From contig NZ_JBBYXJ010000002.1 of assembly GCF_039655775.1 (NCBI RefSeq), forward strand, positions 930,001 to 994,000: 64,000 nt of DNA, written 5' to 3'. The notes beneath the pieces are model-generated. The model did no database searches. It had not been told where the DNA came from and saw only the letters and a program-made list of their open reading frames with translations. The DNA comes from Iodidimonas sp. SYSU 1G8 (GTDB taxonomy: Bacteria > Pseudomonadota > Alphaproteobacteria > SMXS01). A program made the position numbers and the translations under genes. Below are positions 1 through 64,000 of this stretch, piece by piece. The first letter of the stretch is position 1, and the number at the start of each line of letters is the position of its first letter.

Positions 1-365
1 CTGACCAGCGCATCCCAGCCCAAGAGCAGGACGACACCGACGACGGCGAATGTCGCCAGCGCCAGCAGACGGGCGGTGAACACCACGCGGCTGAGATACG
101 CCCGCGCGCCACCTTCCGCCGTGTCCTGGTCGAAGTACCGGCGCACGATGGCATGGGACACACCCAGATCGGCCAGCACGTCGGCCAGCCCGACAAGGCT
201 CATGAAAACGGCGAACACGCCCAGTTCGGTGGGCGACAGCTTGAACGCATAGAGCAGGGTGATGATGCCGCCGATGGCGCGAGCGAAGGCGTTCGTGCCG
301 CCATAGGTCAGAACGGACCGTACGGCTTGATGACGCAGCAACGCCGTGAACGGATTACCCGGCAT
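1..365 (-). CDS. Polysaccharide flippase (Wzx/MATE-like), N-terminal part only
   Basis: This is the first ~121 residues of a membrane protein that runs off the window edge. The translation begins MPGNPFTALLRHQAVRS and continues with alternating hydrophobic segments, including one around GGTNAFARAIGGIITLLYAF and another near the window edge. That start matches the N-terminus of lipopolysaccharide/O-antigen flippases of the polysaccharide transporter family, which move undecaprenyl-linked glycans across the inner membrane. The ATG lies inside the last codons of the upstream glycosyltransferase gene (11-base overlap), so the two are probably translationally coupled. The assignment is from family resemblance of a fragment; another MOP-superfamily member is possible. 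Confidence 0.65.
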   Translation of the reverse strand, partial: MPGNPFTALLRHQAVRSVLTYGGTNAFARAIGGIITLLYAFKLSPTELGVFAVFMSLVGLADVLADLGVSHAIVRRYFDQDTAEGGARAYLSRVVFTARLLALATFAVVGVVLLLGWDALV

Positions 366-1170
366 GGCCGCGCCGTTCGAGGAGGCGCGCACGCCGCCGT
401 TGCCGAACCGTTTCGCGCACGAGGCGCGCCAGCACCCATAGCCAGTCGGCCGGATTGCCGCCCCTGCGCCGGATCGCCCGGACCTGGACCCTGATGGACG
501 AGCGTACATAGCCGCTGGCGGCGGCGAACTTCTGGCCCCCATGGTACCGCTTGGCCAGGCGCACGGCGCTGGTGACGCCCAGGGACCGGCCGGCCAGCAT
601 GAGCCGTACCCAGAGATCGTAATCAAAATTGTCGGTGCGTGCCGCGTCATAGAAGCTGACGGCGGCCAGCGCCTCACGGCGGATCACCGAACCGGAATGA
701 CAGATCGGGTTGCCGCGGCCAAGCCGCGCCGTGACGTCCCGGGGCGGTGTCATACCGCTGTCCGCCGGCCATTGGGCATCGCCCTGGCCGTAGATGTAGA
801 CCCGGCCGCAGCCTATGGCCGCATGCCGAGGATGCGCGGCCATCAGGGCCACCATGTCTTCGATCCATCGGGGATGGGCGATGTCGTCTGCGTCCATGAT
901 GGCGAGCAGCGGCGCGTGCGACTGCTTGATCCCGTGGTTGAGGGCGCGGCCACGGCCGCGGATGGGATTGCGCAGAGACACGATCCGGGGATCGGCCGCC
1001 GCGGCCCGCTCGGCGATGGTGGCGCTCTCGTCTGTGGAGCCATCATCGACCAGCAGGATCCGGATGCGCGCCTCGGTCTGGCCGGTGAGCGCGTCGATCG
1101 TCCGGGGCAATGTGCCCGCCGCGTTGAAGAAGGTGCAGATGATGTCGGCGAGGACCGGCGCGGCGCTCAT
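355..1170 (-). CDS. Glycosyltransferase family 2 (GT-A fold)
   Basis: A 271-residue cytosolic or membrane-associated glycosyltransferase. The nucleotide-sugar site is visible as VDDGSTDE at residues 41-48, and the metal-binding acidic cluster as MDADD at 92-96, both typical of GT2. A later DNFDYDLWVRL stretch fits the acceptor/catalytic-base region. The C-terminal ~40 residues are very arginine-rich, suggesting membrane-surface contact. It overlaps the flippase gene downstream, so it probably adds a sugar to a lipid-linked surface glycan. Donor and acceptor cannot be read from sequence. Confidence 0.88.
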   Translation of the reverse strand: MSAAPVLADIICTFFNAAGTLPRTIDALTGQTEARIRILLVDDGSTDESATIAERAAAADPRIVSLRNPIRGRGRALNHGIKQSHAPLLAIMDADDIAHPRWIEDMVALMAAHPRHAAIGCGRVYIYGQGDAQWPADSGMTPPRDVTARLGRGNPICHSGSVIRREALAAVSFYDAARTDNFDYDLWVRLMLAGRSLGVTSAVRLAKRYHGGQKFAAASGYVRSSIRVQVRAIRRRGGNPADWLWVLARLVRETVRQRRRARLLERRGHAG

Positions 1171-1334
1171 GCGGTCGCCACCATGACTGCGCGCCTCGCG
1201 GCAGGACGCCGACGCAGGTCGCGGATGGCGCAGGATGACTGCATGGAAGGTGGAGTCCGGTTGGCCCTGGATCGGTTCCGCAATCTAGCCGTTGCCCCGC
1301 CGGAAGGAAAGGCCGCCGCGCATCGGCGACCCCG

Positions 1335-1979
1335 TCAGGCGATGGCGCGCGTCTCGTCGAAGACACGGGGGAAAGTGGTGCGCAGCGCCCGGTCGAGATC
1401 ATCCATCGTGGCGCTCAGCCCCAGATCGGCCAGCGACGTCACGCCGTGCTGGGAAATGCCGCACGGGACGATGCCGGTGAAGTGCTCGAGCGCCGGATTC
1501 ACGTTGATGGCGATGCCGTGATAGCTCACCCAGCGCCGGACGCGAACGCCGATCGCGCCGATCTTGTCCTCGCGGCCGCCGCCGCGCGCGACCCAGATGC
1601 CGACCCGGCCCTCGCGGCGTTCGCCGGAGACCCCGAGCAGGGCAAGGCTGTCGATGATCCATTGTTCGAGGGAGGCGATGTAGCGCCGCAGGTCACGGCC
1701 ACGCCGGTTCAGGTCCAGCATCACATAGGCCACGCGCTGGCCGGGTCCGTGATAGGTGTATTGGCCGCCGCGCCCGGTCTCGTAGACGGGAAAGCGCCCC
1801 GGCATCAGCAAATCGTGGGGATCTGCGCTGGTGCCGGCCGTGTAGAGCGGCGGATGCTCCAGCAGCCAGACCATCTCGGGTGCTGTCCCGTCGCCGATCC
1901 CGGCGACGCGCTGTTCCATGAAGGACAGCGCGTCCGGATAGGCGACGGGCGCAGGCGATATCTTCCAGTCGGGTTCCAT
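1335..1979 (-). CDS. lipB: Octanoyltransferase LipB (lipoate biosynthesis)
   Basis: Transfers octanoyl groups from acyl carrier protein to the lipoyl domains of 2-oxoacid dehydrogenases and the glycine cleavage H protein; cytosolic. The 214-residue protein has the family's substrate-pocket motif [12 protein letters not shown] (70-81), the catalytic lysine in [12 protein letters not shown] (K139) and the acyl-thioester cysteine in [13 protein letters not shown] (C173). I chose the MEPDWKIS start because upstream residues are arginine-rich out-of-family sequence. It stands alone between a glycan gene and a SnoaL-like gene; lipA is not in the window. Confidence 0.95.
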
Positions 1980-2010
1980 GCCCGTAAGGATAGAACGCGA
2001 CCGGCCGCGA

Positions 2011-2436
2011 TCAATCCGCCTGGATGCGCGTGCCGCGCGGCACCAGCTTGTGGCGGGAGATCTTCCACTCGCCATTGACGCGCTTCATGTCGCTCTCATA
2101 GGTGGCCCACAGCGTCAGCGTGGTGTTCGGCTTGTCCTTAAGATAGTGCAGGGCCTGCACGTCGGTGCGGCAGTGGGCGGTGTCGCCATCGACGGTCGCC
2201 AGTTGCGGGCCGAGCATGTGCTGGGTCGGGCCATAGGCCTCCAGCGCGGTCTTGACGTATGCGGTCCACGCATCCCCGCCATGATAGGTGTCGGCGCCGA
2301 AGCCGACCACGTCGACGTCGTCGGTGAACACCGAGCGGTAGAGCGCCATGTCACGGTTGTCCACGCCCTTGGTGTACTTCAGCATGACGTCCATCAGCGC
2401 GATGCGGTCCGCCACATACTGCACGTTATCAGCCAT
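2011..2436 (-). CDS. SnoaL/NTF2-like fold protein, function unknown
   Basis: A 141-residue protein with the layout of the SnoaL-like/NTF2 superfamily: an N-terminal helical part ([21 protein letters not shown]) followed by alternating strands ending in [15 protein letters not shown]. Members include hydratases, isomerases and ring-hydroxylating dioxygenase small subunits, so the fold alone does not fix a reaction. The start at MADNVQ is preceded by a good GGGGAG ribosome site (about 2441-2447), whereas the longer reading frame begins with unrelated sequence. No operon partner is close. Confidence 0.8.
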
Positions 2437-2546
2437 TTTTTCTCCCCTTCCGCGGTTCAGTGAGTAGTCCCAGAGGCGCCAGAATAGGGACAGCTCCGGC
2501 CCACATCCACCACAACGTCGGCCGATCGGTGGAAGAATCTGATTAA

Positions 2547-2561
2547 ACATAGAATTTATGT
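2547..2561. promoter_or_regulatory. AT-rich palindrome upstream of met8-cysH
   Basis: ACATA-gaatt-TATGT is a perfect 5-bp inverted repeat inside the AT-rich leader (about 2540-2635) between the divergent SnoaL-like and met8 genes. This leader contrasts sharply with the GC-rich surroundings and very likely carries the met8-cysH promoter, though no clear -35/-10 pair stands out. The palindrome could be an operator for a sulfur-responsive regulator; this is inference. Confidence 0.35.
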
Positions 2562-2674
2562 ATTATATTGGGTTCTACATGTTCCCTTGAGATTTTATCC
2601 GTTATCACTAATATATGACGGACAATTAATGGCGCGGTATGCCGTGCCGGTACGAACCGAAGCGGGACTGGCGC

Positions 2675-3235
2675 ATGATACCACTCATGATCGATCCGGC
2701 GATGGTGGCGATGGCGGTGGCCGGGAACGGTCCCGCCGCCGAGCGCCGCGTGACCCAGCTTCGCGATGGCGGCGCCCGGCAGGTCCCGGTATTCGCGCCG
2801 GGCGAGGTCGATCGGTTTGGCCTGTTGACCGATGGCGCGGTGCATGACCGCCTGCCGGAAATGGCGGATCTGACCGGGATCGGTGTGTTGTATGTAGCCG
2901 GCCTCGACCGCGACGCCTCGGCGGCGCTGGCCCTGATGGCCCGGGAGCACGGTGTTCTGGTCAATGTCGAGGATGTCCGCGAGTTCTGTGACTTCCATGT
3001 TCCCGGCATGGTGCGACGCGGCGATCTGCTGATCACCGTGGCGACCGGCGGTCAAAGTCCGGGATTGGCGCGTGCCTTGCGGCGCCGCCTTGAAAGCGAA
3101 TTCGGGCCCGAATGGGCCGAGAGGCTTCGGACGCTGTCGGCGCAGCGCCGGAAGTGGATCGAGGAAGGCGCCGATATGGCGACGGTCGCGCAGCGTACCG
3201 ATGCCCTGATCGAGAAAAGCGAGTGGTTGATATGA
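2675..3235 (+). CDS. Monofunctional precorrin-2 dehydrogenase / ferrochelatase (Met8-like siroheme synthase)
   Basis: Oxidises precorrin-2 to sirohydrochlorin with NAD and may insert iron, making siroheme for sulfite reductase. The 186-residue product matches the N-terminal half of CysG: a nucleotide-binding segment (VAGNGPAAERR), the conserved NVEDVREFCDFHVPG block and VATGGQSPGLARALRR. The methyltransferase half of CysG is absent, so another protein must supply uroporphyrinogen methylation. I start at MIPLMID because that is where family similarity begins; an ATG 36 bases upstream is possible. The stop overlaps the cysH start (ATGA), tying it to sulfate assimilation. Confidence 0.88.
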   Translation: MIPLMIDPAMVAMAVAGNGPAAERRVTQLRDGGARQVPVFAPGEVDRFGLLTDGAVHDRLPEMADLTGIGVLYVAGLDRDASAALALMAREHGVLVNVEDVREFCDFHVPGMVRRGDLLITVATGGQSPGLARALRRRLESEFGPEWAERLRTLSAQRRKWIEEGADMATVAQRTDALIEKSEWLI

Positions 3236-3954
3236 CTGCGGCGACACAATTGAAGCAGCAAGGCGGCGTCCCCGACCTGACGTGGTTGCAGGCCGAATAC
3301 GGCCACCTCGACGGCAAGGATCTGCTCGAGGTCATGATCAAGAAGGTCTTTCCGGGGCGGATCGCGCTGGTCTCGTCGTTCGGTTCCGAATCCGCGGTGC
3401 TGATCGAGATGGTGGCGCAGGTCGATCCGTCGACGCCGATCCTGTTCCTGGATACGGGCAAGCTGTTCGGCGAGACGCTGCGCTATCGCGATACGCTGCG
3501 CAGCCGGTTCGGCCTGACCGACCTGCGGTCGATCAAGCCTGACGTGGAAGAGGTGAAGGCCGAGGACAAGAATGGCCTGCTGTGGACCCGCAATCTCGAC
3601 GCCTGCTGCGACCTGCGCAAGACGCGGCCGCTCGACAAGGCGCTGGAGGGCTTCGATGCCTGGATCACGGGACGCAAGCGCTTCCAGACCAGCACGCGCG
3701 CGGCGCTGCCGCTGATCGAGGAGAGCGAAGGCCGGATCAAGATCAATCCGCTGGCGAATTTCGGCCTGGAAGACCTGCAGGCCATCGCCAACGAAAAGGA
3801 CCTGCCGCGCCATCCGCTGGTGGCCGATGGCTACCTTTCGATCGGCTGCATGCCCTGCACCAAGCGCGTTCAGCCGGGCGAGGATTACCGGGCCGGACGC
3901 TGGGCCGGGACCGACAAGACCGAGTGCGGAATCCACGTCGCAGAAAACATCTGA
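3232..3954 (+). CDS. cysH: Assimilatory adenylyl-sulfate (APS) reductase, 4Fe-4S type
   Basis: Reduces adenylyl sulfate to sulfite with thioredoxin in cysteine synthesis. In the 240-residue protein the cluster ligands are visible as CC (125-126) and CMPC (206-209), and the catalytic cysteine as KTECGIH (C232). The double CC plus CxxC marks the iron-sulfur APS reductase rather than the cluster-free PAPS reductase of enterobacteria. The P-loop-like SSFGSESAV is at 48-56. It is translationally coupled to met8 by an ATGA overlap. No sulfite reductase or ATP sulfurylase is in the window. Confidence 0.95.
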   Translation: MTAATQLKQQGGVPDLTWLQAEYGHLDGKDLLEVMIKKVFPGRIALVSSFGSESAVLIEMVAQVDPSTPILFLDTGKLFGETLRYRDTLRSRFGLTDLRSIKPDVEEVKAEDKNGLLWTRNLDACCDLRKTRPLDKALEGFDAWITGRKRFQTSTRAALPLIEESEGRIKINPLANFGLEDLQAIANEKDLPRHPLVADGYLSIGCMPCTKRVQPGEDYRAGRWAGTDKTECGIHVAENI

Positions 3955-4014
3955 CGTGAAGGCCCGTTCTGGCCTTGCGGGGCGCAACCGTTTTTGCTAC
4001 TTGAGCGCCTCACT

Positions 4015-4101
4015 GCGGTCGTGGCGGAATTGGTAGACGCGCAGCGTTGAGGTCGCTGTGGGCGAAAGCCCGTGGAAGTTCGAGTCTTCTCGACCGCACC
4101 A
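4015..4101 (+). tRNA. tRNA-Leu (anticodon GAG)
   Basis: An 87-base class II tRNA. The acceptor arms GCGGTCG and CGACCGC pair, the anticodon stem CAGCG/CGCTG closes the loop TTGAGGT (anticodon GAG, reading CUC/CUU), a long variable arm follows (TGGGCGAAAGCCCGT), and the T loop is TTCGAGT. CCA is encoded at 4099-4101. Confidence 0.96.
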
Positions 4102-4110
4102 AGTTTTATG

Positions 4111-4147
4111 GACCTGCAGGTAACCTCAATGCCTGCAGGTCTTTTTT
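4111..4147 (+). terminator. Rho-independent terminator after tRNA-Leu
   Basis: A perfect 10-bp stem GACCTGCAGG / CCTGCAGGTC with an 11-base loop is followed directly by six T residues. It ends the tRNA-Leu transcript just before the mgtE ribosome site. Confidence 0.93.
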
Positions 4148-4174
4148 CTTCTGCTATCCTGTAACCGACAGGGG

Positions 4175-5581
4175 GTGCCCGTGCAGAACGAAGAGGCGGA
4201 TTTCGACCAACGCCCCGTCGCCGAGGCTCCCGAACCCTCGCCTTATCGCGTGTCCGAGGACGAAGTCGCCCAGGTCGCCGAAGCGCTCCGGACCGACGAC
4301 ACGGCCTTCATCCACGCGCTGCTCGAGGAATATCACGCGGCCGACCAGGCCGATCTCATCGAGCAACTGTCGTCGAAGAACCGGCGCAAGCTGATCGAGG
4401 TCGCGCGCGACCTGATCGAGCCGGAAGCGCTCACCGAGCTCGAGGAAACCGTCCGCGACGAGGTCATCGAGCTGCTGGAGCCGCGCGAGATCGCCGCGGC
4501 CATGAGCGAACTGGAAGCCGACGATGCGGCGTACCTCATCCAGGATCTGGACGACGAGGACCGGCGTCAGGTGCTCGATGCCATGCCGGTGGACGAGCGC
4601 GCCGATGTCGAGGCGGCGCTGGCCTATCCGGAAGAGACGGCGGGCCGCCTCATGCAGCGCGATTTCATCGCGGTGCCGGCCTACTGGACCGTGGGTCAGA
4701 CCATCGACTACATGCGGGACAACGAGGACCTGCCCGAGGATTTCTACGAGATCTTCGTCATCGACGCCAAGATGAAGCCGATCGGCTCGGTGCCGCTCAA
4801 CCGTCTCCTGCGCGCCAAGCGTCCGGTGAAGGTCGAGGACATCATGGAACTCGATCCAGTGCTGATCAACGCGACCACCGACCAGGAAGAAGTCGCCTAC
4901 CTGTTCAAGCAGTACGATCTGATCTCGGCGCTGGTGGTGAACGAGGACAACCGCCTGCTCGGCGTGATCATGGTTGATGACGTGGTCGACGTGATCCATG
5001 ACGAGGCGCAGGAAGACATCCTGCTGCTCTCGGGCGTGTCCGACGCCTCGGTCCACGAATCGGTGCTGTGGACCGTGCGGACCCGCTTGCCCTGGCTGGT
5101 GGTGAATTTGTTCACGGCGGCCATGGCCGCCTCGGTGATCAAGATGTTCGACGCGACCATCGAGCAGATGGTGGCGCTCGCGGTGCTGATGCCCATGGTG
5201 GCCAGCATGGGCGGCAATGCGGGCACCCAGGCGCTCACCGTGGCCGTGCGGGCGCTGGGGACCAAGGAACTCACATCGGCCAACGCGCTGCGCACCATCG
5301 GCCGCGAAGCGGCGGTGGGCAGTCTCAACGGCGCGGTCATGGCGCTGATGATCGGCACCGCCGTCGGACTGTATTTTTCCAACTGGATGCTCGGCCTCGT
5401 CATCGGCAGCGCCATGATCGTGAACCTGATCATCGCGGCCTTCGCTGGCGTCATGGTCCCGCTTGGTCTGACGAAGGCGGGTGTCGATCCCGCCGTCGCC
5501 TCGGGCGTGTTCGTCACCACCATCACCGATGTGGTCGGGTTCTTCGCCTTTCTGGGGCTCGCGGCACTCATCCTGTTGTAG
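4175..5581 (+). CDS. mgtE: Magnesium transporter MgtE
   Basis: A Mg2+-gated magnesium channel of the inner membrane, 468 residues. The order of domains is the family's: an acidic N-terminal MgtE-N superhelical domain (~25-130), two CBS domains (~135-260, containing YEIFVIDAKMKPIGSV and ISALVVNEDNRLLGVI), a connecting helix, then a five-helix membrane domain from ~285 with the pore signature MPMVASMGGNAGTQ. The start is GTG, preceded by a GGGG run. It follows a strong terminator, so it has its own promoter. Confidence 0.95.
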   Translation: MPVQNEEADFDQRPVAEAPEPSPYRVSEDEVAQVAEALRTDDTAFIHALLEEYHAADQADLIEQLSSKNRRKLIEVARDLIEPEALTELEETVRDEVIELLEPREIAAAMSELEADDAAYLIQDLDDEDRRQVLDAMPVDERADVEAALAYPEETAGRLMQRDFIAVPAYWTVGQTIDYMRDNEDLPEDFYEIFVIDAKMKPIGSVPLNRLLRAKRPVKVEDIMELDPVLINATTDQEEVAYLFKQYDLISALVVNEDNRLLGVIMVDDVVDVIHDEAQEDILLLSGVSDASVHESVLWTVRTRLPWLVVNLFTAAMAASVIKMFDATIEQMVALAVLMPMVASMGGNAGTQALTVAVRALGTKELTSANALRTIGREAAVGSLNGAVMALMIGTAVGLYFSNWMLGLVIGSAMIVNLIIAAFAGVMVPLGLTKAGVDPAVASGVFVTTITDVVGFFAFLGLAALILL

Positions 5582-5591
5582 GCTGGGCGTC

Positions 5592-6170
5592 ATGGACCTG
5601 GTTACGGATGCCCTGAAGAATCGCTATCGCGAGCCACAGCGCCGCTATCATACCTTGCAGCATATCGAAGAGCTGCTGGGGCTGCTGGACGCACATGCCG
5701 TTGTCCTGGCGGATCCGGAAGCCGTTCGTCTGGCGATCTGGTATCACGACGCGGTCTATGATCCCAAGGCCGCCAAGGGCGAAAACGAGAGGCTCAGCGC
5801 CGCGCTCTTCGATTCCGAATGGCACGCGGCGGGCAAGGCGGAAGACGACCGGTTTCATGCCGTTCGCGCCATGATCCTCGCCACCATCGATCATGACCTG
5901 GCGCGCAGCCATCCCCCAGATAGCGCATGGTTTCTCGATTTCGACATGGCGATTCTCGGCGCCGCGGATGCACGCTATCGGCAATATGCGGGGCAGGTGC
6001 GGGGTGAATATGAAACGGTGCCGGACGAGCTCTACCGACAAGGGCGAAGCGCGTTCCTGCGCGGTGCGCTGGCGAAACCGGTTCTCTACTGCACCGATGC
6101 ATTCCGCGATGCGTGTGACGCACGGGCGCGCCGCAATATGACGTGGGAGCTTGAGTCGCTTCTGGGTTGA
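5592..6170 (+). CDS. HD-domain metal-dependent phosphohydrolase family protein
   Basis: A 192-residue protein of the small HD-fold family annotated as predicted metal-dependent hydrolases. RRYHTLQHIEELL (18-30) and WYHDAVYD (50-57, with the H52-D53 pair) are the signature histidine-rich segments, and TIDHD supplies a further metal ligand. The substrate is unknown. It begins 10 bases after mgtE stops and is probably co-transcribed with it. Confidence 0.82.
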   Translation: MDLVTDALKNRYREPQRRYHTLQHIEELLGLLDAHAVVLADPEAVRLAIWYHDAVYDPKAAKGENERLSAALFDSEWHAAGKAEDDRFHAVRAMILATIDHDLARSHPPDSAWFLDFDMAILGAADARYRQYAGQVRGEYETVPDELYRQGRSAFLRGALAKPVLYCTDAFRDACDARARRNMTWELESLLG

Positions 6171-6245
6171 CTCGACGCCCGGTGGCGCAAGACAACTGCG
6201 TCCTGTCAATTCGCCGTCCACGGCGCCGCCATGAAGGGAACCTCA

Positions 6246-7427
6246 ATGTCCGCAGATTCGATCGTCATCACCGGTATCGGCCGCACGCCCATGGCCACGT
6301 TCCAGGGCGAGCTGTCGTCGCTGACCGCGCCGCAGCTCGGCGCGATCGCCATCGCCAAGGCCGTCGCGGAAACCGGTGTCGCCGGCGCCGACTATGACGA
6401 ATGCATCATGGGTTGCGTGCTGCCGGCCGGTCTCGGCCAGGCGCCGGCCCGTCAGGCCAGCCTGGGCGCGGGCATTCCCGACACCGTGGGCGCGACCACC
6501 GTCAACAAGATGTGCGGCTCGGGCATGAAGGCGATCATGCAGGGCCACGACATGATCGTCGCGGGCGCGGCCGGCATCGTCATCGCTGGCGGCCTCGAGA
6601 GCATGTCCAACGCGCCGTATCTTTTGCCGAAGGTCCGCCAGGGCCTGCGCATGGGCCATGGCGAGGTAAAGGATCACATGTTCACCGACGGCCTGGAGGA
6701 TTTCCGCCACGGCCGCCTGATGGGCACCTATGCCGAGGCGACCGCGCAGCGCTACCAGTTCACCCGCGAGGAGCAGGACGCCTTCGCGGTCACCTCGCTG
6801 ACCCGCGCCCAGACCGCCAATGTGGATGGCACCTTCCGCCGCGAAATGGCGCCGGTCACGGTGAAGACCCGCAAGGGCGAGGTGGTCATCGATTCGGACG
6901 AGCAGCCCCGCACCGCCGACCATTCCAAGATTCCGAACCTGAAGCCCGCGTTCGCCAAGGACGGCACGGTGACTCCCGCCAATTCCAGCTCCATCTCCGA
7001 CGGCGCCGCCGCCGTGACGCTGATGGCACGCTCCAACGCCGACAAGCGCGGCGTGAAAGCGCTGGCCCGCATCGTCGGCCAGGCGACCTTCGCCCAGGAG
7101 CCGGAATGGTTCACCACGGCGCCGGTTGGCGCGGTGAAGAAGGTGCTGGACCGCGTGGGCTGGAAGGTGTCGGACGTCGACCTGTTCGAGGTGAACGAAG
7201 CGTTCGCGGTGGTGCCGATGGCGGTGATGCGCGATCTGGGCATCAGCCACGACATCATGAACATCCATGGCGGCGGTTGCGCGCTCGGCCATCCGGTCGG
7301 CGCGTCGGGCGCCCGCATCATCGTCGGCCTGATCAACGCGCTGGAAAAGCACGGCCTGAAGCGCGGCGTCGCGGCGATCTGCCTCGGCGGCGGCGAAGCG
7401 ACGGCGCTCGCCATCGAACTGGCCTGA
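6246..7427 (+). CDS. Acetyl-CoA C-acetyltransferase (thiolase)
   Basis: Condenses two acetyl-CoA to acetoacetyl-CoA, or the reverse. The 393-residue protein has all three thiolase signatures: the nucleophile in VNKMCGSGMKA (C90), NIHGGGCALGHPVGASG and CLGGGEA with the second cysteine. I chose ATG 6246 because AAGGGA sits 6 bases upstream; an in-frame ATG 15 bases earlier lacks such a site. No phaB or phaC neighbour is present. It could feed polyhydroxybutyrate synthesis (a phasin gene lies at 15.3 kb) or act in fatty/amino acid breakdown. Confidence 0.93.
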   Translation: MSADSIVITGIGRTPMATFQGELSSLTAPQLGAIAIAKAVAETGVAGADYDECIMGCVLPAGLGQAPARQASLGAGIPDTVGATTVNKMCGSGMKAIMQGHDMIVAGAAGIVIAGGLESMSNAPYLLPKVRQGLRMGHGEVKDHMFTDGLEDFRHGRLMGTYAEATAQRYQFTREEQDAFAVTSLTRAQTANVDGTFRREMAPVTVKTRKGEVVIDSDEQPRTADHSKIPNLKPAFAKDGTVTPANSSSISDGAAAVTLMARSNADKRGVKALARIVGQATFAQEPEWFTTAPVGAVKKVLDRVGWKVSDVDLFEVNEAFAVVPMAVMRDLGISHDIMNIHGGGCALGHPVGASGARIIVGLINALEKHGLKRGVAAICLGGGEATALAIELA

Positions 7428-7434
7428 GCACCCG

Positions 7435-7839
7435 ATGACGGTGCATCTGCTGCGCCCGGCGGTCGGGGTCACGGACCTCGACCACCTGCGGCAGGTGATG
7501 AAGTCGCGCGGGGACGAGCGCAGCATTCATACGCGCAACATCCCCAAGCGCGCCGACGAGTTGCTCGACGGCGGCTCGGTCTATTGGATCATCAGCCGCA
7601 AGATCCTCGCCCGCCAGCGTCTCACCGGTTTCGAGAGGCTGGAGGACGAGGCGGGCAAGGCTTACTGCCGGCTCTATCTGGATGGCGAGGTGGTGGCGGT
7701 ACAGCCTTGGCCACGCCGGCCGCATCAGGGCTGGCGCTACCTGAAGCCCGAAGACGCGCCGCCGGACCTGCGCGAGGGTGATTCGGGCGACATGCCGCCC
7801 GAGATGATCGCCGAGTTGCGGGAGCTGGGGCTTCTCTAA
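7435..7839 (+). CDS. DUF1489 family protein
   Basis: A 134-residue soluble protein matching DUF1489, an alphaproteobacterial family of unknown function. Recognisable family blocks are MTVHLLRPAVGV at the start, SVYWIISRKILARQRL in the middle and WPRRPHQGWRYL near the C-terminus, where small proline-rich and arginine residues predominate. It starts 8 bases after the thiolase stop, so they are probably one transcript. Its role is unknown. Confidence 0.88.
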   Translation: MTVHLLRPAVGVTDLDHLRQVMKSRGDERSIHTRNIPKRADELLDGGSVYWIISRKILARQRLTGFERLEDEAGKAYCRLYLDGEVVAVQPWPRRPHQGWRYLKPEDAPPDLREGDSGDMPPEMIAELRELGLL

Positions 7840-7866
7840 GCGCCCGAGGTCTCGAGCGCGATCCGC

Positions 7867-8718
7867 TTACTCAATGGCCCAGTTGTCGATGAGCCGGGTG
7901 CTTCCCAGCCGCGCCGCGCCGAAGACCCTTGCCGGCCTGCCGGGCTCGGTCACCAGCTCCAGCGACCAGGGATCGCGCACCTCGACATAGTCGACGGCGT
8001 CGAAGCCGGCCTGGAGGATGTCCTCGCGCGCCTTCGCCGAGGCCGCCGCCGGATCGTCGCCGCTCCTTACCGCATCGCGCACCATCCGCAGCGCCACCGA
8101 CAAGGCCACGGCCGTCTGGCGCTGTTCCGGCGACAGATAGCGGTTGCGCGACGACAACGCGAGGCCGTCCGCCTCCCGTTCGATGGGCGCGCCCATGATG
8201 CGCACGGGAATGTTCAGGTCGGCGGTAAAGCGCCGGATGATCTGAAGCTGCTGGTAGTCCTTCTCGCCGAAGATCGCCACATCGGGCAGCGCCGACGTCA
8301 GCAGCTTCACGACGATGAGCGCCATGCCGTCGAAATGGCCCGGACGGTGCGCGCCGCACAGAACGTCGCCGAGCCGCTCGATATGCACTCTGGTGGCGAA
8401 GCCTTCCGGATACATCTCGCGCACATGGGGCACGAAGGCGGCATCCACGCCGACTGTCGCCAGCTTGGCCACATCCTCGGCTTCGGTACGAGGATAGCGC
8501 TCGAAATCCTCGCCCGGCCCGAACTGGGCCGGATTGACGAAGATGCTGGCCACGACCCGGTCGGCCTGGGTGGCGGCAAGCCGCATCAGCGACAGATGGC
8601 CATCATGAAGGGCGCCCATGGTGGGAACCAGGGCGATGGACTGACCATCGCGGCGCCAGGTGGAAACCATGGCGCGCAGCTCGGTGACGGTGCGGATAAT
8701 GTCAGGCCGGTTCAGCAT
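7867..8718 (-). CDS. panC: Pantothenate synthetase
   Basis: Joins pantoate and beta-alanine using ATP in the last step of vitamin B5 synthesis; cytosolic. The 283-residue protein shows the nucleotidyltransferase HIGH-type motif PTMGALHDGHLSL (32-44), NPAQFGPGEDF, the FGEKDYQQL block and the ATP-binding LSSRNRYLS. The start MLNRPD is chosen by family alignment; upstream in-frame sequence is not conserved. It converges with the DUF1489 gene, and panB is not nearby. Confidence 0.96.
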   Translation of the reverse strand: MLNRPDIIRTVTELRAMVSTWRRDGQSIALVPTMGALHDGHLSLMRLAATQADRVVASIFVNPAQFGPGEDFERYPRTEAEDVAKLATVGVDAAFVPHVREMYPEGFATRVHIERLGDVLCGAHRPGHFDGMALIVVKLLTSALPDVAIFGEKDYQQLQIIRRFTADLNIPVRIMGAPIEREADGLALSSRNRYLSPEQRQTAVALSVALRMVRDAVRSGDDPAAASAKAREDILQAGFDAVDYVEVRDPWSLELVTEPGRPARVFGAARLGSTRLIDNWAIE

Positions 8719-8850
8719 GGCGCGCACCTTACGCAAGCGCGCCGGGCAAGGCAGCAAAAAATCGTCGGCGGCCTATGGAGAAGCAGCACGTGTTGGCAAT
8801 CGTGACGGTGCTGGGGTATTAAGGACACAAGGTTAATTTCAGCGCGGGAT

Positions 8851-9618
8851 ATGCCGATGCCGGCCCTGCTCATTATCTCCATCGCCGCCCAATTTGCCTG
8901 CGGACTGCATGCCGTCAGGACGAATCGTGTCAGTCCTTGGCTTTACATCATTGTCTTCGTGCCGGCGATCGGCTGCGCCATCTACGTCGTCACCCAGATG
9001 CTGCCGGATTTGCTGCACAGCCGTGCCGGACGTCAGGTCGCCAAAGACATCACGAAGGTCGTCGACCCGCAGCGCGACCTGCGGCGCAGGATGCGGAACC
9101 TAAGCGTCGCCGACACGATCGAGAACAAGCGCAGGCTCGCGGAAGAGTGCCTGTCTCTCGAGATGTACGACGAAGCGGCCGAACTCTATGAAAAAGCGCT
9201 CACTGGCCATTACGTCACCGACCCTACATTGATGATGGGCCGCGCGCGGGCGCTGTTCGGTCAGGGGCGCTACGATAGCGTGGTGGAAGTGCTCGATGAT
9301 CTGCGCGCCGCCAATCCGGACTATGCCTCCGCCGACGGCCACCTGCTGTATGCCCGCGCGCTCGAAGAGGCCGGCCATCACGACCTGGCCAAGATGGAAT
9401 ATGCCTACCTGGTCGAGTATTTCCCCGGCGAGGAGGCCCGCGCCCGCTATGCGCGGCTGCTTGACCGAACTGGCGACAGCGTCAAGTCGCGCGAGATGTA
9501 CCAGAAGGTCGTCGATTTCGTATCGACGGCGCCTAAGCATTATTACCGGGCGCAGCGAGATTGGTACGACATGGCCCGTCAGCGTCTGCGCGAGATGGAC
9601 CTACCGCCCGGCGCTTAG
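8851..9618 (+). CDS. Membrane-anchored TPR protein (COG4700-like)
   Basis: A 255-residue protein with two N-terminal hydrophobic segments (about 4-17 and 28-50, the second WLYIIVFVPAIGCAIYVV), a basic linker and then tetratricopeptide-like helical pairs: EECLSLEMYDEAAELYEKAL, GRARALFGQGRYDSVVEVL and ARALEEAGHHDLAKMEY. The TPR part should face the cytosol and bind partners. This architecture resembles uncharacterised proteins with a divergent TPR domain. It is followed by VWA and J-domain genes in the same direction, so a shared assembly or quality-control role is possible. A second ATG lies 6 bases downstream. Confidence 0.8.
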   Translation: MPMPALLIISIAAQFACGLHAVRTNRVSPWLYIIVFVPAIGCAIYVVTQMLPDLLHSRAGRQVAKDITKVVDPQRDLRRRMRNLSVADTIENKRRLAEECLSLEMYDEAAELYEKALTGHYVTDPTLMMGRARALFGQGRYDSVVEVLDDLRAANPDYASADGHLLYARALEEAGHHDLAKMEYAYLVEYFPGEEARARYARLLDRTGDSVKSREMYQKVVDFVSTAPKHYYRAQRDWYDMARQRLREMDLPPGA

Positions 9619-9753
9619 GACACCGTTCCATGCCTGACCGGATCGTCCGTCCAGGGCATTCGCGGCCTTTCGCCACATCGCCCTTGTCCGCGGAGGTCGG
9701 AGACGCCACGTAAACCGACGGGTTCATTGGGCATTACGGGACGATACTCAAGC

Positions 9754-10458
9754 ATGGTGAGCAAGACACCGAAAATTGTCGGCGGCTCGGGCGAGGTCGA
9801 TGCGTTTCTGCGCACGCTGGCCGTCACGCCGGTGCCTGATCGTGGGCGCAGGGGCCGCCTGATCTTCGCGCTCGACGCGACCATGAGCCGCCAGCCGACC
9901 TGGGATCGCGCCTGCCAGATTCAGGGTGACATGTTTCGCGAGGCGGATGCGGTGGGCGGCCTCGATATCAAGCTGGTGTTCTTTCGCGGCTATCGGGAAT
10001 GCAAGGCCAGCGCATGGTACGGTCAATCGGCCCCGCTGCTGCGCGCCATGACCTCCATCGCCTGCCAGGGCGGCTATACCCAGATCCAGCGGGTGCTGAA
10101 GCGGGCCGTCAAGGAAGCGCGCGAAGGCACGGTCAGCGCGCTGGTCTATGTGGGTGACAGCTGCGAGGAAGAGGTCGATCCCATTTGCGCCGTCGCGGGC
10201 GAGCTTGGCGTGCTGGGCGTACCCGTCTTCATGTTCCAGGAAGGCGCGGACCCTTATGCCGAGACCGTGTTTCGGGAGGCCGCGCGTCTGTCGGGTGGCG
10301 CATGGTGCCGCTTCGATGAAGCCAGCGCCGACCAGCTGCGCGACCTTTTGAGCGCCGTGGCGGTGTTCGCCGCCGGCGGGCGCAAGGCGCTGGCCGACTA
10401 CGGCAAACGCAAGGGGGGACAGGCCGTCCGCCTGGCAGGCCTGATCGGCGCTCGGTGA
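9754..10458 (+). CDS. von Willebrand factor A-type domain protein
   Basis: A 234-residue soluble protein. LIFALDATMSRQPTWD carries a MIDAS metal site in the form D-x-T-x-S, followed by GYTQIQRVL and LVYVGDSCEEE, which supply the remaining threonine and aspartate positions of a VWA fold. No signal peptide is present, so it acts in the cytosol. Bacterial VWA proteins of this size often pair with AAA or chaperone-like partners; here the next gene is a J-domain protein. I start at MVSKTP; an in-frame ATG 27 bases earlier is possible. Confidence 0.82.
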   Translation: MVSKTPKIVGGSGEVDAFLRTLAVTPVPDRGRRGRLIFALDATMSRQPTWDRACQIQGDMFREADAVGGLDIKLVFFRGYRECKASAWYGQSAPLLRAMTSIACQGGYTQIQRVLKRAVKEAREGTVSALVYVGDSCEEEVDPICAVAGELGVLGVPVFMFQEGADPYAETVFREAARLSGGAWCRFDEASADQLRDLLSAVAVFAAGGRKALADYGKRKGGQAVRLAGLIGAR

Positions 10459-10559
10459 CCGGTCGTAACGTTTCCGTGACGATGCTGGCTTGCGTCACCT
10501 CCATGGGACATTATTTCCGGAAGCAGGGCAGGCCGGGTCGTGCCGTAGGGGAGAGGTGA

Positions 10560-10658
10560 ATGCGCAGGGAAGCACTCGTTCGCGCCATTGAGGCCGTGAC
10601 ACTTGCGCCGGGCCGCCCCGCGCGCCACACTCGGCATCCTGTAAGCGATAGGCGGTAG
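10560..10658 (+). CDS. Possible 32-residue leader ORF before the J-domain gene
   Basis: A short frame opens after a strong GGGGAGAGG ribosome site and encodes MRREALVRAIEAV followed by an arginine/proline-rich tail. It ends 5 bases before the GTG of the J-domain gene, which itself lacks a good ribosome site. The arrangement would suit translational coupling. There is no homology evidence, and it could be chance. Confidence 0.3.
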   Translation: MRREALVRAIEAVTLAPGRPARHTRHPVSDRR

Positions 10659-10663
10659 ATCAA

Positions 10664-11344
10664 GTGCCCTGGCTCTTTCTAGGGGCGATCCTCCTCGTCC
10701 TGCTCCTTCTCCTGATCAACTGGGCGTCGAAGGCCGACGCGACATCGGTGCGGCGCGTGGCCCGTTACTTCGGCGCGTTCCTGCTCGTCGTCCTTGCCGT
10801 GTTTCTCGCGATGCGGGGGCTGTTCGGACCGGCCGGCGCGGTCGCGCTGGGGGCGCTCGCCCTGGCATCGCGTAAGGCGATCCCCTTCCTTGGCGGGACG
10901 AGCAAGTCGAAGGCCCAGCAGTCGCAGGTGGATACCCCATATCTCCGGGTCACGCTGGATCACGATTCCGGCACCATGGAGGGGGTGATCCTGGCTGGCC
11001 GTCATGCCGGCCAGCGGCTCGACGAACTGACCCGCGAGGAGCTCGGTGCCCTCTATGACGAACTGAAAGTCGCGGACCCGGAAGGCGCCAGGCTCCTGGA
11101 CGCCTATCTGGCGCGGACGTTCGAAGGCGAGTGGCAGGAAGATGCTCCTCGCGCCGAGCCGGCCGACGGCCCCATGACCCGCGAAGAAGCCTTTGAGGTT
11201 CTCGGGTTGAAGCCTGGCGCGACCGTCGCCGACATCAAGGCGGCCCATCACCGGCTGATGAAGAAATTCCACCCCGATCAGGGAGGCTCCACCTATTTCG
11301 CCATGCGCATCAACGAAGCCAAGGATCTGTTGCTGAAGTCGTGA
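10664..11344 (+). CDS. Membrane-anchored DnaJ-domain protein (Tim14/Pam18-like layout)
   Basis: A 226-residue protein with hydrophobic segments at about 3-20 and 38-70, a soluble middle region (DTPYLRVTLDHDSGTMEG) and a C-terminal J domain starting at TREEAFEVLGL. The HPD tripeptide that stimulates Hsp70 ATPase is present in KKFHPDQGGS. N-terminal anchor plus C-terminal J domain is the layout of mitochondrial Pam18 and its alphaproteobacterial relatives, so it probably recruits DnaK to the membrane. The start is GTG; a coupled leader ORF may provide the ribosomes. Confidence 0.85.
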   Translation: MPWLFLGAILLVLLLLLINWASKADATSVRRVARYFGAFLLVVLAVFLAMRGLFGPAGAVALGALALASRKAIPFLGGTSKSKAQQSQVDTPYLRVTLDHDSGTMEGVILAGRHAGQRLDELTREELGALYDELKVADPEGARLLDAYLARTFEGEWQEDAPRAEPADGPMTREEAFEVLGLKPGATVADIKAAHHRLMKKFHPDQGGSTYFAMRINEAKDLLLKS

Positions 11345-11366
11345 GTTTACGGGCCGCCACCCCGGG

Positions 11367-11382
11367 TGCAGTGTGCACTGCA
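11367..11382. promoter_or_regulatory. 16-bp inverted repeat containing a TGC-N3-GCA site, upstream of galU
   Basis: TGCAGTG-tg-CACTGCA is a perfect 7-bp inverted repeat about 100 bases before galU. It contains TGCACTGCA, the same core (on the opposite strand) as the site at 15156 near the phasin promoter. It may be an operator for the same regulator, or mark the end of the J-domain transcript. Function is inferred only. Confidence 0.4.
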
Positions 11383-11479
11383 ACACACTTTCGCCAAGGT
11401 TGTCCGATATACAGCAACGCCCCTTCGGGCATACACTCCACCCATCCTGCTACCACCCCAAACAGCAAAAAACGAGCTC

Positions 11480-12352
11480 ATGATCAGACCAGTTCGCAAG
11501 GCCGTATTCCCCGTCGGTGGCATGGGAACCCGCTTCCTGCCGGCCACCAAGGCGATGCCGAAGGAAATGCTTCCCGTCGTCGACAAGCCCCTCATTCAGT
11601 ATGCCGTCGAGGAAGCCCAGGCGGCGGGGATCGACGAATTCATCTTCGTCACCGGCCGCGGCAAGACGGCCATCGAGAACCACTTCGACCGGTCGACCGA
11701 GCTCGAGGCGCTGCTCGCCGAAAAGGAAAAGGACGACGCCCTGCACGAGCTGCTCGGCTCCATGCCCAAGGCCGGTCAGGTCTGCTACACCCGGCAGATG
11801 GACCCGTTGGGGCTGGGTCACGCGGTGTGGTGCGCGCGCAATCTGGTCGGCAACGAACCCTTCGCGGTGCTGCTCGCCGACGATCTCATCCAGGCGGGCA
11901 CCGCCTGCCTCAAGCAGATGGTCGATGCCTACAATGACGTGGGCGGCAACATGGTGGCGCTGATGGACGTGCCGCACGAGCACACCTCGCGCTACGGCAT
12001 CGTGGCGCCAGGCCAGGTGGAAGGCCGGCTGACGGAAGTCAACGGGCTGGTCGAAAAGCCGAAGCCGGCCGACGCGCCGTCGGATCAGGCGGTGGTCGGC
12101 CGCTACATTCTGCAACCGGAAGTGTTCCAGCACCTGGCGGGCCAGCAGAAGGGCGCGGGCGGCGAAATCCAGCTGACCGACGCGCTCGCCCGCATGATCG
12201 GCGGCGCGCCGTTCCACGGCTACCGGTTCGAGGGCACGCGCTTCGATTGCGGCGACAAGGTCGGTTTCCTCGAAGCCAATCTGGCGTTCGCGCTGGAGCG
12301 CGAGGACCTGCGCGACGGCGTGACCTCGTTCATCAAGAAGCTCGGCCTCTAG
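11480..12352 (+). CDS. galU: UTP-glucose-1-phosphate uridylyltransferase
   Basis: Makes UDP-glucose from UTP and glucose-1-phosphate. The 290-residue protein carries the nucleotidyltransferase signature GMGTRFLPATKAMPKEMLP at about 14-32, then VVDKPLIQYAVEEA, LLADD for metal/nucleotide binding and the C-terminal FEGTRFDCGDKVGFL. I chose ATG 11480 by family alignment; the ribosome site is weak. It is first in a three-gene run with ugd and a phosphohexomutase, giving UDP-glucose and UDP-glucuronate for exopolysaccharide or LPS. Confidence 0.96.
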   Translation: MIRPVRKAVFPVGGMGTRFLPATKAMPKEMLPVVDKPLIQYAVEEAQAAGIDEFIFVTGRGKTAIENHFDRSTELEALLAEKEKDDALHELLGSMPKAGQVCYTRQMDPLGLGHAVWCARNLVGNEPFAVLLADDLIQAGTACLKQMVDAYNDVGGNMVALMDVPHEHTSRYGIVAPGQVEGRLTEVNGLVEKPKPADAPSDQAVVGRYILQPEVFQHLAGQQKGAGGEIQLTDALARMIGGAPFHGYRFEGTRFDCGDKVGFLEANLAFALEREDLRDGVTSFIKKLGL

Positions 12353-12367
12353 CACCGGATCCGCCTG

Positions 12368-13693
12368 ATGCACATTACTATGATCGGAAGCGGCTATGTC
12401 GGCCTGGTGTCTGGCGCCTGCTTCTCGGAATTCGGCCATGACGTGGTCTGCGTCGACAAGGACCCGGCCAAGATCGGCGCCCTCGAGCGAGGGGAAATTC
12501 CCATCTACGAACCCGGTCTCGACGATCTGGTCGCCCGCAACGTGGCCGCCGGCCGCCTGACCTTCACCACCGATCTCGCCTCGGCCGTGCCCGGCTCGGA
12601 CGCCGTGTTCATCGCGGTCGGCACGCCGTCGCGGCGCGGCGACGGTCACGCGGACCTCACCTATGTGTTCGCCGCCGCGCGCGAGGTGGCCGATGCCCTG
12701 AAAGATTATGCGCTGGTCGTGACCAAATCGACGGTTCCCGTCGGCACCGGCGCGCGGGTCCGCGAGATCATCGGCGAGCGGCTGCGCGAGATCGGCTCCG
12801 ACCTGACCTTCGATGTCGCGTCCAATCCCGAGTTTCTGCGCGAGGGGTCGGCCATCGATGATTTCATGCGGCCCAACCGGGTCGTGGTCGGCTGCGACAG
12901 CGCCGAAGCGCGCTCGGTGATGCAGCGTCTCTACCGGCCGCTGTCGCTGCGCGAGACTCCCATGCTGTTCACCGATATCGAGACGGCCGAGCTGACCAAA
13001 TACGCCGCCAACGCCTTCCTGGCGACCAAGATCACCTTCATCAACGAGATGGCCGATCTGTGCGAGCGCGTCGGCGCGGACGTCCAGGACCTTGCCCGCG
13101 GCATCGGCCTCGACCAGCGCATCGGCGGCAAGTTCCTGCATCCAGGCCCGGGTTATGGCGGCAGCTGCTTTCCCAAGGACACCCGCGCCCTGCTGGCCAC
13201 GGCCGAGCAGGCCAACGTGCCCATGGGCATCGTCAGCGCCGTGGTGGCCACCAACGACCAGCGCAAGATCGCCATGGCCGAGAGGATCGTCGCCGCGTGC
13301 GGCGGTTCGGTGGCCGGAAAGACGCTCGCGGTGCTCGGGCTGACCTTCAAGCCCAGCACCGACGACATGCGCGAGAGTCCCAGCCTCGACATCGTCCCGG
13401 CGCTGCAGAGGGCGGGCGCGACGATCCGGGCCTATGATCCCGAGGGCATGCGCGAGGCGGCCAAGCTGCTCGACGGCGTCGTGTTCTGCGCCGATGAGTA
13501 CGACGCCATGGAGGGCGCGGACGCGGTAACGATCATCACCGAATGGAACCAGTTCCGCGCGCTCGATCTCGAGCGGGCCCGCGGTCTGCTCAAGACGCCC
13601 GTGATGATCGACCTGCGCAACATCTACCGCCCCGAGGAAATCGACGGGACGGGCTTTACCTATCACTCCATCGGCCGGGGGGCACCGCGATGA
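12368..13693 (+). CDS. ugd: UDP-glucose 6-dehydrogenase
   Basis: Oxidises UDP-glucose to UDP-glucuronate with two NAD. The 441-residue protein has an N-terminal Rossmann motif [10 protein letters not shown], the middle-domain [11 protein letters not shown] loop, the catalytic cysteine in [12 protein letters not shown] (C267) and the C-terminal UDP-binding domain ([16 protein letters not shown]). It lies 15 bases after galU, which makes its substrate, and its stop codon overlaps the start of the phosphomannomutase gene (ATGA). Confidence 0.97.
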
Positions 13694-15069
13694 CCGCTCA
13701 TCAATTCGATCCGACGGTGCTGCGTGAATACGATATTCGCGGCATCGTGGGCAAAACCCTGTCGGAAGCGGATGCCCGCGCGGTCGGGCGTGGCTTCGGC
13801 ACCCTGGTGCGGCGCAATGGCGGCACGCGCGTGTGCGTCGGCTATGATGGCCGGATCAGTTCTCCGGCCCTCGAAGCGGCGCTGGTCGATGGCCTGAAAT
13901 CCACCGGGCTGCATGTGATGCGCGTCGGCCTCGGCCCCACGCCCATGCTGTATTTCTCGGTCTATCATCATGACGCCGATGGCGGCGTGATGCTGACCGG
14001 ATCCCATAACCCGCCGGACTACAACGGCTTCAAGATGATGATCGGCAAGAAGCCGTTCTTTGGCGAACAGATCCTGGAGCTGGGCCGGCTCGCGGCGGCG
14101 GGCGATTTCGAGACCGGTACCGGTGATGCCGAGGAGGCGCCGGTATTCGACGCCTATATCGACCGGCTGCTGCAGGACTACACGGGCGGCCCGCTCAACG
14201 CGGCCTGGGACACCGGCAATGGCGCCGCCGGTCCGGTGATCGAGGCGCTGACCAAGCGGCTCGGCGGCCGGCAGGTGGTGATCAACACCGAGGTGGACGG
14301 CACCTTCCCCAACCATCATCCCGATCCCACCGATCCGGAGACGCTGCACCAGTTGCGCGCCGCGACCCTCGACAACAAGCTCGATCTGGGGCTGGGCTTC
14401 GACGGCGACGGCGACCGTGTCGGCGCGATCGACGGGGCCGGCAACATCGTCTGGGGCGATCAGCTTCTGGCCCTGCTGGCGCGGGACGTGCTCAAGGACG
14501 TTCCCGGCGCGACCATCGTCGCCGACGTGAAGTCCAGCAAGGTCCTGTTCGACGACGTAGCAAGCCATGGCGGCAAGCCGCTGATGTGGCGCACCGGCCA
14601 CTCGCTGATTAAGCAGAAGATGGCCGAGACCGGCGCGCCGCTGGCGGGCGAGATGAGCGGTCACATCTTCTTCGCCCATCGCTGGTATGGCTTCGATGAC
14701 GCCATCTACGCCGCCCTGCGCCTGCTTGAGGCCATCGGCAATGCCGGCCAGAGCCTGCAGCAGCTGCGCGAGGGCCTGCCGCAGATGATGAACACGCCCG
14801 AGTTGCGTTTCCCGTGTCGGGAGGACCGCAAGTTCGCGGTGCCCGGCGAGATTCGCGAACGGCTGGTCGCCTCGGGCGCGGACGTGAACGATATCGACGG
14901 CGTCCGCGTCACCGACGCGGATGGCTGGTGGCTGCTGCGCGCCTCCAACACGCAGGACGTGCTGGTGGCCCGTTGCGAATCCGAGACCGCCGAGGGACTG
15001 GAGCGCCTCAAGGCCTCGCTCGTTTCCCAGCTGAAACAGAGCGGGATCGAGCCGCCCGCCTCGCTTTAG
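13690..15069 (+). CDS. Phosphomannomutase/phosphoglucomutase (AlgC-type)
   Basis: Interconverts hexose 6- and 1-phosphates through a phosphoserine. The 459-residue protein has the four-domain alpha-D-phosphohexomutase layout: YDIRGIVG near the start, the active serine in [12 protein letters not shown] (S105), the metal loop FDGDGDRVG and the sugar-binding GEMSGHIFF. It can supply glucose-1-phosphate to GalU, so the three coupled genes form a short route from glucose-6-phosphate to UDP-glucuronate. Substrate preference (mannose versus glucose) cannot be read with certainty. Confidence 0.94.
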
Positions 15070-15112
15070 GGACCGAGGGCGGCCCCGCCGCTCCTTTCAT
15101 CGAAGCTCTATC

Positions 15113-15156
15113 ACGCGCCGTGGAGCAGTTTTTGCTGCTCTGCGGCGCGTTTTGTT
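15113..15156 (+). terminator. Rho-independent terminator after the galU-ugd-phosphohexomutase run
   Basis: Two stacked stems, ACGCGCCG/CGGCGCGT (outer) and GAGCAG/CTGCTC (inner), separated by a TG/TG internal mismatch, lead into TTTTGTT. The T tract runs into the upstream PhaR-like site of the phasin promoter. Confidence 0.88.
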
Positions 15157-15224
15157 GCAGTGCACAAAAAATTCCTTGACCCTCGCGGGAGCCGTACCCA
15201 TACTTAAGTTACGTTGCGCTGCAA
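15155..15224 (+). promoter_or_regulatory. Phasin promoter with two flanking TGC-N3-GCA operator-like sites
   Basis: TTGACC (15176-15181) and CATACT (15199-15204) with a 17-base spacer form a plausible sigma-70 promoter. TTGCAGTGCAC (15155-15165) lies just upstream of the -35 and TTGCGCTGCAA (15214-15224) just at or after the expected start point. Both carry the TGC-N3-GCA form reported for PhaR, the repressor that controls phasin genes in alphaproteobacteria. The arrangement suits repression released when PHA accumulates. The phaR gene is not in the window. Confidence 0.6.
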
Positions 15225-15287
15225 TATCCCTCTCCCCAGGTCCCCGGCAGCGCTGCGTCAGACTTGAGCTATAGAGTGAGGTTGATG

Positions 15288-16121
15288 ATGGCTACCACCC
15301 GCAAGAGCACGCCGAAGGCCAAGGCTCCGGTAAAAGCGGTCTCCCCCGCCGCCGAAGCGGCTGCCACCCCGGTCGCCAAGACCGTGAAGGCCGCCGCGCC
15401 GAAGTCCCGCGCCAAGGCTGCGACGCCCGCGGCAGCCGTCAAGGCAGTCCCCGCGACCGTCGAGAAGATCGTCGAAGAGACCGCCGCGAAGATCGAGACG
15501 GCGGCGGCGAAGGCGGCTCCGGCCGCCAAGGCCGCCGCCTCCGAGATCGAAAAGACCGTCGAGAAGACGGTTGCCGAGGTCAAGACCGAGACGGCCAGGA
15601 ATGTAAAGGCCGCGGAAGCCGGCATGCAGGCCATGGGAGAGCAGATCGCCCAGACAGCGAAAGCCGGTCAGGAGACTGCCGAGACCGTGGCCAAGGCCGG
15701 TGCCGAGACGATCACCCGAAACGTCGAGCACGCGTTCGCAACCAGCAAGGAAAAGTACGAGACTGTCATGCAGAACTTCAGCGATATCTCCGCCGTCGGG
15801 CGGGAAAACATGGACGCCGTCGTGACCGCCGGCACCGTATTCGCCAAGGGCGTCGAGGCGGTGAACGCCGAGATCGCCGCCATCTCCAAGCGCAATCTGG
15901 AGGACACCATCGCGGCCGTGAAGGCGCTGACCGCCGCCAAGACTCCCAAGGAGTATTTCGAGCTCCAGTCGGACCTGATGAAAACCTCGTGGGATCACAT
16001 GGTCTCGGATACCACCAAGATCGGCGAGATGCTGGGTGAGTACTCCAAGGATGCCATGGCGCCGATCCAGAGCCGCATCACCGCGGCGATGGAGAAGCTC
16101 TCCAAGCCCGTGACGCTGTAG
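15288..16121 (+). CDS. Phasin family protein with an Ala/Lys-rich N-terminal extension
   Basis: Phasins coat polyhydroxyalkanoate granules. The 277-residue protein begins with a long Ala/Lys/Pro-rich, histone H1-like stretch (about 1-100), then an amphipathic coiled region with regular AETVAKAGAETI-type heptads, and ends in a phasin core (MQNFSDISAVGRENMDAVV through KTPKEYFELQSDLMK and AMAPIQSRI). The basic N-terminus could bind DNA, as in PhaF-like phasins. GAGTGAGG lies 6 bases before the second of two adjacent ATGs, so I start at 15288. A strong terminator follows. Confidence 0.88.
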   Translation: MATTRKSTPKAKAPVKAVSPAAEAAATPVAKTVKAAAPKSRAKAATPAAAVKAVPATVEKIVEETAAKIETAAAKAAPAAKAAASEIEKTVEKTVAEVKTETARNVKAAEAGMQAMGEQIAQTAKAGQETAETVAKAGAETITRNVEHAFATSKEKYETVMQNFSDISAVGRENMDAVVTAGTVFAKGVEAVNAEIAAISKRNLEDTIAAVKALTAAKTPKEYFELQSDLMKTSWDHMVSDTTKIGEMLGEYSKDAMAPIQSRITAAMEKLSKPVTL

Positions 16122-16144
16122 AGCGCAGGAGCGGAAAGATGGAG

Positions 16145-16181
16145 AAAGGGCCCGGCACAGAGACTGTTCCGGGCCTTTTTA
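16145..16181 (+). terminator. Rho-independent terminator after the phasin gene
   Basis: GGCCCGG / CCGGGCC with a 13-base loop is followed by TTTTTAT. It lies about 25 bases after the phasin stop. Confidence 0.9.
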
Positions 16182-16220
16182 TTTGGAAAACCGCCAGAAA
16201 CAGGCGCTGTAAAATCGCCT

Positions 16221-16249
16221 TTGAAACAGACCGGAATTGCCTATTTAAT
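16221..16249 (+). promoter_or_regulatory. Promoter of clpS-clpA
   Basis: TTGAAA and TTTAAT, each one mismatch from consensus, are separated by exactly 17 bases, about 70 bases before clpS. The sequence TTTGAAA...CTATTT also resembles alphaproteobacterial RpoH (heat-shock) promoters (CTTGAA / CTATAT), which would suit a Clp protease operon; the distinction is not decidable by eye. Confidence 0.65.
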
Positions 16250-16319
16250 AGAGCCGTCAGCCGCTGCGCACCGCAGCCCCAACATCGGCGCGGCGGCAAG
16301 AAGAGCGGAAACGGTCTGT

Positions 16320-16646
16320 ATGAGCAACGAGAACGAAGGCGGGAGTGGGGGCACCGGCACGGGCGTGGTCACGAAAGCCAAGCCCAAGACCAAGAAGCCG
16401 TCACTCTACAAGGTCCTGCTGCTGAACGACGACTACACCCCCATGGAATTCGTCGTCCATGTGCTGGAGCGCTTTTTCAACAAAAATCGCGAAGAAGCGA
16501 CCCATATCATGCTGATGGTCCACCAGAAGGGAATCGGTGTCTGCGGCGTTTACACGTTTGAAGTCGCTGAAACCAAGGTGACCCAGGTCATCGACTACGC
16601 GCGGCGGCATGAACACCCGCTGCAGTGCACTCTCGAAAAAGAGTAG
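16320..16646 (+). CDS. clpS: ATP-dependent Clp protease adaptor ClpS
   Basis: Delivers N-degron substrates to ClpAP. The 108-residue protein has a flexible Gly-rich N-terminus (needed to modulate ClpA), then the conserved core: [17 protein letters not shown] with the substrate-pocket NDDYTPM, HVLERFF and the C-terminal [13 protein letters not shown]. It sits directly before clpA, the standard order, separated by 14 bases. Confidence 0.97.
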
Positions 16647-16660
16647 AAGAGGAACAGACC

Positions 16661-18976
16661 GTGCCAGCCATTTCGCAGAATCTCGAGAAGACCCTTCATG
16701 GCGCTCTGGCGCTTGCCAATGAGCACCAGCACGAATATGCGACGCTCGAGCACCTGCTGTTCAAGCTGACCGAGGATCAGGACGCCATCGCCGTCATGCG
16801 CGCCTGCAGCGTCGATCTCGACAAGCTGCGCCAGACGATCCTCGATTATTTCGAGCGCGAACTGGCCAGCATCCACGTGTCGGACAAGGTCGACGCCAAG
16901 CCGACCGCCGGTTTCCAGCGGGCGATCCAGCGCGCCATCATCCACGTGCAGAGTTCGGGCCGCGAGGAAGTGACCGGCGCCAACGTGCTGGTCGCGATCT
17001 ATTCCGAGCGCGAGTCCCATGCCGCCTTCTTCCTGCAGGAGCAGGACATGACACGCCTCGATGCGGTCAACTACATCTCGCACGGCATCGCCAAGGCGGC
17101 GAGCCGGACCGAGAGCCGCCCGCCGCGCGGCGCCGAGGAGGAACAGGAAGCCGCGCCTGCGGCGAAGGGCGGCGAGGCGCTGTCCACCTACTGCGTCAAC
17201 CTCAACAAGAAGGCGCGCGACGGCAAGATTGATCCGCTGATCGGCCGGCACCACGAAGTCGACCGTGTCATCCAGATTCTGTGCCGCCGCCAGAAGAACA
17301 ACCCGCTGCTCGTGGGCGATCCCGGCGTCGGCAAGACCGCCATCGCCGAAGGCCTGGCGCGCAAGATCATCCGCCATGAAGTCCCCGAGGTGCTGCAGAG
17401 CGCCACCATCTTCTCGCTCGACATGGGCGCGCTGCTGGCCGGCACCCGCTATCGCGGCGACTTCGAGGAACGCCTCAAGGCCGTCGTGAAGGAGGTCGAG
17501 GAACACGACAACGCGATCCTGTTCATCGACGAGATTCACACCGTGATCGGCGCCGGCGCCACCAGCGGCGGCGCCATGGACGCGTCCAACCTGCTGAAGC
17601 CCGCGCTTCAGTCGGGCGGCCTGCGCTGCATCGGCTCGACCACCTACAAGGAGTTCCGCTCCTACTTCGAGAAGGATCGCGCCCTGCTGCGCCGGTTCCA
17701 GAAGATCGACGTGAACGAGCCGTCGGTGGAAGACGCCATCAAGATCATGAAGGGCCTGAAGCCCTATTTCGAGGAGCATCACAAGGTCCGCTACACCAAC
17801 GACGCCATCAAGACGGCGGTGGAGCTGGCGGCCAAGTACATCAATGACCGCAAGCTGCCGGATAAGGCCATCGACGTCATCGACGAGGTCGGTGCCGCGC
17901 AGATGCTGTTGCCGGAGAGCCGCCGCCGCAAGACCATCGGCGTGCGCGAGATCGAGGATGTGGTCGCCAAGATCGCCCGCATCCCCCCGAAATCCGTCTC
18001 GCGTGACGACCGGGCGGCGCTGGCGAACCTGGATGGCGAACTCAAGCGCGTGGTCTACGGCCAGGACAAGGCCATCGACGCGCTGGCGTCGGCGATCAAG
18101 CTGTCGCGCGCCGGGCTGCGCGAAGCGGAAAAGCCGATCGGCTCTTACCTGTTCTCCGGGCCGACCGGCGTCGGCAAGACTGAGGTGGCGCGCCAGCTGG
18201 CGACCATCATGGGCATCGAACTGGTCCGCTTCGACATGTCCGAATACATGGAGCGCCACAGCGTCTCCCGCCTGATCGGCGCGCCGCCCGGCTATGTGGG
18301 CTTCGACCAGGGCGGCCTGCTGACCGATGCGGTCGACCAGCACCCGCACTGCGTGCTGCTGCTCGATGAAATCGAGAAGGCGCATCCGGACGTGTTCAAC
18401 GTGCTGCTGCAGATCATGGATCACGGCAAGCTGACCGATCATTCCGGCAAGTCGGTCGATTTCCGCAACGTGGTGCTCATCATGACCACGAACGCGGGCG
18501 CGGCCGAGCTCAGCCAGACCTCCATCGGTTTCGGCCGGGGCACCAAGGACGATGCCGACGACGAGGCGATCAAGCGGATGTTCACGCCTGAATTCCGCAA
18601 CCGGCTCGACTCGGTCATCGCCTTTGGCCACCTCAGCGCCGAGATCGTCAGCCGCGTGGTGGAAAAGTTCATCATGCAGCTGGAGGCCCAGCTCAGCGAC
18701 CGTCACGTGACGTTCGAGCTGACCCAGGAGGCCATCGACTGGCTGGTGCGCAAGGGCTACGACCGCCTGTACGGCGCGCGTCCCATGGGCCGCGTCATTC
18801 AGGAGCACATCAAGAAGCCGCTGGCCGACGCCCTGCTCTTCGGCAAGCTGGCCAAGGGCGGCCATGTGAAGGTGAAGGTGGTCAAGGACGAACTGGACTT
18901 CGAGCTGACGCCGCTCGCGCACACGCCGAAATCCTCGTCCGACAAGGAAACCGACGAACCCGCCCTGGCCGACTGA
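16661..18976 (+). CDS. clpA: ATP-dependent Clp protease ATP-binding subunit ClpA
   Basis: An AAA+ unfoldase that feeds ClpP. The 771-residue protein has a Clp N-domain (~1-140), a first AAA module with Walker A GDPGVGKT (~220) and Walker B ILFIDEIHT, a second with GPTGVGKT (~500) and LLLDEIEKAHP, and the ClpP-docking loop SIGFGRG. It starts at GTG, preceded by GAGGAA. clpP is elsewhere. A bidirectional terminator separates it from the convergent flotillin gene. Confidence 0.97.
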   Translation: MPAISQNLEKTLHGALALANEHQHEYATLEHLLFKLTEDQDAIAVMRACSVDLDKLRQTILDYFERELASIHVSDKVDAKPTAGFQRAIQRAIIHVQSSGREEVTGANVLVAIYSERESHAAFFLQEQDMTRLDAVNYISHGIAKAASRTESRPPRGAEEEQEAAPAAKGGEALSTYCVNLNKKARDGKIDPLIGRHHEVDRVIQILCRRQKNNPLLVGDPGVGKTAIAEGLARKIIRHEVPEVLQSATIFSLDMGALLAGTRYRGDFEERLKAVVKEVEEHDNAILFIDEIHTVIGAGATSGGAMDASNLLKPALQSGGLRCIGSTTYKEFRSYFEKDRALLRRFQKIDVNEPSVEDAIKIMKGLKPYFEEHHKVRYTNDAIKTAVELAAKYINDRKLPDKAIDVIDEVGAAQMLLPESRRRKTIGVREIEDVVAKIARIPPKSVSRDDRAALANLDGELKRVVYGQDKAIDALASAIKLSRAGLREAEKPIGSYLFSGPTGVGKTEVARQLATIMGIELVRFDMSEYMERHSVSRLIGAPPGYVGFDQGGLLTDAVDQHPHCVLLLDEIEKAHPDVFNVLLQIMDHGKLTDHSGKSVDFRNVVLIMTTNAGAAELSQTSIGFGRGTKDDADDEAIKRMFTPEFRNRLDSVIAFGHLSAEIVSRVVEKFIMQLEAQLSDRHVTFELTQEAIDWLVRKGYDRLYGARPMGRVIQEHIKKPLADALLFGKLAKGGHVKVKVVKDELDFELTPLAHTPKSSSDKETDEPALAD

Positions 18977-19000
18977 GCCTGAGGCGACAGGTAAAAGAAA

Positions 19001-19028
19001 GGCCGGCGGGATGACCGCCGGCCTTTTT
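19001..19028. terminator. Terminator between clpA and the flotillin gene, probably bidirectional
   Basis: A perfect 9-bp stem GGCCGGCGG / CCGCCGGCC with a 5-base loop, followed by TTTTT on the plus strand. The minus strand reads TTTCTTTT after the same stem, so it can end transcripts from both sides. Confidence 0.93.
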
Positions 19029-19047
19029 CGTTGGCGGTGGATGTCGC

Positions 19048-20808
19048 CTACGCTGCGCCGTTCTTCTTGTCCAACTGCGCTGGCTGGGCGAGACCCGCGA
19101 GAGTCTTGCCATCGATGCCGAGTTCGCCGAGCAGCGAGTCGACCAGCGGCGCCTGCGCTCTGTATCGCAGCGCGCCCGACACCATCTGGTCGGCGAGATT
19201 GCCGTCGGTCTGGCCGCCGTTGCCGTCATGGCCACCGCCACCGCCCGCGCCGGTGATGCCGTCCACCTGGATGATCTTGATGCTGTCGATATTCTCCATG
19301 GGCTTCACGCTCTCGCGGATGATCTGGTCCAGATGCTCGATCAGCTTGATCCTGATCTGCATGGCGACCTGCTCGGCGGACAGCATGTTCGCGGCCTCGT
19401 TGATGGCGCGCTTGCCCTCGGCGTCGACCCGGTAAGTGATCTCGGCGGCGGCGGCACGCGCTTTCTGGGCTTCCGCCTCGGCTTCCGCATTGATCTTGAT
19501 CTGGTCGGCATGGGCTCGGGCCTGCTCTCGCACTGCCTCGGCCCGGTCAGCGGCGGCCAGCTTCTCTGCTTCGGCCGAGACACGGACCGCGATCGCTTCG
19601 GTTTCGGCCTGCTTGGCCGCTTCGATCAGGTCGATCTGCTTGTCGCGGGACGCGATTTCGGTCTCGCGCGCGGTGATCACCTGTTCGGCTGCCTGAACCG
19701 CCTTGGCGCGCGCGAAATCCGCCTCGGTCGCGGACTCCGACTGGGCCTTCGAGCGTTCGGCAATGGCGATGGCGCGGTCCTGCTCGGCCAGTTCGACCGT
19801 CTTCTTGCGCTCTACCTCCTGGGTTTCGATGGTCCGCTCCTTCTCGATCTCACGCTCGCGGATCTGTCGTTCCTTGGTGATCCGTTGTTCCTCGAGCGCG
19901 CGTTCGGCGGTGATCTTGGAAGCCTCGACCTGCTGCTTGGCGACGATGCGCGCCTGTTCGGCTTCCTGTTCCTTCGACGCCTGTTCGCGGGCGATCTCCG
20001 TGGCCTGCTGGGCGCGCCGGATCTCGATCTCCCGCTGCTGTTCCATGCGCGCATATTCCTGGTCGCGCAGGATGCTCAGTTTCAGCTTCTCGGTTTCCAG
20101 ATTCTTGTTCTCGATCTGAACCGACGTATCCTGCTCGATGTCGTTGCGGATTTTCTTCCGGCGCTCGATCTCGTCGGTCAGGCGAGTGAGGCCCTCCGCG
20201 TCGAAAGCGTTGTCCGGGTTGAAGAATTCGCGGCTCGTCTGGTCGAGCCCGGTGAGCGAGACAGACTCCAGTTCGAGGCCGTTCTTGAGCAGGTCTTCCG
20301 TGACCGCCTGCTGTACCTTCTGGACGAAGTTGGTCCGCTGTTCATGCAGCTCGGTCATGGTCATCTCGGCGGCCACGGAGCGTAGCGCATCGACGAACTT
20401 GCCCTCGACCAGATCCTTCAGTTGATCCGGCATCAGGGTCCGCTGACCCAGGGTCTGGGCCGCCGCGGCGATGGATTCCACCGACGGCTGCACCCGGACA
20501 TAGAACTCGGCGACCACGTCCACGCGCATGCGGTCGCGGGTGATCAGCGCCTGATCGGTGGCCCGGTTCACCGCCAGGCGCAGCGTGTTCATGTTGACCC
20601 AGATGATCTCGTGCAGCACCGGCAGCACCAGCGCGCCGCCATTCAGGATCACCTTCTGGCCGCCGAAGCCGGTACGGACAAAGGACACTTCCTTTGACGC
20701 CCGCCGGTACAGGCGGGAAAAAATCAGCCCGACCGCGAACAGGCCGATGATGATGGCCAGCGCGATGAAAATAATCGTCATCAATCCGACGCCGTCCTCG
20801 AAATTCAT
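19048..20808 (-). CDS. Flotillin (YqiK/FloT family)
   Basis: A membrane scaffold protein of lipid microdomains. The 586-residue protein has an N-terminal transmembrane helix (IIFIALAIIIGLFAVGLIF, ~14-32), an SPFH/band-7 domain (~50-230, with TRDRMRVDVVAEFYVRV), a long Glu/Ala/Arg/Gln-rich coiled coil (~240-480) that oligomerises, and a Gly-rich tail. ATG 20808 is preceded by AGAGGGGG at a proper distance. It is last in a four-gene minus-strand run with yqiJ, pspA and an RHH-like gene, so its job is probably envelope stress response. Confidence 0.93.
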   Translation of the reverse strand: MNFEDGVGLMTIIFIALAIIIGLFAVGLIFSRLYRRASKEVSFVRTGFGGQKVILNGGALVLPVLHEIIWVNMNTLRLAVNRATDQALITRDRMRVDVVAEFYVRVQPSVESIAAAAQTLGQRTLMPDQLKDLVEGKFVDALRSVAAEMTMTELHEQRTNFVQKVQQAVTEDLLKNGLELESVSLTGLDQTSREFFNPDNAFDAEGLTRLTDEIERRKKIRNDIEQDTSVQIENKNLETEKLKLSILRDQEYARMEQQREIEIRRAQQATEIAREQASKEQEAEQARIVAKQQVEASKITAERALEEQRITKERQIREREIEKERTIETQEVERKKTVELAEQDRAIAIAERSKAQSESATEADFARAKAVQAAEQVITARETEIASRDKQIDLIEAAKQAETEAIAVRVSAEAEKLAAADRAEAVREQARAHADQIKINAEAEAEAQKARAAAAEITYRVDAEGKRAINEAANMLSAEQVAMQIRIKLIEHLDQIIRESVKPMENIDSIKIIQVDGITGAGGGGGHDGNGGQTDGNLADQMVSGALRYRAQAPLVDSLLGELGIDGKTLAGLAQPAQLDKKNGAA

Positions 20809-20827
20809 GCTCAAATCCCCCTCTGCT

Positions 20828-21484
20828 TCAGTTCAGTAAATTCTCGTTGATCTCGCCAATGGCGAAAAATGTCCCTCCGGCGCGCCGCACAAGCAGCACC
20901 TGCTTGCCCTGTGGAAATTCCTCGCCGTCATTGTCGGGCTCGACCATGACGTAATGATCCTGCTGAAAGGCGTCGCGCACCTTGGCCTGGGCCGCCGACC
21001 CGTTGCGCGCCGTGCCCAGGACGATGGTCGCGACCCGGCCGACCAGACTGTCGCGGGAGACTGCGCTGGTTTCGTCCTTGGGCATGATCCGTCCGATCAC
21101 GCCGCCCAGCCCGCGCACGGTGGGCAGGCTGAGCAGGAAGGCGGGAATGACGGCGATCCAGCCGGGCCAGAGAAATCCCAGCGCATCGCTGGTGATGCTC
21201 TGCAGCGCGAGGCCGATCACACCGAACGAGGTGAGGAAGATCACCAGCAGGATCAGGATCGGCACTTCGCCCACTCGCAGCCAGGACAGCAGCGCGCCAA
21301 GCGTATCGTGTCCGTCGGCGCCGGCATCGACCGAGATGTCGCTCTCCGGGAAAAGCCCCTCCAGGGCCGACGAGATGCCGCTTCCGAAGAAGAATCCGAT
21401 GGCTTCGGCGAGGGCGATCAGAGTCATGACGCCGAGCGCGACGGTGAAGGGCAGGGTCTGCCAGGCAGTCAGGAATGTCCACAT
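20828..21484 (-). CDS. YqiJ family membrane protein (DUF1449-like)
   Basis: A 218-residue partner of flotillins. Hydrophobic segments are at about 10-34 (FTVALGVMTLIALAEAIGFF), 73-100 (VPILILLVIFLTSFGVIGL) and 105-125; the C-terminal ~80 residues form a soluble OB-fold-like domain (SLVGRVATIVLGTARNG...QVLLVRRAGGTFFAI), like NfeD-type proteins that accompany flotillins. The gene lies 19 bases upstream of the flotillin start, the same pair as yqiJK of E. coli. Confidence 0.85.
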   Translation of the reverse strand: MWTFLTAWQTLPFTVALGVMTLIALAEAIGFFFGSGISSALEGLFPESDISVDAGADGHDTLGALLSWLRVGEVPILILLVIFLTSFGVIGLALQSITSDALGFLWPGWIAVIPAFLLSLPTVRGLGGVIGRIMPKDETSAVSRDSLVGRVATIVLGTARNGSAAQAKVRDAFQQDHYVMVEPDNDGEEFPQGKQVLLVRRAGGTFFAIGEINENLLN

Positions 21485-21496
21485 GACCGCATCGGG

Positions 21497-22174
21497 TCAG
21501 GACTGGCGGTTGGACTTGATGCTCGCCAGCCGCTCCTTTACCCGGTTCTCCCGCGCCAGCTTTTCCAGTTCCTGGAGCTGGGCGGCGTTCGCGGTCGACG
21601 CCGTGCCGAGCCCGGGCACGCCGCCATTCTTTTCGAGCACACGGTCGAAGGCCGAGCTGGCCTTGTCGATGGCGCGGTTGACCTTGTTGCCCGTATGAGG
21701 CGCGCCGTCGGCGCCGGTCTCGCCCGCGGCAATCCGGCGGGAGTCGGCAAAGCGCTTCAGTTCCTCGCGCATTTCCCGGCGCTTGGCCTGGAGGGCGGCG
21801 ATGAAGCCTTCCAGCTCCTTCTCCCGCTCCTGGCATTCCATGATCGTCTGCTCGAGCACGGGCATCTGGGCCTCGATGTCCAGCTGGCTTTCGACGGCGA
21901 CCTGAGCGAGGTCCTCCCGTCCGCTGTCCAGGGCGATCTCGATTTTTCCAGCTAGGTCTTCGTGCGCGGCGTTCTTTTCGGCCAGGCGCTTGTTCGCCAG
22001 ATGCTTCGCCGCGGAAGCGCGGCCCAGTTCCTGGCGGACGTCGTCGATGGCGACGTCGATCTCGCGAATCGCCTGGTCCATCACGGTTTCCGGCGCGGCG
22101 CCCTCGACGGCGTCCAGCAATGCATTGACGCTGCCGCTGATGATGCGTCCCACCCGGCTTGCAATCGTATCCAT
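21497..22174 (-). CDS. PspA/IM30 family protein
   Basis: A 225-residue, almost fully helical protein with the PspA hallmark of long coiled coils: an N-terminal amphipathic helix (TIASRVGRIISGSVNALLD), then ARREAL-type helices (ELGRASAAKHLANKRLAEKN and KELEGFIAALQAKRREMREEL). PspA proteins bind and stabilise stressed inner membranes. It lacks a neighbouring pspB/C or pspF; instead it sits between an RHH-like gene and yqiJ-flotillin, 12 bases from the latter pair. Confidence 0.87.
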   Translation of the reverse strand: MDTIASRVGRIISGSVNALLDAVEGAAPETVMDQAIREIDVAIDDVRQELGRASAAKHLANKRLAEKNAAHEDLAGKIEIALDSGREDLAQVAVESQLDIEAQMPVLEQTIMECQEREKELEGFIAALQAKRREMREELKRFADSRRIAAGETGADGAPHTGNKVNRAIDKASSAFDRVLEKNGGVPGLGTASTANAAQLQELEKLARENRVKERLASIKSNRQS

Positions 22175-22179
22175 GAGTA

Positions 22180-22698
22180 TCAGACCCCCTTGGTAACTTG
22201 ACTTGAATGATTGATCGCCGCCGCCAATTCCACGATCGGCCGGGCTTTATCCTTAATAAGAGTCTCGTCGTAGCAGGGCGCTACCCTGGTTATGCCCAAC
22301 CTTAGCAAACTGGCGAACAGGCGAAAACAGCGTTCGGCCATGCCGGCCTCCAGCGCCACGAGGTCGTTCCTCCGGCTGGCTGGCCGAATACGGCTGGACA
22401 GATAGAACGCCAGCATCTCGGGCAAGGCGTGAGCGGTGGCCGCCAGCAGTTCGGACCGCGTCTTTTCCTCATGCTCGGCGATGCGGATGTCGGCGGTCGC
22501 GGCGGATGTAAGGTCCTCGGCCAGCCGCAGCCCGTCCGCGTAGCTGGCCGGGCGCTCGCCCCGCTCGCGGGCCAGCCGGATGATGGCGCGCACCTTCTCG
22601 CTCGGCGTCACGGCGTCCGGTGCGGTGAAGCCCGCGATGAAATCCGCTTCGTCCTGGGTCAGGCGAACACTGATCTGTACCGACTTGGCCACCGTCAT
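22180..22698 (-). CDS. Uncharacterised protein with ribbon-helix-helix-like N-terminus
   Basis: I do not recognise this 172-residue family. Residues about 5-45 (SVQISVRLTQDEADFIAG then TPSEKVRAIIRLARER) have the strand-helix-helix pattern of RHH DNA-binding or antitoxin-type domains. The rest is helical with no known motif. It is the first gene of the PspA-YqiJ-flotillin run (5 bases before pspA), and a palindrome overlaps its -35 region, so it may autoregulate the operon. The start codon is uncertain: TTG, ATG and GTG lie within 12 bases of GAGGG. Confidence 0.65.
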   Translation of the reverse strand: MTVAKSVQISVRLTQDEADFIAGFTAPDAVTPSEKVRAIIRLARERGERPASYADGLRLAEDLTSAATADIRIAEHEEKTRSELLAATAHALPEMLAFYLSSRIRPASRRNDLVALEAGMAERCFRLFASLLRLGITRVAPCYDETLIKDKARPIVELAAAINHSSQVTKGV

Positions 22699-22724
22699 CA
22701 ACCCTCATCCAGTCTCTGTCGGGG

Positions 22725-22761
22725 ATGATGGTTTCTTTTGAATACATTTGTCAACAGATGT
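22725..22761 (-). promoter_or_regulatory. Promoter and palindromic operator of the RHH-PspA-YqiJ-flotillin operon
   Basis: On the minus strand TTGACA (22754-22749) is followed after 18 bases by CATCAT (22730-22725). The -35 lies inside the palindrome ACATTTGT-ca-ACAGATGT (22744-22761; 7 of 8 positions symmetric). A repressor bound here would block RNA polymerase. The RHH-like first gene is the natural candidate, by inference. Confidence 0.5.
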
Positions 22762-22777
22762 GTTCGAAGTGCGCCGC

Positions 22778-23932
22778 TCAGTCGTCCTCCGCCTCGCCCA
22801 CCTTCCTGAACGGGCCGTGCGCCGCCAGGGCTTCCTGGTCGGCGTCCACATAGGCGCCTTCTTCCTTCAGGAAGTGGGCGACGGCGTCGCGGAAGCCGGG
22901 ATCGGCGATCCAGTGGGCGGAATAGGTGAACTGGGGCAGGTAGCCGCGCGCCAGCTTGTGCTGGCCCTGCGCGCCCGCCTCGACCCGGGACAGGCCGTGG
23001 GTGATGGCGAACTCGATGGCCTGGTAATAGCAGGCCTCGAAATGCAGGCAGGGATGATCCTCGATGCAGCCCCAGTTGCGGCCGTACAGCGCGTCGGTGC
23101 CCAACAGGTTGATGGCGCCGGCGATATAGCGCCCGCCGCGTTTGCACAGCACCAGCAGGATCTTCTCGGGCATCCGCTCGCCGATCAGCGAGAAGAACCG
23201 GCGGTTCAGATAAGGCCGGCCCCATTTGCGCGACGAGGTATCCACATAGAACTGGTAGAAGGCGTCCCAGTGCTCTTCCCTCAGGTCGCCGCCGGTCAGC
23301 AGCTCGATGGTGACGCCGTTCTCCACCGCCTGCATCCGTTCCTTGCGGATGTTCTTGCGCTTGCGCGAGCTCAGCGCCGCGAGGAAATCGCCGAAATCCC
23401 GGTACCCGGCATTGCGCCAGATGAACTGCTGGTCCTTGCGCAGCAGCAGGCCCGCATCACCCATTTCCTTCCACTGCTCGAAATCGGGAAAGGTGACGTG
23501 CAGCGACGAGACGTCCATCTTGTCGGCGATCTGGACGCAGGCACTGAGCAGCAGCGCGCGGGTTTCCCGATCCGGGGCCAGCAGGCGCGGCCCGGTCACC
23601 GGCGAGAACGGCACGCTCACCTGCAGCTTGGGGTAATAGTGCCCGCCCGCGCGCTCCCAGGCATGGGCCCAGCTGTGATCGAACACATATTCGCCCTGGG
23701 AGTGGGACTTCAGATACATGGGCACGCAGCCGGCCAGCCCGCCGCCCTCCCGCTCGATGGTCACGTAATAGGGTGACCAGCCGGTGCCCGGGCCGACGCA
23801 GCCGCTGTCCTCCAGCGACGACAGGAAGGCATGGGACACGAAGGGATTGTCCGATCCCGCGCAAGCATCCCAGTCGGCCGCCGAGACGGCACTGAGCGAC
23901 GGGATGGCGTTGGCGGTGACGGGCGCGCTCAC
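22778..23932 (-). CDS. FemAB-like GNAT acyltransferase (peptidogalycan biosynthesis family)
   Basis: A 384-residue protein of the COG3146 type, related to FemAB/GNAT aminoacyl transferases. Characteristic blocks are WDACAGSDNPFVSHAFL near the start, CVPMYLKSHSQGEYVFD, SSRKRKNIRKER and the C-terminal FEACYYQAIEFAI..RVEAGAQGQHKLARGY. The natural substrate is unknown. The GTG start overlaps the RidA stop (GTGA), a strong coupling signal, and no ATG fits the family start. It is presumably cytosolic. Confidence 0.88.
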   Translation of the reverse strand: MSAPVTANAIPSLSAVSAADWDACAGSDNPFVSHAFLSSLEDSGCVGPGTGWSPYYVTIEREGGGLAGCVPMYLKSHSQGEYVFDHSWAHAWERAGGHYYPKLQVSVPFSPVTGPRLLAPDRETRALLLSACVQIADKMDVSSLHVTFPDFEQWKEMGDAGLLLRKDQQFIWRNAGYRDFGDFLAALSSRKRKNIRKERMQAVENGVTIELLTGGDLREEHWDAFYQFYVDTSSRKWGRPYLNRRFFSLIGERMPEKILLVLCKRGGRYIAGAINLLGTDALYGRNWGCIEDHPCLHFEACYYQAIEFAITHGLSRVEAGAQGQHKLARGYLPQFTYSAHWIADPGFRDAVAHFLKEEGAYVDADQEALAAHGPFRKVGEAEDD

Positions 23933-24396
23933 GTGAAGGCCACGACCGCGTCCACTTCGACCGCCATCCCCAGCGGCAGGGCGTTGACGCCGACGGCGGC
24001 GCGCGCATGACGGCCCTTGTCGCCAAACACATCCACCATCAGCTCCGACGCGCCGTTGACCACCTGCGGCTGTTCGGTGAAGCCGTCGATGCAGTTGACG
24101 AACCCGCCCAGCTTCATGATCTGCTGGACGCGGTCCAGCTGCCCGTCCAGCGCCGCGTTGAGCTGGGCGAGGATGTTGAGGGCGCACACCCGCGCCGCCT
24201 GCTGTCCCTGCGCCACGTCCAGATCCTGGCCCAGCTTGCCGCGAAAGCTGGCCCCGCCGGGCGCGGCCGACACCTGGCCGGAAATGAAGATGAGATTACC
24301 GGCGATGGTGAACGGTACATAGGCGGCGACCGGCCGGGGCGGATCGGGCAGCACGATGCCCAGTTCTTCAAGCCGCGCCGCGATCTGTCCGCTCAT
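23929..24396 (-). CDS. RidA/YjgF family protein
   Basis: A 155-residue member of the Rid family, which hydrolyses reactive enamine/imine intermediates. FISGQVSAAPGG (36-47), ALNILAQLNAAL and the C-terminal ARAAVGVNALPLGMAVEVD match the longer RidA subgroup. The canonical arginine of active RidA enzymes is not clearly placed at the usual C-terminal position (GVNALPL replaces VArLP-type sequence), so deaminase activity is uncertain. It is coupled to the downstream FemAB-like gene. Confidence 0.88.
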   Translation of the reverse strand: MSGQIAARLEELGIVLPDPPRPVAAYVPFTIAGNLIFISGQVSAAPGGASFRGKLGQDLDVAQGQQAARVCALNILAQLNAALDGQLDRVQQIMKLGGFVNCIDGFTEQPQVVNGASELMVDVFGDKGRHARAAVGVNALPLGMAVEVDAVVAFT

Positions 24397-24513
24397 GCCG
24401 TCTCTCCTGTGTTTCCTGCCCAGAGTTTAGCAGACGGCGATGCCGTTCCAAGCGACAGGGCCATGCATTCCTGATTATGCTGATGTGGGGACGATACGAG
24501 GGAGAACCAACCG

Positions 24514-24921
24514 ATGACGCCGACACTGCTGGCCATGTTGGGCTATGCGCTCTGGACACTGCTGCTGACCCTGACCATCGCCACCACGCGCACCGTCCTG
24601 GTGATGCGGGGCGTGCGCGCGGCCAACGAGTTTTCGCCCACCGGCGAGGATGTGGGCGGTTTTTCGCGGCGGCTTGCCCGCGCCCACGCCAATTGCTACG
24701 AGAACCTGCCGGTGTTCATCGGCGTGGTGCTGGCCGCCATCCTCAGCGGCCACAGCGCCGTCGCGGACCAGTACGCGCTGTGGATCCTGTATGCGCGAAT
24801 CTTCCAGTCGTCGGTGCACATGGCCTCGACCAGCATACTGGCCGTCTATTTGCGTTTCATGTTCTACGGCGTCCAGGCCGCGCTGCTGGTGCTGATCGCG
24901 GCGAAGTGCTTCCTGGCCTAG
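24514..24921 (+). CDS. MAPEG family membrane protein
   Basis: A 135-residue four-helix membrane protein of the MAPEG superfamily (glutathione transferase/eicosanoid enzyme-like). The helix-2 signature RLARAHANCYENLPVFIGVVL matches the family's RAxxNxxENxP pattern, and the other helices are clear. Bacterial members are often glutathione-linked detoxification enzymes, but the reaction here is unknown. A GAGGGAG site precedes the ATG. It converges with the ROK gene, the two stop codons sharing CTAG. Confidence 0.86.
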   Translation: MTPTLLAMLGYALWTLLLTLTIATTRTVLVMRGVRAANEFSPTGEDVGGFSRRLARAHANCYENLPVFIGVVLAAILSGHSAVADQYALWILYARIFQSSVHMASTSILAVYLRFMFYGVQAALLVLIAAKCFLA

Positions 24922-25802
24922 CGTTCGTCCCAGAGCCGCGCCGCACCCCTGACGCCGCTGGAATCGCCGTGGCGCGCCCGCACTATCGGTGTGGCGACGC
25001 CGTCGGAGAAGACGAAGCGCGGCAGCAGCGGCGGCACGATATCGTACAGCCGCGCGACATTGGACACGCCGCCGCCCAGCACGATCACGTCCGGGTCCAC
25101 GATATTGATGATTGTCGCCAGCGATTTCGCCAGGCGCAGGCCATAGCGGTCGATGGCCGCGCGCCTTTCCGGCGTGTCGGCCAGCGCGATAACCTCGCCC
25201 GGGGCGTCCTGGCCAGTCACCTCCCGATAGGCGAGAGCGAGGCCCCTTCCATTCAGAAAGGTTTCGATGCATCCGCGCAGCCCGCAATAGCATTCGGGGC
25301 CGGGCCGCTCGTCATCCTCGGGCCAGGGCAGCGGATTGTGGCCCCATTCGCCGCGCGTGGCATTGGGGCCGGCCTTCGGCAACTGCCCGTTGATGACGAG
25401 GCCCGCGCCGACGCCGGTGCCCAGGATCACCCCGAAGATGGTGCCTGCTCCCGCCGCCGCGCCATCGGCGGCTTCCGACAAGGCAAAGCAGTCGGCATCG
25501 TTCGCCATGCGAATCGGACGGCCCAGCGCGCTGGCCACATCATGGTGCAGCGGCCGGCCCGACAGGTTCTCGGCGTTCTGCATGAGGCCTGTATGGGGCG
25601 AGACGGACCCCGGCGTGCCGAGTCCCACTGTGCACGGGGTACCGGCGGCCTGTTCGGCCTCGGCGGCGAGGGCCGCCACCGCGCGCACCCGCTCGTCATA
25701 GGCGGCGGGCGTGGCGACACGCTTGCGGAAGGTTTCGGCGCCGTCCGGGTCCAGCACGATCGCCTCGATCTTGGTGCCGCCCAGATCGATGCCGATGCGC
25801 AT
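24918..25802 (-). CDS. ROK family sugar kinase (fructokinase/N-acetylglucosamine kinase-like)
   Basis: A 294-residue cytosolic sugar kinase. The ATP-binding motif IDLGGTKIEA is at 5-14, the catalytic aspartate in NDADCFAL (D104), and the ROK zinc site as GHNPLPWP (H155) with CYCGLRGCIE (C171, C173, C178). The substrate may be fructose, mannose or N-acetylglucosamine; the sequence does not decide. It is followed upstream on the minus strand by a HAD gene 5 bases away. Confidence 0.9.
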   Translation of the reverse strand: MRIGIDLGGTKIEAIVLDPDGAETFRKRVATPAAYDERVRAVAALAAEAEQAAGTPCTVGLGTPGSVSPHTGLMQNAENLSGRPLHHDVASALGRPIRMANDADCFALSEAADGAAAGAGTIFGVILGTGVGAGLVINGQLPKAGPNATRGEWGHNPLPWPEDDERPGPECYCGLRGCIETFLNGRGLALAYREVTGQDAPGEVIALADTPERRAAIDRYGLRLAKSLATIINIVDPDVIVLGGGVSNVARLYDIVPPLLPRFVFSDGVATPIVRARHGDSSGVRGAARLWDER

Positions 25803-25807
25803 GGCGT

Positions 25808-26473
25808 CTAGTAGCCCAACTCGGCCATGTGCCCGGTCAGCCAGGCGGCCGCGTCGGGCCAGTTGTCGGCCCGGTGCCGGCTGTGCTCGGCCGGCCCGAG
25901 CAGGCGGCCCAGCCGTTCGTCGGCGACGAAATGCAAGCAATGCACCCGCTCGCACGCCTGGGCGACCGAGGTGATGTTGGGCGGGATGTCGTCGATGAAG
26001 TAGACCGGCGCCTCGACCTTGTCGGCCAGGTGCTTCACGATCGCGCCCTTCAGGCCGACATTGGCGATCAACGGATAGTCCATCCCCAGCTTCTTCAGGG
26101 TGCGCACGCGGGCGTCGCGCTGCTGCAGAGGCACGTTGGTGACGATGATGATCTGCGCCTTTTCCGACAGGGCGCGCAGCGCCTCGGGCGCGCCCGGCAC
26201 GGCGGGCTGAACCTCGGTCTTCTCGACGAAGAACTGGCCGATCAGGGCGCTCACTTCCTCGGCGCTCACCGCCACGTCATCGGCACGGCGCTTGATGTTG
26301 CCGGTCAGGGCGAAGGTCGCCATGTCCAGATACATCTGGTTCTCGTGCAGGAACTCCTCGAGCACCGAGGCGAACTGGAGAATCACCTCGTCGGCGTCGG
26401 ACAGGATGAGGGGGCGCGAGGGATCAAGGTCGATCCGGTCCGCCTGGGCGAGCACGTCGGGATGTACGATCAT
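25808..26473 (-). CDS. HAD superfamily hydrolase
   Basis: A 221-residue putative phosphatase. HAD motif I appears as ILSDADEVIL (D26, D28), motif II as IIIVTNVP, and motif III/IV as the lysine region and YFIDDIPPNI. The insert between motif I and II is helical (cap type 1). The substrate is unknown. Genes for a ROK kinase and DUF3572 flank it within 5 bases each, all minus strand, so the three form one operon. Confidence 0.85.
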   Translation of the reverse strand: MIVHPDVLAQADRIDLDPSRPLILSDADEVILQFASVLEEFLHENQMYLDMATFALTGNIKRRADDVAVSAEEVSALIGQFFVEKTEVQPAVPGAPEALRALSEKAQIIIVTNVPLQQRDARVRTLKKLGMDYPLIANVGLKGAIVKHLADKVEAPVYFIDDIPPNITSVAQACERVHCLHFVADERLGRLLGPAEHSRHRADNWPDAAAWLTGHMAELGY

Positions 26474-26477
26474 GCGC

Positions 26478-26756
26478 TCAGGTATAATGGGGGATATCGC
26501 CGCCCGGCAAGTAGGCGCGGGCGCGGGTCGGCTCTTCCGGACGGATGGCGGCGGCCTCGCAGAAGGCGAGCAGCATCGCCTCGTCCTGCAGCAGGTAGTC
26601 GAGCACGCCCGCCAGCAGCTCCGGATTGGCGGCGGCGGCGCGGATATCGGGAAGGTCGAGGCCGGTCAGACGCAGAAAGCCGGCCAGCGCCTCTTCGTCG
26701 CCTGCCAGGAACCCGAGGGCCTGGAGGGCGATGATCTCGGCGCGGTCGGCGTTCAT
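26478..26756 (-). CDS. DUF3572 family protein
   Basis: A 92-residue, mostly helical, acidic protein that matches DUF3572, a family restricted to alphaproteobacteria. Conserved blocks are EIIALQALGFLAGDEEAL and FLRLTGLDLPDIRAAA. Function unknown. It heads the DUF3572-HAD-ROK minus-strand run. Confidence 0.85.
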   Translation of the reverse strand: MNADRAEIIALQALGFLAGDEEALAGFLRLTGLDLPDIRAAAANPELLAGVLDYLLQDEAMLLAFCEAAAIRPEEPTRARAYLPGGDIPHYT

Positions 26757-26772
26757 GAAGCTCCGCTCGAAG

Positions 26773-26819
26773 GCCGGCGCTCAGGCGCCGGCGGCAGGGA
26801 AGATTATTTAATCTTCCCT
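26773..26819 (-). terminator. Two hairpins at the 3' end of rpmG
   Basis: GGGAAGATT-aaat-AATCTTCCC, a perfect 9-bp stem, spans the rpmG stop codon (26798-26819). It is followed by a GC stem GCCGGCGC...GCGCCGGC (about 26773-26792). There is no long T run, so this may stabilise the mRNA end or act as a weak terminator. Confidence 0.5.
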
Positions 26820-26971
26820 TCCTTGAACTCGACGTGCTTGCGCACGACCGGATCGTACTTCTTCACCTTCATCTTCTCGGTCATGGTCCGAGGATTCTTC
26901 TTGGTGACGTAGAAGTAGCCGGTGCCCGCGGTGCTCTCCAGCCGGATCTTGATCGTGGTCGGCTTCGCCAT
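26804..26971 (-). CDS. rpmG: 50S ribosomal protein L33
   Basis: A 55-residue large-subunit protein, [18 protein letters not shown] onward with [16 protein letters not shown] and a lysine-rich end. This is the zinc-free form (no CxxC pairs), usual for alphaproteobacteria. A GGAG ribosome site lies 10 bases upstream. Confidence 0.96.
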
Positions 26972-27127
26972 GGTGACAACTCCTGTTGCGCGACGCGCAT
27001 CGATTTGAAGGGCGCGACCATAGCGCCAAGCTTTTCTAAGTCAAGCGGGGAGTCTGTTCCGGAGGGCGGCCATGACGAGCCCCGCCTCTGCTTGCTCCCC
27101 GCGCGGCGCCGGACTATCTATTCTAGC

Positions 27128-27193
27128 GACCGGGACGGCCCGGGTCTTTCGGAAAATCGGTGGGGACGGCCCCGCCACAGATCATGGAGGTCT
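27128..27193 (+). promoter_or_regulatory. Guanidine-II riboswitch (mini-ykkC) controlling sugE
   Basis: Two short hairpins with identical ACGG loops lie directly upstream of the SugE gene. The first has GGG-ACGG-CCC as core (27132-27141, extended by flanking CC/GG, A-T and G-C pairs), the second GGGG-ACGG-CCCC (27162-27173, extended by G-C pairs). ACGR loops in tandem are the defining feature of guanidine-II, which binds guanidinium. A further ACAGA/TCTGT pairing (27176-27194) brackets the GGAGG ribosome site, suggesting translational control. Confidence 0.85.
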
Positions 27194-27196
27194 GTG

Positions 27197-27514
27197 ATGG
27201 GATGGGTCTATCTTGGCCTGGCGGGCCTGTTCGAAATCGGCTGGGCGCTGGGGCTGAAGGAATCGCGCGGCTTCACCCGGCTGTGGCCCACGCTCTTCAC
27301 CATCGCCAGCATCATCGTCAGCCTGGGTCTGCTTGGCCTCGCGCTGCGCAGCGTGCCGCTCGGCACGGCCTACGCGGTCTGGAGCGGCATCGGCATCATC
27401 GGCACGGTGGTTCTCGGCATCCTGCTGCACGGCGAACCGGCGACGGCGCTGCGGCTGGGCTGCATCTGCCTGATCGCCTGCGGCATCGCCGGGCTCAAGC
27501 TGGTGTCGCCGTGA
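27197..27514 (+). CDS. sugE: Small multidrug resistance protein SugE/Gdx (guanidinium exporter)
   Basis: A 105-residue, four-helix inner-membrane protein. The SMR signatures are WVYLGLAGLFEIGWALGLK with the essential membrane glutamate (E13), TAYAVWSGIGIIGTVVLGI and the final helix. GLKESRGFTRLWP fits the SugE (Gdx) branch, which exchanges protons for guanidinium. Its guanidine-II leader supports that substrate independently. Active SMR proteins are homodimers of dual topology; a second subunit gene is not seen here. Confidence 0.92.
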   Translation: MGWVYLGLAGLFEIGWALGLKESRGFTRLWPTLFTIASIIVSLGLLGLALRSVPLGTAYAVWSGIGIIGTVVLGILLHGEPATALRLGCICLIACGIAGLKLVSP

Positions 27515-27518
27515 CCGC

Positions 27519-27719
27519 TCAGGCGTAAATCCGCACGGCGGTATAGACCAGCATCACCGTCATCGCCGCGCTGCCGCCGAGCAGCACGACGCCGAAGAAA
27601 CCCGCGATCCGGCCATACATGCCGGTCATGTGTTCGGCGTTGCGCCGCCGGTACAGGATGAAGCCATAGGCGCCGCACAGCGCCGCGACGAGAGCAAGCT
27701 GCAGGATATGCATCAGCAC
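27519..27719 (-). CDS. Small two-helix membrane protein, function unknown
   Basis: A 66-residue protein with two hydrophobic helices (ILQLALVAALCGAYGFIL and AGFFGVVLLGGSAAMTVMLV) joined by a short basic/polar loop. I do not recognise a family. AGGAG lies 7 bases before a GTG, so I use that start; an ATG two codons in is possible. It ends 4 bases from sugE, converging with it. Confidence 0.6.
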   Translation of the reverse strand: MLMHILQLALVAALCGAYGFILYRRRNAEHMTGMYGRIAGFFGVVLLGGSAAMTVMLVYTAVRIYA

Positions 27720-27729
27720 TGGGTTGCTC

Positions 27730-28131
27730 CTACAGCGGCGCGGGGCCGAGCGCCGGGTCCGATTCGCCGGGCTCCGGCGCGGTCCAGCAATCCTGCATCG
27801 CGCGGTCGATGGCTTCCCAGTCGTCGCAGTCGATCGGGCCGGCGCAAATCTCCGGGTCCGCCTGCAGCGCCGCCAGATCCGCCGCGGTGTTGCCGCCCAC
27901 CTTGGCGCGGCCGCTGCGGCTGTCGATCAGCGCGGCGGTCTCGTCACCCCCGTGCGGAATGACGGCGAACTCGCCACCGGGGAACAGCAGCATGTCGCCG
28001 CCCTGGCACGACACCTCGCCGTTCTGATCCCAGGCGCCGAGCGGTCCGGCGCGGTAGGTCCCCGCCTCGGCGACGGCCGGCGCGGCGCAGATCAGGGCGG
28101 TCAGAATCCAGAACGTCGCGTTTCGCGTCAT
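27730..28131 (-). CDS. Exported protein of unknown function
   Basis: A 133-residue protein with a clear Sec signal peptide (TRNATFWILTALICAAPAVA, cleavage probably near AEA-GT) and a small mature domain with four cysteines in CQGG, EICAG, DCDDW and DCW, likely two disulfides in the periplasm. No family recognised. A GGAG site precedes the ATG. It lies 10 bases from the small membrane protein gene on the same strand. Confidence 0.7.
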   Translation of the reverse strand: MTRNATFWILTALICAAPAVAEAGTYRAGPLGAWDQNGEVSCQGGDMLLFPGGEFAVIPHGGDETAALIDSRSGRAKVGGNTAADLAALQADPEICAGPIDCDDWEAIDRAMQDCWTAPEPGESDPALGPAPL

Positions 28132-28260
28132 TTGCCGTCTCCTCCCTTCGGCCCGCTGGACTTGCGGGCGCAAGCCTTCCTATCATGCGCGCTCACGCGC
28201 CGGACGGGAAGGGGAGTGCACCGCGCATCCCGCCGGCACCCAAACGGAGGACCGAGAAAA

Positions 28261-28689
28261 ATGCCGCCCAAGGATCCCAAGGCGCTGACCAATCTTCGCA
28301 TCATCATCGCGCTGTTCAAGGCGTTCGAGGGCGGCACGCGCCAGCACGTCTGGGACGGCTACGACCTCTATCTGTCCGAGGAAGGCGTCTACAACCTGAC
28401 CGGCTTTCCCGCCATGACCAAGGCGCAGGTCAAGGAAATCCTGTTCAGCGACATCGGCGGCAATGCGCCTGTGGTGAAGATCGTGCCGAAGCTGGGCACC
28501 CAGGAAGCCATTGACGATCTGGTGTTCGTCGAGCACGTGGACAGCTACCGCGACAAGGACGGCAAGGAAGTGCTGAAGCTGCCGGTGTGCAGCGTGTTCC
28601 AGCTCAAGGGCGGCAAGATCCGCAAATGGACCGACTATTGCGACCCGCGCGGCCTGCTTGAGCTGTACGGCGACCGGCTGCCGTCATGA
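28261..28689 (+). CDS. NTF2-like / limonene-1,2-epoxide hydrolase-type protein
   Basis: A 142-residue protein of the SnoaL/LEH fold. The N-terminal helix (LTNLRIIIALFKAFEGG), tryptophan-containing WDGYDLYLSEEGVYNL and C-terminal CSVFQLKGGKIRKWTDYCDP are typical of limonene epoxide hydrolase-like proteins, where an Asp/Arg/Asp triad acts. The R-K-W-x-D-Y ending is seen, but a full triad is not certain. It overlaps the SDR gene by 4 bases, the start of a three-gene catabolic run. Confidence 0.8.
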   Translation: MPPKDPKALTNLRIIIALFKAFEGGTRQHVWDGYDLYLSEEGVYNLTGFPAMTKAQVKEILFSDIGGNAPVVKIVPKLGTQEAIDDLVFVEHVDSYRDKDGKEVLKLPVCSVFQLKGGKIRKWTDYCDPRGLLELYGDRLPS

Positions 28690-29408
28690 ACCCGGTCGCG
28701 CTGGTCGTCGGCGCCGGCGTCGCCACGGGCGGCGCCATCGCCAGGCGGTTCGCCCGCGCCGGCTACACCGCCTGCGTCGCCCGCCGCAACGAGGAGAAGC
28801 TGAACCATCTGGTCGGCGAGATCGTCGCCGAGGGCGGCACCGCCCATGCCTTCGGCGTCGATTCGACGCAGGAGGACCAGATGGTCGAGATGGTCGCCCG
28901 CATCGAGCGCGAGATCGGCCCCGTCGAGGTCGCGGTGTACAATGCCGCCATCGGCACCCATTCGCCGATCGCCAGCCATTCCGCCGCCGATTACGAGCGC
29001 GTCTGGCGCGTTAACGCGTTCGGCGCGTTTCTGATGGGGCGCGAGGTGGCCAAGTTCATGGAGCCGCGCGAGAAGGGCACCATCATCTTCACCGGCGCCA
29101 CATCGGCGCTGCGCGGCAAGGCCAACCTGGCGGCCTTCTCGGGCTCCAAGCACGCCCTGCGCGCCCTGGCTCAGTCCATGGGCCGCGAGCTGTTTCCGAA
29201 AAACATCCATGTGGCCCATGTGATCATCGACGGCCCCATCGACACGCCGCTGATCCGCAAGATGATGCCCAAGGTGTTCGAGGAACGGCCCGCCGACGGC
29301 GTGCTGGCGCCCGAGGCCATCGCCGACGCCTATTACGCGCTTCACGTGCAGCACCGCAGCGCCTGGAGCCACGAAACCGAACTGCGTCCCTGGAAGGAAC
29401 CCTGGTGA
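28686..29408 (+). CDS. Atypical short-chain dehydrogenase/reductase lacking the catalytic tyrosine
   Basis: A 240-residue Rossmann protein. The glycine motif is altered (VVGAGVATGGAIARRF), the NNAG motif reads YNAAIG (85-90), and Ser140 is in place (TGATS). The YxxxK position reads FSGSK: F151 replaces tyrosine while K155 is kept. A subgroup of bacterial SDRs shares this, so it may act by a different mechanism or bind without reducing. It overlaps both neighbours (ATGA-type), so it is co-translated with an NTF2-like and a DsbA-like protein. Confidence 0.85.
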   Translation: MNPVALVVGAGVATGGAIARRFARAGYTACVARRNEEKLNHLVGEIVAEGGTAHAFGVDSTQEDQMVEMVARIEREIGPVEVAVYNAAIGTHSPIASHSAADYERVWRVNAFGAFLMGREVAKFMEPREKGTIIFTGATSALRGKANLAAFSGSKHALRALAQSMGRELFPKNIHVAHVIIDGPIDTPLIRKMMPKVFEERPADGVLAPEAIADAYYALHVQHRSAWSHETELRPWKEPW

Positions 29409-29998
29409 TGGCCAAGACCCTCGAATTCTTCTTCGATTTCATGAGCCCGCCCACCTATCTGGCGTGGACCCGCATCCCCGGCATCATCGAGCGCACCGGC
29501 TGCGCGGTCGTCTGGCGCCCGATGCTGACGCTGGGCCTGTTCCAGGCAACCGGCAACCGGCCGCCCATGACCGTGCCCAACAAGGGCAAGTATTCCGGCA
29601 TGGACCTGCAGCGCTTCGCCCGCCGCTACGGCGTCACGCTCAACCCCAATCCGCATATGATGGACCTGAAGATCGTGCCGCCGCTGCGCGGCGCGTTCGT
29701 GGCGCAGGAGCGGGGCGAGTTCGACGCCTACGCCCGGGCCATGTTCGAGGGCATGTTCCTCAAGGGCCTGAATATCGGCGCCGACGATGTCTGGCCGAAA
29801 CTGCTGGAGGACGCCGGCCTCGACGCCGCCGCCTATCAGGCCGGCATCGCGCGCGAGGACATCAAGGACAAGCTGAAGGCCAACGTCCAGGAAGCCGCCG
29901 ACCGCGGCGCGTTCGGCGCCCCCACCTTCTTCGTCGACGGCGAAATGTTCTGGGGCCAGGACCGGCTGGATTTCGTCGAAGAGGCCCTGAAGCGGTAG
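29408..29998 (+). CDS. 2-hydroxychromene-2-carboxylate isomerase-like (DsbA/GST-kappa family)
   Basis: A 196-residue thioredoxin-fold protein. FFFDFMSPPTYLAWTRIP is the family N-terminus, where serine replaces the DsbA cysteine and would bind glutathione. The C-terminal GAFGAPTFFVDGEMFWGQDRLDFVEEAL is the standard HCCA isomerase ending. Such enzymes isomerise intermediates of naphthalene-type degradation, but the real substrate here is unknown. The start shares its A with the SDR stop (TGATG). Confidence 0.87.
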   Translation: MAKTLEFFFDFMSPPTYLAWTRIPGIIERTGCAVVWRPMLTLGLFQATGNRPPMTVPNKGKYSGMDLQRFARRYGVTLNPNPHMMDLKIVPPLRGAFVAQERGEFDAYARAMFEGMFLKGLNIGADDVWPKLLEDAGLDAAAYQAGIAREDIKDKLKANVQEAADRGAFGAPTFFVDGEMFWGQDRLDFVEEALKR

Positions 29999-30007
29999 AA
30001 AATAGTC

Positions 30008-30100
30008 GTCATTGCGAGGAGGCGACGCCGACGAAGCAACCCAGTCCTCGGTTCAGCGGCACGGCCGGTTCTGGGTTGCCGCTGCGCTCCCCGCAATGAC
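30008..30100. repeat. Palindromic intergenic repeat, GTCATTGCG family
   Basis: Arms GTCATTGCGAGGAGGCG... (30008-30044) and ...CCCCGCAATGAC (30071-30100) pair with small interruptions, including CAACCCAG/CTGGGTTG. This sequence type (GTCATTGCGAG...GCAACCCAG) is a recurrent intergenic repeat in alphaproteobacteria. It sits between two convergent genes, where it may fold as a transcript end. Confidence 0.8.
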
Positions 30101-30108
30101 GGGATGGA

Positions 30109-30867
30109 TCAAACCCCCGCCAGCCCATCCACGTAAATCCGCTCCCCCGTCACATAGGAATTCTGCTCCGATACCAGCCAGCGCACCACGTTGGACAAAT
30201 CCTCGGGCTGGCACACCCGCCCGAAGGGCGCCGTCGCGTCGGCGTCGCGCGGGTCACTGACGCCGCGGGCCTTCAGCAGGCGCTTGCCCATGTCGGTCTC
30301 GACCACGCCGGGCGCGACCACGTTGACCCGGATGTTGTTGGCCCGTTCTTCCTTGGCGACGCCGAAGGCGATGGCCTCGATGCTGGCCTTGCCCACATTG
30401 TAGGGCGCGCCGTTCGCCATCCAGCGCCGCGTGGCGGCCGACGACACCATGATGATGTCGCCGCGCGGCCGCTTGCGCAGATGCGGAATCACCTCGTGGG
30501 TGGCGTAGAACGTGCCGAAGGCATGGGTGCGCACCACGCGTTCGAATTCCTCGGGATCGGTGTCGGCGACCGAGCGGCCCTTGCTGGCGATGCCGGCATT
30601 GTTCACCAGGATGTCGATCTGGCCGAAATCGGCGGCGACCTTCGCCACCATGTCGCGAACGGCGGCGTAATCGTCCACGCTGGCCTGATACAGTTCGGCG
30701 CGCACGCCCAGCGCGCGGATCTCCGCCAGCGTCGCCCGCGCCTCGTCCTCGTTGCCGCGATAATTGATCGCCAGGCTGGCGCCGTCCTGCGCCAGGCCCA
30801 GTGCGATTCCCTTGCCGATTCCCCGGTTGCCGCCCGTGACGATGGCGACACGTCCCTGCAATGACAT
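30109..30867 (-). CDS. Short-chain dehydrogenase/reductase (classical, FabG-like)
   Basis: A 252-residue classical SDR: cofactor motif VTGGNRGIGKG (10-20), NNAG at 89-92, serine in MVSSAA (142-143), and the catalytic YNVGK (Y156, K160). The C-terminal half ends with NSYVTGERIYVDGLAGV, the FabG-like loop and dimer strand. Substrate unknown. The start is preceded by GGGAGG. It converges with the HCCA-isomerase-like gene across a palindromic repeat. Confidence 0.9.
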   Translation of the reverse strand: MSLQGRVAIVTGGNRGIGKGIALGLAQDGASLAINYRGNEDEARATLAEIRALGVRAELYQASVDDYAAVRDMVAKVAADFGQIDILVNNAGIASKGRSVADTDPEEFERVVRTHAFGTFYATHEVIPHLRKRPRGDIIMVSSAATRRWMANGAPYNVGKASIEAIAFGVAKEERANNIRVNVVAPGVVETDMGKRLLKARGVSDPRDADATAPFGRVCQPEDLSNVVRWLVSEQNSYVTGERIYVDGLAGV

Positions 30868-30950
30868 GCTGATCCTCCCTGTTCCGGCCGGATGATAGCA
30901 GCGTTTTCGCGCCGAGGGCGATAGACTGCCTGAAACAGGGGAGACGCGAC

Positions 30951-32015
30951 ATGACACGATGGCTTGCCGTCCTCGCGGCGGCATTTCTCGCGGCCAGCAC
31001 CGCGCACGCCGAACCGATCGACTTCAGCCCGACCAGGCAGGGCGACCCGCTGCGGGAACTGCCCGAAGGAACCCGCCTGCTCAGCGGCTTCGGCGAACGC
31101 CCGGTGTTTTCACCCGATGGCACCAGGATCGCCTTCATCGGCAAAAGCTACGGCGATGCGTTCGAATACGACATCGCCAGCGGCAAGGTCCGCAATCTCA
31201 CCGGACACACCGCCCATTCGGGCTTCCTGCGGGTGCACTATCTGCCCGATGGCTCTTTCCTGCTGCTCGGCCCGCGCCGTATCGAGGCGGACCGGCAGGC
31301 CATGCGCATCAGCCGGATCGAGATATGGTGGATGGACAAGCACGCGCAGGGCGCGGTGCTGCCGCTGAACCAGCACGTCTCCGAGGGGATCGCCGTCTCG
31401 CGCACGGGCAGCCGCGTCGCCTGGGCGATCCTCCACCCGGAAAGCAGCAAGCCCGAGGATGTCGTCGACGAGTACACCGCCATCATGACCGGCGATATCG
31501 AGATGGAGAACGGCATACCGGTCCTCGCCAACGTGCGGGAACTGATGCGCCGGCCGGGCAGTGAGTGCATCCTGGAAGCCCAGGATTTCCGCGACGGCGA
31601 CCGCGAGGTCACGGCCAATTGCTACGATCTGGGCGGCATCCGCCTGTCGCTGGGCAAGTTCGGGCATATCCGGCACAGCGCCATCCTCGGCGCGCGCGAC
31701 GACGGGAGGGTCATTTCCTATCACGACGTGCGGGACGGCACCTTCAACGAGATCGAGGGCATCGCGCCCTCGGGCGACTGGTCACTGGTCGATTGCGGCC
31801 CGGCCTACGGCAAGGGCCTCGAACTCTGCCGGCTGGAGCTGACGCCCGGCGGTGCCTTGACGCGGGTCACCCGGTTCATGGACTACGGCAATCACCGCAT
31901 CTCCAACGGCGTCGTCAGCCCCGACGGCAAGTGGATCGCCTTTCAGTTCGGGCGCGGCGGCGACGAGGCCGGCGTCGGCGCAGGCATTCTGCTGATGCCC
32001 ATGCCGACATCCTGA
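30951..32015 (+). CDS. Exported TolB-like beta-propeller protein
   Basis: A 354-residue protein with a Sec signal peptide (MTRWLAVLAAAFLAASTAHA) and PD40/TolB-type blade motifs, RPVFSPDGTRIAFIG near residue 50 and NGVVSPDGKWIAFQFG near 320. It should be periplasmic. No enzyme motif is visible, so ligand or partner binding is likely. It stops 4 bases from the convergent cysA. Confidence 0.75.
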   Translation: MTRWLAVLAAAFLAASTAHAEPIDFSPTRQGDPLRELPEGTRLLSGFGERPVFSPDGTRIAFIGKSYGDAFEYDIASGKVRNLTGHTAHSGFLRVHYLPDGSFLLLGPRRIEADRQAMRISRIEIWWMDKHAQGAVLPLNQHVSEGIAVSRTGSRVAWAILHPESSKPEDVVDEYTAIMTGDIEMENGIPVLANVRELMRRPGSECILEAQDFRDGDREVTANCYDLGGIRLSLGKFGHIRHSAILGARDDGRVISYHDVRDGTFNEIEGIAPSGDWSLVDCGPAYGKGLELCRLELTPGGALTRVTRFMDYGNHRISNGVVSPDGKWIAFQFGRGGDEAGVGAGILLMPMPTS

Positions 32016-32019
32016 AGCC

Positions 32020-33093
32020 TTAGACCTGCGGGAAAACGCGAGCGTTCGTCGCCCGCACGAATATCCCGGCGTTGACCTCGATCTCGCCCGCCTCGAAGAA
32101 GGCGCGGGGCACCTCGGCCTGGACAGGCGTGTCGTACCCCTCGACCGCCAGCTCGACCCGGATCGCGCCGCCGAAGGGGAAGACCGCCCGCACGATGGCG
32201 GGGATGCCTTCCAGCCGCTCGCGCGACAGCAGCTCGATCTCGTGCGTGCGCACATAGGCGACCGCGGGCCCGTGACGGCGCTGCGGGCCGCCGGTGTCCG
32301 GCTGGTCGACCATGGGGAACTCGTTGCCCAGCACGTCGGCGATGCCGTCGTTCAGCGTGCAGGGGAAAGTGTTCACCTCGCCCAGGAACTCGCTGACGAA
32401 CGACGTCGCGGGATCATCATAGACCTCGGCCGGCGCGCCGACCTGCTCGATCCTGCCCTTGTTCATCACCACGACCCGGTCGGCCAGCTCCAGGGCTTCC
32501 TCCTGGTCATGGGTAACGAAGATGGTGGTCAGGCCCAGCCGGTCGTGCAGCTGGCGCAGCCAGCGGCGCAGTTCCTTGCGCACCTTGGCGTCGAGGGCGC
32601 CGAACGGCTCGTCGAGCAGCAGCACGCGCGGCTCGATGGCCAGCGCCCGGGCCAGGGCGACGCGCTGGCGCTGCCCGCCCGACAGCTGCGACGGGAACCG
32701 GTTCTCCAGTCCGCCGAGCTGCACCAGGTCCAGCAGCTCCAGCGCCCGGCGGCGGATTTCCTCCTTGGCGGGCCGGGTCTTGCGCGGCCGGACCTTGAGG
32801 CCGAACGACACGTTCTTCAGCACGGTCATGTGCCGGAACAGGGCATAGGACTGGAAGGCGAAACCGATGCGGCGCTCGCCGACCGAAAGGCCCGAGACGT
32901 CCTCGCCGTCAAACAGGATCTGCCCCGACGAGGGATGCTCCAGCCCGGCGATGGACCGCAGCAGGGTGGTCTTGCCCGAGCCCGACGGGCCGAGCAGGGC
33001 GACCAGCTCGCCGGAGCCGATTTCCAGGGAAACGCCGTCCAGCGCCGGGAAGCGCTCGAACTGCTTGGTAAGATCGTTGATCGTGATACGCAC
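32020..33093 (-). CDS. cysA: Sulfate/thiosulfate ABC transporter ATP-binding protein
   Basis: The 357-residue ATPase of the sulfate importer. Walker [10 protein letters not shown] (~37-45), Q-loop FAFQSYALF, signature [15 protein letters not shown], Walker [12 protein letters not shown] and switch [12 protein letters not shown] are all present, followed by a C-terminal TOBE-like regulatory region. The GTG start is preceded by AGGAG 6 bases upstream. It is the last gene of the minus-strand sulfate operon, 10 bases after cysW. Confidence 0.95.
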
Positions 33094-33103
33094 GCTGGAA
33101 CTC

Positions 33104-33961
33104 CTAGTGTCGGCGGCCTGAGGCGAGCTGGTTTCCGTAACGCCATTCCAGGAGTGCCTTGACACCGAGGGTGACGAGGGCGAGGAGGGCAAGGACCGAG
33201 GCGACGGCGAAGGCGCCGACGAAACTGTACTCATTGTAGAGGATCTCCACATGCAGGGGCATGGTGTTGGTCTGGCCGCGGATATGGCCTGAAACGACGG
33301 ACACGGCGCCGAACTCGCCGATGGCGCGCGCGGTGCACAGCAGCACGCCGTAGGCCAGCGCCCAGCGCACGTTGGGCAGGGTCACGTGCCAGAAGGTCTG
33401 CCAGCCGCTGGCGCCCAGGCTCAGCGACGCCTCCTCGTCGGTCGTGCCTTGTTCCTGCATCAGCGGGATCAGTTCGCGGGCAACGAAGGGGAAGGTCACG
33501 AACATGGTGGCGAGCACCAGCCCGGGAACGGCGAACAGGATCTGGATGTCGTGTTCCTGCAGGAACGGGTAGAGGAAGGAATGCGTGCCGAACAGCAGCA
33601 CCCAGACCAGGCCCGAGATCACCGGCGAGACCGAGAACGGCAGGTCGATCAGCGACAGCAGCAGGTTCTTGCCGCGGAAGTCGAACTTGGCGATCGCCCA
33701 GGACGCGGCGAGGCCGAACACCACGTTGAACGGCACGGCGATGGCGGCGACGGTGACGGTCAGCCTCAGCGCCGACAGGGCGTCCGGCTCCACCAGCGCG
33801 TCGAAATAGGCGTCCACGCCATTGCGCAGCGCCTCCACGAACACCAGCACCAGCGGCAGGATCAGGAACAGCAGCAGAAATGTGACCGCGATTCCGATCA
33901 GCAGGACGCGGGTGCCCCGGCTTTCATTGACGGGATTGGGACGTGTAAGGGTATCAGCCAT
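33104..33961 (-). CDS. cysW: Sulfate ABC transporter permease CysW
   Basis: A 285-residue inner-membrane permease with six predicted helices. The family segments [40 protein letters not shown] and the cytosolic EAA loop ([22 protein letters not shown], which docks CysA) identify CysW, and [19 protein letters not shown] is the conserved end. Its first 8 bases overlap cysT, fitting their obligate pairing. Confidence 0.95.
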
Positions 33962-34796
33962 TGCCGTACCTCCGGCGTGTCCAGGCCTGCACCGAATTGA
34001 TGAAGATCAGCAGGGTGAACGAGATCATCAGCATCAGGGTCGCGACCGTGGTGGCGCCCGCGTAACTGTACTCTTCCAGCCGGATGATGATCAGCAGCGG
34101 CGCGATTTCCGACACATAGGGAATGTTGCCGGCGATGAACACGACCGAGCCGTACTCGCCGATGGCGCGCGCGAAGGCGAGCGCGAAGCCGGTGATGATC
34201 GCGGGCAGGATCGCGGGCAGGATGACGCGGCGAATGGTCGCGAAGCGGCCCGCGCCCAGGGTGGCGGCGGCCTCCTCGACTTCCTTGTCGATGTCCTCCA
34301 TCAGCGGCTGCACCGTGCGAACGACGAAGGGCAGGCCGATGAAGGTCAGGGCAATGACGATACCCAGCGGTGTATAGGCTGCCTTGATGCCGATCTGGTC
34401 GAGGAAGGAGCCGACCCAGCCATTGGGTGAATACAGCGCGGTCAGCGCGATGCCCGCGACCGCGGTGGGTAAGGCGAAAGGCAGATCGACGGCGGCATCC
34501 AGGAAGCGGCGTCCGGGAAAGCGGTAACGGACCATCACCCAGGCGACGAGAACGCCGAAGGGTACGTTGATCAGCGCGGCGACCAGGGCGGTCCACACGC
34601 TCAGCCACAGGGCGTTGATGGTGCGCTCGTCACTGGCGATGCGGTACAGTTCTTCCCAGCCCAGCCCCGCGCTCGTGACCAGCAGGCCGGCGAGCGGGAT
34701 GAGAATGATCAGGCTCAGATAGACGAGGGTGAAGCCGAGGGCGATCCCGAATCCGGGAATCACGTTCCTGCGGCGTGAAGTGCGGGCGGCACTCAT
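33954..34796 (-). CDS. cysT: Sulfate ABC transporter permease CysT (CysU)
   Basis: A 280-residue inner-membrane permease. It has six helices, the [20 protein letters not shown] segment, the EAA loop around [21 protein letters not shown] and the [18 protein letters not shown] end, all matching CysT rather than the molybdate permease. The next gene, cysW, overlaps by 8 bases. Upstream is the porin gene, separated by about 97 bases holding a strong hairpin. Confidence 0.95.
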
Positions 34797-34826
34797 GAAG
34801 TTTTATTCCCCAATGACTTACGGGTT

Positions 34827-34868
34827 CCTGTCGGCGAAAGGACAGGGGAGCTGCATGCGCAGCCCCCC
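34827..34868 (-). other. Intercistronic hairpins between the porin gene and cysT
   Basis: On the transcript, GGGG-GCTGC-gcat-GCAGC-TCCCC (34868-34845) forms a strong stem with one mismatch. It overlaps an alternative stem CCTGTC/GACAGG (34846-34827). Such hairpins between a porin or binding-protein gene and permease genes usually stabilise the upstream mRNA and lower permease expression. Confidence 0.6.
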
Positions 34869-34893
34869 TATTTGAACTATAAAACCGATAGGA

Positions 34894-36273
34894 TTACCAG
34901 TTCACTCCGACACGGAAAGCGAAGGCATCGCCGGCCGTCTGGACACCCTGTCGCTTGGCGTCGAACCGCACGTAGTTGAACGAGGTGCGCAGGTTCGGAT
35001 TGATCCACCAGTTCAGGGCGACGGTGATGTTGTCTTCCTTGCCGCCCAGGACCGTCAGGTCGTTCAGATCGATGAAGCTGTACCGCGCGGCGATCTGCCA
35101 GGCGCCCCAGCCACCGCCCGATGGCGAGAAGTTGGCTTTCGGCTTGATACCCTCGACGACGCCGTTCTTGTAGCTGACCGTTTCGCCGGTGATCACGTAG
35201 GACAGCGCGACGTAACCGCCATCGAACGAGACCTTCGGGCCGGCCGTGCGGTCGACCCAGGTCGACATGTATTCGCCCTGGACGCTGAAGGGACCGAACG
35301 CCGCCGCCGCTTCCGCGCCGGCGAAATAGTAGCTGTCGGCGGCCACGTTGCCGGTATCGACCGTGCGGACGTTGTCCACGCGGACTTCCGGCCGGTCGCC
35401 GAAGCGGATGGCCTTCTGGCCCTTGGTGTCGCGGTAGTAGCCCGACGCACCCAGATGGATCCAGCGGGTCTCTTCCTGGATCGGTGCCCAGGTCACGCGT
35501 GCCGCGACGCCGTAGCTTTCGTCCGGGATCGCGGTGGCCCCGACGGGCGCGCCGCTCAGGGCCAGGTTCTGGCCAAACACGCCGGCCGTCGCCGTCCAGT
35601 TGGCGCCCTGATAGGTGTAGGAAATACCGAATTTGCGGTCACCGCCGGCCGTGCGGCGATCCAGGAAGGCGCCAGAGGCGTTGGAGCGCTCCAGGAAGGT
35701 GAGGTTCGGGCTGGAGGCAAGCTGCTCTAGGCCGTTCGGGGTCTTGTGCTGACCGATGGTCACGAAGTAGCTCGCATCCTTCGGGGCGTAACGGACATAG
35801 GCGTCGTTGATGTCGACTTCCTGCGTGTTGCTGTCGTCACGGCCCGCGCCGGCGAAGTCCGCTTCCAGGCGGTACTGCCAGTCGGAGAACATGGTGCCGT
35901 CGATGCCCAGGCGTGCGCGGCGCAACTCGGTGCCGCTGTTGAAGTCGCGCGGACCCTTGCGGATGTTGAACGCCGCATAGTCCATTTCGGCGCGGCCGCG
36001 CAGACGGAAGCTGAACTTCTTGTCGTCGGAGGTGAAGCGCGGGGCGGGCTTCAACTCGAAGGTGCCGCCGGGCTTCTTGTTCTTCTCCGCGTCCAGTTCG
36101 GCGATGCGCTGCTGGACGGCGGCTTCCTTGTATTGGGCAAGCTCGGACTCCAGGATGAGGAGGCGTTCCTCAAGAGCCTGCAGCCGTTCGGCCGGGGTCT
36201 GCGCGAAGGCGATGGTGGGGAGGGCGGTGAGGGCCAAAGCGACCCCGCCGCCCAGAATTGCTAGGCGTTTCAT
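34894..36273 (-). CDS. OprO/OprP-type anion porin within the sulfate operon
   Basis: A 459-residue outer-membrane porin: Sec signal (KRLAILGGGVALALTALPTI...AFA), a short coiled coil (ERLQALEERLLILESELAQY) that trimerises, then a 16-strand-type barrel with SFRLRGRAEMDYAAF and a terminal aromatic (RVGVNW). The family includes the phosphate-selective OprP and OprO. Its position between sbp (27 bases) and cysT implies it carries sulfate across the outer membrane; that specificity is inferred from context. A paralogue is at 61.5 kb. Confidence 0.88.
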   Translation of the reverse strand: MKRLAILGGGVALALTALPTIAFAQTPAERLQALEERLLILESELAQYKEAAVQQRIAELDAEKNKKPGGTFELKPAPRFTSDDKKFSFRLRGRAEMDYAAFNIRKGPRDFNSGTELRRARLGIDGTMFSDWQYRLEADFAGAGRDDSNTQEVDINDAYVRYAPKDASYFVTIGQHKTPNGLEQLASSPNLTFLERSNASGAFLDRRTAGGDRKFGISYTYQGANWTATAGVFGQNLALSGAPVGATAIPDESYGVAARVTWAPIQEETRWIHLGASGYYRDTKGQKAIRFGDRPEVRVDNVRTVDTGNVAADSYYFAGAEAAAAFGPFSVQGEYMSTWVDRTAGPKVSFDGGYVALSYVITGETVSYKNGVVEGIKPKANFSPSGGGWGAWQIAARYSFIDLNDLTVLGGKEDNITVALNWWINPNLRTSFNYVRFDAKRQGVQTAGDAFAFRVGVNW

Positions 36274-36300
36274 TGTTTCCTCCTGGATTTTTTGTTTGGT

Positions 36301-37311
36301 TTAGCGGCCGGGCTTGTAGATCTGGTCGAAGATGGCGCCCTCGGCGAAGAACTTGGCGCGCGCCTTGGTCCAGCCCCCGAAATCGTCACGAATGTTGACG
36401 AGGGTCAGCTTCGGAAAGCGCTTCAGGTCTTCGGCGGTCACCAGCTCCGGCTTGGCGGGGCGGTAGTAGTGCTTGGCGATCAGCTTCTGGGCCGGTGCGG
36501 TGTAAAGGTTTTCCAGATAGGCCTGCGCCACCGCCGTCGTGCCGCGGCTCTTGGCGTTCTTCTCGACCACGGCGACCGTCGGCTCGGCCAGGATGCTCAG
36601 GCTCGGAACGACGATCTGGAACTTGTCCGGACCCAGTTCCTCGATGGCGAGGAACGCTTCGTTCTCCCAGGCCAGGAGGACGTCGCCGATGCCCCGCTGG
36701 ACGAAGGTGGTCGTCGAGCCGCGCGCGCCGGTATCGAGCACGGGGACGTTTCTGTAGAGCTTGGAGACGAATTCCTTGGCCTTGTCTTCGCTGCCGTACT
36801 TCTTGTTGGCGAAGGCGTAGGCGGCCAGCAGGTTCCACTGGGCTCCGCCAGAGGTCTTGGGATTAGGCGTGATCACCTGGATGCCCGGTTTCACCAGATC
36901 ATCCCAATCGACGATCTTCTTCGGGTTGCCCTTGCGCACCAGGAAAACGATGGTCGAGTGATAGGGGCTGCTGTGCAGCGGCAGCTTGTTGACCCAGTCG
37001 GTCGGCAGCTTCTTGCCAATGGTGGCGACCTGGTCGATATCGCCTTCCAGCGCCAGGGTCAGGACATCGGCGGCAAGACCGTCGATCACGGCGCGTGCCT
37101 GCTTGCCCGATCCGCCATGCGATTGTTCGACGGTGACGGTATCGCCGGTCTTCGCCTTCCATTGTGCCGCGAAGACGGCATTGTATTCCTTGTAGAATTC
37201 CCGCGTCGGGTCGTACGACACGTTAAGCAGCTTGATATCCTTGGCGGCGGCGGGCGCGATGGCGGCGCCAAGCGCGACGGCGGTGGCCACGGCAAGGGTG
37301 CGGATGTTCAT
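36301..37311 (-). CDS. sbp: Periplasmic sulfate-binding protein
   Basis: A 336-residue binding protein of the CysA-TW transporter. It has a Sec signal (ending APAAA-KD), [16 protein letters not shown], the anion-binding [27 protein letters not shown] and the [17 protein letters not shown] and GARGSTTTF segments of sulfate-binding proteins. It precedes the porin, permease and ATPase genes on the same strand. CysP (thiosulfate-binding) is a close relative; I favour Sbp. Confidence 0.94.
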
Positions 37312-37330
37312 TGAGGCGGCTCCTTAGTCA

Positions 37331-37350
37331 ATAGGTGAGATAATTCCTAT
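37331..37350. promoter_or_regulatory. Inverted repeat ATAGG-N10-CCTAT upstream of sbp
   Basis: The minus-strand sbp leader has an AT-rich -10-like TATACT (about 37367-37362) and, downstream of it, this inverted repeat about 20-40 bases before the sbp ribosome site. It matches the element upstream of the Rrf2 gene (37860). A regulator bound here could block transcription of the sulfate uptake genes. Confidence 0.5.
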
Positions 37351-37383
37351 CGAATAAGTAGTATATATCAACAAAAAAATAGC

Positions 37384-37833
37384 TCAGGCGCTAAGTGATT
37401 GGTTTTCAAGGTTATCGAGGTCCTCGATCGACATATCCGCGAGCGACGTGCCGTCGAGAATCTCCGCGGCGGCATCCCGTACCCGGCGCATCATGATTCG
37501 CACCGCGCAGGTCTTCTCATTGCGGCAATCCGCGCATTTGCGGTAACCGGTCAGGCTGGCGCAGGGAATGGGCGCCAGCGGGCCGTCCATGGCGCGGACC
37601 ACCGCGCCGAAGCTGATCTCGGCGGGGGGCGAGGCGAGCATATAGCCGCCGTGCTTGCCGCGCTGGCTGTGGACGATGCCGTGCTTCTTCAACTCGAGCA
37701 TGATGAGTTCGAGGAACTTGCGAGGAATGTTCCCTTGCTCTGACAGATCGGCGACCTGAACCGGCACCCCCGGCGCGCGTTCGGCGAGAACAAGGAGCGC
37801 CTTCAGCGCGTATTTGGCCTTCTGAGAGAGCAT
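37384..37833 (-). CDS. Rrf2 family transcriptional regulator with four cysteines
   Basis: A 149-residue winged-helix regulator. The N-terminal domain (SQKAKYALKALLVLAE, then IPRKFLELIMLELKKHGIV and SQRGKHGGYMLA) is the Rrf2 DNA-binding fold. Four cysteines (C91, C100, C103, C109) sit where IscR-type members bind an iron-sulfur cluster. The gene is first in line with sbp-porin-cysTWA, so it likely senses sulfur status (cysteine, O-acetylserine or cluster level) and controls them. CymR-type sulfur regulators are the nearest functional analogy, although those lack such cysteines. Confidence 0.88.
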   Translation of the reverse strand: MLSQKAKYALKALLVLAERAPGVPVQVADLSEQGNIPRKFLELIMLELKKHGIVHSQRGKHGGYMLASPPAEISFGAVVRAMDGPLAPIPCASLTGYRKCADCRNEKTCAVRIMMRRVRDAAAEILDGTSLADMSIEDLDNLENQSLSA

Positions 37834-37859
37834 CTAATTCCCAAGTGTTCCAATAGACA

Positions 37860-37878
37860 ATAGGCTGTATTCTCCTAC
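37860..37878. promoter_or_regulatory. Inverted repeat ATAGG-N9-CCTA upstream of the Rrf2 gene
   Basis: Located about 27 bases before the Rrf2 start. Its half-sites match the sbp-proximal element (ATAGG-N10-CCTAT), including the flanking CAATAGG. It is therefore a candidate autoregulatory operator; a third half-site, CAATAG, lies at 37851-37856. Confidence 0.5.
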
Positions 37879-38038
37879 CGTCAAGGGAATGTGTTGCATA
37901 TCCTCACTCCGGCCATTTGTTGAGTGGTATTTTTACGCATCGGCGTTCCGCCCTGAATTCCTGTCGCCAAGGCAATGCTTGACAGGACCACCACGCGCTC
38001 TGAAAAATAGATCGTGCATCAAAAATGGGGAGACCATC

Positions 38039-38917
38039 ATGCGTGTCGGCGTCGTATTTCCGCAAACCGAGATCGCGCCCGACCCTGCCGCGATCCGTGA
38101 CTGGGCGCAGGCCGTCGAGGGGCTGGGGTTCGATCATCTGATTGCCTATGACCATGTCATGGGCGCCAACACGGCCAGCCGGCCGGACTGGAACATGCCC
38201 TACACGCACGATACGCCGTTCCACGAGCCGATTACCCTATTCAGCTTCTTGGCCGGCGTCACGCGGACGCTGGAGCTGGCGTCCGGCATCATCATTCTGC
38301 CGCAGCGCCAGGCGGCGCTGTTCGCCAAGCAGGCGGCCAACGCGGATGTGTTCTCGGGCGGCCGTTTGCGGCTCGGCTTCGGCATCGGCTGGAACCAGAT
38401 CGAATACGAGGCGCTGGGCGCGCCCTTCGCCCAGCGCGGCGCGCGGCTCGACGAGCAGGTGGACCTGCTCCGCAAGCTGTGGACCGGGCAGCCGATCACC
38501 TATGACGGCCGTTTCCACAAGGTGACCGACGCGGGGATCAATCCGCCGCCGGTCAGGAAATCCATCCCGGTCTGGTTCGGCGGCACCTCCGAGGCGTCGA
38601 AGGACAGGGTGGCGAACACCGGCGACGGCTGGATTCCCGTGTTGCCCGCCGACCGCGCGCAGGAGGCGGTGGCCGACATGCGCGAGCGGGTCACCCGTGC
38701 CGGCCGCGATCCGGACAGCGTCGGCATCGACAACATCATCTTCGTCGGCGCGACGCTGGGCGGCCCGGTCCGCACGCCCGAGGACGCCGCCGCCGATCAC
38801 GCCCAGTGGCGCCAGGCCGGGGCGAGTCACGTCACGCTCCATACGATGGGGGCAGGGCTGAAAACCGGCGACGCGCATATCGAGTACCTTCGGCGCTTCA
38901 AGGCCGCCATCGGGTAA
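38039..38917 (+). CDS. Luciferase-like (LLM class) flavin-dependent oxidoreductase
   Basis: A 292-residue TIM-barrel enzyme of the bacterial luciferase superfamily. AAIRDWAQAVEGLGFDHLIAYDHVMG near the N-terminus, LASGIIILPQRQAALFAKQAANAD, the flavin-binding GRLRLGFGIGWNQIEYEALG and IPVWFGGTSEASKDRVAN mark an F420- or FMN-dependent member. Substrate unknown. GGGGAG precedes the ATG by 6 bases. It is divergent from the sulfate locus; some such enzymes desulfonate organosulfur compounds, but this one's sequence does not show it. Confidence 0.88.
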   Translation: MRVGVVFPQTEIAPDPAAIRDWAQAVEGLGFDHLIAYDHVMGANTASRPDWNMPYTHDTPFHEPITLFSFLAGVTRTLELASGIIILPQRQAALFAKQAANADVFSGGRLRLGFGIGWNQIEYEALGAPFAQRGARLDEQVDLLRKLWTGQPITYDGRFHKVTDAGINPPPVRKSIPVWFGGTSEASKDRVANTGDGWIPVLPADRAQEAVADMRERVTRAGRDPDSVGIDNIIFVGATLGGPVRTPEDAAADHAQWRQAGASHVTLHTMGAGLKTGDAHIEYLRRFKAAIG

Positions 38918-39023
38918 GGCGGCACCGCGCGCAGGATTAAGCACGCCCGCTGTTTGGTGGACACTGGTGGGCCCGCATGGCATCGTGCGGGCCACCAGAC
39001 TCGCAAAATAGGGGAGACCGCAA

Positions 39024-40004
39024 ATGGAATACCGGACGCTGGGCAATTCCGGCCTGAAGATTTCGACCGTCAGCCTTGGCACCAACAATTTTGGCGGCCG
39101 CTGCGACATGGCGCAGACCCAGATCGTCGTCGATAAAGCCCTCGAGGCCGGCATCACCATGTTCGACACCGCCGATGCCTATCCGCCGACGCCCGGGCTG
39201 CTGGGCAAGTCCGAGGAATTCCTTGGCAAGGCGCTGGGCAATCGCCGTAAGGACGTGGTCATCGCCAGCAAATGGGGCATGGCCATGGACGAGGGTCCGT
39301 ACATGTCGGGCGGCTCGCGCCGGTACATCTTCAACGCGGTCGAGGCCAGCCTGAAGCGCCTGGGCACCGACTATATCGACCTCTATCAGATGCACTTCCC
39401 CGACGCCTCGACCCCGATCGAGGAGACGCTGCTGGCGCTGGGCGATCTCGTGCGTCAGGGCAAGATCCGCTACATCGGCTGCTGCAACTTCAAGGGCCAC
39501 CAGCTGGTCGACGCCGCGCACAAGGCCAAGCAGCTCGGCGTGCCGCAGTTCATCTCGGTGCAGAACTTCTACAACATCCTGCGCCGCGACGTGGAAGACG
39601 AGCGTCTGCCCGGCGCCCGCATGGCCGGCGCCGGCTTCCTGCCGTACTTCCCGCTCGCCAGCGGCATGCTGACCGGCAAGTACAAGCGCGATGAAAAGCC
39701 CGCCGCGGGCACCCGCTTCGGCGAAGGCAGCAACATGGCCGGTCTGGGCGGCCTCGAAATGACGCCGCGCAATTTCGACCTGGTCGAGAAGATCGAGGCG
39801 TTCGGTAACGAACGCGGTCTCAGCGTGCTGGAAATCGCCGTGGCGTGGCTGCTGGCCCAGCCGGGCGTCACCAGCGTCATGGCCGGCGCCACCAAGCCCG
39901 AGCAGATCGACCAGAACGTCGCGGCGGCCGGTGCCGTCCTGTCGGCGGACGACGTGAAGACGCTGAACGACATCACCAAGCCGCAGGGCGGCCTGCCGTT
40001 CTGA
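39024..40004 (+). CDS. Aldo/keto reductase
   Basis: A 326-residue (alpha/beta)8-barrel NADPH reductase. The catalytic tetrad is visible: D48 and Y53 in FDTADAY, K83 in ASKWG, and H124 in YQMHFPD. The GxxxP-like NFYNILRRD and the C-terminal GVTSVMAGATKPEQIDQN, which binds the cofactor phosphate, complete the family. Substrate unknown. It follows the LLM oxidoreductase by 106 bases and is followed by a terminator-like hairpin. Confidence 0.92.
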   Translation: MEYRTLGNSGLKISTVSLGTNNFGGRCDMAQTQIVVDKALEAGITMFDTADAYPPTPGLLGKSEEFLGKALGNRRKDVVIASKWGMAMDEGPYMSGGSRRYIFNAVEASLKRLGTDYIDLYQMHFPDASTPIEETLLALGDLVRQGKIRYIGCCNFKGHQLVDAAHKAKQLGVPQFISVQNFYNILRRDVEDERLPGARMAGAGFLPYFPLASGMLTGKYKRDEKPAAGTRFGEGSNMAGLGGLEMTPRNFDLVEKIEAFGNERGLSVLEIAVAWLLAQPGVTSVMAGATKPEQIDQNVAAAGAVLSADDVKTLNDITKPQGGLPF

Positions 40005-40053
40005 TGGCAGGCTAGTCTTCCGCCCCGTCGCGGGCGAAGACGCGTGAGTTCGG

Positions 40054-40120
40054 GAGCCGCCCGCCGTTCCGCCACTGCCCTTCGGGGCCGGGCCGGAGCG
40101 GCAGGCGGCTCTTTTTATTT
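40054..40120 (+). terminator. Terminator-like hairpin between the aldo/keto reductase and PhzF genes
   Basis: GAGCCGCC / GGCGGCTC enclose about 42 bases that contain an inner CCGCC/GGAGCGG pairing, followed by TTTTTATTTT. It ends 14 bases before the PhzF start, overlapping its leader. Confidence 0.7.
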
Positions 40121-40133
40121 TGGGAGAGATCCG

Positions 40134-40919
40134 ATGAAGCTGCCCCTGTTTCAGGTCGATGCCTTCACCGACACCGTGTTCGGCGGCAATCCGGCGGCCG
40201 TCTGCCCGCTCGAGGCGTGGCTGCCCGATGGCGTCATGCAGGCGATCGCGGCCGAGAACAACCTGTCCGAGACCGCCTTCATCGTACCTCGCGGCGATGA
40301 CTACGACCTGCGCTGGTTCACGCCCGCCGTCGAGGTGCCGCTGTGCGGCCATGCGACGCTGGCCAGCGCCTTCGTGGTCTGCCGGCACCTTCATCCGGGC
40401 CACGGCGCCGTCACCTTTCATACCCAGAGCGGCCCGCTGCGGGTCCGCGCCGGCGACGGCGGCTTCACCATGACCCTGCCGCGCTGGTCGCCCGAGCCCG
40501 TGGCCACGCCGGCGCTGGCCAAGGCGCTCGGCGCGCCGCCGGAGGCCGTGCTGGCGACGGCGCGCGACTATGTGGTGGTGTTCCCGTCGGAGGCGGCGCT
40601 GCTGGGTCTCGTCCCCGATTTCCCGGGTCTCGCCGCGCTCGATCGCGATGGAATCCTGGTCACCGCGCCCGGCGACCGCCACGACTTCGTGCTGCGCTAT
40701 TTCGCGCCCAAGGTCGGCGTCAACGAGGATCCGGTCACCGGCTCCGCCCAGTGCTCCGCCGCGCCCTACTGGGCACGGCGCCTGGGCAAGGATACGCTGG
40801 TCTCGCGGCAGATCTCGGCGCGCGGCGGGTTGCTGCGCAGCCGGGTGCTGGACGATGCCGTCGCGGTGACGGGCGCGTGCGCGCTGTATCTGGAAGGAAC
40901 GATCAGCGTTCCGGACTGA
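40134..40919 (+). CDS. PhzF family isomerase/epimerase-like protein
   Basis: A 261-residue protein of the PhzF/diaminopimelate epimerase fold. FQVDAFTDTVFGGNPAAVC is the family start, the general-acid glutamate sits in NNLSETAF, CGHATLASAFV and the second-domain NEDPVTGSAQCS are hallmarks. Members isomerise small metabolites (as in phenazine synthesis); no phenazine genes accompany it, so the substrate is unknown. Confidence 0.92.
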   Translation: MKLPLFQVDAFTDTVFGGNPAAVCPLEAWLPDGVMQAIAAENNLSETAFIVPRGDDYDLRWFTPAVEVPLCGHATLASAFVVCRHLHPGHGAVTFHTQSGPLRVRAGDGGFTMTLPRWSPEPVATPALAKALGAPPEAVLATARDYVVVFPSEAALLGLVPDFPGLAALDRDGILVTAPGDRHDFVLRYFAPKVGVNEDPVTGSAQCSAAPYWARRLGKDTLVSRQISARGGLLRSRVLDDAVAVTGACALYLEGTISVPD

Positions 40920-41152
40920 GGCCTTGGCCTAGTACCAGAACACCAGAGTGACAGTCGCGCCAAGAATGGCGACCGCATTGAAGAGTCCGAACAACTTGAT
41001 CATGTATCTCAAAGCCCCAGACCAGTGCGACAGCACCGGTATCCCTCGAGCGTGTAGATGATCCTGCCGGGCCGGTTTCGCAACAGGAGTCAGGGGGTTC
41101 TCCCCTGAATGGGGGAGATGCAGGAAATGCATGACCATTTTGTAAGCTGGCG

Positions 41153-41443
41153 TCAGCGCCGCCGCGTGCGGGCCGTACGTGTCGCCGCGTGGAAATCCGC
41201 CGGCTTGCCCGCCAGCCAGTCGGTGAAGCGCACGATCTCCGGATGCACCCGGAGCGCGGCGATGCTGGCATACGAGCGCGCCAGTTCCGCTTCCGAGAAC
41301 AGGGCATGGATCTTGCGGTGGCAGATGGGATGGATCGTCACCGTTTCCCGGCCGCCCTTGAGGCGCGGCACCAGATGATGCCGTTCGCGCCGCCGCCCCA
41401 ACGGCCGCTCGCACAGCGGGCAGATCTCGGTTTCGGTGTCCAT
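41153..41443 (-). CDS. HNH-type nuclease-like small protein
   Basis: A 96-residue protein with a zinc-binding CPLCERPLG, the HH of RRERHHLVPRLKGGR and the histidines in IHPICHRKIHALFSE: an HNH (His-Asn-His-like) metal-finger layout where P-x-C-H-R-x-I-H is the second half. The rest (ALRVHPEIVRFTDWLAGKP) is a conserved C-terminal tail. Small stand-alone proteins like this are widespread in proteobacteria; nuclease activity is not established. Confidence 0.8.
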   Translation of the reverse strand: MDTETEICPLCERPLGRRRERHHLVPRLKGGRETVTIHPICHRKIHALFSEAELARSYASIAALRVHPEIVRFTDWLAGKPADFHAATRTARTRRR

Positions 41444-41494
41444 CGCCCCGCATTAAGGTCCGGCGACGAGGCACCGTCAATCGGGGAGCGGACC

Positions 41495-42094
41495 ATGACC
41501 GGCACGTTGAGCGAGGTGGCACAGGCCTGCTGGGCCGATCTGGCCGCGGCGGCCGCGTCGCGGGAAGAGCCGTTCCGGACCCCGGTGCTGTCCACCGCCG
41601 GCCTCGACGGGGCGCCCGAGGCGCGCACGGTCGTGCTCCGAGCGGTCGATCCGGCGCGGCGCGCGCTCACCCTCTTTACCGATTCGCGCTCGGCCAAATG
41701 GGCGGAACTGGCCGCCGATCCCCGCGCCGGTCTGGTGTTCTACGATCCGGCCCGCCAGGTCCAGCTTCGGCTCGCCGGCACGGCGGCGCTGCACCGGGAC
41801 GACGAGACCGCGCGCGCGTACTGGCTTGCGGCGCCGCCCGCCGTGCGGCTGCCCTATCTCTGCCAGCCCGGCCCCGGCGCCGCCCTCGATGCCGCCGGTC
41901 CGGGCATCGCCCCGCCCGTCTTCGCCGGCCCGCTGGGCGAGGACACGCTCGCGCCGGGCGCCGCGTTCTTCGCCGTGATCGTGTTGTCCATTCACCGGCT
42001 GCAGTGGCTGTCGCTGCGCCGCATGGGCAACATGGCCGCGCGCTTCGACTGGGACGAACGCGGCGCGCTCACCGCCGGCTGGATCGTGCCCTGA
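41495..42094 (+). CDS. Pyridoxamine 5'-phosphate oxidase-like flavin-binding protein
   Basis: A 199-residue split-barrel FMN protein. FRTPVLSTAGLDGAPEARTVVLRAVD, LTLFTDSRSAKWAELAADPRAGLVFYDP and QVQLRLAGTAALH match the N-terminal PNPOx domain; the C-terminus (WLSLRRMGNMAARFDW) resembles PNPOx dimerisation segments. True PdxH has a longer substrate arginine/histidine region than is seen here, so I call it family-like, not PdxH. Confidence 0.82.
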   Translation: MTGTLSEVAQACWADLAAAAASREEPFRTPVLSTAGLDGAPEARTVVLRAVDPARRALTLFTDSRSAKWAELAADPRAGLVFYDPARQVQLRLAGTAALHRDDETARAYWLAAPPAVRLPYLCQPGPGAALDAAGPGIAPPVFAGPLGEDTLAPGAAFFAVIVLSIHRLQWLSLRRMGNMAARFDWDERGALTAGWIVP

Positions 42095-42158
42095 CGCTTG
42101 CCGGGCCCGGCGTCCGGCCTTACGCTGACCGGATAGTCGGAAACGGGAGAGATGTCCG

Positions 42159-42692
42159 ATGAGCAAGCTGTTCGGTCCCATGATCCAGCAGGGATACATC
42201 GTGCCCGATCTTCAGGCGGGCATGGCGCACTGGCTGGCCCGCGGCGTCGGCCCGTTCTACGTCATCCCGCCCTTCACGCTGGAGGCGCAGCATTACGGCC
42301 AGCCGACCGAATGCCGCATCACCGCCGCCTTCGCCTGCTCGGGCGACCAGCAGATCGAGCTGATCGAGCCGCTCGCGGGCAGCGGCCCGAACATCTATGA
42401 CGACTACCTGAAGGAGCATCCGGAAGGCGGCTTGCAGCATCTGGCGTCCTGGTCGGACGATGTGGACGCCCAGCTCGCCGACCTGACCGCCCGCGGCGTC
42501 GACTACGTGCTCGCCCAGCGTTATCCCGGCTCGCATGCCTATCTCGATCTGCGCGCCGCGCCCGGCGTGATGATCCAGCTGATGCCCACGCTGCAGCGCT
42601 ATCTCGACCTGTTCGACGTCGCCCAGGCCGAAGCCATCGACTGGGACGGCAGCCACCCGATCCGCGACATGGACTGGACCCATCCGGTCTGA
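42159..42692 (+). CDS. VOC (glyoxalase-like) family protein
   Basis: A 177-residue vicinal-oxygen-chelate fold. Repeated beta-alpha-beta modules are visible from QQGYIVPDLQAGMAHWLARG, with metal-ligand candidates in ECRITAAFACSGDQQIELIEP (Glu) and GLQHLASWSDD (His), and the C-terminal LDLRAAPGVMIQLMPTL (Glu replaced by Gln). Members include glyoxalases, dioxygenases and resistance proteins. Next to an EthD-domain gene, it suggests aromatic or ether catabolism. Confidence 0.85.
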   Translation: MSKLFGPMIQQGYIVPDLQAGMAHWLARGVGPFYVIPPFTLEAQHYGQPTECRITAAFACSGDQQIELIEPLAGSGPNIYDDYLKEHPEGGLQHLASWSDDVDAQLADLTARGVDYVLAQRYPGSHAYLDLRAAPGVMIQLMPTLQRYLDLFDVAQAEAIDWDGSHPIRDMDWTHPV

Positions 42693-42709
42693 CGAGAGGA
42701 AAGCCTGCC

Positions 42710-43156
42710 ATGACCCCGATCCGCCTTCTGCTGGTCCTTCTCGCCGTCCTTCTTGCCGGCGCACAGCCCGCCGCGGCCGCCGATTCCTCCTGCGCCTCGG
42801 GCGAGCCGCGCGCGGGCATCAAGACCATCACGCTCCTCGCCCGCAAGCCGGGCACCTCGCTGGAGGATTTCAAGCGCCATTACGAGACGGTGCACGTCCC
42901 TGGCGCCCGCGCGCGCATTCCGGCGCTGGCCCGCGCCGACTACCGCCGTAACTTCATCGGCGAGGCCCGTCCCGGCGCGCCCATCGATTTCGACGTGGTG
43001 ACCGAGATGCGCTTCGCCAGCGAGGCCGAATACGCCGAGATGCGCAAGACCACCTCAGATCCGGCCGTGAGCGCCTGGATCGTCGCCGACATCGTCAAAT
43101 TCGCCGACCCGTCGAAGACCCGCACCTATGTGGTCGAGGAGTGCGTCTCCAAATAG
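42710..43156 (+). CDS. Exported EthD-domain protein
   Basis: A 148-residue protein with a signal peptide (IRLLLVLLAVLLAGAQPAAA) and a ferredoxin-like EthD domain (KTITLLARKPGTSLEDFKRH, YETVHVPGA). EthD proteins accompany ether- and aromatic-degrading oxygenases but have no known catalysis. An exported version is unusual, as most EthD proteins are cytosolic. Two cysteines (SSCAS and EECVS) may form a disulfide. Confidence 0.78.
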   Translation: MTPIRLLLVLLAVLLAGAQPAAAADSSCASGEPRAGIKTITLLARKPGTSLEDFKRHYETVHVPGARARIPALARADYRRNFIGEARPGAPIDFDVVTEMRFASEAEYAEMRKTTSDPAVSAWIVADIVKFADPSKTRTYVVEECVSK

Positions 43157-43166
43157 CGCGCCGCCG

Positions 43167-44459
43167 TCACAGCGGCACCAGGTCGCCATTCGGCAACCCG
43201 GCGTCTCCGAGCACGGCCTTGGCCGCCGCGCGGAACGCCGGGAAGTCGCCGATCACCACCAGCCAGGTGAACACGCGCGCCACCCCGTCCACGTCCCGCT
43301 CATAGGGCGAGAAGCCCAGCGGCATCACCGCGAACGGGCCGTCCGTGTCGTTGGGCAGATGGGCGGCGCAGAAATCCTGGAAGGCGTCGTACTGGTCCAG
43401 CCGGATCAGCTCGAAATACGGCACGGCGTCGCGGCGCGCCTTGTTCACCCGGCGCAGCACCTGCGTCGGGAACAGGCCCGCCGTCCAGCGCGGGTTGATC
43501 TCGGTCACCACCACCTCGCCATCCGGGCCGATGAAATAGTCGATGCCCATGCAGTCGCCGGTCTCGCTGCCCAGGCCGAACTTGCGGGCATAGGCGCCCA
43601 CCTTCAGCAGCTCGGCCGTCTGCGCGTCGGTCAGCGGCGGGTCGGCATGGATGAAATTGCCGATCCACAGCCCGTCGGTCACCAGGATGCGCCGCACATT
43701 GTCCAGCGTCACCGCCTTGTCGGTGACCAGCAGGTCGGCGGTCCACTCCACATAGTTTTCCAGCTTCAGCCGTTGCTGCACCAGCACCGGATCGGTCGGG
43801 CGATAGGCCTTCAGATACTCGTCGGCCTCGGCGGTGCTGGACACGGCCTTGACGCTGCGCGCCCCCGGCTGGCCGGTCATCTTCAGAATGATCCGCCCCT
43901 CGTGCCGGGCGAAGAAGTCCTCCACCGTGTTGTTCCCGCTCAGCGGCTGCTGGGCGATGATGGTCTCGGGAGTCGGAATGCCGAAGGCGGGCGCGTTCTC
44001 GGCGAAATGGAACTTGGAATTCAGCTTCAGCATGCGCTCGATGGCGCCCTGGTCCTTGTGCAGCACCTGGTTCGACCGGCTCATCATCAGCAGCGTCAGC
44101 AGCGCCACGTCCGGCAGCATGCCCGCGATGGTCTCGTAGTAGGTCTCGACCGGTGCGTAGAGCAGATGATCGAGCGGCACCATCTCGGCGCCGGCCTTGG
44201 CCGCCATGGCGTGCTGGCGGCGCAGAAAACCGTCCCACGGCGCGCGCGCGAACGCATCGAACAGCGCCACGTAATCGGCCGGCTTGCTGATCGACAGCAG
44301 CGCCGATTGCAGCATGGCCAGCAGCTGGTTCTGCTCGTAATGGTCGGCCTTCTGTTTCTCGGTCAGCGCGTCCATGTCGAAGTGCAGCGGCAGATCGTCG
44401 GCCGCCATGGCGTACAGCGTCGGCAGCGGCCGGTCGGGAAAGAACGAGCCGATCTTCAT
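43167..44459 (-). CDS. Uncharacterised ATP-grasp protein
   Basis: A 430-residue protein. The middle and C-terminal parts carry an ATP-grasp fold: AFGIPTPETIIAQ, RIILKMTGQPGARSVKAV (ATP-binding lysine and glycine-rich loop), PVLVQQRL and the metal-binding ETGDCMGIDYFIGPDGEVVVTEINPRW (Asp/Glu and Asn). The N-terminal ~150 residues are helical and unlike known ligases. ATP-grasp enzymes join a carboxylate to an amine or thiol; the substrate cannot be read. It stands alone, with a short leader ORF overlapping its start. Confidence 0.75.
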   Translation of the reverse strand: MKIGSFFPDRPLPTLYAMAADDLPLHFDMDALTEKQKADHYEQNQLLAMLQSALLSISKPADYVALFDAFARAPWDGFLRRQHAMAAKAGAEMVPLDHLLYAPVETYYETIAGMLPDVALLTLLMMSRSNQVLHKDQGAIERMLKLNSKFHFAENAPAFGIPTPETIIAQQPLSGNNTVEDFFARHEGRIILKMTGQPGARSVKAVSSTAEADEYLKAYRPTDPVLVQQRLKLENYVEWTADLLVTDKAVTLDNVRRILVTDGLWIGNFIHADPPLTDAQTAELLKVGAYARKFGLGSETGDCMGIDYFIGPDGEVVVTEINPRWTAGLFPTQVLRRVNKARRDAVPYFELIRLDQYDAFQDFCAAHLPNDTDGPFAVMPLGFSPYERDVDGVARVFTWLVVIGDFPAFRAAAKAVLGDAGLPNGDLVPL

Positions 44460-44533
44460 CGTGCGCGTCCCCCGTGGCGCGCGGCCGACTCGGCGTTTTC
44501 CGGGCGCGGGGCCCGTGCGTTTGAGCGTGGCAT
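44456..44533 (-). CDS. Possible 25-residue leader ORF before the ATP-grasp gene
   Basis: The frame begins MPRSNARAPR after a strong GGGGAGG ribosome site and ends in a TGA that overlaps the ATP-grasp ATG (ATGA). The peptide is Arg/Ala-rich with no homology. It may be a translational coupler. The downstream gene also has its own GGGGGA. Confidence 0.3.
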   Translation of the reverse strand: MPRSNARAPRPENAESAARHGGRAR

Positions 44534-44724
44534 GTGATCCTCCCCAGGACAGTCTCCGCCGCGATCATTCCCGCTCGAACGGGCGGTTGCAAAGGGAATC
44601 CGACACGCCCGCCGGTTATTTTCGGCGGTGATGATTGATTTACCGCAATGCTCGGGTTAGACGAATTGGGGAAGGTTTGAACGGGCGGTACGGTCATGCT
44701 GCCATTTGCGGGAGAGGATCTGCC

Positions 44725-45918
44725 ATGAACATCGAAGTGAAGACGGCTAAGGCCCAGGCGCAGACGCCGACCAAGGAAGAGATGATCGCCCGCGCCGAGG
44801 CCCTGCTGCCCCAGCTGCGCGAACGCTCCGCCGAGGCCGAGAAGAACCGCCGCCTGTCCGACGAGACGGTGCAGGAGTTCCGCGACGCCGGCTTCCCCAA
44901 GATTCTCCAACCCAAGCGCTTCGGCGGCTACGAGCTCGGCCCCGACACGGCCACCGAGGTGATCCGCACCATCTCCACCGCCTGCGGCTCCAGCGGCTGG
45001 GTGACCAATCTGTTCGTCGTCCACACCTGGCAGGCCAGCCTGTTCCCCATCGAGGCGCAGGAGGAATACTGGGCCGGCAGCGACGACAAGCTGTGCTCCA
45101 CCGCGTCCTTCGCCATGAACAGCAAGATGGAAGAGGTAGACGGCGGCGTTCGCCTCACCGGCCGCTGGAAATTCTCCTCCGGCTGCGACTTCGCCGACTG
45201 GTTCATCATCATGAAGCCCAGCTCCACCTGCTTCGACTGGATGATGATCCCGCGCGAGGACGTGACCTTGGTGGACGACTGGTTCGTCTCCGGCCTGTCC
45301 GGCACCGGCTCCAAGGACATCGTGCTCGATAACGTGTTCGTGCCGGCGCACCGCCGCGTGTCGATCATGGACATCGCCACCGGCCAGACCCCGGGCATGA
45401 AGGAACTGCAGATCCCCATGGGCCGGCTGCCTTTCGGCTGGCCGGCGATCTGGGGCATTCCCGCCGCGCTGATCGGCATGGCCGAAGGCATGGCCGCCGC
45501 CGTGCAGAAAACCCTGATCGGCAAGAAGGCGCTGTTCACCGGCGAAGTGCAGGTGGAACGCGTCGCCAACCAGATGAAGCTGACCGAGTGCTTGACCGAC
45601 ATCCACGCCGCCAAGCTGATCATGCGCAACCGCATGGCCGAGCTGAACGAGTGGGCCGCCGCCGGCGGCGCGCCGAACCCGGCGATCGACGCTTACGTCT
45701 CGCACCGCGACGCGTCCTATGTGGCGCGCATGATGGGCCAGACCGCCCTGAAACTGACCCAGATGGCCGGCGCCACCTCCGTCTATCTCGGCAACCCGAT
45801 CCAGCGCTTCCAGCGCGACATCAACGTGGGCGTCACCCACGTCTCGCTGGTCTGGGAAGAAGCCGCCGAAAATTACGGCCGCGCGGTGTGGGAGCTGGGG
45901 CCGAAGCAGCGGGGTTAG
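44725..45918 (+). CDS. Acyl-CoA dehydrogenase-fold flavin-dependent monooxygenase (two-component, group D type)
   Basis: A 397-residue protein with the ACAD fold: N-terminal helical domain (RAEALLPQLRERSAEAEKNRRL), a middle beta domain (GGVRLTGRWKFSSGCDFADWF) and a C-terminal four-helix domain (QTALKLTQMAGATSVYLGNP). The GRWKFSSG and VSGLSGTGSKDIVL segments are those of HsaA/HpaB-like hydroxylases, which use reduced flavin from a separate reductase, rather than true acyl-CoA dehydrogenases. No reductase gene is in view. The substrate is probably an aromatic or steroid ring. Confidence 0.82.
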   Translation: MNIEVKTAKAQAQTPTKEEMIARAEALLPQLRERSAEAEKNRRLSDETVQEFRDAGFPKILQPKRFGGYELGPDTATEVIRTISTACGSSGWVTNLFVVHTWQASLFPIEAQEEYWAGSDDKLCSTASFAMNSKMEEVDGGVRLTGRWKFSSGCDFADWFIIMKPSSTCFDWMMIPREDVTLVDDWFVSGLSGTGSKDIVLDNVFVPAHRRVSIMDIATGQTPGMKELQIPMGRLPFGWPAIWGIPAALIGMAEGMAAAVQKTLIGKKALFTGEVQVERVANQMKLTECLTDIHAAKLIMRNRMAELNEWAAAGGAPNPAIDAYVSHRDASYVARMMGQTALKLTQMAGATSVYLGNPIQRFQRDINVGVTHVSLVWEEAAENYGRAVWELGPKQRG

Positions 45919-46031
45919 TTCCGAAAATATCTTTTGGCATGGCGCCTTAACCATGCCGAACCAGAGCTTGATGGACGTAGGCTGTGCCGGCACCCGCGCC
46001 AGATTTGGCGCGGACCGTCGCAGCGTCCCGG

Positions 46032-46379
46032 TTACTGGATGTTGTTCATACCGCTGCCCCCGCTCCCTTTCGGCTCCGTGTCCGGTTCCTTCTCGGGCGG
46101 GGCTGGTTTCTCCGCCGGTTCCGTCTTCTCTGGCGGTTCGGGCTTCTCGGTTGGTTCGGTTTTCTCCGGCGGCGCGGGTTCGGCTCGTGGCGGGTTGCCG
46201 TGAAGCTCGACCGGGTCCAGCTCGCAGCGGTTACATTGCGGACTGTCCGGCGACGACGGTAAGCGCCCGCCATCGCCTTCGCCCGTCATCGGCGCGCCCC
46301 CGAACAGTTGCCCGCCATAAGCCGGCAAGGCGAGGATGATCAGAACGGCAAAGATGACGGCTGCGTTGGCTCGGTTCAT
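46032..46379 (-). CDS. Exported Pro/Glu/Lys-repeat protein
   Basis: A 115-residue protein with a signal peptide (AAVIFAVLIILALPAYG) and a C-terminal half dominated by near-perfect repeats of the form PPEKTEP-xEKPxPPEK. This is a low-complexity, extended, charge-alternating tail, as in TonB linkers or surface spacers. Two cysteines (QCNRCEL) could form a disulfide or bind metal. No family recognised. The ribosome site is GGGGTGAG; a CCCCAA/TTGGGG hairpin (46388-46411) overlaps it. Confidence 0.6.
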   Translation of the reverse strand: MNRANAAVIFAVLIILALPAYGGQLFGGAPMTGEGDGGRLPSSPDSPQCNRCELDPVELHGNPPRAEPAPPEKTEPTEKPEPPEKTEPAEKPAPPEKEPDTEPKGSGGSGMNNIQ

Positions 46380-46538
46380 CGGTCTCACCCCAATGTGATG
46401 TGCCTTTGGGGTATTATGGTACGCCTGAGGAGCCGCGTTCGATACAGCAATGAAGGTCTCGGCCCTCTGTTTCGCACCGCCATGCTGCTGCTCAACAAAT
46501 TCCCCCTGCGACGCCTGCCTTCCTCTCGGGGGCAGGTG

Positions 46539-46784
46539 CTAGTGGGTAGTGCAGGGCGGCAGCTCGCGGGTGATCTCCTGCGCCAGTTGCAGAAACAGCC
46601 CCTCGACCCGTTCGGCGCCATAGGCCGACACCAAGCGGGGCAGGATCTCGGTCAGCACGGCGGACAGGATCGAATCCTCGCCGATGCCACGTTCGCGGCA
46701 CAGCCGGAATGTCACGCGATATGCGTCCAGCGCCTCGTCGAAGCCTTCGGGGCGCGGCTGTTCCGCGTCGGCGTTCTGGTGCAT
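46539..46784 (-). CDS. Small hypothetical protein
   Basis: An 81-residue, mostly helical, acidic protein. It contains CRERGIGEDSILSAVLTEILP and LVSAYGAERVEGLFLQL, which look like a globular two- or three-helix domain with codon use like neighbouring genes. No family recognised. AGGGGGAAG precedes the ATG. Confidence 0.55.
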   Translation of the reverse strand: MHQNADAEQPRPEGFDEALDAYRVTFRLCRERGIGEDSILSAVLTEILPRLVSAYGAERVEGLFLQLAQEITRELPPCTTH

Positions 46785-46929
46785 CGGTCTTCCCCCTGAC
46801 ATGGCGCGGCCTGATGAATATAAATGTTATAACATAACATTTTGAACCAGCAAGGCCGTTCAGGCGCGGCTGTCACCCCTGTCTCGGGAACAGGCGGCGC
46901 TAAAAAAATCGGTCTGTGCAGGGGAAGGA

Positions 46930-47005
46930 TGGTGGGCGAAGAGGGACTCGAACCCCCGACATCCACGATGTGAACGTGGCGCTCTACCAACTGAGCTATT
47001 CGCCC
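46930..47005 (-). tRNA. tRNA-Val (anticodon CAC)
   Basis: A 76-base tRNA. On the minus strand GGGCGAA...TTCGCCC form the acceptor, the D loop reads AGCTCAGTTGGTAGAGC, the anticodon stem CCACG/CGTGG encloses TTCACAT (anticodon CAC), the T arm is GGGGGTTCGAGTCCCTC, and CCA is encoded. Confidence 0.96.
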
Positions 47006-47079
47006 CTCGTCGCCGAGGACGCGTCGTAATACGGTTCTGGATGGCGGGTGTCAAGCGGGCGCGGTGGCCATTCCTTCTG

Positions 47080-47215
47080 TTGTCCCCCCGGACCCGTTCC
47101 GGGACCTGTGCTGGTCCGGGAATGACCGTTCATGAGAGCGCCCCGACGCTGGCGGGCATGCATCACCATCCCGCATGGCCCAGCGGCAGGCCCCGGAACA
47201 AGTCCGGGGTGACAG
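47080..47215. repeat. Palindromic intergenic repeat, CCCCGGAC family (copy 1)
   Basis: Arms TTGTCCCCCCGGACCCG... (47080-47108) and CAGGCCCCGGAACAAG... (47187-47215) are imperfect inverted copies 29 bases long, separated by about 78 bases. The core CCCCGGACNNGTTCCGGGG is shared with copies at 51235 and 51769. Confidence 0.8.
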
Positions 47216-47269
47216 GGAAGAGAAGGGAACCGAGGAAAGGAGTGAAAAGGGAACCAAACGGAAAACGCC

Positions 47270-47950
47270 CTACCCCCGCGCCCCCATCAACCCCTCCAGC
47301 GCGGCGGGCAGTTCGTTGAAATCGTCGATCAGCTGGTCGGCCAGCAGATCCGCGGCGGGTACGGTGGAATAGCCGAAGCTCACGGCGACCACGGGCGTAC
47401 CGGCGTTGCGGGCGGTGTCCACGTCGGTCTGGCTGTCGCCCACCATCACGGTCGAATTCAGGTCGCCGCCCAGCCGCTCCACCGTGGCCACCAGATGGCC
47501 GGCATGGGGCTTCTTCTCCGGCACCGAATCCGCGCCGACGATGGCGCCGAACCAGTGGGTCAGGCCCAGGCTCTCCAGCAGCTGGTCGGTCAGGCGCTGG
47601 GGCTTGTTGGTGCACACGCCCAGCTTCACGCCATGATCGCGCAGCAGCCCCAGCGTCTCGATCACGTTGGGAAACGCCGTGGTGCGGTCTGCCACGTGCT
47701 GGCCGTAATAGCGCAGGAACACCAGCAGCGCGGCGTCGAATTCGTCATCGGGCAGGGTGGTGCCCGCCGCCGTCAGCGCCTTCTGGATCAGGGCGAGGGC
47801 ACCGTGGCCCACCATGTGGCGCACGTCGTCGTCGGCGACCTCGGGCAGGTTCAGCGTGCGCATGGTGTGGTTCAGGGCGCCGGTCAGGTCGGGCGCGCTG
47901 TCGACCAGGGTGCCGTCCAGGTCGAAGATAACGGTTCCGGGAAAACGCAT
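47270..47950 (-). CDS. gph: Phosphoglycolate phosphatase (HAD)
   Basis: Removes phosphate from 2-phosphoglycolate, which comes from DNA 3' end repair or Rubisco oxygenation. The 226-residue protein has HAD motif [12 protein letters not shown] (nucleophile D10), a helical cap, motif II TNKP, and motif [30 protein letters not shown] around the lysine is typical of Gph. It is divergent from glmU across 96 bases. Confidence 0.9.
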
Positions 47951-48046
47951 GGGCCAGGCCCTCCATCCGGCGGTGGCAAACGGGCAGCCTTTGTGGCAGG
48001 TTTCGCCGGTAAAGCAAAGACCTGCGCGGAAGCGAGATTGCCCCTG

Positions 48047-49390
48047 ATGACAGCCCGCAAAACCGCCGTCGTCGTCCTTGCCGCGGGCAAGGGAACACGG
48101 ATGAAGTCCAGCCTGCCCAAGGTGCTGCACCCCATCGCGGGGCGCGCCATGGTGCATCACGTGCTGCATGCGGCGGCCGGCCTGTCGCCCGAGCGCACGC
48201 TGGTGGTGCTGGGCAAGGGCATGGAGCCGGTGGCCCGCGCCGTCGCGCCCGCGCTGGTCGCGGTGCAGGACCCGCCGCTGGGCACCGGACACGCCGTGCT
48301 CGCCGCCGCCGAGGCGCTGGACGGCTTCGACGGCGACGTGGTCGTGGTGTTCGCCGACACGCCGCTGGTGACGCTGGACACCTTCCGCGCCATGCTCGAT
48401 CGCCGCCGCGCCGAGGACGATCCCGCTATCGTCGTGCTGGGCTTCCGCCCCGCCAATCCCGGCGCCTACGGGCGGCTGGTGGTCAAGAAGGGCAAGCTCA
48501 AGCGTATCGTCGAGGCCAAGGACGCGGACGAGGACGAACGCGCCATCGGCCTGTGCAATGCCGGCCTGATGGTGATCGACGGCCGCCATGCGCTGGACCT
48601 GCTGCGCGCCATCGGCTGCGAGAACGCCAACGGCGAATATTACCTCACCGACATCGTCGCCATCGCCCGCGAGCGCGGTCTCGATGCCGCCGTGGTCGAG
48701 GCGGCCGAGGACGAGGTGATGGGCGTCAATTCCCGCGCCGAGCTGGCCCGCGCCGAAGCCGTCTGGCAGGCGCGCCGGCGGCTGCATTTCATGGACGAGG
48801 GCGTCACCTTGACCGATCCGGCCACCGTGTTCTTCAGCGCCGACACGGTGCTGGGGCGCGACGTCACCATCGGCCCGAACGTGGTCTTCGGCCCGGGCGT
48901 GAGCATCGAGGACGGCGTGCGGATCGACGCCTTCTGCCATATCGAGGGCGCGCATGTGGCCTCGGGTGCGCGGATCGGCCCGTTCGCCCGGCTGCGGCCC
49001 GGCGCCGACATCGGCGAGGACGCCCATATCGGCAATTTCGTCGAGATCAAGAAATCGGTGATCGGCAAGGGCGCCAAGGCCAATCATCTGGCCTATATCG
49101 GCGACGCGCGGGTTGGCGCCCAGGCCAATATCGGCGCGGGCACGATCACCTGCAATTATGACGGGTTCAACAAACATCTGACCGAAATCGGCGAAGGGGC
49201 CTTCATCGGCTCCAATTCGTCGCTGGTCGCGCCGGTTAAGATCGGCGACGGTGCGCTCGTGGGGGCGGGGAGCACCATTACCAGCGACGTGGACGCGGAC
49301 GCCATTGCCGTCACGCGCGCGCCGCAGAAGGCACTCCCCCAGGGCGCGGCGAAATTCCGTGCCCGCAACGCCAGGAAGGTCAAAGGCTGA
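48047..49390 (+). CDS. glmU: Bifunctional GlmU: N-acetylglucosamine-1-P uridylyltransferase / glucosamine-1-P acetyltransferase
   Basis: Makes UDP-N-acetylglucosamine for peptidoglycan and LPS. The 447-residue protein has the pyrophosphorylase signature [18 protein letters not shown] (11-28), GTGHAV and FADTPLV, then a left-handed hexapeptide-repeat acetyltransferase domain ([20 protein letters not shown]) with [16 protein letters not shown] for acetyl-CoA and substrate. It precedes glmS directly (the GlmS ATG follows the stop at once), which makes its precursor. Confidence 0.97.
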
Positions 49391-51214
<1,824 letters not shown>

Positions 51215-51234
51215 CTCAAGATTTCATTTTTGGG

Positions 51235-51260
51235 TGTCACCCCGGACCTGTTCCGGGGCG
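51235..51260. repeat. Half-copy of the CCCCGGAC palindromic repeat
   Basis: TGTCACCCCGGACCTG then TTCCGGGGCG, a single arm of the repeat found complete at 47080 and 51769, directly after glmS. It can still fold as CCCCGGA/TCCGGGG hairpin. Confidence 0.75.
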
Positions 51261-51321
51261 ACTGGAGAAGGCGCGCTTCCCACCAGTTGAGTTAATCGTC
51301 GTCCGACGCCATATTGCGGAC

Positions 51322-51618
51322 ATGGACAAGGAAACGGTCATCAGGGTGTTGCGGGACCACGCGGATGAAATCCATGCGCGCGGCGCGGCGGCGCTTTACC
51401 TGTTCGGTTCCACCGCGCGCGATGAGGCGGGTCCGGATAGCGACATCGACCTGATGATGGAGATAGGCGAGAGGAAAAAGTTCTCGCTTCTGGATCAGGC
51501 CGGGTTGCAGGGCTTCCTGAGCGACATCCTCGGCATCGCCGCGGACCTCTCCATCCGATCTTCCATCCATCCGCTCATCAAGGAGAACGTCGAGGAAGAC
51601 GCGATCAGGGTGATCTGA
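51322..51618 (+). CDS. MNT-type nucleotidyltransferase (MntA-like antitoxin)
   Basis: A 98-residue minimal nucleotidyltransferase. YLFGSTARDEAGPDSDIDLMME carries the GSxxR...DxD motif (S30, D41, D43) with the two metal-binding aspartates. In complete MNT/HEPN modules this protein AMPylates and neutralises its HEPN RNase partner. Here the next gene, overlapping by one base, is a HEPN fragment only. Confidence 0.85.
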   Translation: MDKETVIRVLRDHADEIHARGAAALYLFGSTARDEAGPDSDIDLMMEIGERKKFSLLDQAGLQGFLSDILGIAADLSIRSSIHPLIKENVEEDAIRVI

Positions 51619-51746
51619 TGGGCAAAAGGAATCCCTTGCTCCCGCTTGTCCACATTCGGGAGTCCATCGAGAAGATCAACGCCTACGTGTCGGAGAGCGG
51701 CAATCTGTACGAGCACCTTGGTGCGGGCCATGTCGGTAACGGTTAA
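51618..51746 (+). pseudogene. Truncated HEPN (HepT-like) toxin gene
   Basis: A 42-residue remnant, MGKRNPLLPLVHIRESIEKI then NAYVSESGNLYEHLG, whose first ~30 residues fit the N-terminal helix of HEPN/DUF86 toxins. The RxxxxH RNase motif and the rest are missing. The start overlaps the antitoxin stop (TGATG), as in intact modules. The stop lies about 20 bases before the palindromic repeat, which may mark the deletion or insertion point. Confidence 0.65.
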
Positions 51747-51768
51747 GTAAGTTGTTCGTCTAATCTCA

Positions 51769-51901
51769 TTGTCACCCCGGACTTGTTCCGGGGCCTGTGC
51801 TGATATCAGCAAAACCGCATGAAGACGCCACCCGGCGTCCACATCATCACCCCGATCCGTCACGCGGAAACGCAGGCCCCGGAACAGGTCCGGGGTGACA
51901 A
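51769..51901. repeat. Palindromic intergenic repeat, CCCCGGAC family (copy 2, near-perfect)
   Basis: Two 29-base arms, 51769-51797 (TTGTCACCCCGGACTTG...) and 51873-51901 (CAGGCCCCGGAACAGG...), are inverted copies differing at one position, separated by 75 bases. Such long arms at this distance look like a miniature mobile or REP-type element. Confidence 0.85.
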
Positions 51902-51977
51902 GATAAGGAGGCACCTCCCGGTGGTTGAGTAATCCCGGCCACCTCTCCATATTGGCGGCAACGGTTGGAGAGAATTC

Positions 51978-53372
51978 ATGGCTGACTACGATTACGATCT
52001 GTTCATCATCGGCGCGGGCTCGGGCGGGGTGCGGGCCGGGCGGATGGCGACGTCCTACGGCGCGCGGGTCGGGATCGCGGAAGACAGCCGGGTCGGCGGC
52101 ACCTGTGTCATTCGCGGCTGCGTGCCCAAGAAGCTGCTGGTCTATGCGTCGCAGTTCGGCGAGGAATTCGAGTGGGCGCACGGCTTTGGCTGGACCGTCG
52201 AGGGCGCGCGCTTCGACTGGCAAACCCTGATCGCCAACAAGGACAAGGAGATCGACCGCCTGAACGGCCTCTATCTCCAGACTCTCAAGAACAACAACGT
52301 GGTGCTGCACGAGGCGCGCGCCGAGATGGTCGACGCACACACGGTCAGGTTGGTCAAGAACGGCGCCGAGGTCGAGCGGGTCACCGCCGACAAGATCCTC
52401 ATCGCGACCGGCGGCTGGCCGGCCATGCCCGACATTCCCGGGATCGAGCACGCCATCTCCTCCAACGAGGCCTTCCATCTCGAGGAGTTTCCCAAGCGCG
52501 TCGTCATCGCCGGCGGCGGCTACATCGCGGTCGAGTTCGCCGGCATTTTCAACGGCCTCGGCGCGCAGGTGGTGCAGCTCTATCGCAGCGAACAGATCCT
52601 GCGCGGCTTCGACCGGGACATCCGCGACACGGTCGCCAACGAGATGCGCAAGAAGGGCATCGACCTGCGGGTCAATTGCTCGCTGATCGCGCGCATCGAC
52701 AAGCAGGCCGACGGCAGCCTGCTGGTCACCCAGGAAAGTGGCGAGACCATCGAGACCGACGCCGTCCTCTACGCCATCGGCCGCCATCCCAAGACCACGG
52801 GCATGAACCTGGCCGAGATCGGCGTGGCGCTGAACGAGATCGGCGCCGTCATCGTCGATGACGATTTCCGCACCTCGGTGCCGAACATCTTCGCGCTCGG
52901 CGACGTCACCCACCGGTTCCAATTGACCCCGGTCGCCATCGCCGAGGCCATGGCCTTCACCGCGACCCAGTTCGCGGGCCGTCCGACCAGCATGGACTAC
53001 CGCGACATCCCGACCGCCGTCTTCACCCAGCCGCCGATCGGCACCTGCGGCCTGACCGAGGAGGAGGCCCGCGCGCGGTATGACGAGATCGACATCTACA
53101 AGGCCGATTTCCGTCCCATGAAACACACGCTGGGCGGCGCGTCGGAGCGGACCATGATGAAGCTGATCGTCGACGCGAAAACCGACCGGGTGCTGGGCGC
53201 GCATATGGTCGGCGCCGACGCGGGCGAGATCATTCAGGGCGTCGGAATCGCCATCAAATGTGGCGCAACCAAGGCACAGTTCGACCAAACCGTGGCGATT
53301 CACCCCACGGCGGCCGAGGAATTCGTGACCATGCGCACGCCGGTGCCCCGGATGCAGCAGGCGGCGGAATAG
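51978..53372 (+). CDS. gor: Glutathione-disulfide reductase
   Basis: Reduces oxidised glutathione with NADPH. The 464-residue flavoprotein has the FAD motif FIIGAGSGGVRAGRMA (9-24), the redox disulfide GGTCVIRGCVPKKL (C43, C48), the NADPH motif IAGGGYIAVEFAGI and the C-terminal active-site histidine HPTAAEEFVTMR. VIRGCVPKK places it in the Gor family rather than lipoamide dehydrogenase. Confidence 0.94.
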   Translation: MADYDYDLFIIGAGSGGVRAGRMATSYGARVGIAEDSRVGGTCVIRGCVPKKLLVYASQFGEEFEWAHGFGWTVEGARFDWQTLIANKDKEIDRLNGLYLQTLKNNNVVLHEARAEMVDAHTVRLVKNGAEVERVTADKILIATGGWPAMPDIPGIEHAISSNEAFHLEEFPKRVVIAGGGYIAVEFAGIFNGLGAQVVQLYRSEQILRGFDRDIRDTVANEMRKKGIDLRVNCSLIARIDKQADGSLLVTQESGETIETDAVLYAIGRHPKTTGMNLAEIGVALNEIGAVIVDDDFRTSVPNIFALGDVTHRFQLTPVAIAEAMAFTATQFAGRPTSMDYRDIPTAVFTQPPIGTCGLTEEEARARYDEIDIYKADFRPMKHTLGGASERTMMKLIVDAKTDRVLGAHMVGADAGEIIQGVGIAIKCGATKAQFDQTVAIHPTAAEEFVTMRTPVPRMQQAAE

Positions 53373-53456
53373 GCCGGGATTCTAAAAACTGGCCAAAACC
53401 GGCCACCGGGCGTATATCAGGCGCCCTCGAATGACTCTAAACTACAAGGCGACGCC

Positions 53457-54836
53457 ATGACCAAGAAATGGTCGCCGGACAGCTGGAGAGCGCTGCCGGC
53501 CAAGCACATCCCGACCTACCCGGACCCGGCCGCTTTGGCCGAGGTGGAGACGACTCTGAAGTCGTATCCGCCGCTGGTGTTCGCGGGCGAGGCGCGCAGC
53601 CTTAAGCAGGAACTGGCGGAAGTGGCCGCGGGCCGCGCTTTTCTGCTGCAGGGCGGCGACTGTGCCGAGAGCTTCGCCGAGTTCCATCCGGACAACATCC
53701 GCGACACGTTCCGCGTGCTGCTGCAGATGGCCGTTGCCCTGACCTGGGCGGCGTCGTGCCCGGTGGTGAAGGTGGGCCGCATCGCCGGCCAGTTCGCCAA
53801 GCCGCGCTCCAGCGACATCGAGGAAATCGATGGCGTCACCCTGGAGAGCTACAAGGGCGACAACATCAACGGCATGGAGTTCACGCCGGAAGCGCGCCGT
53901 CCCGATCCGCAGCGCCTGGTGCGCGCCTATTCCCAGTCGGCGGCCACGCTGAACCTGATCCGCGCCTTCGCCCAGGGCGGCTATGCCGACCTGCACCGCG
54001 TTCATGGCTGGATCCAGGGCTTCGTCGCCAATTCGCCGGCCGGCTCGCGCTACCAGGAACTGGCCGACCGCATTTCCGAGGCGCTGGCCTTCATGGAAGC
54101 GTGCGGCGTCACCTCGGAGACCGCACCGGTCCTGCGCCAGACCAGTTTCTACACCTCGCACGAGGCGCTACTGCTCGGCTTCGAGCAGGCCATGACCCGC
54201 GTCGATTCGACGACGGGCGACTGGTACGACACGTCGGCCCATATGCTGTGGATCGGCGAGCGCACCCGTGGGCTCGACGAGGCGCATGTGGAATTCATGC
54301 GCGGCATCAAGAACCCGATCGGCTGCAAGGTCGGCCCGACCATGCATCCGGACGACCTGATCCGCCTGATCGACGCGCTGAACCCTGAGAACGAGGCCGG
54401 CCGCCTGACGCTCATCACCCGCATGGGCGCTGAGAAGGTGGGAGACATCCTGCCCGCGCTGGTGCGCAAGGTGAAGCAGGAAGGCCGTCAGGTCGTGTGG
54501 TCGTGCGATCCCATGCATGGCAACACCATCAAGTCGACCAGCGGCTACAAGACCCGTCCGGTCGACCGGGTGCTGGCGGAGGTGCGCGGCTTCTTCGGCG
54601 TGCATCAGGCCGAAGGCACCTATGCCGGCGGGGTCCATTTCGAGATGACCGGCCAGGACGTGACCGAGTGCATGGGCGGCGCCCAGGCGATCACGGCCGA
54701 GGGTCTGAAGGATCGCTATCACACCCATTGCGATCCACGGCTCAACGGCAGCCAGGCGCTCGAGCTGGCCTTCATCATCGCCGAAGGTATCCGCAAGGAA
54801 CGCGGCGGCATCGCCCGCGTCGCCGCTGCTTCCTGA
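53457..54836 (+). CDS. 3-deoxy-7-phosphoheptulonate synthase, class II
   Basis: First step of the shikimate pathway, joining PEP and erythrose-4-P. The 459-residue protein matches the plant/alphaproteobacterial type II family: [15 protein letters not shown] at the start, [11 protein letters not shown] with the metal cysteine (C~66), [14 protein letters not shown] and the C-terminal [10 protein letters not shown]...[15 protein letters not shown]. It is not homologous in close sequence to E. coli AroF/G/H. Confidence 0.95.
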
Positions 54837-54900
54837 CCGTTCTTCCGTCATCCCGGTCACTCCGGGAGGCGGTCGAAGGCCTGAAGTGCCGCAGCCATCG

Positions 54901-54927
54901 CATGATCCCGGCTGGCCCGGGATCATG
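54901..54927. repeat. Perfect 11-bp hairpin in the class II DAHP synthase-nadE gap
   Basis: CATGATCCCGG-ctggc-CCGGGATCATG is a perfect inverted repeat. It is preceded at 54847 by a related GTCATCCCGG, together resembling a REP-type unit of another family. No T run follows, so it is not a standard terminator. Confidence 0.7.
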
Positions 54928-54998
54928 GCTTTACTTGGTGTGGCCGCCGGTCCAAAACGTCTTGCGGAACCGGCTTCCTCTCGACGGATTTACGTTGC

Positions 54999-56690
54999 AT
55001 GACCGACAGTCTCACCATCGCGCTGGCGCAGCTCAATCCCACCCTTGGCGATGTCAGCGGCAACATGGCGAAAATCCGCGCCGCGCGCCGTGACGCGGCG
55101 GCGGCGGGCGCCGATCTGGTGGTCTATTCCGAACTGGTCGTGGCCGGCTATCCGCCCGAGGACCTGATGCTGAAGCCGGCCTTCCAGGAAGACGTGGAAG
55201 AGGCGGTAAAGGCACTGGCGCGCGATACCGCCGATGGCGGTCCGGCCATGCTGATCGGCACCAGCTGGCGCGAGGACGGCAAGTCGCACAATGCTGCGCT
55301 TCTGCTGGATGGCGGCGAGATCGCGGCCCGACGTTACAAACATCATCTCCCCAATTACGGCGTGTTCGACGAAATCCGGATCTTCGAGGCAGGGCCGTTG
55401 CCCGGGCCGATGAATTTCCGCGGCGTGCGGCTCGGCGTCATGGTGTGCGAGGACATGTGGTTTCCGGATGTCACGGAATGCCTGCAGGAAACCGGCGCCG
55501 AAATCCTGGTCGTGCCCAATGGTTCGCCGTTCGAGCTGGGCAAGATGGATCGGCGCACCCAGCTCGCGGTGCAGCGGGTCACCGAGAGCGGCCTGCCGCT
55601 GATCTACGTCAACCAGGTGGGCGGCCAGGACGAGATCGTCTTCGACGGCATTTCCTTCGTCATGAACACCGACCGCACGGTGCCGGTGCGCATGGCCGGC
55701 TGGCAAGAGGGCCTGACGCTCACGCGCTGGCGGCGTGACGGGGCTTCGTGGCGCTGCGAGGCCGGCGAGAAGACCCGCTATCCGGAAGGCCTCGAGGAAA
55801 TCTACCACGCCATGATGCTCGGCCTGCGGGACTACGTGAACAAGAACCGGTTTCCGGGGATCGTGCTGGGCATGTCGGGCGGCATCGACAGCGCCTTGTC
55901 GGCGGCTGTCGCCGTCGATGCGCTGGGCGCCGACCGCGTGCGCTGCGTGATGATGCCTTACCGCTACACCAGCTCGGAAAGCGTGCGCGATGCCGAGCTG
56001 TGCTCGCGGGCGCTGGGCGCGCAGCATGAGGTCATTCCCATCGAGGCCGCCGTGAACGGCTTCCTTTCCATGCTGGCGCCCGCGTTCGAGGGCCGGCAGG
56101 CGGACACGACGGAGGAAAATCTTCAGGCCCGCGCCCGCGGTATCACCCTGATGGCCCTGTCCAACAAGTTCGGTCACATGGTGCTGACCACCGGCAACAA
56201 GTCGGAAATGTCCGTCGGCTACGCCACGCTCTACGGCGACATGTGCGGCGGGTATTCGGTGCTCAAGGACGTTTACAAGACGACCGTCTTCGAGCTGGCG
56301 CGTTGGCGGAACGCCCATCTCCCCGAAGGCGCGCTGGGATCGGCCCAGATCGTCATTCCCGAGAACATCATCACCCGGCCGCCGTCCGCGGAGTTGCGGG
56401 AAAACCAGACCGACCAGGACAATCTGCCACCCTATGACGTGCTGGACGATATTCTCGAGTGCCTGATCGAGAACGAAATGGGCTTCGAGGACATCGTGGC
56501 GCGCGGCCATGACGCGGCCATCGTCCAGCGGATCGAGCATTTGGTCTATGTGGCGGAGTACAAAAGGCGGCAGGCGCCGCCGGGCGTCAAGATCACCCGC
56601 CGCAATTTTGGCCGCGACCGTCGCTATCCGATCACCAACGGCTTCCGCGACGCGCGGCCCTCCAGCCGACACCGTGAGTTCAGCGCATGA
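54999..56690 (+). CDS. nadE: Glutamine-dependent NAD+ synthase
   Basis: Amidates deamido-NAD to NAD. The 563-residue protein has an N-terminal nitrilase-type glutaminase with E45 (VVYSELVVAG), K114 (YKHHLPNYG) and C150 (LGVMVCEDMW), then a C-terminal ATP pyrophosphatase with LGMSGGIDSAL (~285) and TTGNKSEMSVGY. The start overlaps nothing, but its end overlaps gltX by 4 bases (ATGA). Confidence 0.96.
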   Translation: MTDSLTIALAQLNPTLGDVSGNMAKIRAARRDAAAAGADLVVYSELVVAGYPPEDLMLKPAFQEDVEEAVKALARDTADGGPAMLIGTSWREDGKSHNAALLLDGGEIAARRYKHHLPNYGVFDEIRIFEAGPLPGPMNFRGVRLGVMVCEDMWFPDVTECLQETGAEILVVPNGSPFELGKMDRRTQLAVQRVTESGLPLIYVNQVGGQDEIVFDGISFVMNTDRTVPVRMAGWQEGLTLTRWRRDGASWRCEAGEKTRYPEGLEEIYHAMMLGLRDYVNKNRFPGIVLGMSGGIDSALSAAVAVDALGADRVRCVMMPYRYTSSESVRDAELCSRALGAQHEVIPIEAAVNGFLSMLAPAFEGRQADTTEENLQARARGITLMALSNKFGHMVLTTGNKSEMSVGYATLYGDMCGGYSVLKDVYKTTVFELARWRNAHLPEGALGSAQIVIPENIITRPPSAELRENQTDQDNLPPYDVLDDILECLIENEMGFEDIVARGHDAAIVQRIEHLVYVAEYKRRQAPPGVKITRRNFGRDRRYPITNGFRDARPSSRHREFSA

Positions 56691-58006
56691 GCGTGCGGCT
56701 TCGTTTCGCGCCGAGCCCGACGGGTCATCTCCACGTCGGCAACGTTCGCACCGCGCTGGTCAATTTCCTGTTCACCCGGCAGCAGGGCGGCATCTTCATG
56801 CTGCGCATGGACGACACGGACGCGGAACGCTCCACCGGGGCCTTCGCGGATGCCATCGAGGAGGACCTGCGCTGGCTCGGCCTGAAATGGGATACGTCCG
56901 CGCACCAGTCGCACCGCACCGAGGCCTATGACGCGGCGGTGGCGCGGCTGAAGGCGTCGGGCCGCCTCTATCCGTGCTATGAAACCGCTCAGGAACTGGA
57001 ACTGCGCCGAAAGGTTCTGCTGTCGCGCGGCCTGCCGCCTGTCTACGAGCGCACCGCATTGGCGCTGACGGCCGAGGACAAGGCGCGCCTCGAAGCCGAG
57101 GGCCGCCGGCCGCACTGGCGTTTTCTGCTCAACCGCGAGCCGGTCACCTGGCAAGACGGGGTGCGGGGCGCTGTGACGTTCGATACGGCGACCCTCTCCG
57201 ACCCGGTGCTGGTGCGCGAAGACGGGACCCTGCTCTACACACTGCCATCCTGCGTGGACGATATCGACTTCCACATCACTCACGTGTTCCGGGGCGAGGA
57301 CCACGTCACCAACACGGCGGCCCAGATCGAGATTTTCCGGGCGCTCGGCGGTACGCCGCCACAGTTCGCCCACTTCGCCCTGCTGACCGGCGCCGGCGGC
57401 GAGGGTCTGTCGAAGCGGGCGGGGTCGCTGGCGATCCGCGATCTGCGTGCCCGGGGCATCGAGCCCATGGCCATCAACAGCCTGCTGGCGCGCATCGGGA
57501 CCTCCGAGCCGGTCGAGCCCTTCGCCGACCTAGCGCCGCTGGTCTACAGTTTCGACATGGCCACGTTCGGCCGCTCGGCGGCGCGGTTCGACCCGAACGA
57601 CCTGGAGTTGCTGAACGCCCGTATCGTGCACCAGCTGCACTATTCGGCTGTCGCCGACCGGCTGCCCGGCGTGACCGAGGCGCTATGGGACGCCGTCCGT
57701 GCCAATCTGGGCAAGGTGAGCGACGCGCTGGAGTGGCTGCGGATCGTCGAGGGCCCTATTTCCCCGGTCGTCGAGGATGCGGACTACCTGCGCCAGGCCG
57801 CCGAGTTGCTGCCGCCGCTGCCGTGGGATGCATCGTCCTGGGGCGAATGGACCGCCGCCATCAAGCAGGCGACGGGCCGCAAGGGCCGCGACCTGTTCCA
57901 TCCGCTGCGCCTCGCGCTGACCGGCAAGGAACAGGGGCCGGAGATGAAGCTGCTGTTGCCGCAGATCGGTCCCCGGCAGGTGCGGGAACGGCTTACATCG
58001 TCCTGA
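56687..58006 (+). CDS. gltX: Glutamyl-tRNA synthetase
   Basis: Charges tRNA-Glu (possibly also tRNA-Gln). The 439-residue protein has class I signatures RFAPSPTGHLHVGN (6-19) and the KMSKS equivalent GLSKRAGSLA. At about 440 residues it is shorter than E. coli GltX (about 470). Many alphaproteobacteria have two GltX copies, and this could be either one. It is coupled to nadE by ATGA. Confidence 0.94.
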   Translation: MSVRLRFAPSPTGHLHVGNVRTALVNFLFTRQQGGIFMLRMDDTDAERSTGAFADAIEEDLRWLGLKWDTSAHQSHRTEAYDAAVARLKASGRLYPCYETAQELELRRKVLLSRGLPPVYERTALALTAEDKARLEAEGRRPHWRFLLNREPVTWQDGVRGAVTFDTATLSDPVLVREDGTLLYTLPSCVDDIDFHITHVFRGEDHVTNTAAQIEIFRALGGTPPQFAHFALLTGAGGEGLSKRAGSLAIRDLRARGIEPMAINSLLARIGTSEPVEPFADLAPLVYSFDMATFGRSAARFDPNDLELLNARIVHQLHYSAVADRLPGVTEALWDAVRANLGKVSDALEWLRIVEGPISPVVEDADYLRQAAELLPPLPWDASSWGEWTAAIKQATGRKGRDLFHPLRLALTGKEQGPEMKLLLPQIGPRQVRERLTSS

Positions 58007-58112
58007 ACGTACCGTCATTTCGCCGGTGGCGCGGCATGACGGGCGGCAGCCATGACTTGCCGCTCTCCGTACAGTGCGTTATAGCCCCCGAACCTGATTT
58101 GTTGGCGGACCC

Positions 58113-59498
58113 ATGGACCTGATCCTCTACAACACCCTGGCGCGCGAAAAGCAGCGCTTCGAGCCGATCGACGAGACGAATGTGCGTCTCTATGTCTGCG
58201 GCCCGACGGTCTATGATTTCGCCCATATCGGCAATGCGCGCCCCGTGGTGGTGTTCGACGTCCTGTTCCGCCTGCTGCGCGATCTGTACGGCGACGACGC
58301 CGTGACGTATGTGCGCAACATCACGGACGTGGACGACAAGATCAATGCGCGCGCCGCCGAGTCCGGCGAAACCATCCGCGAGATCACCGAAAGGACGGCG
58401 GCCGCTTTTCACGAGGACATGGATGCGCTGGGCGCGCTGCGCCCGACCATCGAGCCGCGTGCCACCGAGCACATCGCGCAGATGATCGCGATGATCGAAA
58501 AGCTGATTGCCCGCGGTCACGCCTACGAGGCGGAAGGGCATGTGCTGTTCTCCGTCGGCAGCGACCCGAACTACGGCACGCTGTCCGGCCGGTCCATGGA
58601 CGAGATGATCGCCGGCGCCCGCGTCGAAGTGGCGCCCTACAAGAAGGACGCCGCCGACTTCGTGCTCTGGAAGCCGTCCACGCCCGACCTGCCGGGCTGG
58701 GAAAGCCCATGGGGTCGCGGCCGTCCCGGCTGGCATATCGAGTGCTCGGCCATGGGCGCGGCGCATCTGGGCGAGGTGTTCGACATCCATGGCGGCGGCA
58801 TCGACCTGATCTTTCCGCATCACGAGAACGAGATCGCGCAGAGCGCGTGCGCCCATTCGGGTCAGCCGCATGCCAATTACTGGATGCACAATGGCTTCCT
58901 GATGGTGGAAGGCGAGAAGATGTCCAAGTCTCTGGGCAACTTCTTCACCGTGCGCGACCTGCTGGCCGACTGGCCAGGCGAGGTGCTGCGCTACACCATG
59001 CTCGCCAGCCATTACCGCCAGCCGCTGGACTGGACCAAGGTCGGCATGCAGCAGGCCCGCGAGAGCCTGGACCGGCTTTACCGCACGCTGAAGGCGTTCG
59101 AGGATATCGATACCGTCGAGGCCGATGTGCCCGACTCCGTGCTCGCGCCGCTGCTGGAAGATCTGAACACCCCGCTGGCGCTGGCGGCGCTGCACGAGCT
59201 GGCGACAAAGGCCAACAAGGCCAAGAACGACCCGACGCGCGGCAAGTACAAGGCGCTGCTGCTCGCGGGCGGTAAGTTCCTCGGCCTGTTCGGCAGCGAG
59301 CCGGATGACTGGCTGAAGCGCCGGACCGGGCAGGAAACGGGCCCGTCCGAAGGCGAGATCGAACAACTGATCGCCGACCGCATCGCCGCGCGCCAGAACA
59401 AGGATTTCGCCGAGGCGGATCGAATTAGAGGCACCCTTGCCGATCAGGGCATCATCCTGGAGGATGGCCCTCAAGGGACCACTTGGCGGCGGGGTTAG
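58113..59498 (+). CDS. cysS: Cysteinyl-tRNA synthetase
   Basis: Charges tRNA-Cys. The 461-residue protein has the zinc-binding [16 protein letters not shown] (residues 29-44, HIGH form HIGN), the zinc ligands ECSAMG and HHENE, and [14 protein letters not shown]. The C-terminal part with [18 protein letters not shown] is the family tail. Confidence 0.97.
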
Positions 59499-59612
59499 TT
59501 TCTGGTCCAAGGCCCCTTCGGGGGTAAACGGAAGCGAGGCGGTGGTGTAAGCTGCCGCCCGTGCCGGGAGGCTGACGGCCTGTCGGCACACGGGGACGAG
59601 AAAGACACGAAC

Positions 59613-61223
59613 ATGGCCCGCGAGAGGCTTTATCTATTCGACACCACTTTGCGTGATGGCGCCCAGACCCAGGGCGTGGACTTTTCGGTGCACGACAAGC
59701 ACCGTATCGCGGCGGAACTGGATGCGCTCGGCATCGACTATATCGAAGGCGGCTGGCCCGGCGCGAACCCGACCGACACCGATTTCTTCGCCAGCCCGCC
59801 CGCGCTGAAACGCGCCACCTTCACCGCCTTCGGCATGACGCACCGTCCTGGGCGCAGCGCCGCCAACGATCCCGGCCTGTCCGACCTGCTCGACACGACG
59901 GCGCCAGCCGTGTGCATCGTGGGCAAGAGCTGGGACTATCAGGTCGATGTGGCGCTGGGCATCCCGCGCGAGGAGAACGTCACGATCATCGGCGCCAGTA
60001 TCGCCGAGATCCGGAAGCGCGGCCGCGAGCCCATGCTGGACGCCGAGCATTTCTTCGACGGCTACAAGGCCAATCCCGACTATGCCATGCAGTGCGTGCG
60101 CGCGGCCGCCGAGGCCGGCGCCCGCTGGATCGTGCTGTGCGACACCAATGGCGGCACCCTGCCGCACGAGGTATTGCGCATCGTCCAGGAGGTGACACGG
60201 GAAATCCCCGGCGACCGGCTGGGCATCCATACCCATAACGACACCGAGAACGCGGTCGCCAACACGCTGGCCGCCGTTCTGGGCGGCGTGCGCCAGCTTC
60301 AGGGCACCATCAACGGCCTGGGCGAGCGCTGCGGCAATGCCAATCTGATCTCGCTGATCCCGACCCTGATGCTGAAGCCGGAATTCGCCGAGCGGTTCGA
60401 GACGGGCATTCCGGCCGAGAATCTGCGCAAGCTCAAGCACGTCTCCCACGTGCTGGATGAAATCCTCAATCGCGCGCCGAACCGGCACCAGCCTTACGTC
60501 GGCGACAACGCGTTCGCCCACAAGGGCGGGCTGCACGCGTCGGCTGTCGCAAAGGACCCGCATACCTACGAGCATGTCCCGCCCGAAGCGGTCGGCAATG
60601 CGCGCAAGATCCTGGTCTCCAACCAGGCGGGGAAATCCAACATCGTCCAGCGGCTGACCGAACTGGGAATCACGATCCCTGGCAATCATCCGGGCATCGG
60701 GCGGTTGCTCGACGAGGTGAAGGAAGCCGAAGCGCAGGGCCTGTCCTATGACGGCGCGGAGGCCAGCTTCGAGCTGCTCGCCCGGCGCGCGCTGGGTCTG
60801 CTGCCGCGCTATTTCGACACACAGAGTTACCGGGTGCTGGTCGAGCGCCGATACAATGCGCATGGCGAGCTCGTCACCATGGCCGAGGCCACGGTGAAGG
60901 TCTCGGTCGATGGCGAGAACCTGATTTCCGCCGGGGAGGGGAATGGTCCGGTCAACGCGCTGGATCAGGCGCTGCGCAAGGATCTGGGCCGCTACTCCTC
61001 GTATATCGAGGATTTGAGGCTGATCGACTACAAGGTGCGCATCCTCAACACGCGCGGCACGGAAGCAACCACACGGGTGTTGATCGAAAGCGGCGATTCG
61101 AAAGGCAACCGGTGGTTCACGGTCGGCGTTTCGCCCAACATCGTGGATGCGTCCTACCAGGCCCTGAACGACAGCCTTGTCTATAAGCTGCTGCGTGACG
61201 ACGCGCCGCCGGCGACAAAATAG
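59613..61223 (+). CDS. cimA: (R)-citramalate synthase
   Basis: Condenses pyruvate and acetyl-CoA to citramalate, the pyruvate route to 2-oxobutyrate and isoleucine. The 536-residue protein has the HMGL-type barrel with FDTTLRDGAQTQGVDFSV (9-26), HTHNDTENAVAN and a C-terminal LeuA-type allosteric domain. Homology to CimA rather than LeuA is suggested by DTTLRDGAQTQGV and GGWPGANPTD. Isoleucine feedback is expected. Confidence 0.93.
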   Translation: MARERLYLFDTTLRDGAQTQGVDFSVHDKHRIAAELDALGIDYIEGGWPGANPTDTDFFASPPALKRATFTAFGMTHRPGRSAANDPGLSDLLDTTAPAVCIVGKSWDYQVDVALGIPREENVTIIGASIAEIRKRGREPMLDAEHFFDGYKANPDYAMQCVRAAAEAGARWIVLCDTNGGTLPHEVLRIVQEVTREIPGDRLGIHTHNDTENAVANTLAAVLGGVRQLQGTINGLGERCGNANLISLIPTLMLKPEFAERFETGIPAENLRKLKHVSHVLDEILNRAPNRHQPYVGDNAFAHKGGLHASAVAKDPHTYEHVPPEAVGNARKILVSNQAGKSNIVQRLTELGITIPGNHPGIGRLLDEVKEAEAQGLSYDGAEASFELLARRALGLLPRYFDTQSYRVLVERRYNAHGELVTMAEATVKVSVDGENLISAGEGNGPVNALDQALRKDLGRYSSYIEDLRLIDYKVRILNTRGTEATTRVLIESGDSKGNRWFTVGVSPNIVDASYQALNDSLVYKLLRDDAPPATK

Positions 61224-61314
61224 GCGGGGCGCTTCCTTTCCATCCAGTGACATGGGCCGGGACTGCGGCGTTTCCGGAACATGGTGTGTTGCGCCCGCGC
61301 AACAGCCACCGGCC

Positions 61315-61370
61315 CTGTCATCAAACAGTCATCATCCATTCACCAAGCAGTAACCTGCCACCCGTAGAGA
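61315..61370 (+). promoter_or_regulatory. Tandem Pho box and -10 upstream of the OprO/P-type porin
   Basis: Four 7-base direct repeats, CTGTCAT, CAGTCAT, CATTCAC and CAGTAAC, occur with exact 11-base periodicity at 61315, 61326, 61337 and 61348. This is the layout of two adjoining PhoB boxes (CTGTCAT-N4-CTGTCAT). Ten bases after the last repeat lies TAGAGA (61365-61370), a -10-like hexamer at the distance expected for PhoB-activated promoters. The transcript leader would be about 87 bases. Confidence 0.85.
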
Positions 61371-61463
61371 GGCATGGCTAAACGATGCGGCGCCCGGCGC
61401 TTGGGGGAGTCCTTGCAACAGGGGCACCGCATCGATCCATCCACTCAGGGAGTAGGTTCAGCA

Positions 61464-62882
61464 ATGCTAACCGGGAAACGCGCGAAGACGCTGGTAACAG
61501 CCGGTCTCGTAGCCGCGGGGACGATGTCCGTCGCGGGCGCCGCGCAGGCGCAGTCCAATGAACAACTGCTACGCATGATTCAGCAGCTGAACGAACAGGT
61601 CCAGAGCCTGTCGCAGCAGGTCGAAACCGCCAACATGAAGGGCGAACAGGCCGTCCTGGCGGCGGCGGATGCCTCGAAGAAGGCCTCCAGCGGCGAAGTG
61701 AAGTGGAAGTGGGGCCCGAGCCCGACCATCCAGAGCGGCGACGGCAAGTTCGAAATGCACGTCCGTGGCCGCATGCTGATCGATTTCGGCCACCTGTCCG
61801 ACTCCGCCAACAAGCAGGATCGTACGGGCACCGAATTCCGCGCCCTGCGCCTCGGCATCGAGGGCAAGGCCTGGAAGGACTTCAAGTACAAGATGGAAAT
61901 CGACTTCGCGACCAATGAAGTCGACATCACCGACGCCTATCTGGAATACGCCGGCTGGGACCCCTTCTATCTCCTGGTTGGTAACGCCAAGACCCCCAAC
62001 TCGCTGGAAGAGCTGACCAGCTCGCGCCACACGTCGCTGGTCGAACGCGGTGGTTTCACCGACGCTTTCAACTTCGAGCGGCGCCTGGGTATCCAGGCCG
62101 GTATCGTGCAGGATTGGTGGCGTGCCGACGCCGCCGTGACGGGCGCCGTGCTGGGTGCTCCGGACTCGAACTTCAACGACGAGGGTTACGCCATGGGTGC
62201 CCGCGTCGCCTTCTATCCGGAAATTGGCGACGGCAACATCATTCATGCCGGCGCGTCGGTACTGTACCGCAACTACAATAACGACATCGACACCCGCGAG
62301 GTCCGCTACCGCCAGCGTCCACATTCGCACCTGTCGGGCATCCGCTACATCGACACCAACACGCTCGACGCGGGCAGCGACATGTTCTTCGGCGTCGAAC
62401 TGGCCGCCGTGTTCGGTCCTTTCTGGGCAGAATCCGAGTATAGCTGGCTGAAGGTGAAGGACATTTCCGGCCAGCTTCAGAGCAAGGCCACCTTCGAAGG
62501 CGGTTACTTCGGTCTCGGCTGGTACCTCACCGGCGAAAGCCGCGGCTATGACGAAGGCCAGTGGGACCGCATCAAGAAGGTCAACAACCCGGTCTTCGAA
62601 GGCGGCTGGGGCGCTTGGGCGCTGGTCGGGCGTATCGACTATGTCGACCTGAACGATGCAATCCCGGGCAGCACCTGTGTCGTCGCCGCTTCCGGTATCT
62701 GCGGCGGTAAGCAGCTCACCTACATCGTCGGCGTGAACTGGCACCTCAACCGTCACGTGATGATGAAGTTCAACTACGCGCACTCCGACATCAGCGACGC
62801 GTTCGACAATCTGGGCGATACCTTCCCGGACGGAAAGAACAAGGTCGACAGCTTCGTCGCCCGTTTCCAGGTCGATTGGTAA
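61464..62882 (+). CDS. OprO/OprP-type phosphate/pyrophosphate-selective porin
   Basis: A 472-residue outer-membrane anion porin: signal peptide (KTLVTAGLVAAGTMSVAGA, cleavage near AQA-QS), a short coiled coil (LLRMIQQLNEQVQSLSQQV) for trimers, then beta-barrel strands with FRALRLGIEGKAWKDFKY and a terminal aromatic (FQVDW). OprO/P import phosphate and polyphosphate under starvation. The tandem Pho box upstream supports this. Start chosen at ATG before LTGKRAK, the signal peptide. Confidence 0.9.
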   Translation: MLTGKRAKTLVTAGLVAAGTMSVAGAAQAQSNEQLLRMIQQLNEQVQSLSQQVETANMKGEQAVLAAADASKKASSGEVKWKWGPSPTIQSGDGKFEMHVRGRMLIDFGHLSDSANKQDRTGTEFRALRLGIEGKAWKDFKYKMEIDFATNEVDITDAYLEYAGWDPFYLLVGNAKTPNSLEELTSSRHTSLVERGGFTDAFNFERRLGIQAGIVQDWWRADAAVTGAVLGAPDSNFNDEGYAMGARVAFYPEIGDGNIIHAGASVLYRNYNNDIDTREVRYRQRPHSHLSGIRYIDTNTLDAGSDMFFGVELAAVFGPFWAESEYSWLKVKDISGQLQSKATFEGGYFGLGWYLTGESRGYDEGQWDRIKKVNNPVFEGGWGAWALVGRIDYVDLNDAIPGSTCVVAASGICGGKQLTYIVGVNWHLNRHVMMKFNYAHSDISDAFDNLGDTFPDGKNKVDSFVARFQVDW

Positions 62883-62914
62883 GCATCTCTCCAGGGACTA
62901 TTTTCGTCCCGCGA

Positions 62915-62947
62915 CGGCCCACCGCGAGGTGGGCCGTTCTGTTTTGG
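62915..62947 (+). terminator. Terminator after the Pho-box porin
   Basis: A perfect 10-bp stem ACGGCCCACC / GGTGGGCCGT with loop GCGA is followed by TCTGTTTTG. Confidence 0.82.
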
Positions 62948-63003
62948 GGGCGGCCCGAGGCGAAATGTTTGGGTTGGGCCGATTTCCTGTATATTGACGG
63001 CCC

Positions 63004-63570
63004 ATGATCAGAATTCGTCCCCAGCGCGAGGCCGATCCGGCCGCGGTCGAGCTGCTGCTCGACAAATCCTTCGGTCCCGACCGCTCGAAGAAGACGGTCT
63101 ACCGCCTTCGCGAGGGCGTGCCGCCCCTGCCCGAACTCTGCTTCGCGGCGTTCGATGGCCGTGAATTGCGCGGCAGCCTGCAATTCTGGCCGATCCAGGT
63201 CCGCCCCCTGAGGTCGGATGGCGCGCCCGTGCCGGCGCTGCTGCTGGGACCACTCGCCGTCGATCCGGACTATGCGGGGCGCGGGATCGGCGTCGGCCTG
63301 ATGCGCGTCGGTCTGCAGAAGGCGGCGGCGCAGGGCCACCGCATCGTCATTCTGGTCGGCGATCTGCCCTACTACGCCCGCGTCGGCTTTGGCCGCAAGG
63401 GCGCGGAAGGGTTGCGCCTACCCGGGCCGGTCGATCCGGACCGTCTGCTGATCCGTGAACTGGTCGAAGGGGCCGCGACGGGGCTCGAGGGGCTCATCGA
63501 AAAGCCGGCAGCCGAAAAGGCCGTTGCCGATCCGGCCTCCGGCGCCACCAAACGGGAAGCTGCCCCATGA
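63004..63570 (+). CDS. GNAT family N-acetyltransferase (YhbS-like)
   Basis: A 188-residue acetyltransferase. LGPLAVDPDYAGRGIGVGLM carries the acetyl-CoA motif (RGIGVG as Q/RxxGxG), after the N-terminal RIRPQREADPAAVELLLD. The layout of LPYYARVGF and the preceding strands matches the YhbS subgroup. Substrate unknown. Its stop overlaps the DUF1285 start (ATGA). Confidence 0.88.
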   Translation: MIRIRPQREADPAAVELLLDKSFGPDRSKKTVYRLREGVPPLPELCFAAFDGRELRGSLQFWPIQVRPLRSDGAPVPALLLGPLAVDPDYAGRGIGVGLMRVGLQKAAAQGHRIVILVGDLPYYARVGFGRKGAEGLRLPGPVDPDRLLIRELVEGAATGLEGLIEKPAAEKAVADPASGATKREAAP

Positions 63571-64000
63571 CCGACACGCCTGCCGCCCCGCTCAACCTGG
63601 CCGACATCATGTCGCGCCTCCAGGACAAGAAGCTGCCGCCGGTCGAGAAGTGGAATCCGGATTTCTGCGGCGATATCGACATGCGCATCGCCCGCGACGG
63701 CACCTGGTACTACATGGGCTCGCCCATCGGCCGCAAACGCATGGTGAAACTGTTCTCCACGGTGATTCGGCGCGACGGGGACGATTACTTCCTGGTCACG
63801 CCGGTCGAGAAGCTGGGCATCACGGTGGACGATGCGCCCTTCGTGGCGGTCGAGGCCGATCTGGTCGGCGACGGGGATGCACAGGCGGTGGTGTTCCGCA
63901 CCAATGTGGACGATGAGGTGATCGCCGACGCGGATCATCCAATCCGGGTGGAGACCGATCCCGAAACGGGCGAGCCGTCACCCTATGTCCTGGTGCGGCG
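63567..64000 (+). CDS. DUF1285 family protein, N-terminal part (runs off the window)
   Basis: The first 144 residues show WNPDFCGDIDMRIARDGTWYY and KRMVKLFSTVIRRDGDDYFLV, the DUF1285 blocks, with many aspartates and strands. Function unknown; it is usually small, soluble and proteobacterial. Coupled to the GNAT gene by ATGA. Confidence 0.85.
   Translation, partial: MTDTPAAPLNLADIMSRLQDKKLPPVEKWNPDFCGDIDMRIARDGTWYYMGSPIGRKRMVKLFSTVIRRDGDDYFLVTPVEKLGITVDDAPFVAVEADLVGDGDAQAVVFRTNVDDEVIADADHPIRVETDPETGEPSPYVLVR

Follow-up and report, generated by a model that had tools for sequence, protein, structure and literature searches.

A PspA-YqiJ-flotillin operon headed by a ribbon-helix-helix gene, with a conserved candidate operator over its promoter

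On the minus strand of the window, by which we mean the whole 64,000-nucleotide stretch of DNA analysed here, a gene for a ribbon-helix-helix (RHH) protein heads a tightly spaced operon that continues with pspA, yqiJ and a flotillin gene. We consider it probable that this is a PspF-independent PspA/flotillin operon under an RHH autoregulator, which would bind two boxes over the promoter and act most likely as a repressor. The PspA systems described so far are controlled by an activator (PspF), by two-component systems (Lia) or by ClgR. An RHH autoregulator tied to pspA-yqiJ-flotillin in at least two classes would represent another control logic for PspA, and through this arrangement PspA, NfeD-like and flotillin proteins are inherited together as a unit.

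The four-gene unit and its distribution

The operon runs from 22698 to 19048 on the minus strand in the order rhh-pspA-yqiJ-flotillin, the intergenic gaps measuring 5, 12 and 13 bp. At its head, rhh (22698-22180) encodes a 172-aa protein outside all curated families, in which an RHH domain is followed by a helical C-terminal part. The product of pspA (22174-21497, 225 aa) is a divergent member of the PspA/IM30 family: its match to PspA_IM30 (PF04012, E = 2.4e-14) scores 53.9 bits against a gathering score of 33.9, while on the PspA equivalog model TIGR02977 it reaches 53 bits, far under the cut-off of 243. The third gene, yqiJ (21484-20828), encodes a 218-aa NfeD-like membrane protein with the Pfam domains YqiJ_N (PF21001, 1.8e-36) and YqiJ_OB (PF07290, 2.2e-29), and the last (20814-19048) a flotillin, a YqiK-like SPFH protein of 588 aa with the Pfam domains Flot (PF15975, 2.6e-40) and Band_7 (PF01145, 8.4e-17). 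A YqiJ-type gene followed by a flotillin gene places the pair in the NfeD-SPFH2 (YqiJ-YqiK) type. A terminator-like hairpin of 12 pairs with a T-rich tail (18998-19026, minus strand) lies 3' of the flotillin gene, before the convergent clpA. GC content around the operon is ordinary, and Rfam revealed no structured RNA in the operon region.

The gene content of the window points to an alphaproteobacterium. A profile built from four rhh homologues recovered 11 true members from 387 genomes of the class and four from a sample of the phylum, and a sixteenth, from the gammaproteobacterium Amphritea balenae, was added by tblastn. These 16 homologues come from 12-13 families, which belong to Alphaproteobacteria and to other Pseudomonadota, among them Gammaproteobacteria. 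In every one of the 16 loci rhh is immediately followed by pspA and yqiJ; flotillin comes next in 15, the contig of the remaining locus stopping inside yqiJ. An earlier note on this DNA had described a tight four-gene operon, and had made its reading depend on the order being conserved in relatives and on the first gene staying with pspA; both hold wherever rhh occurs, and a gene order so consistently kept with its first gene is not a product of chance. With a 16-sequence profile no orphan rhh homologue was found in 398 genomes, and a plasmid collection contained no homologue. Weak profile matches in three genomes (G015, G052 and G659) lie inside frames of 611-801 aa and were dismissed. Outside the four, no gene is common to different families, which marks these four as the unit. 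In one locus pspA is split over two reading frames (L021:7294-8027), reflecting either a frameshift or an assembly error.

YqiJ is found in 28 genomes of the class. In eleven of them the RHH gene and the short PspA occur jointly, and in the other 17 neither lies beside yqiJ, which indicates that the RHH gene and the short type of PspA go together. In six of the 17 (L074, L075, L078, L079, L081 and L082) another kind of PspA-like protein, in a frame of 389-409 aa from stop to stop, precedes YqiJ-flotillin, with neither RHH gene nor operator.

The RHH gene is absent from all same-genus genomes searched, as is YqiJ from the three of these that are complete enough for the class sample. A clean empty site is present in five same-genus genomes and one of another genus of the same family (L130-L135): here clpA faces a FemAB-like gene at a distance of about 100-140 bp with nothing between, and both genes flank the operon in the window. 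In a genome of a third genus (G007) the operon is present at this same clpA/FemAB-like location. Given the empty sites in kin and the operon at the same place in the third genus, the four-gene operon is a discrete unit that has been gained or lost as one block.

The first protein

The first protein is predicted to begin with an RHH domain (residues 1-50; 22549-22698, minus strand), a fold assignment that owes more to profile comparison than to structure. First, hhalign of residues 1-50 from the 16 members against 19 RHH_1 sequences returned a probability of 92.9 (E = 3.8e-7), with the alignment in register across the strand and both helices; none of 100 column-shuffled profiles reached this score, and the reversed profile gave no match. 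Second, AlphaFold2 modelled residues 1-50 with a pLDDT of 82 as an extended segment (1-14, including S10 and R12) and two helices (15-23 and 32-48), the model being a monomer, in which the ribbon could not form. Foldseek with this N-terminal model returned nothing significant (top match 1xrx, E = 6.2), and PDB sequence searches with the full and N-terminal profiles gave insignificant helical matches or none. The RHH-like N-terminus proposed in the earlier note, for which an RHH fold in structure prediction was to be the touchstone, is thus supported by the profile match and by the strand-helix-helix model of residues 1-50, the full-length model (from a two-sequence alignment) being poor and, at a pLDDT of 41, unusable.

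Scans of single rhh proteins against Pfam and NCBIfam gave no family above cut-off, nor did any member tested exceed the cut-off of a curated RHH model. Weak matches of single members, all under cut-off, fell on DUF6290, NikA-like, CB_ParB_C and the RelB antitoxin, families that we take to be RHH or RHH-like. A type II toxin-antitoxin module with an RHH antitoxin was considered and rejected, as no toxin gene is adjacent and the neighbour is pspA in all 16 loci.

Five residues are invariant in all 16 proteins, S10 and R12 in the strand and S33, K35 and R37 in helix B. AmrZ reads bases through its strand residues Lys18, Val20 and Arg22 (PMC3325190); when this spacing is placed on the rhh protein it falls on residues 8, 10 and 12, the last two invariant, and contact with bases is accordingly a prediction from sequence. 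Conservation extends into the C-terminal part, which is predicted to be all-helical and has S82, W91, E117 and a PCY motif as landmarks (W91 is present in 12 of the 16 proteins, that of the window not among them). Close to the C-terminus, the PCY-like motif of the window protein (22180-22698) contains Cys142, a cysteine that 11 of 16 members share and that may mark a redox or ligand site.

The candidate operator and the mode of control

A palindromic EM motif and a leave-one-out scan define a candidate operator of two 8-bp boxes at 22739-22756 on the minus strand, box 1 (TGTTGACA) covering 22756-22749 and box 2 (TGTATTCA) 22746-22739, with starts 10 bp apart. The stretch singled out in the earlier note, which ended at 22761, happens to take it in. 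Among relatives the palindromic 8-bp consensus, TGTATACA, recurs as two and sometimes three boxes whose spacing, 10 bp, is one helical turn. Taken over the 200 bp before each of the 16 rhh starts, the motif attains 17.9 bits per sequence, compared with a mean of 10.0 and a maximum of 10.5 bits in 25 shuffled sets. Box pairs exactly 10 bp apart number 20 where 0.13 are expected, and there are six pairs at 20 bp, mostly marking third boxes. When each locus and its close kin were removed from the model before that locus (9-64 kb) was scanned, the operator came out top in 14 of the 16 loci and took second place in the remaining two; in the window it scored 22.9 bits, against 11.1 for the next-best site in 64 kb. 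It is weak in three loci (L005, L021 and L026). The 17 RHH-less yqiJ-flotillin operons contain nothing comparable, scoring at most 8.5 bits. Across the window genome (G000; 3.9 Mb, two contigs) no site other than the operator matches with three mismatches or fewer, and in most genomes matches beyond the operon are few; the genome-wide pattern was derived from these same sites, and the leave-one-out scan is the stronger test. Further operator-like boxes lie at L006:8956-8973 and in the upstream regions of L022, L023, L033, L034 and L036, and these extra boxes suggest that more than two dimers may be bound in some relatives.

The sole promoter-like match on either strand between 18900 and 22900 is TTGACA-N18-CATCAT (22725-22754, minus strand; 10 of 12 positions matching). 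Its -35 hexamer lies inside box 1, and together the two boxes extend over this hexamer and some of the spacer. When promoter-like scores around the operator were compared over the 16 loci, they lay above every one of 200 shuffled means, and in the window this analysis picked the same site. Occlusion of RNA polymerase would be the simplest reading of the overlap between boxes and -35, and we infer it from this geometry. That a candidate operator is conserved upstream of rhh itself points to autoregulation.

We therefore propose, as a model, that the RHH protein would bind the two adjacent 8-bp boxes over the operon promoter, that two cooperating dimers would most likely occupy them, and that the bound protein would repress rhh-pspA-yqiJ-flotillin. 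Of the proteins so controlled, PspA/IM30 would serve membrane remodelling, and YqiJ and flotillin (NfeD-SPFH) would form a membrane-microdomain pair. A signal that would release repression (PspA, flotillin, the membrane or a ligand) is likely to enter through the conserved C-terminal helices of the RHH protein, and the possible role in sensing the membrane or binding PspA that the earlier note gave to this part is compatible with all observations. A more specific version, which we offer tentatively, is that upon membrane damage PspA or the flotillin-YqiJ complex might bind the helical part, free the tandem operator and so induce its own operon. Were PspA or flotillin-YqiJ indeed to pull the RHH protein off its operator, the operon would constitute a repressor-based PspA circuit, a convergent counterpart of PspA-PspF control.

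The sign of control could be the opposite, with the RHH protein binding the boxes yet activating its own operon, or doing both. The RHH fold leaves this open, as AmrZ and H. pylori NikR both activate and repress (PMC3325190), and the position of the operator is variable, lying anywhere between -28 and -124 with respect to the rhh start codon. We nevertheless regard activation as unlikely, given that RHH proteins are mostly repressors (PMC3325190) and that the window boxes, which overlie the -35 and some of the spacer, occupy a position typical of occlusion. Less probable still is a first protein that does not bind DNA and instead fills the CesT/Tir-like slot as an adaptor or chaperone of PspA, leaving the boxes to another regulator. 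Against this stand the RHH profile match of the N-terminus, the invariance of S10 and R12 where RHH proteins contact bases, and the confinement of the operator to loci with the RHH gene; what speaks for it is the conserved, predicted helical C-terminal part and the pairing of a CesT/Tir-like protein with PspA in related flotillin/YqiJ operons (PMC11237479). It is possible that the first protein is both a DNA-binding regulator and a PspA adaptor. A third alternative takes the boxes, which do overlap promoter-like hexamers, for a general promoter element or for a site bound by some global regulator that has nothing to do with rhh. This is highly improbable, in view of the single match in the window genome, the few matches outside the operon in most others, and a dyad with strict 10-bp phasing that is not a sigma-factor element.

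Relation to PspF and to known systems

The window genome has a single PspA, that of the operon; it contains no PspF-family protein over the TIGR02974 cut-off, and no PspF gene lies beside the operon. Among 15 RHH genomes searched, ten likewise have no PspF over cut-off, and five (G204, G279, G307, G376 and G709) also carry a true PspF beside a second, canonical pspA, so that both PspA types are present side by side in these genomes. Coexistence in five genomes and no PspF in ten indicate that the RHH-PspA operon is a separate system and not a rewired canonical Psp. The earlier note's suggestion of a control scheme other than PspF is supported by these results, and by a candidate operator that points to autoregulation.

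The E. coli psp system (pspF, pspABC) shares with the window operon a PspA/IM30-family protein and a presumed role in membrane stress. It differs in being controlled by the sigma-54 activator PspF, whereas the window operon is headed by an RHH gene and lacks PspB and PspC. Closer in content are operons from the broad survey of PspA neighbourhoods by Ravi et al. 2024 (PMC11237479), where PspA occurs with flotillin, YqiJ-type proteins and a CesT/Tir-like partner. These CesT/Tir-PspA-flotillin-AAA-YqiJ operons likewise combine PspA, flotillin and a YqiJ-type membrane protein, but there the partner of pspA is CesT/Tir-like, while in the window it is an RHH protein and there is no AAA ATPase. The main text of the survey names an RHH factor solely as the final gene in a different operon. 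On Pfam profiles, no CesT/Tir-like match to the first protein was seen. In open-access literature on PspA or flotillin with RHH we found no description of an rhh-pspA-yqiJ-flotillin operon.

The yqiJ-flotillin pair is the same module as the NfeD-SPFH2 operons yqiJ-yqiK and yuaF-yuaG (PMC2636767), to which the window operon adds rhh-pspA in front and an operator. With MetJ, CopG, Arc and AmrZ the first protein has in common the strand-helix-helix N-terminus, the base-contact positions of the strand and an operator whose two neighbouring boxes point to dimers bound in pairs. Unlike them, it falls outside the curated RHH families, carries a long conserved helical C-terminal part and is dedicated to a pspA operon.
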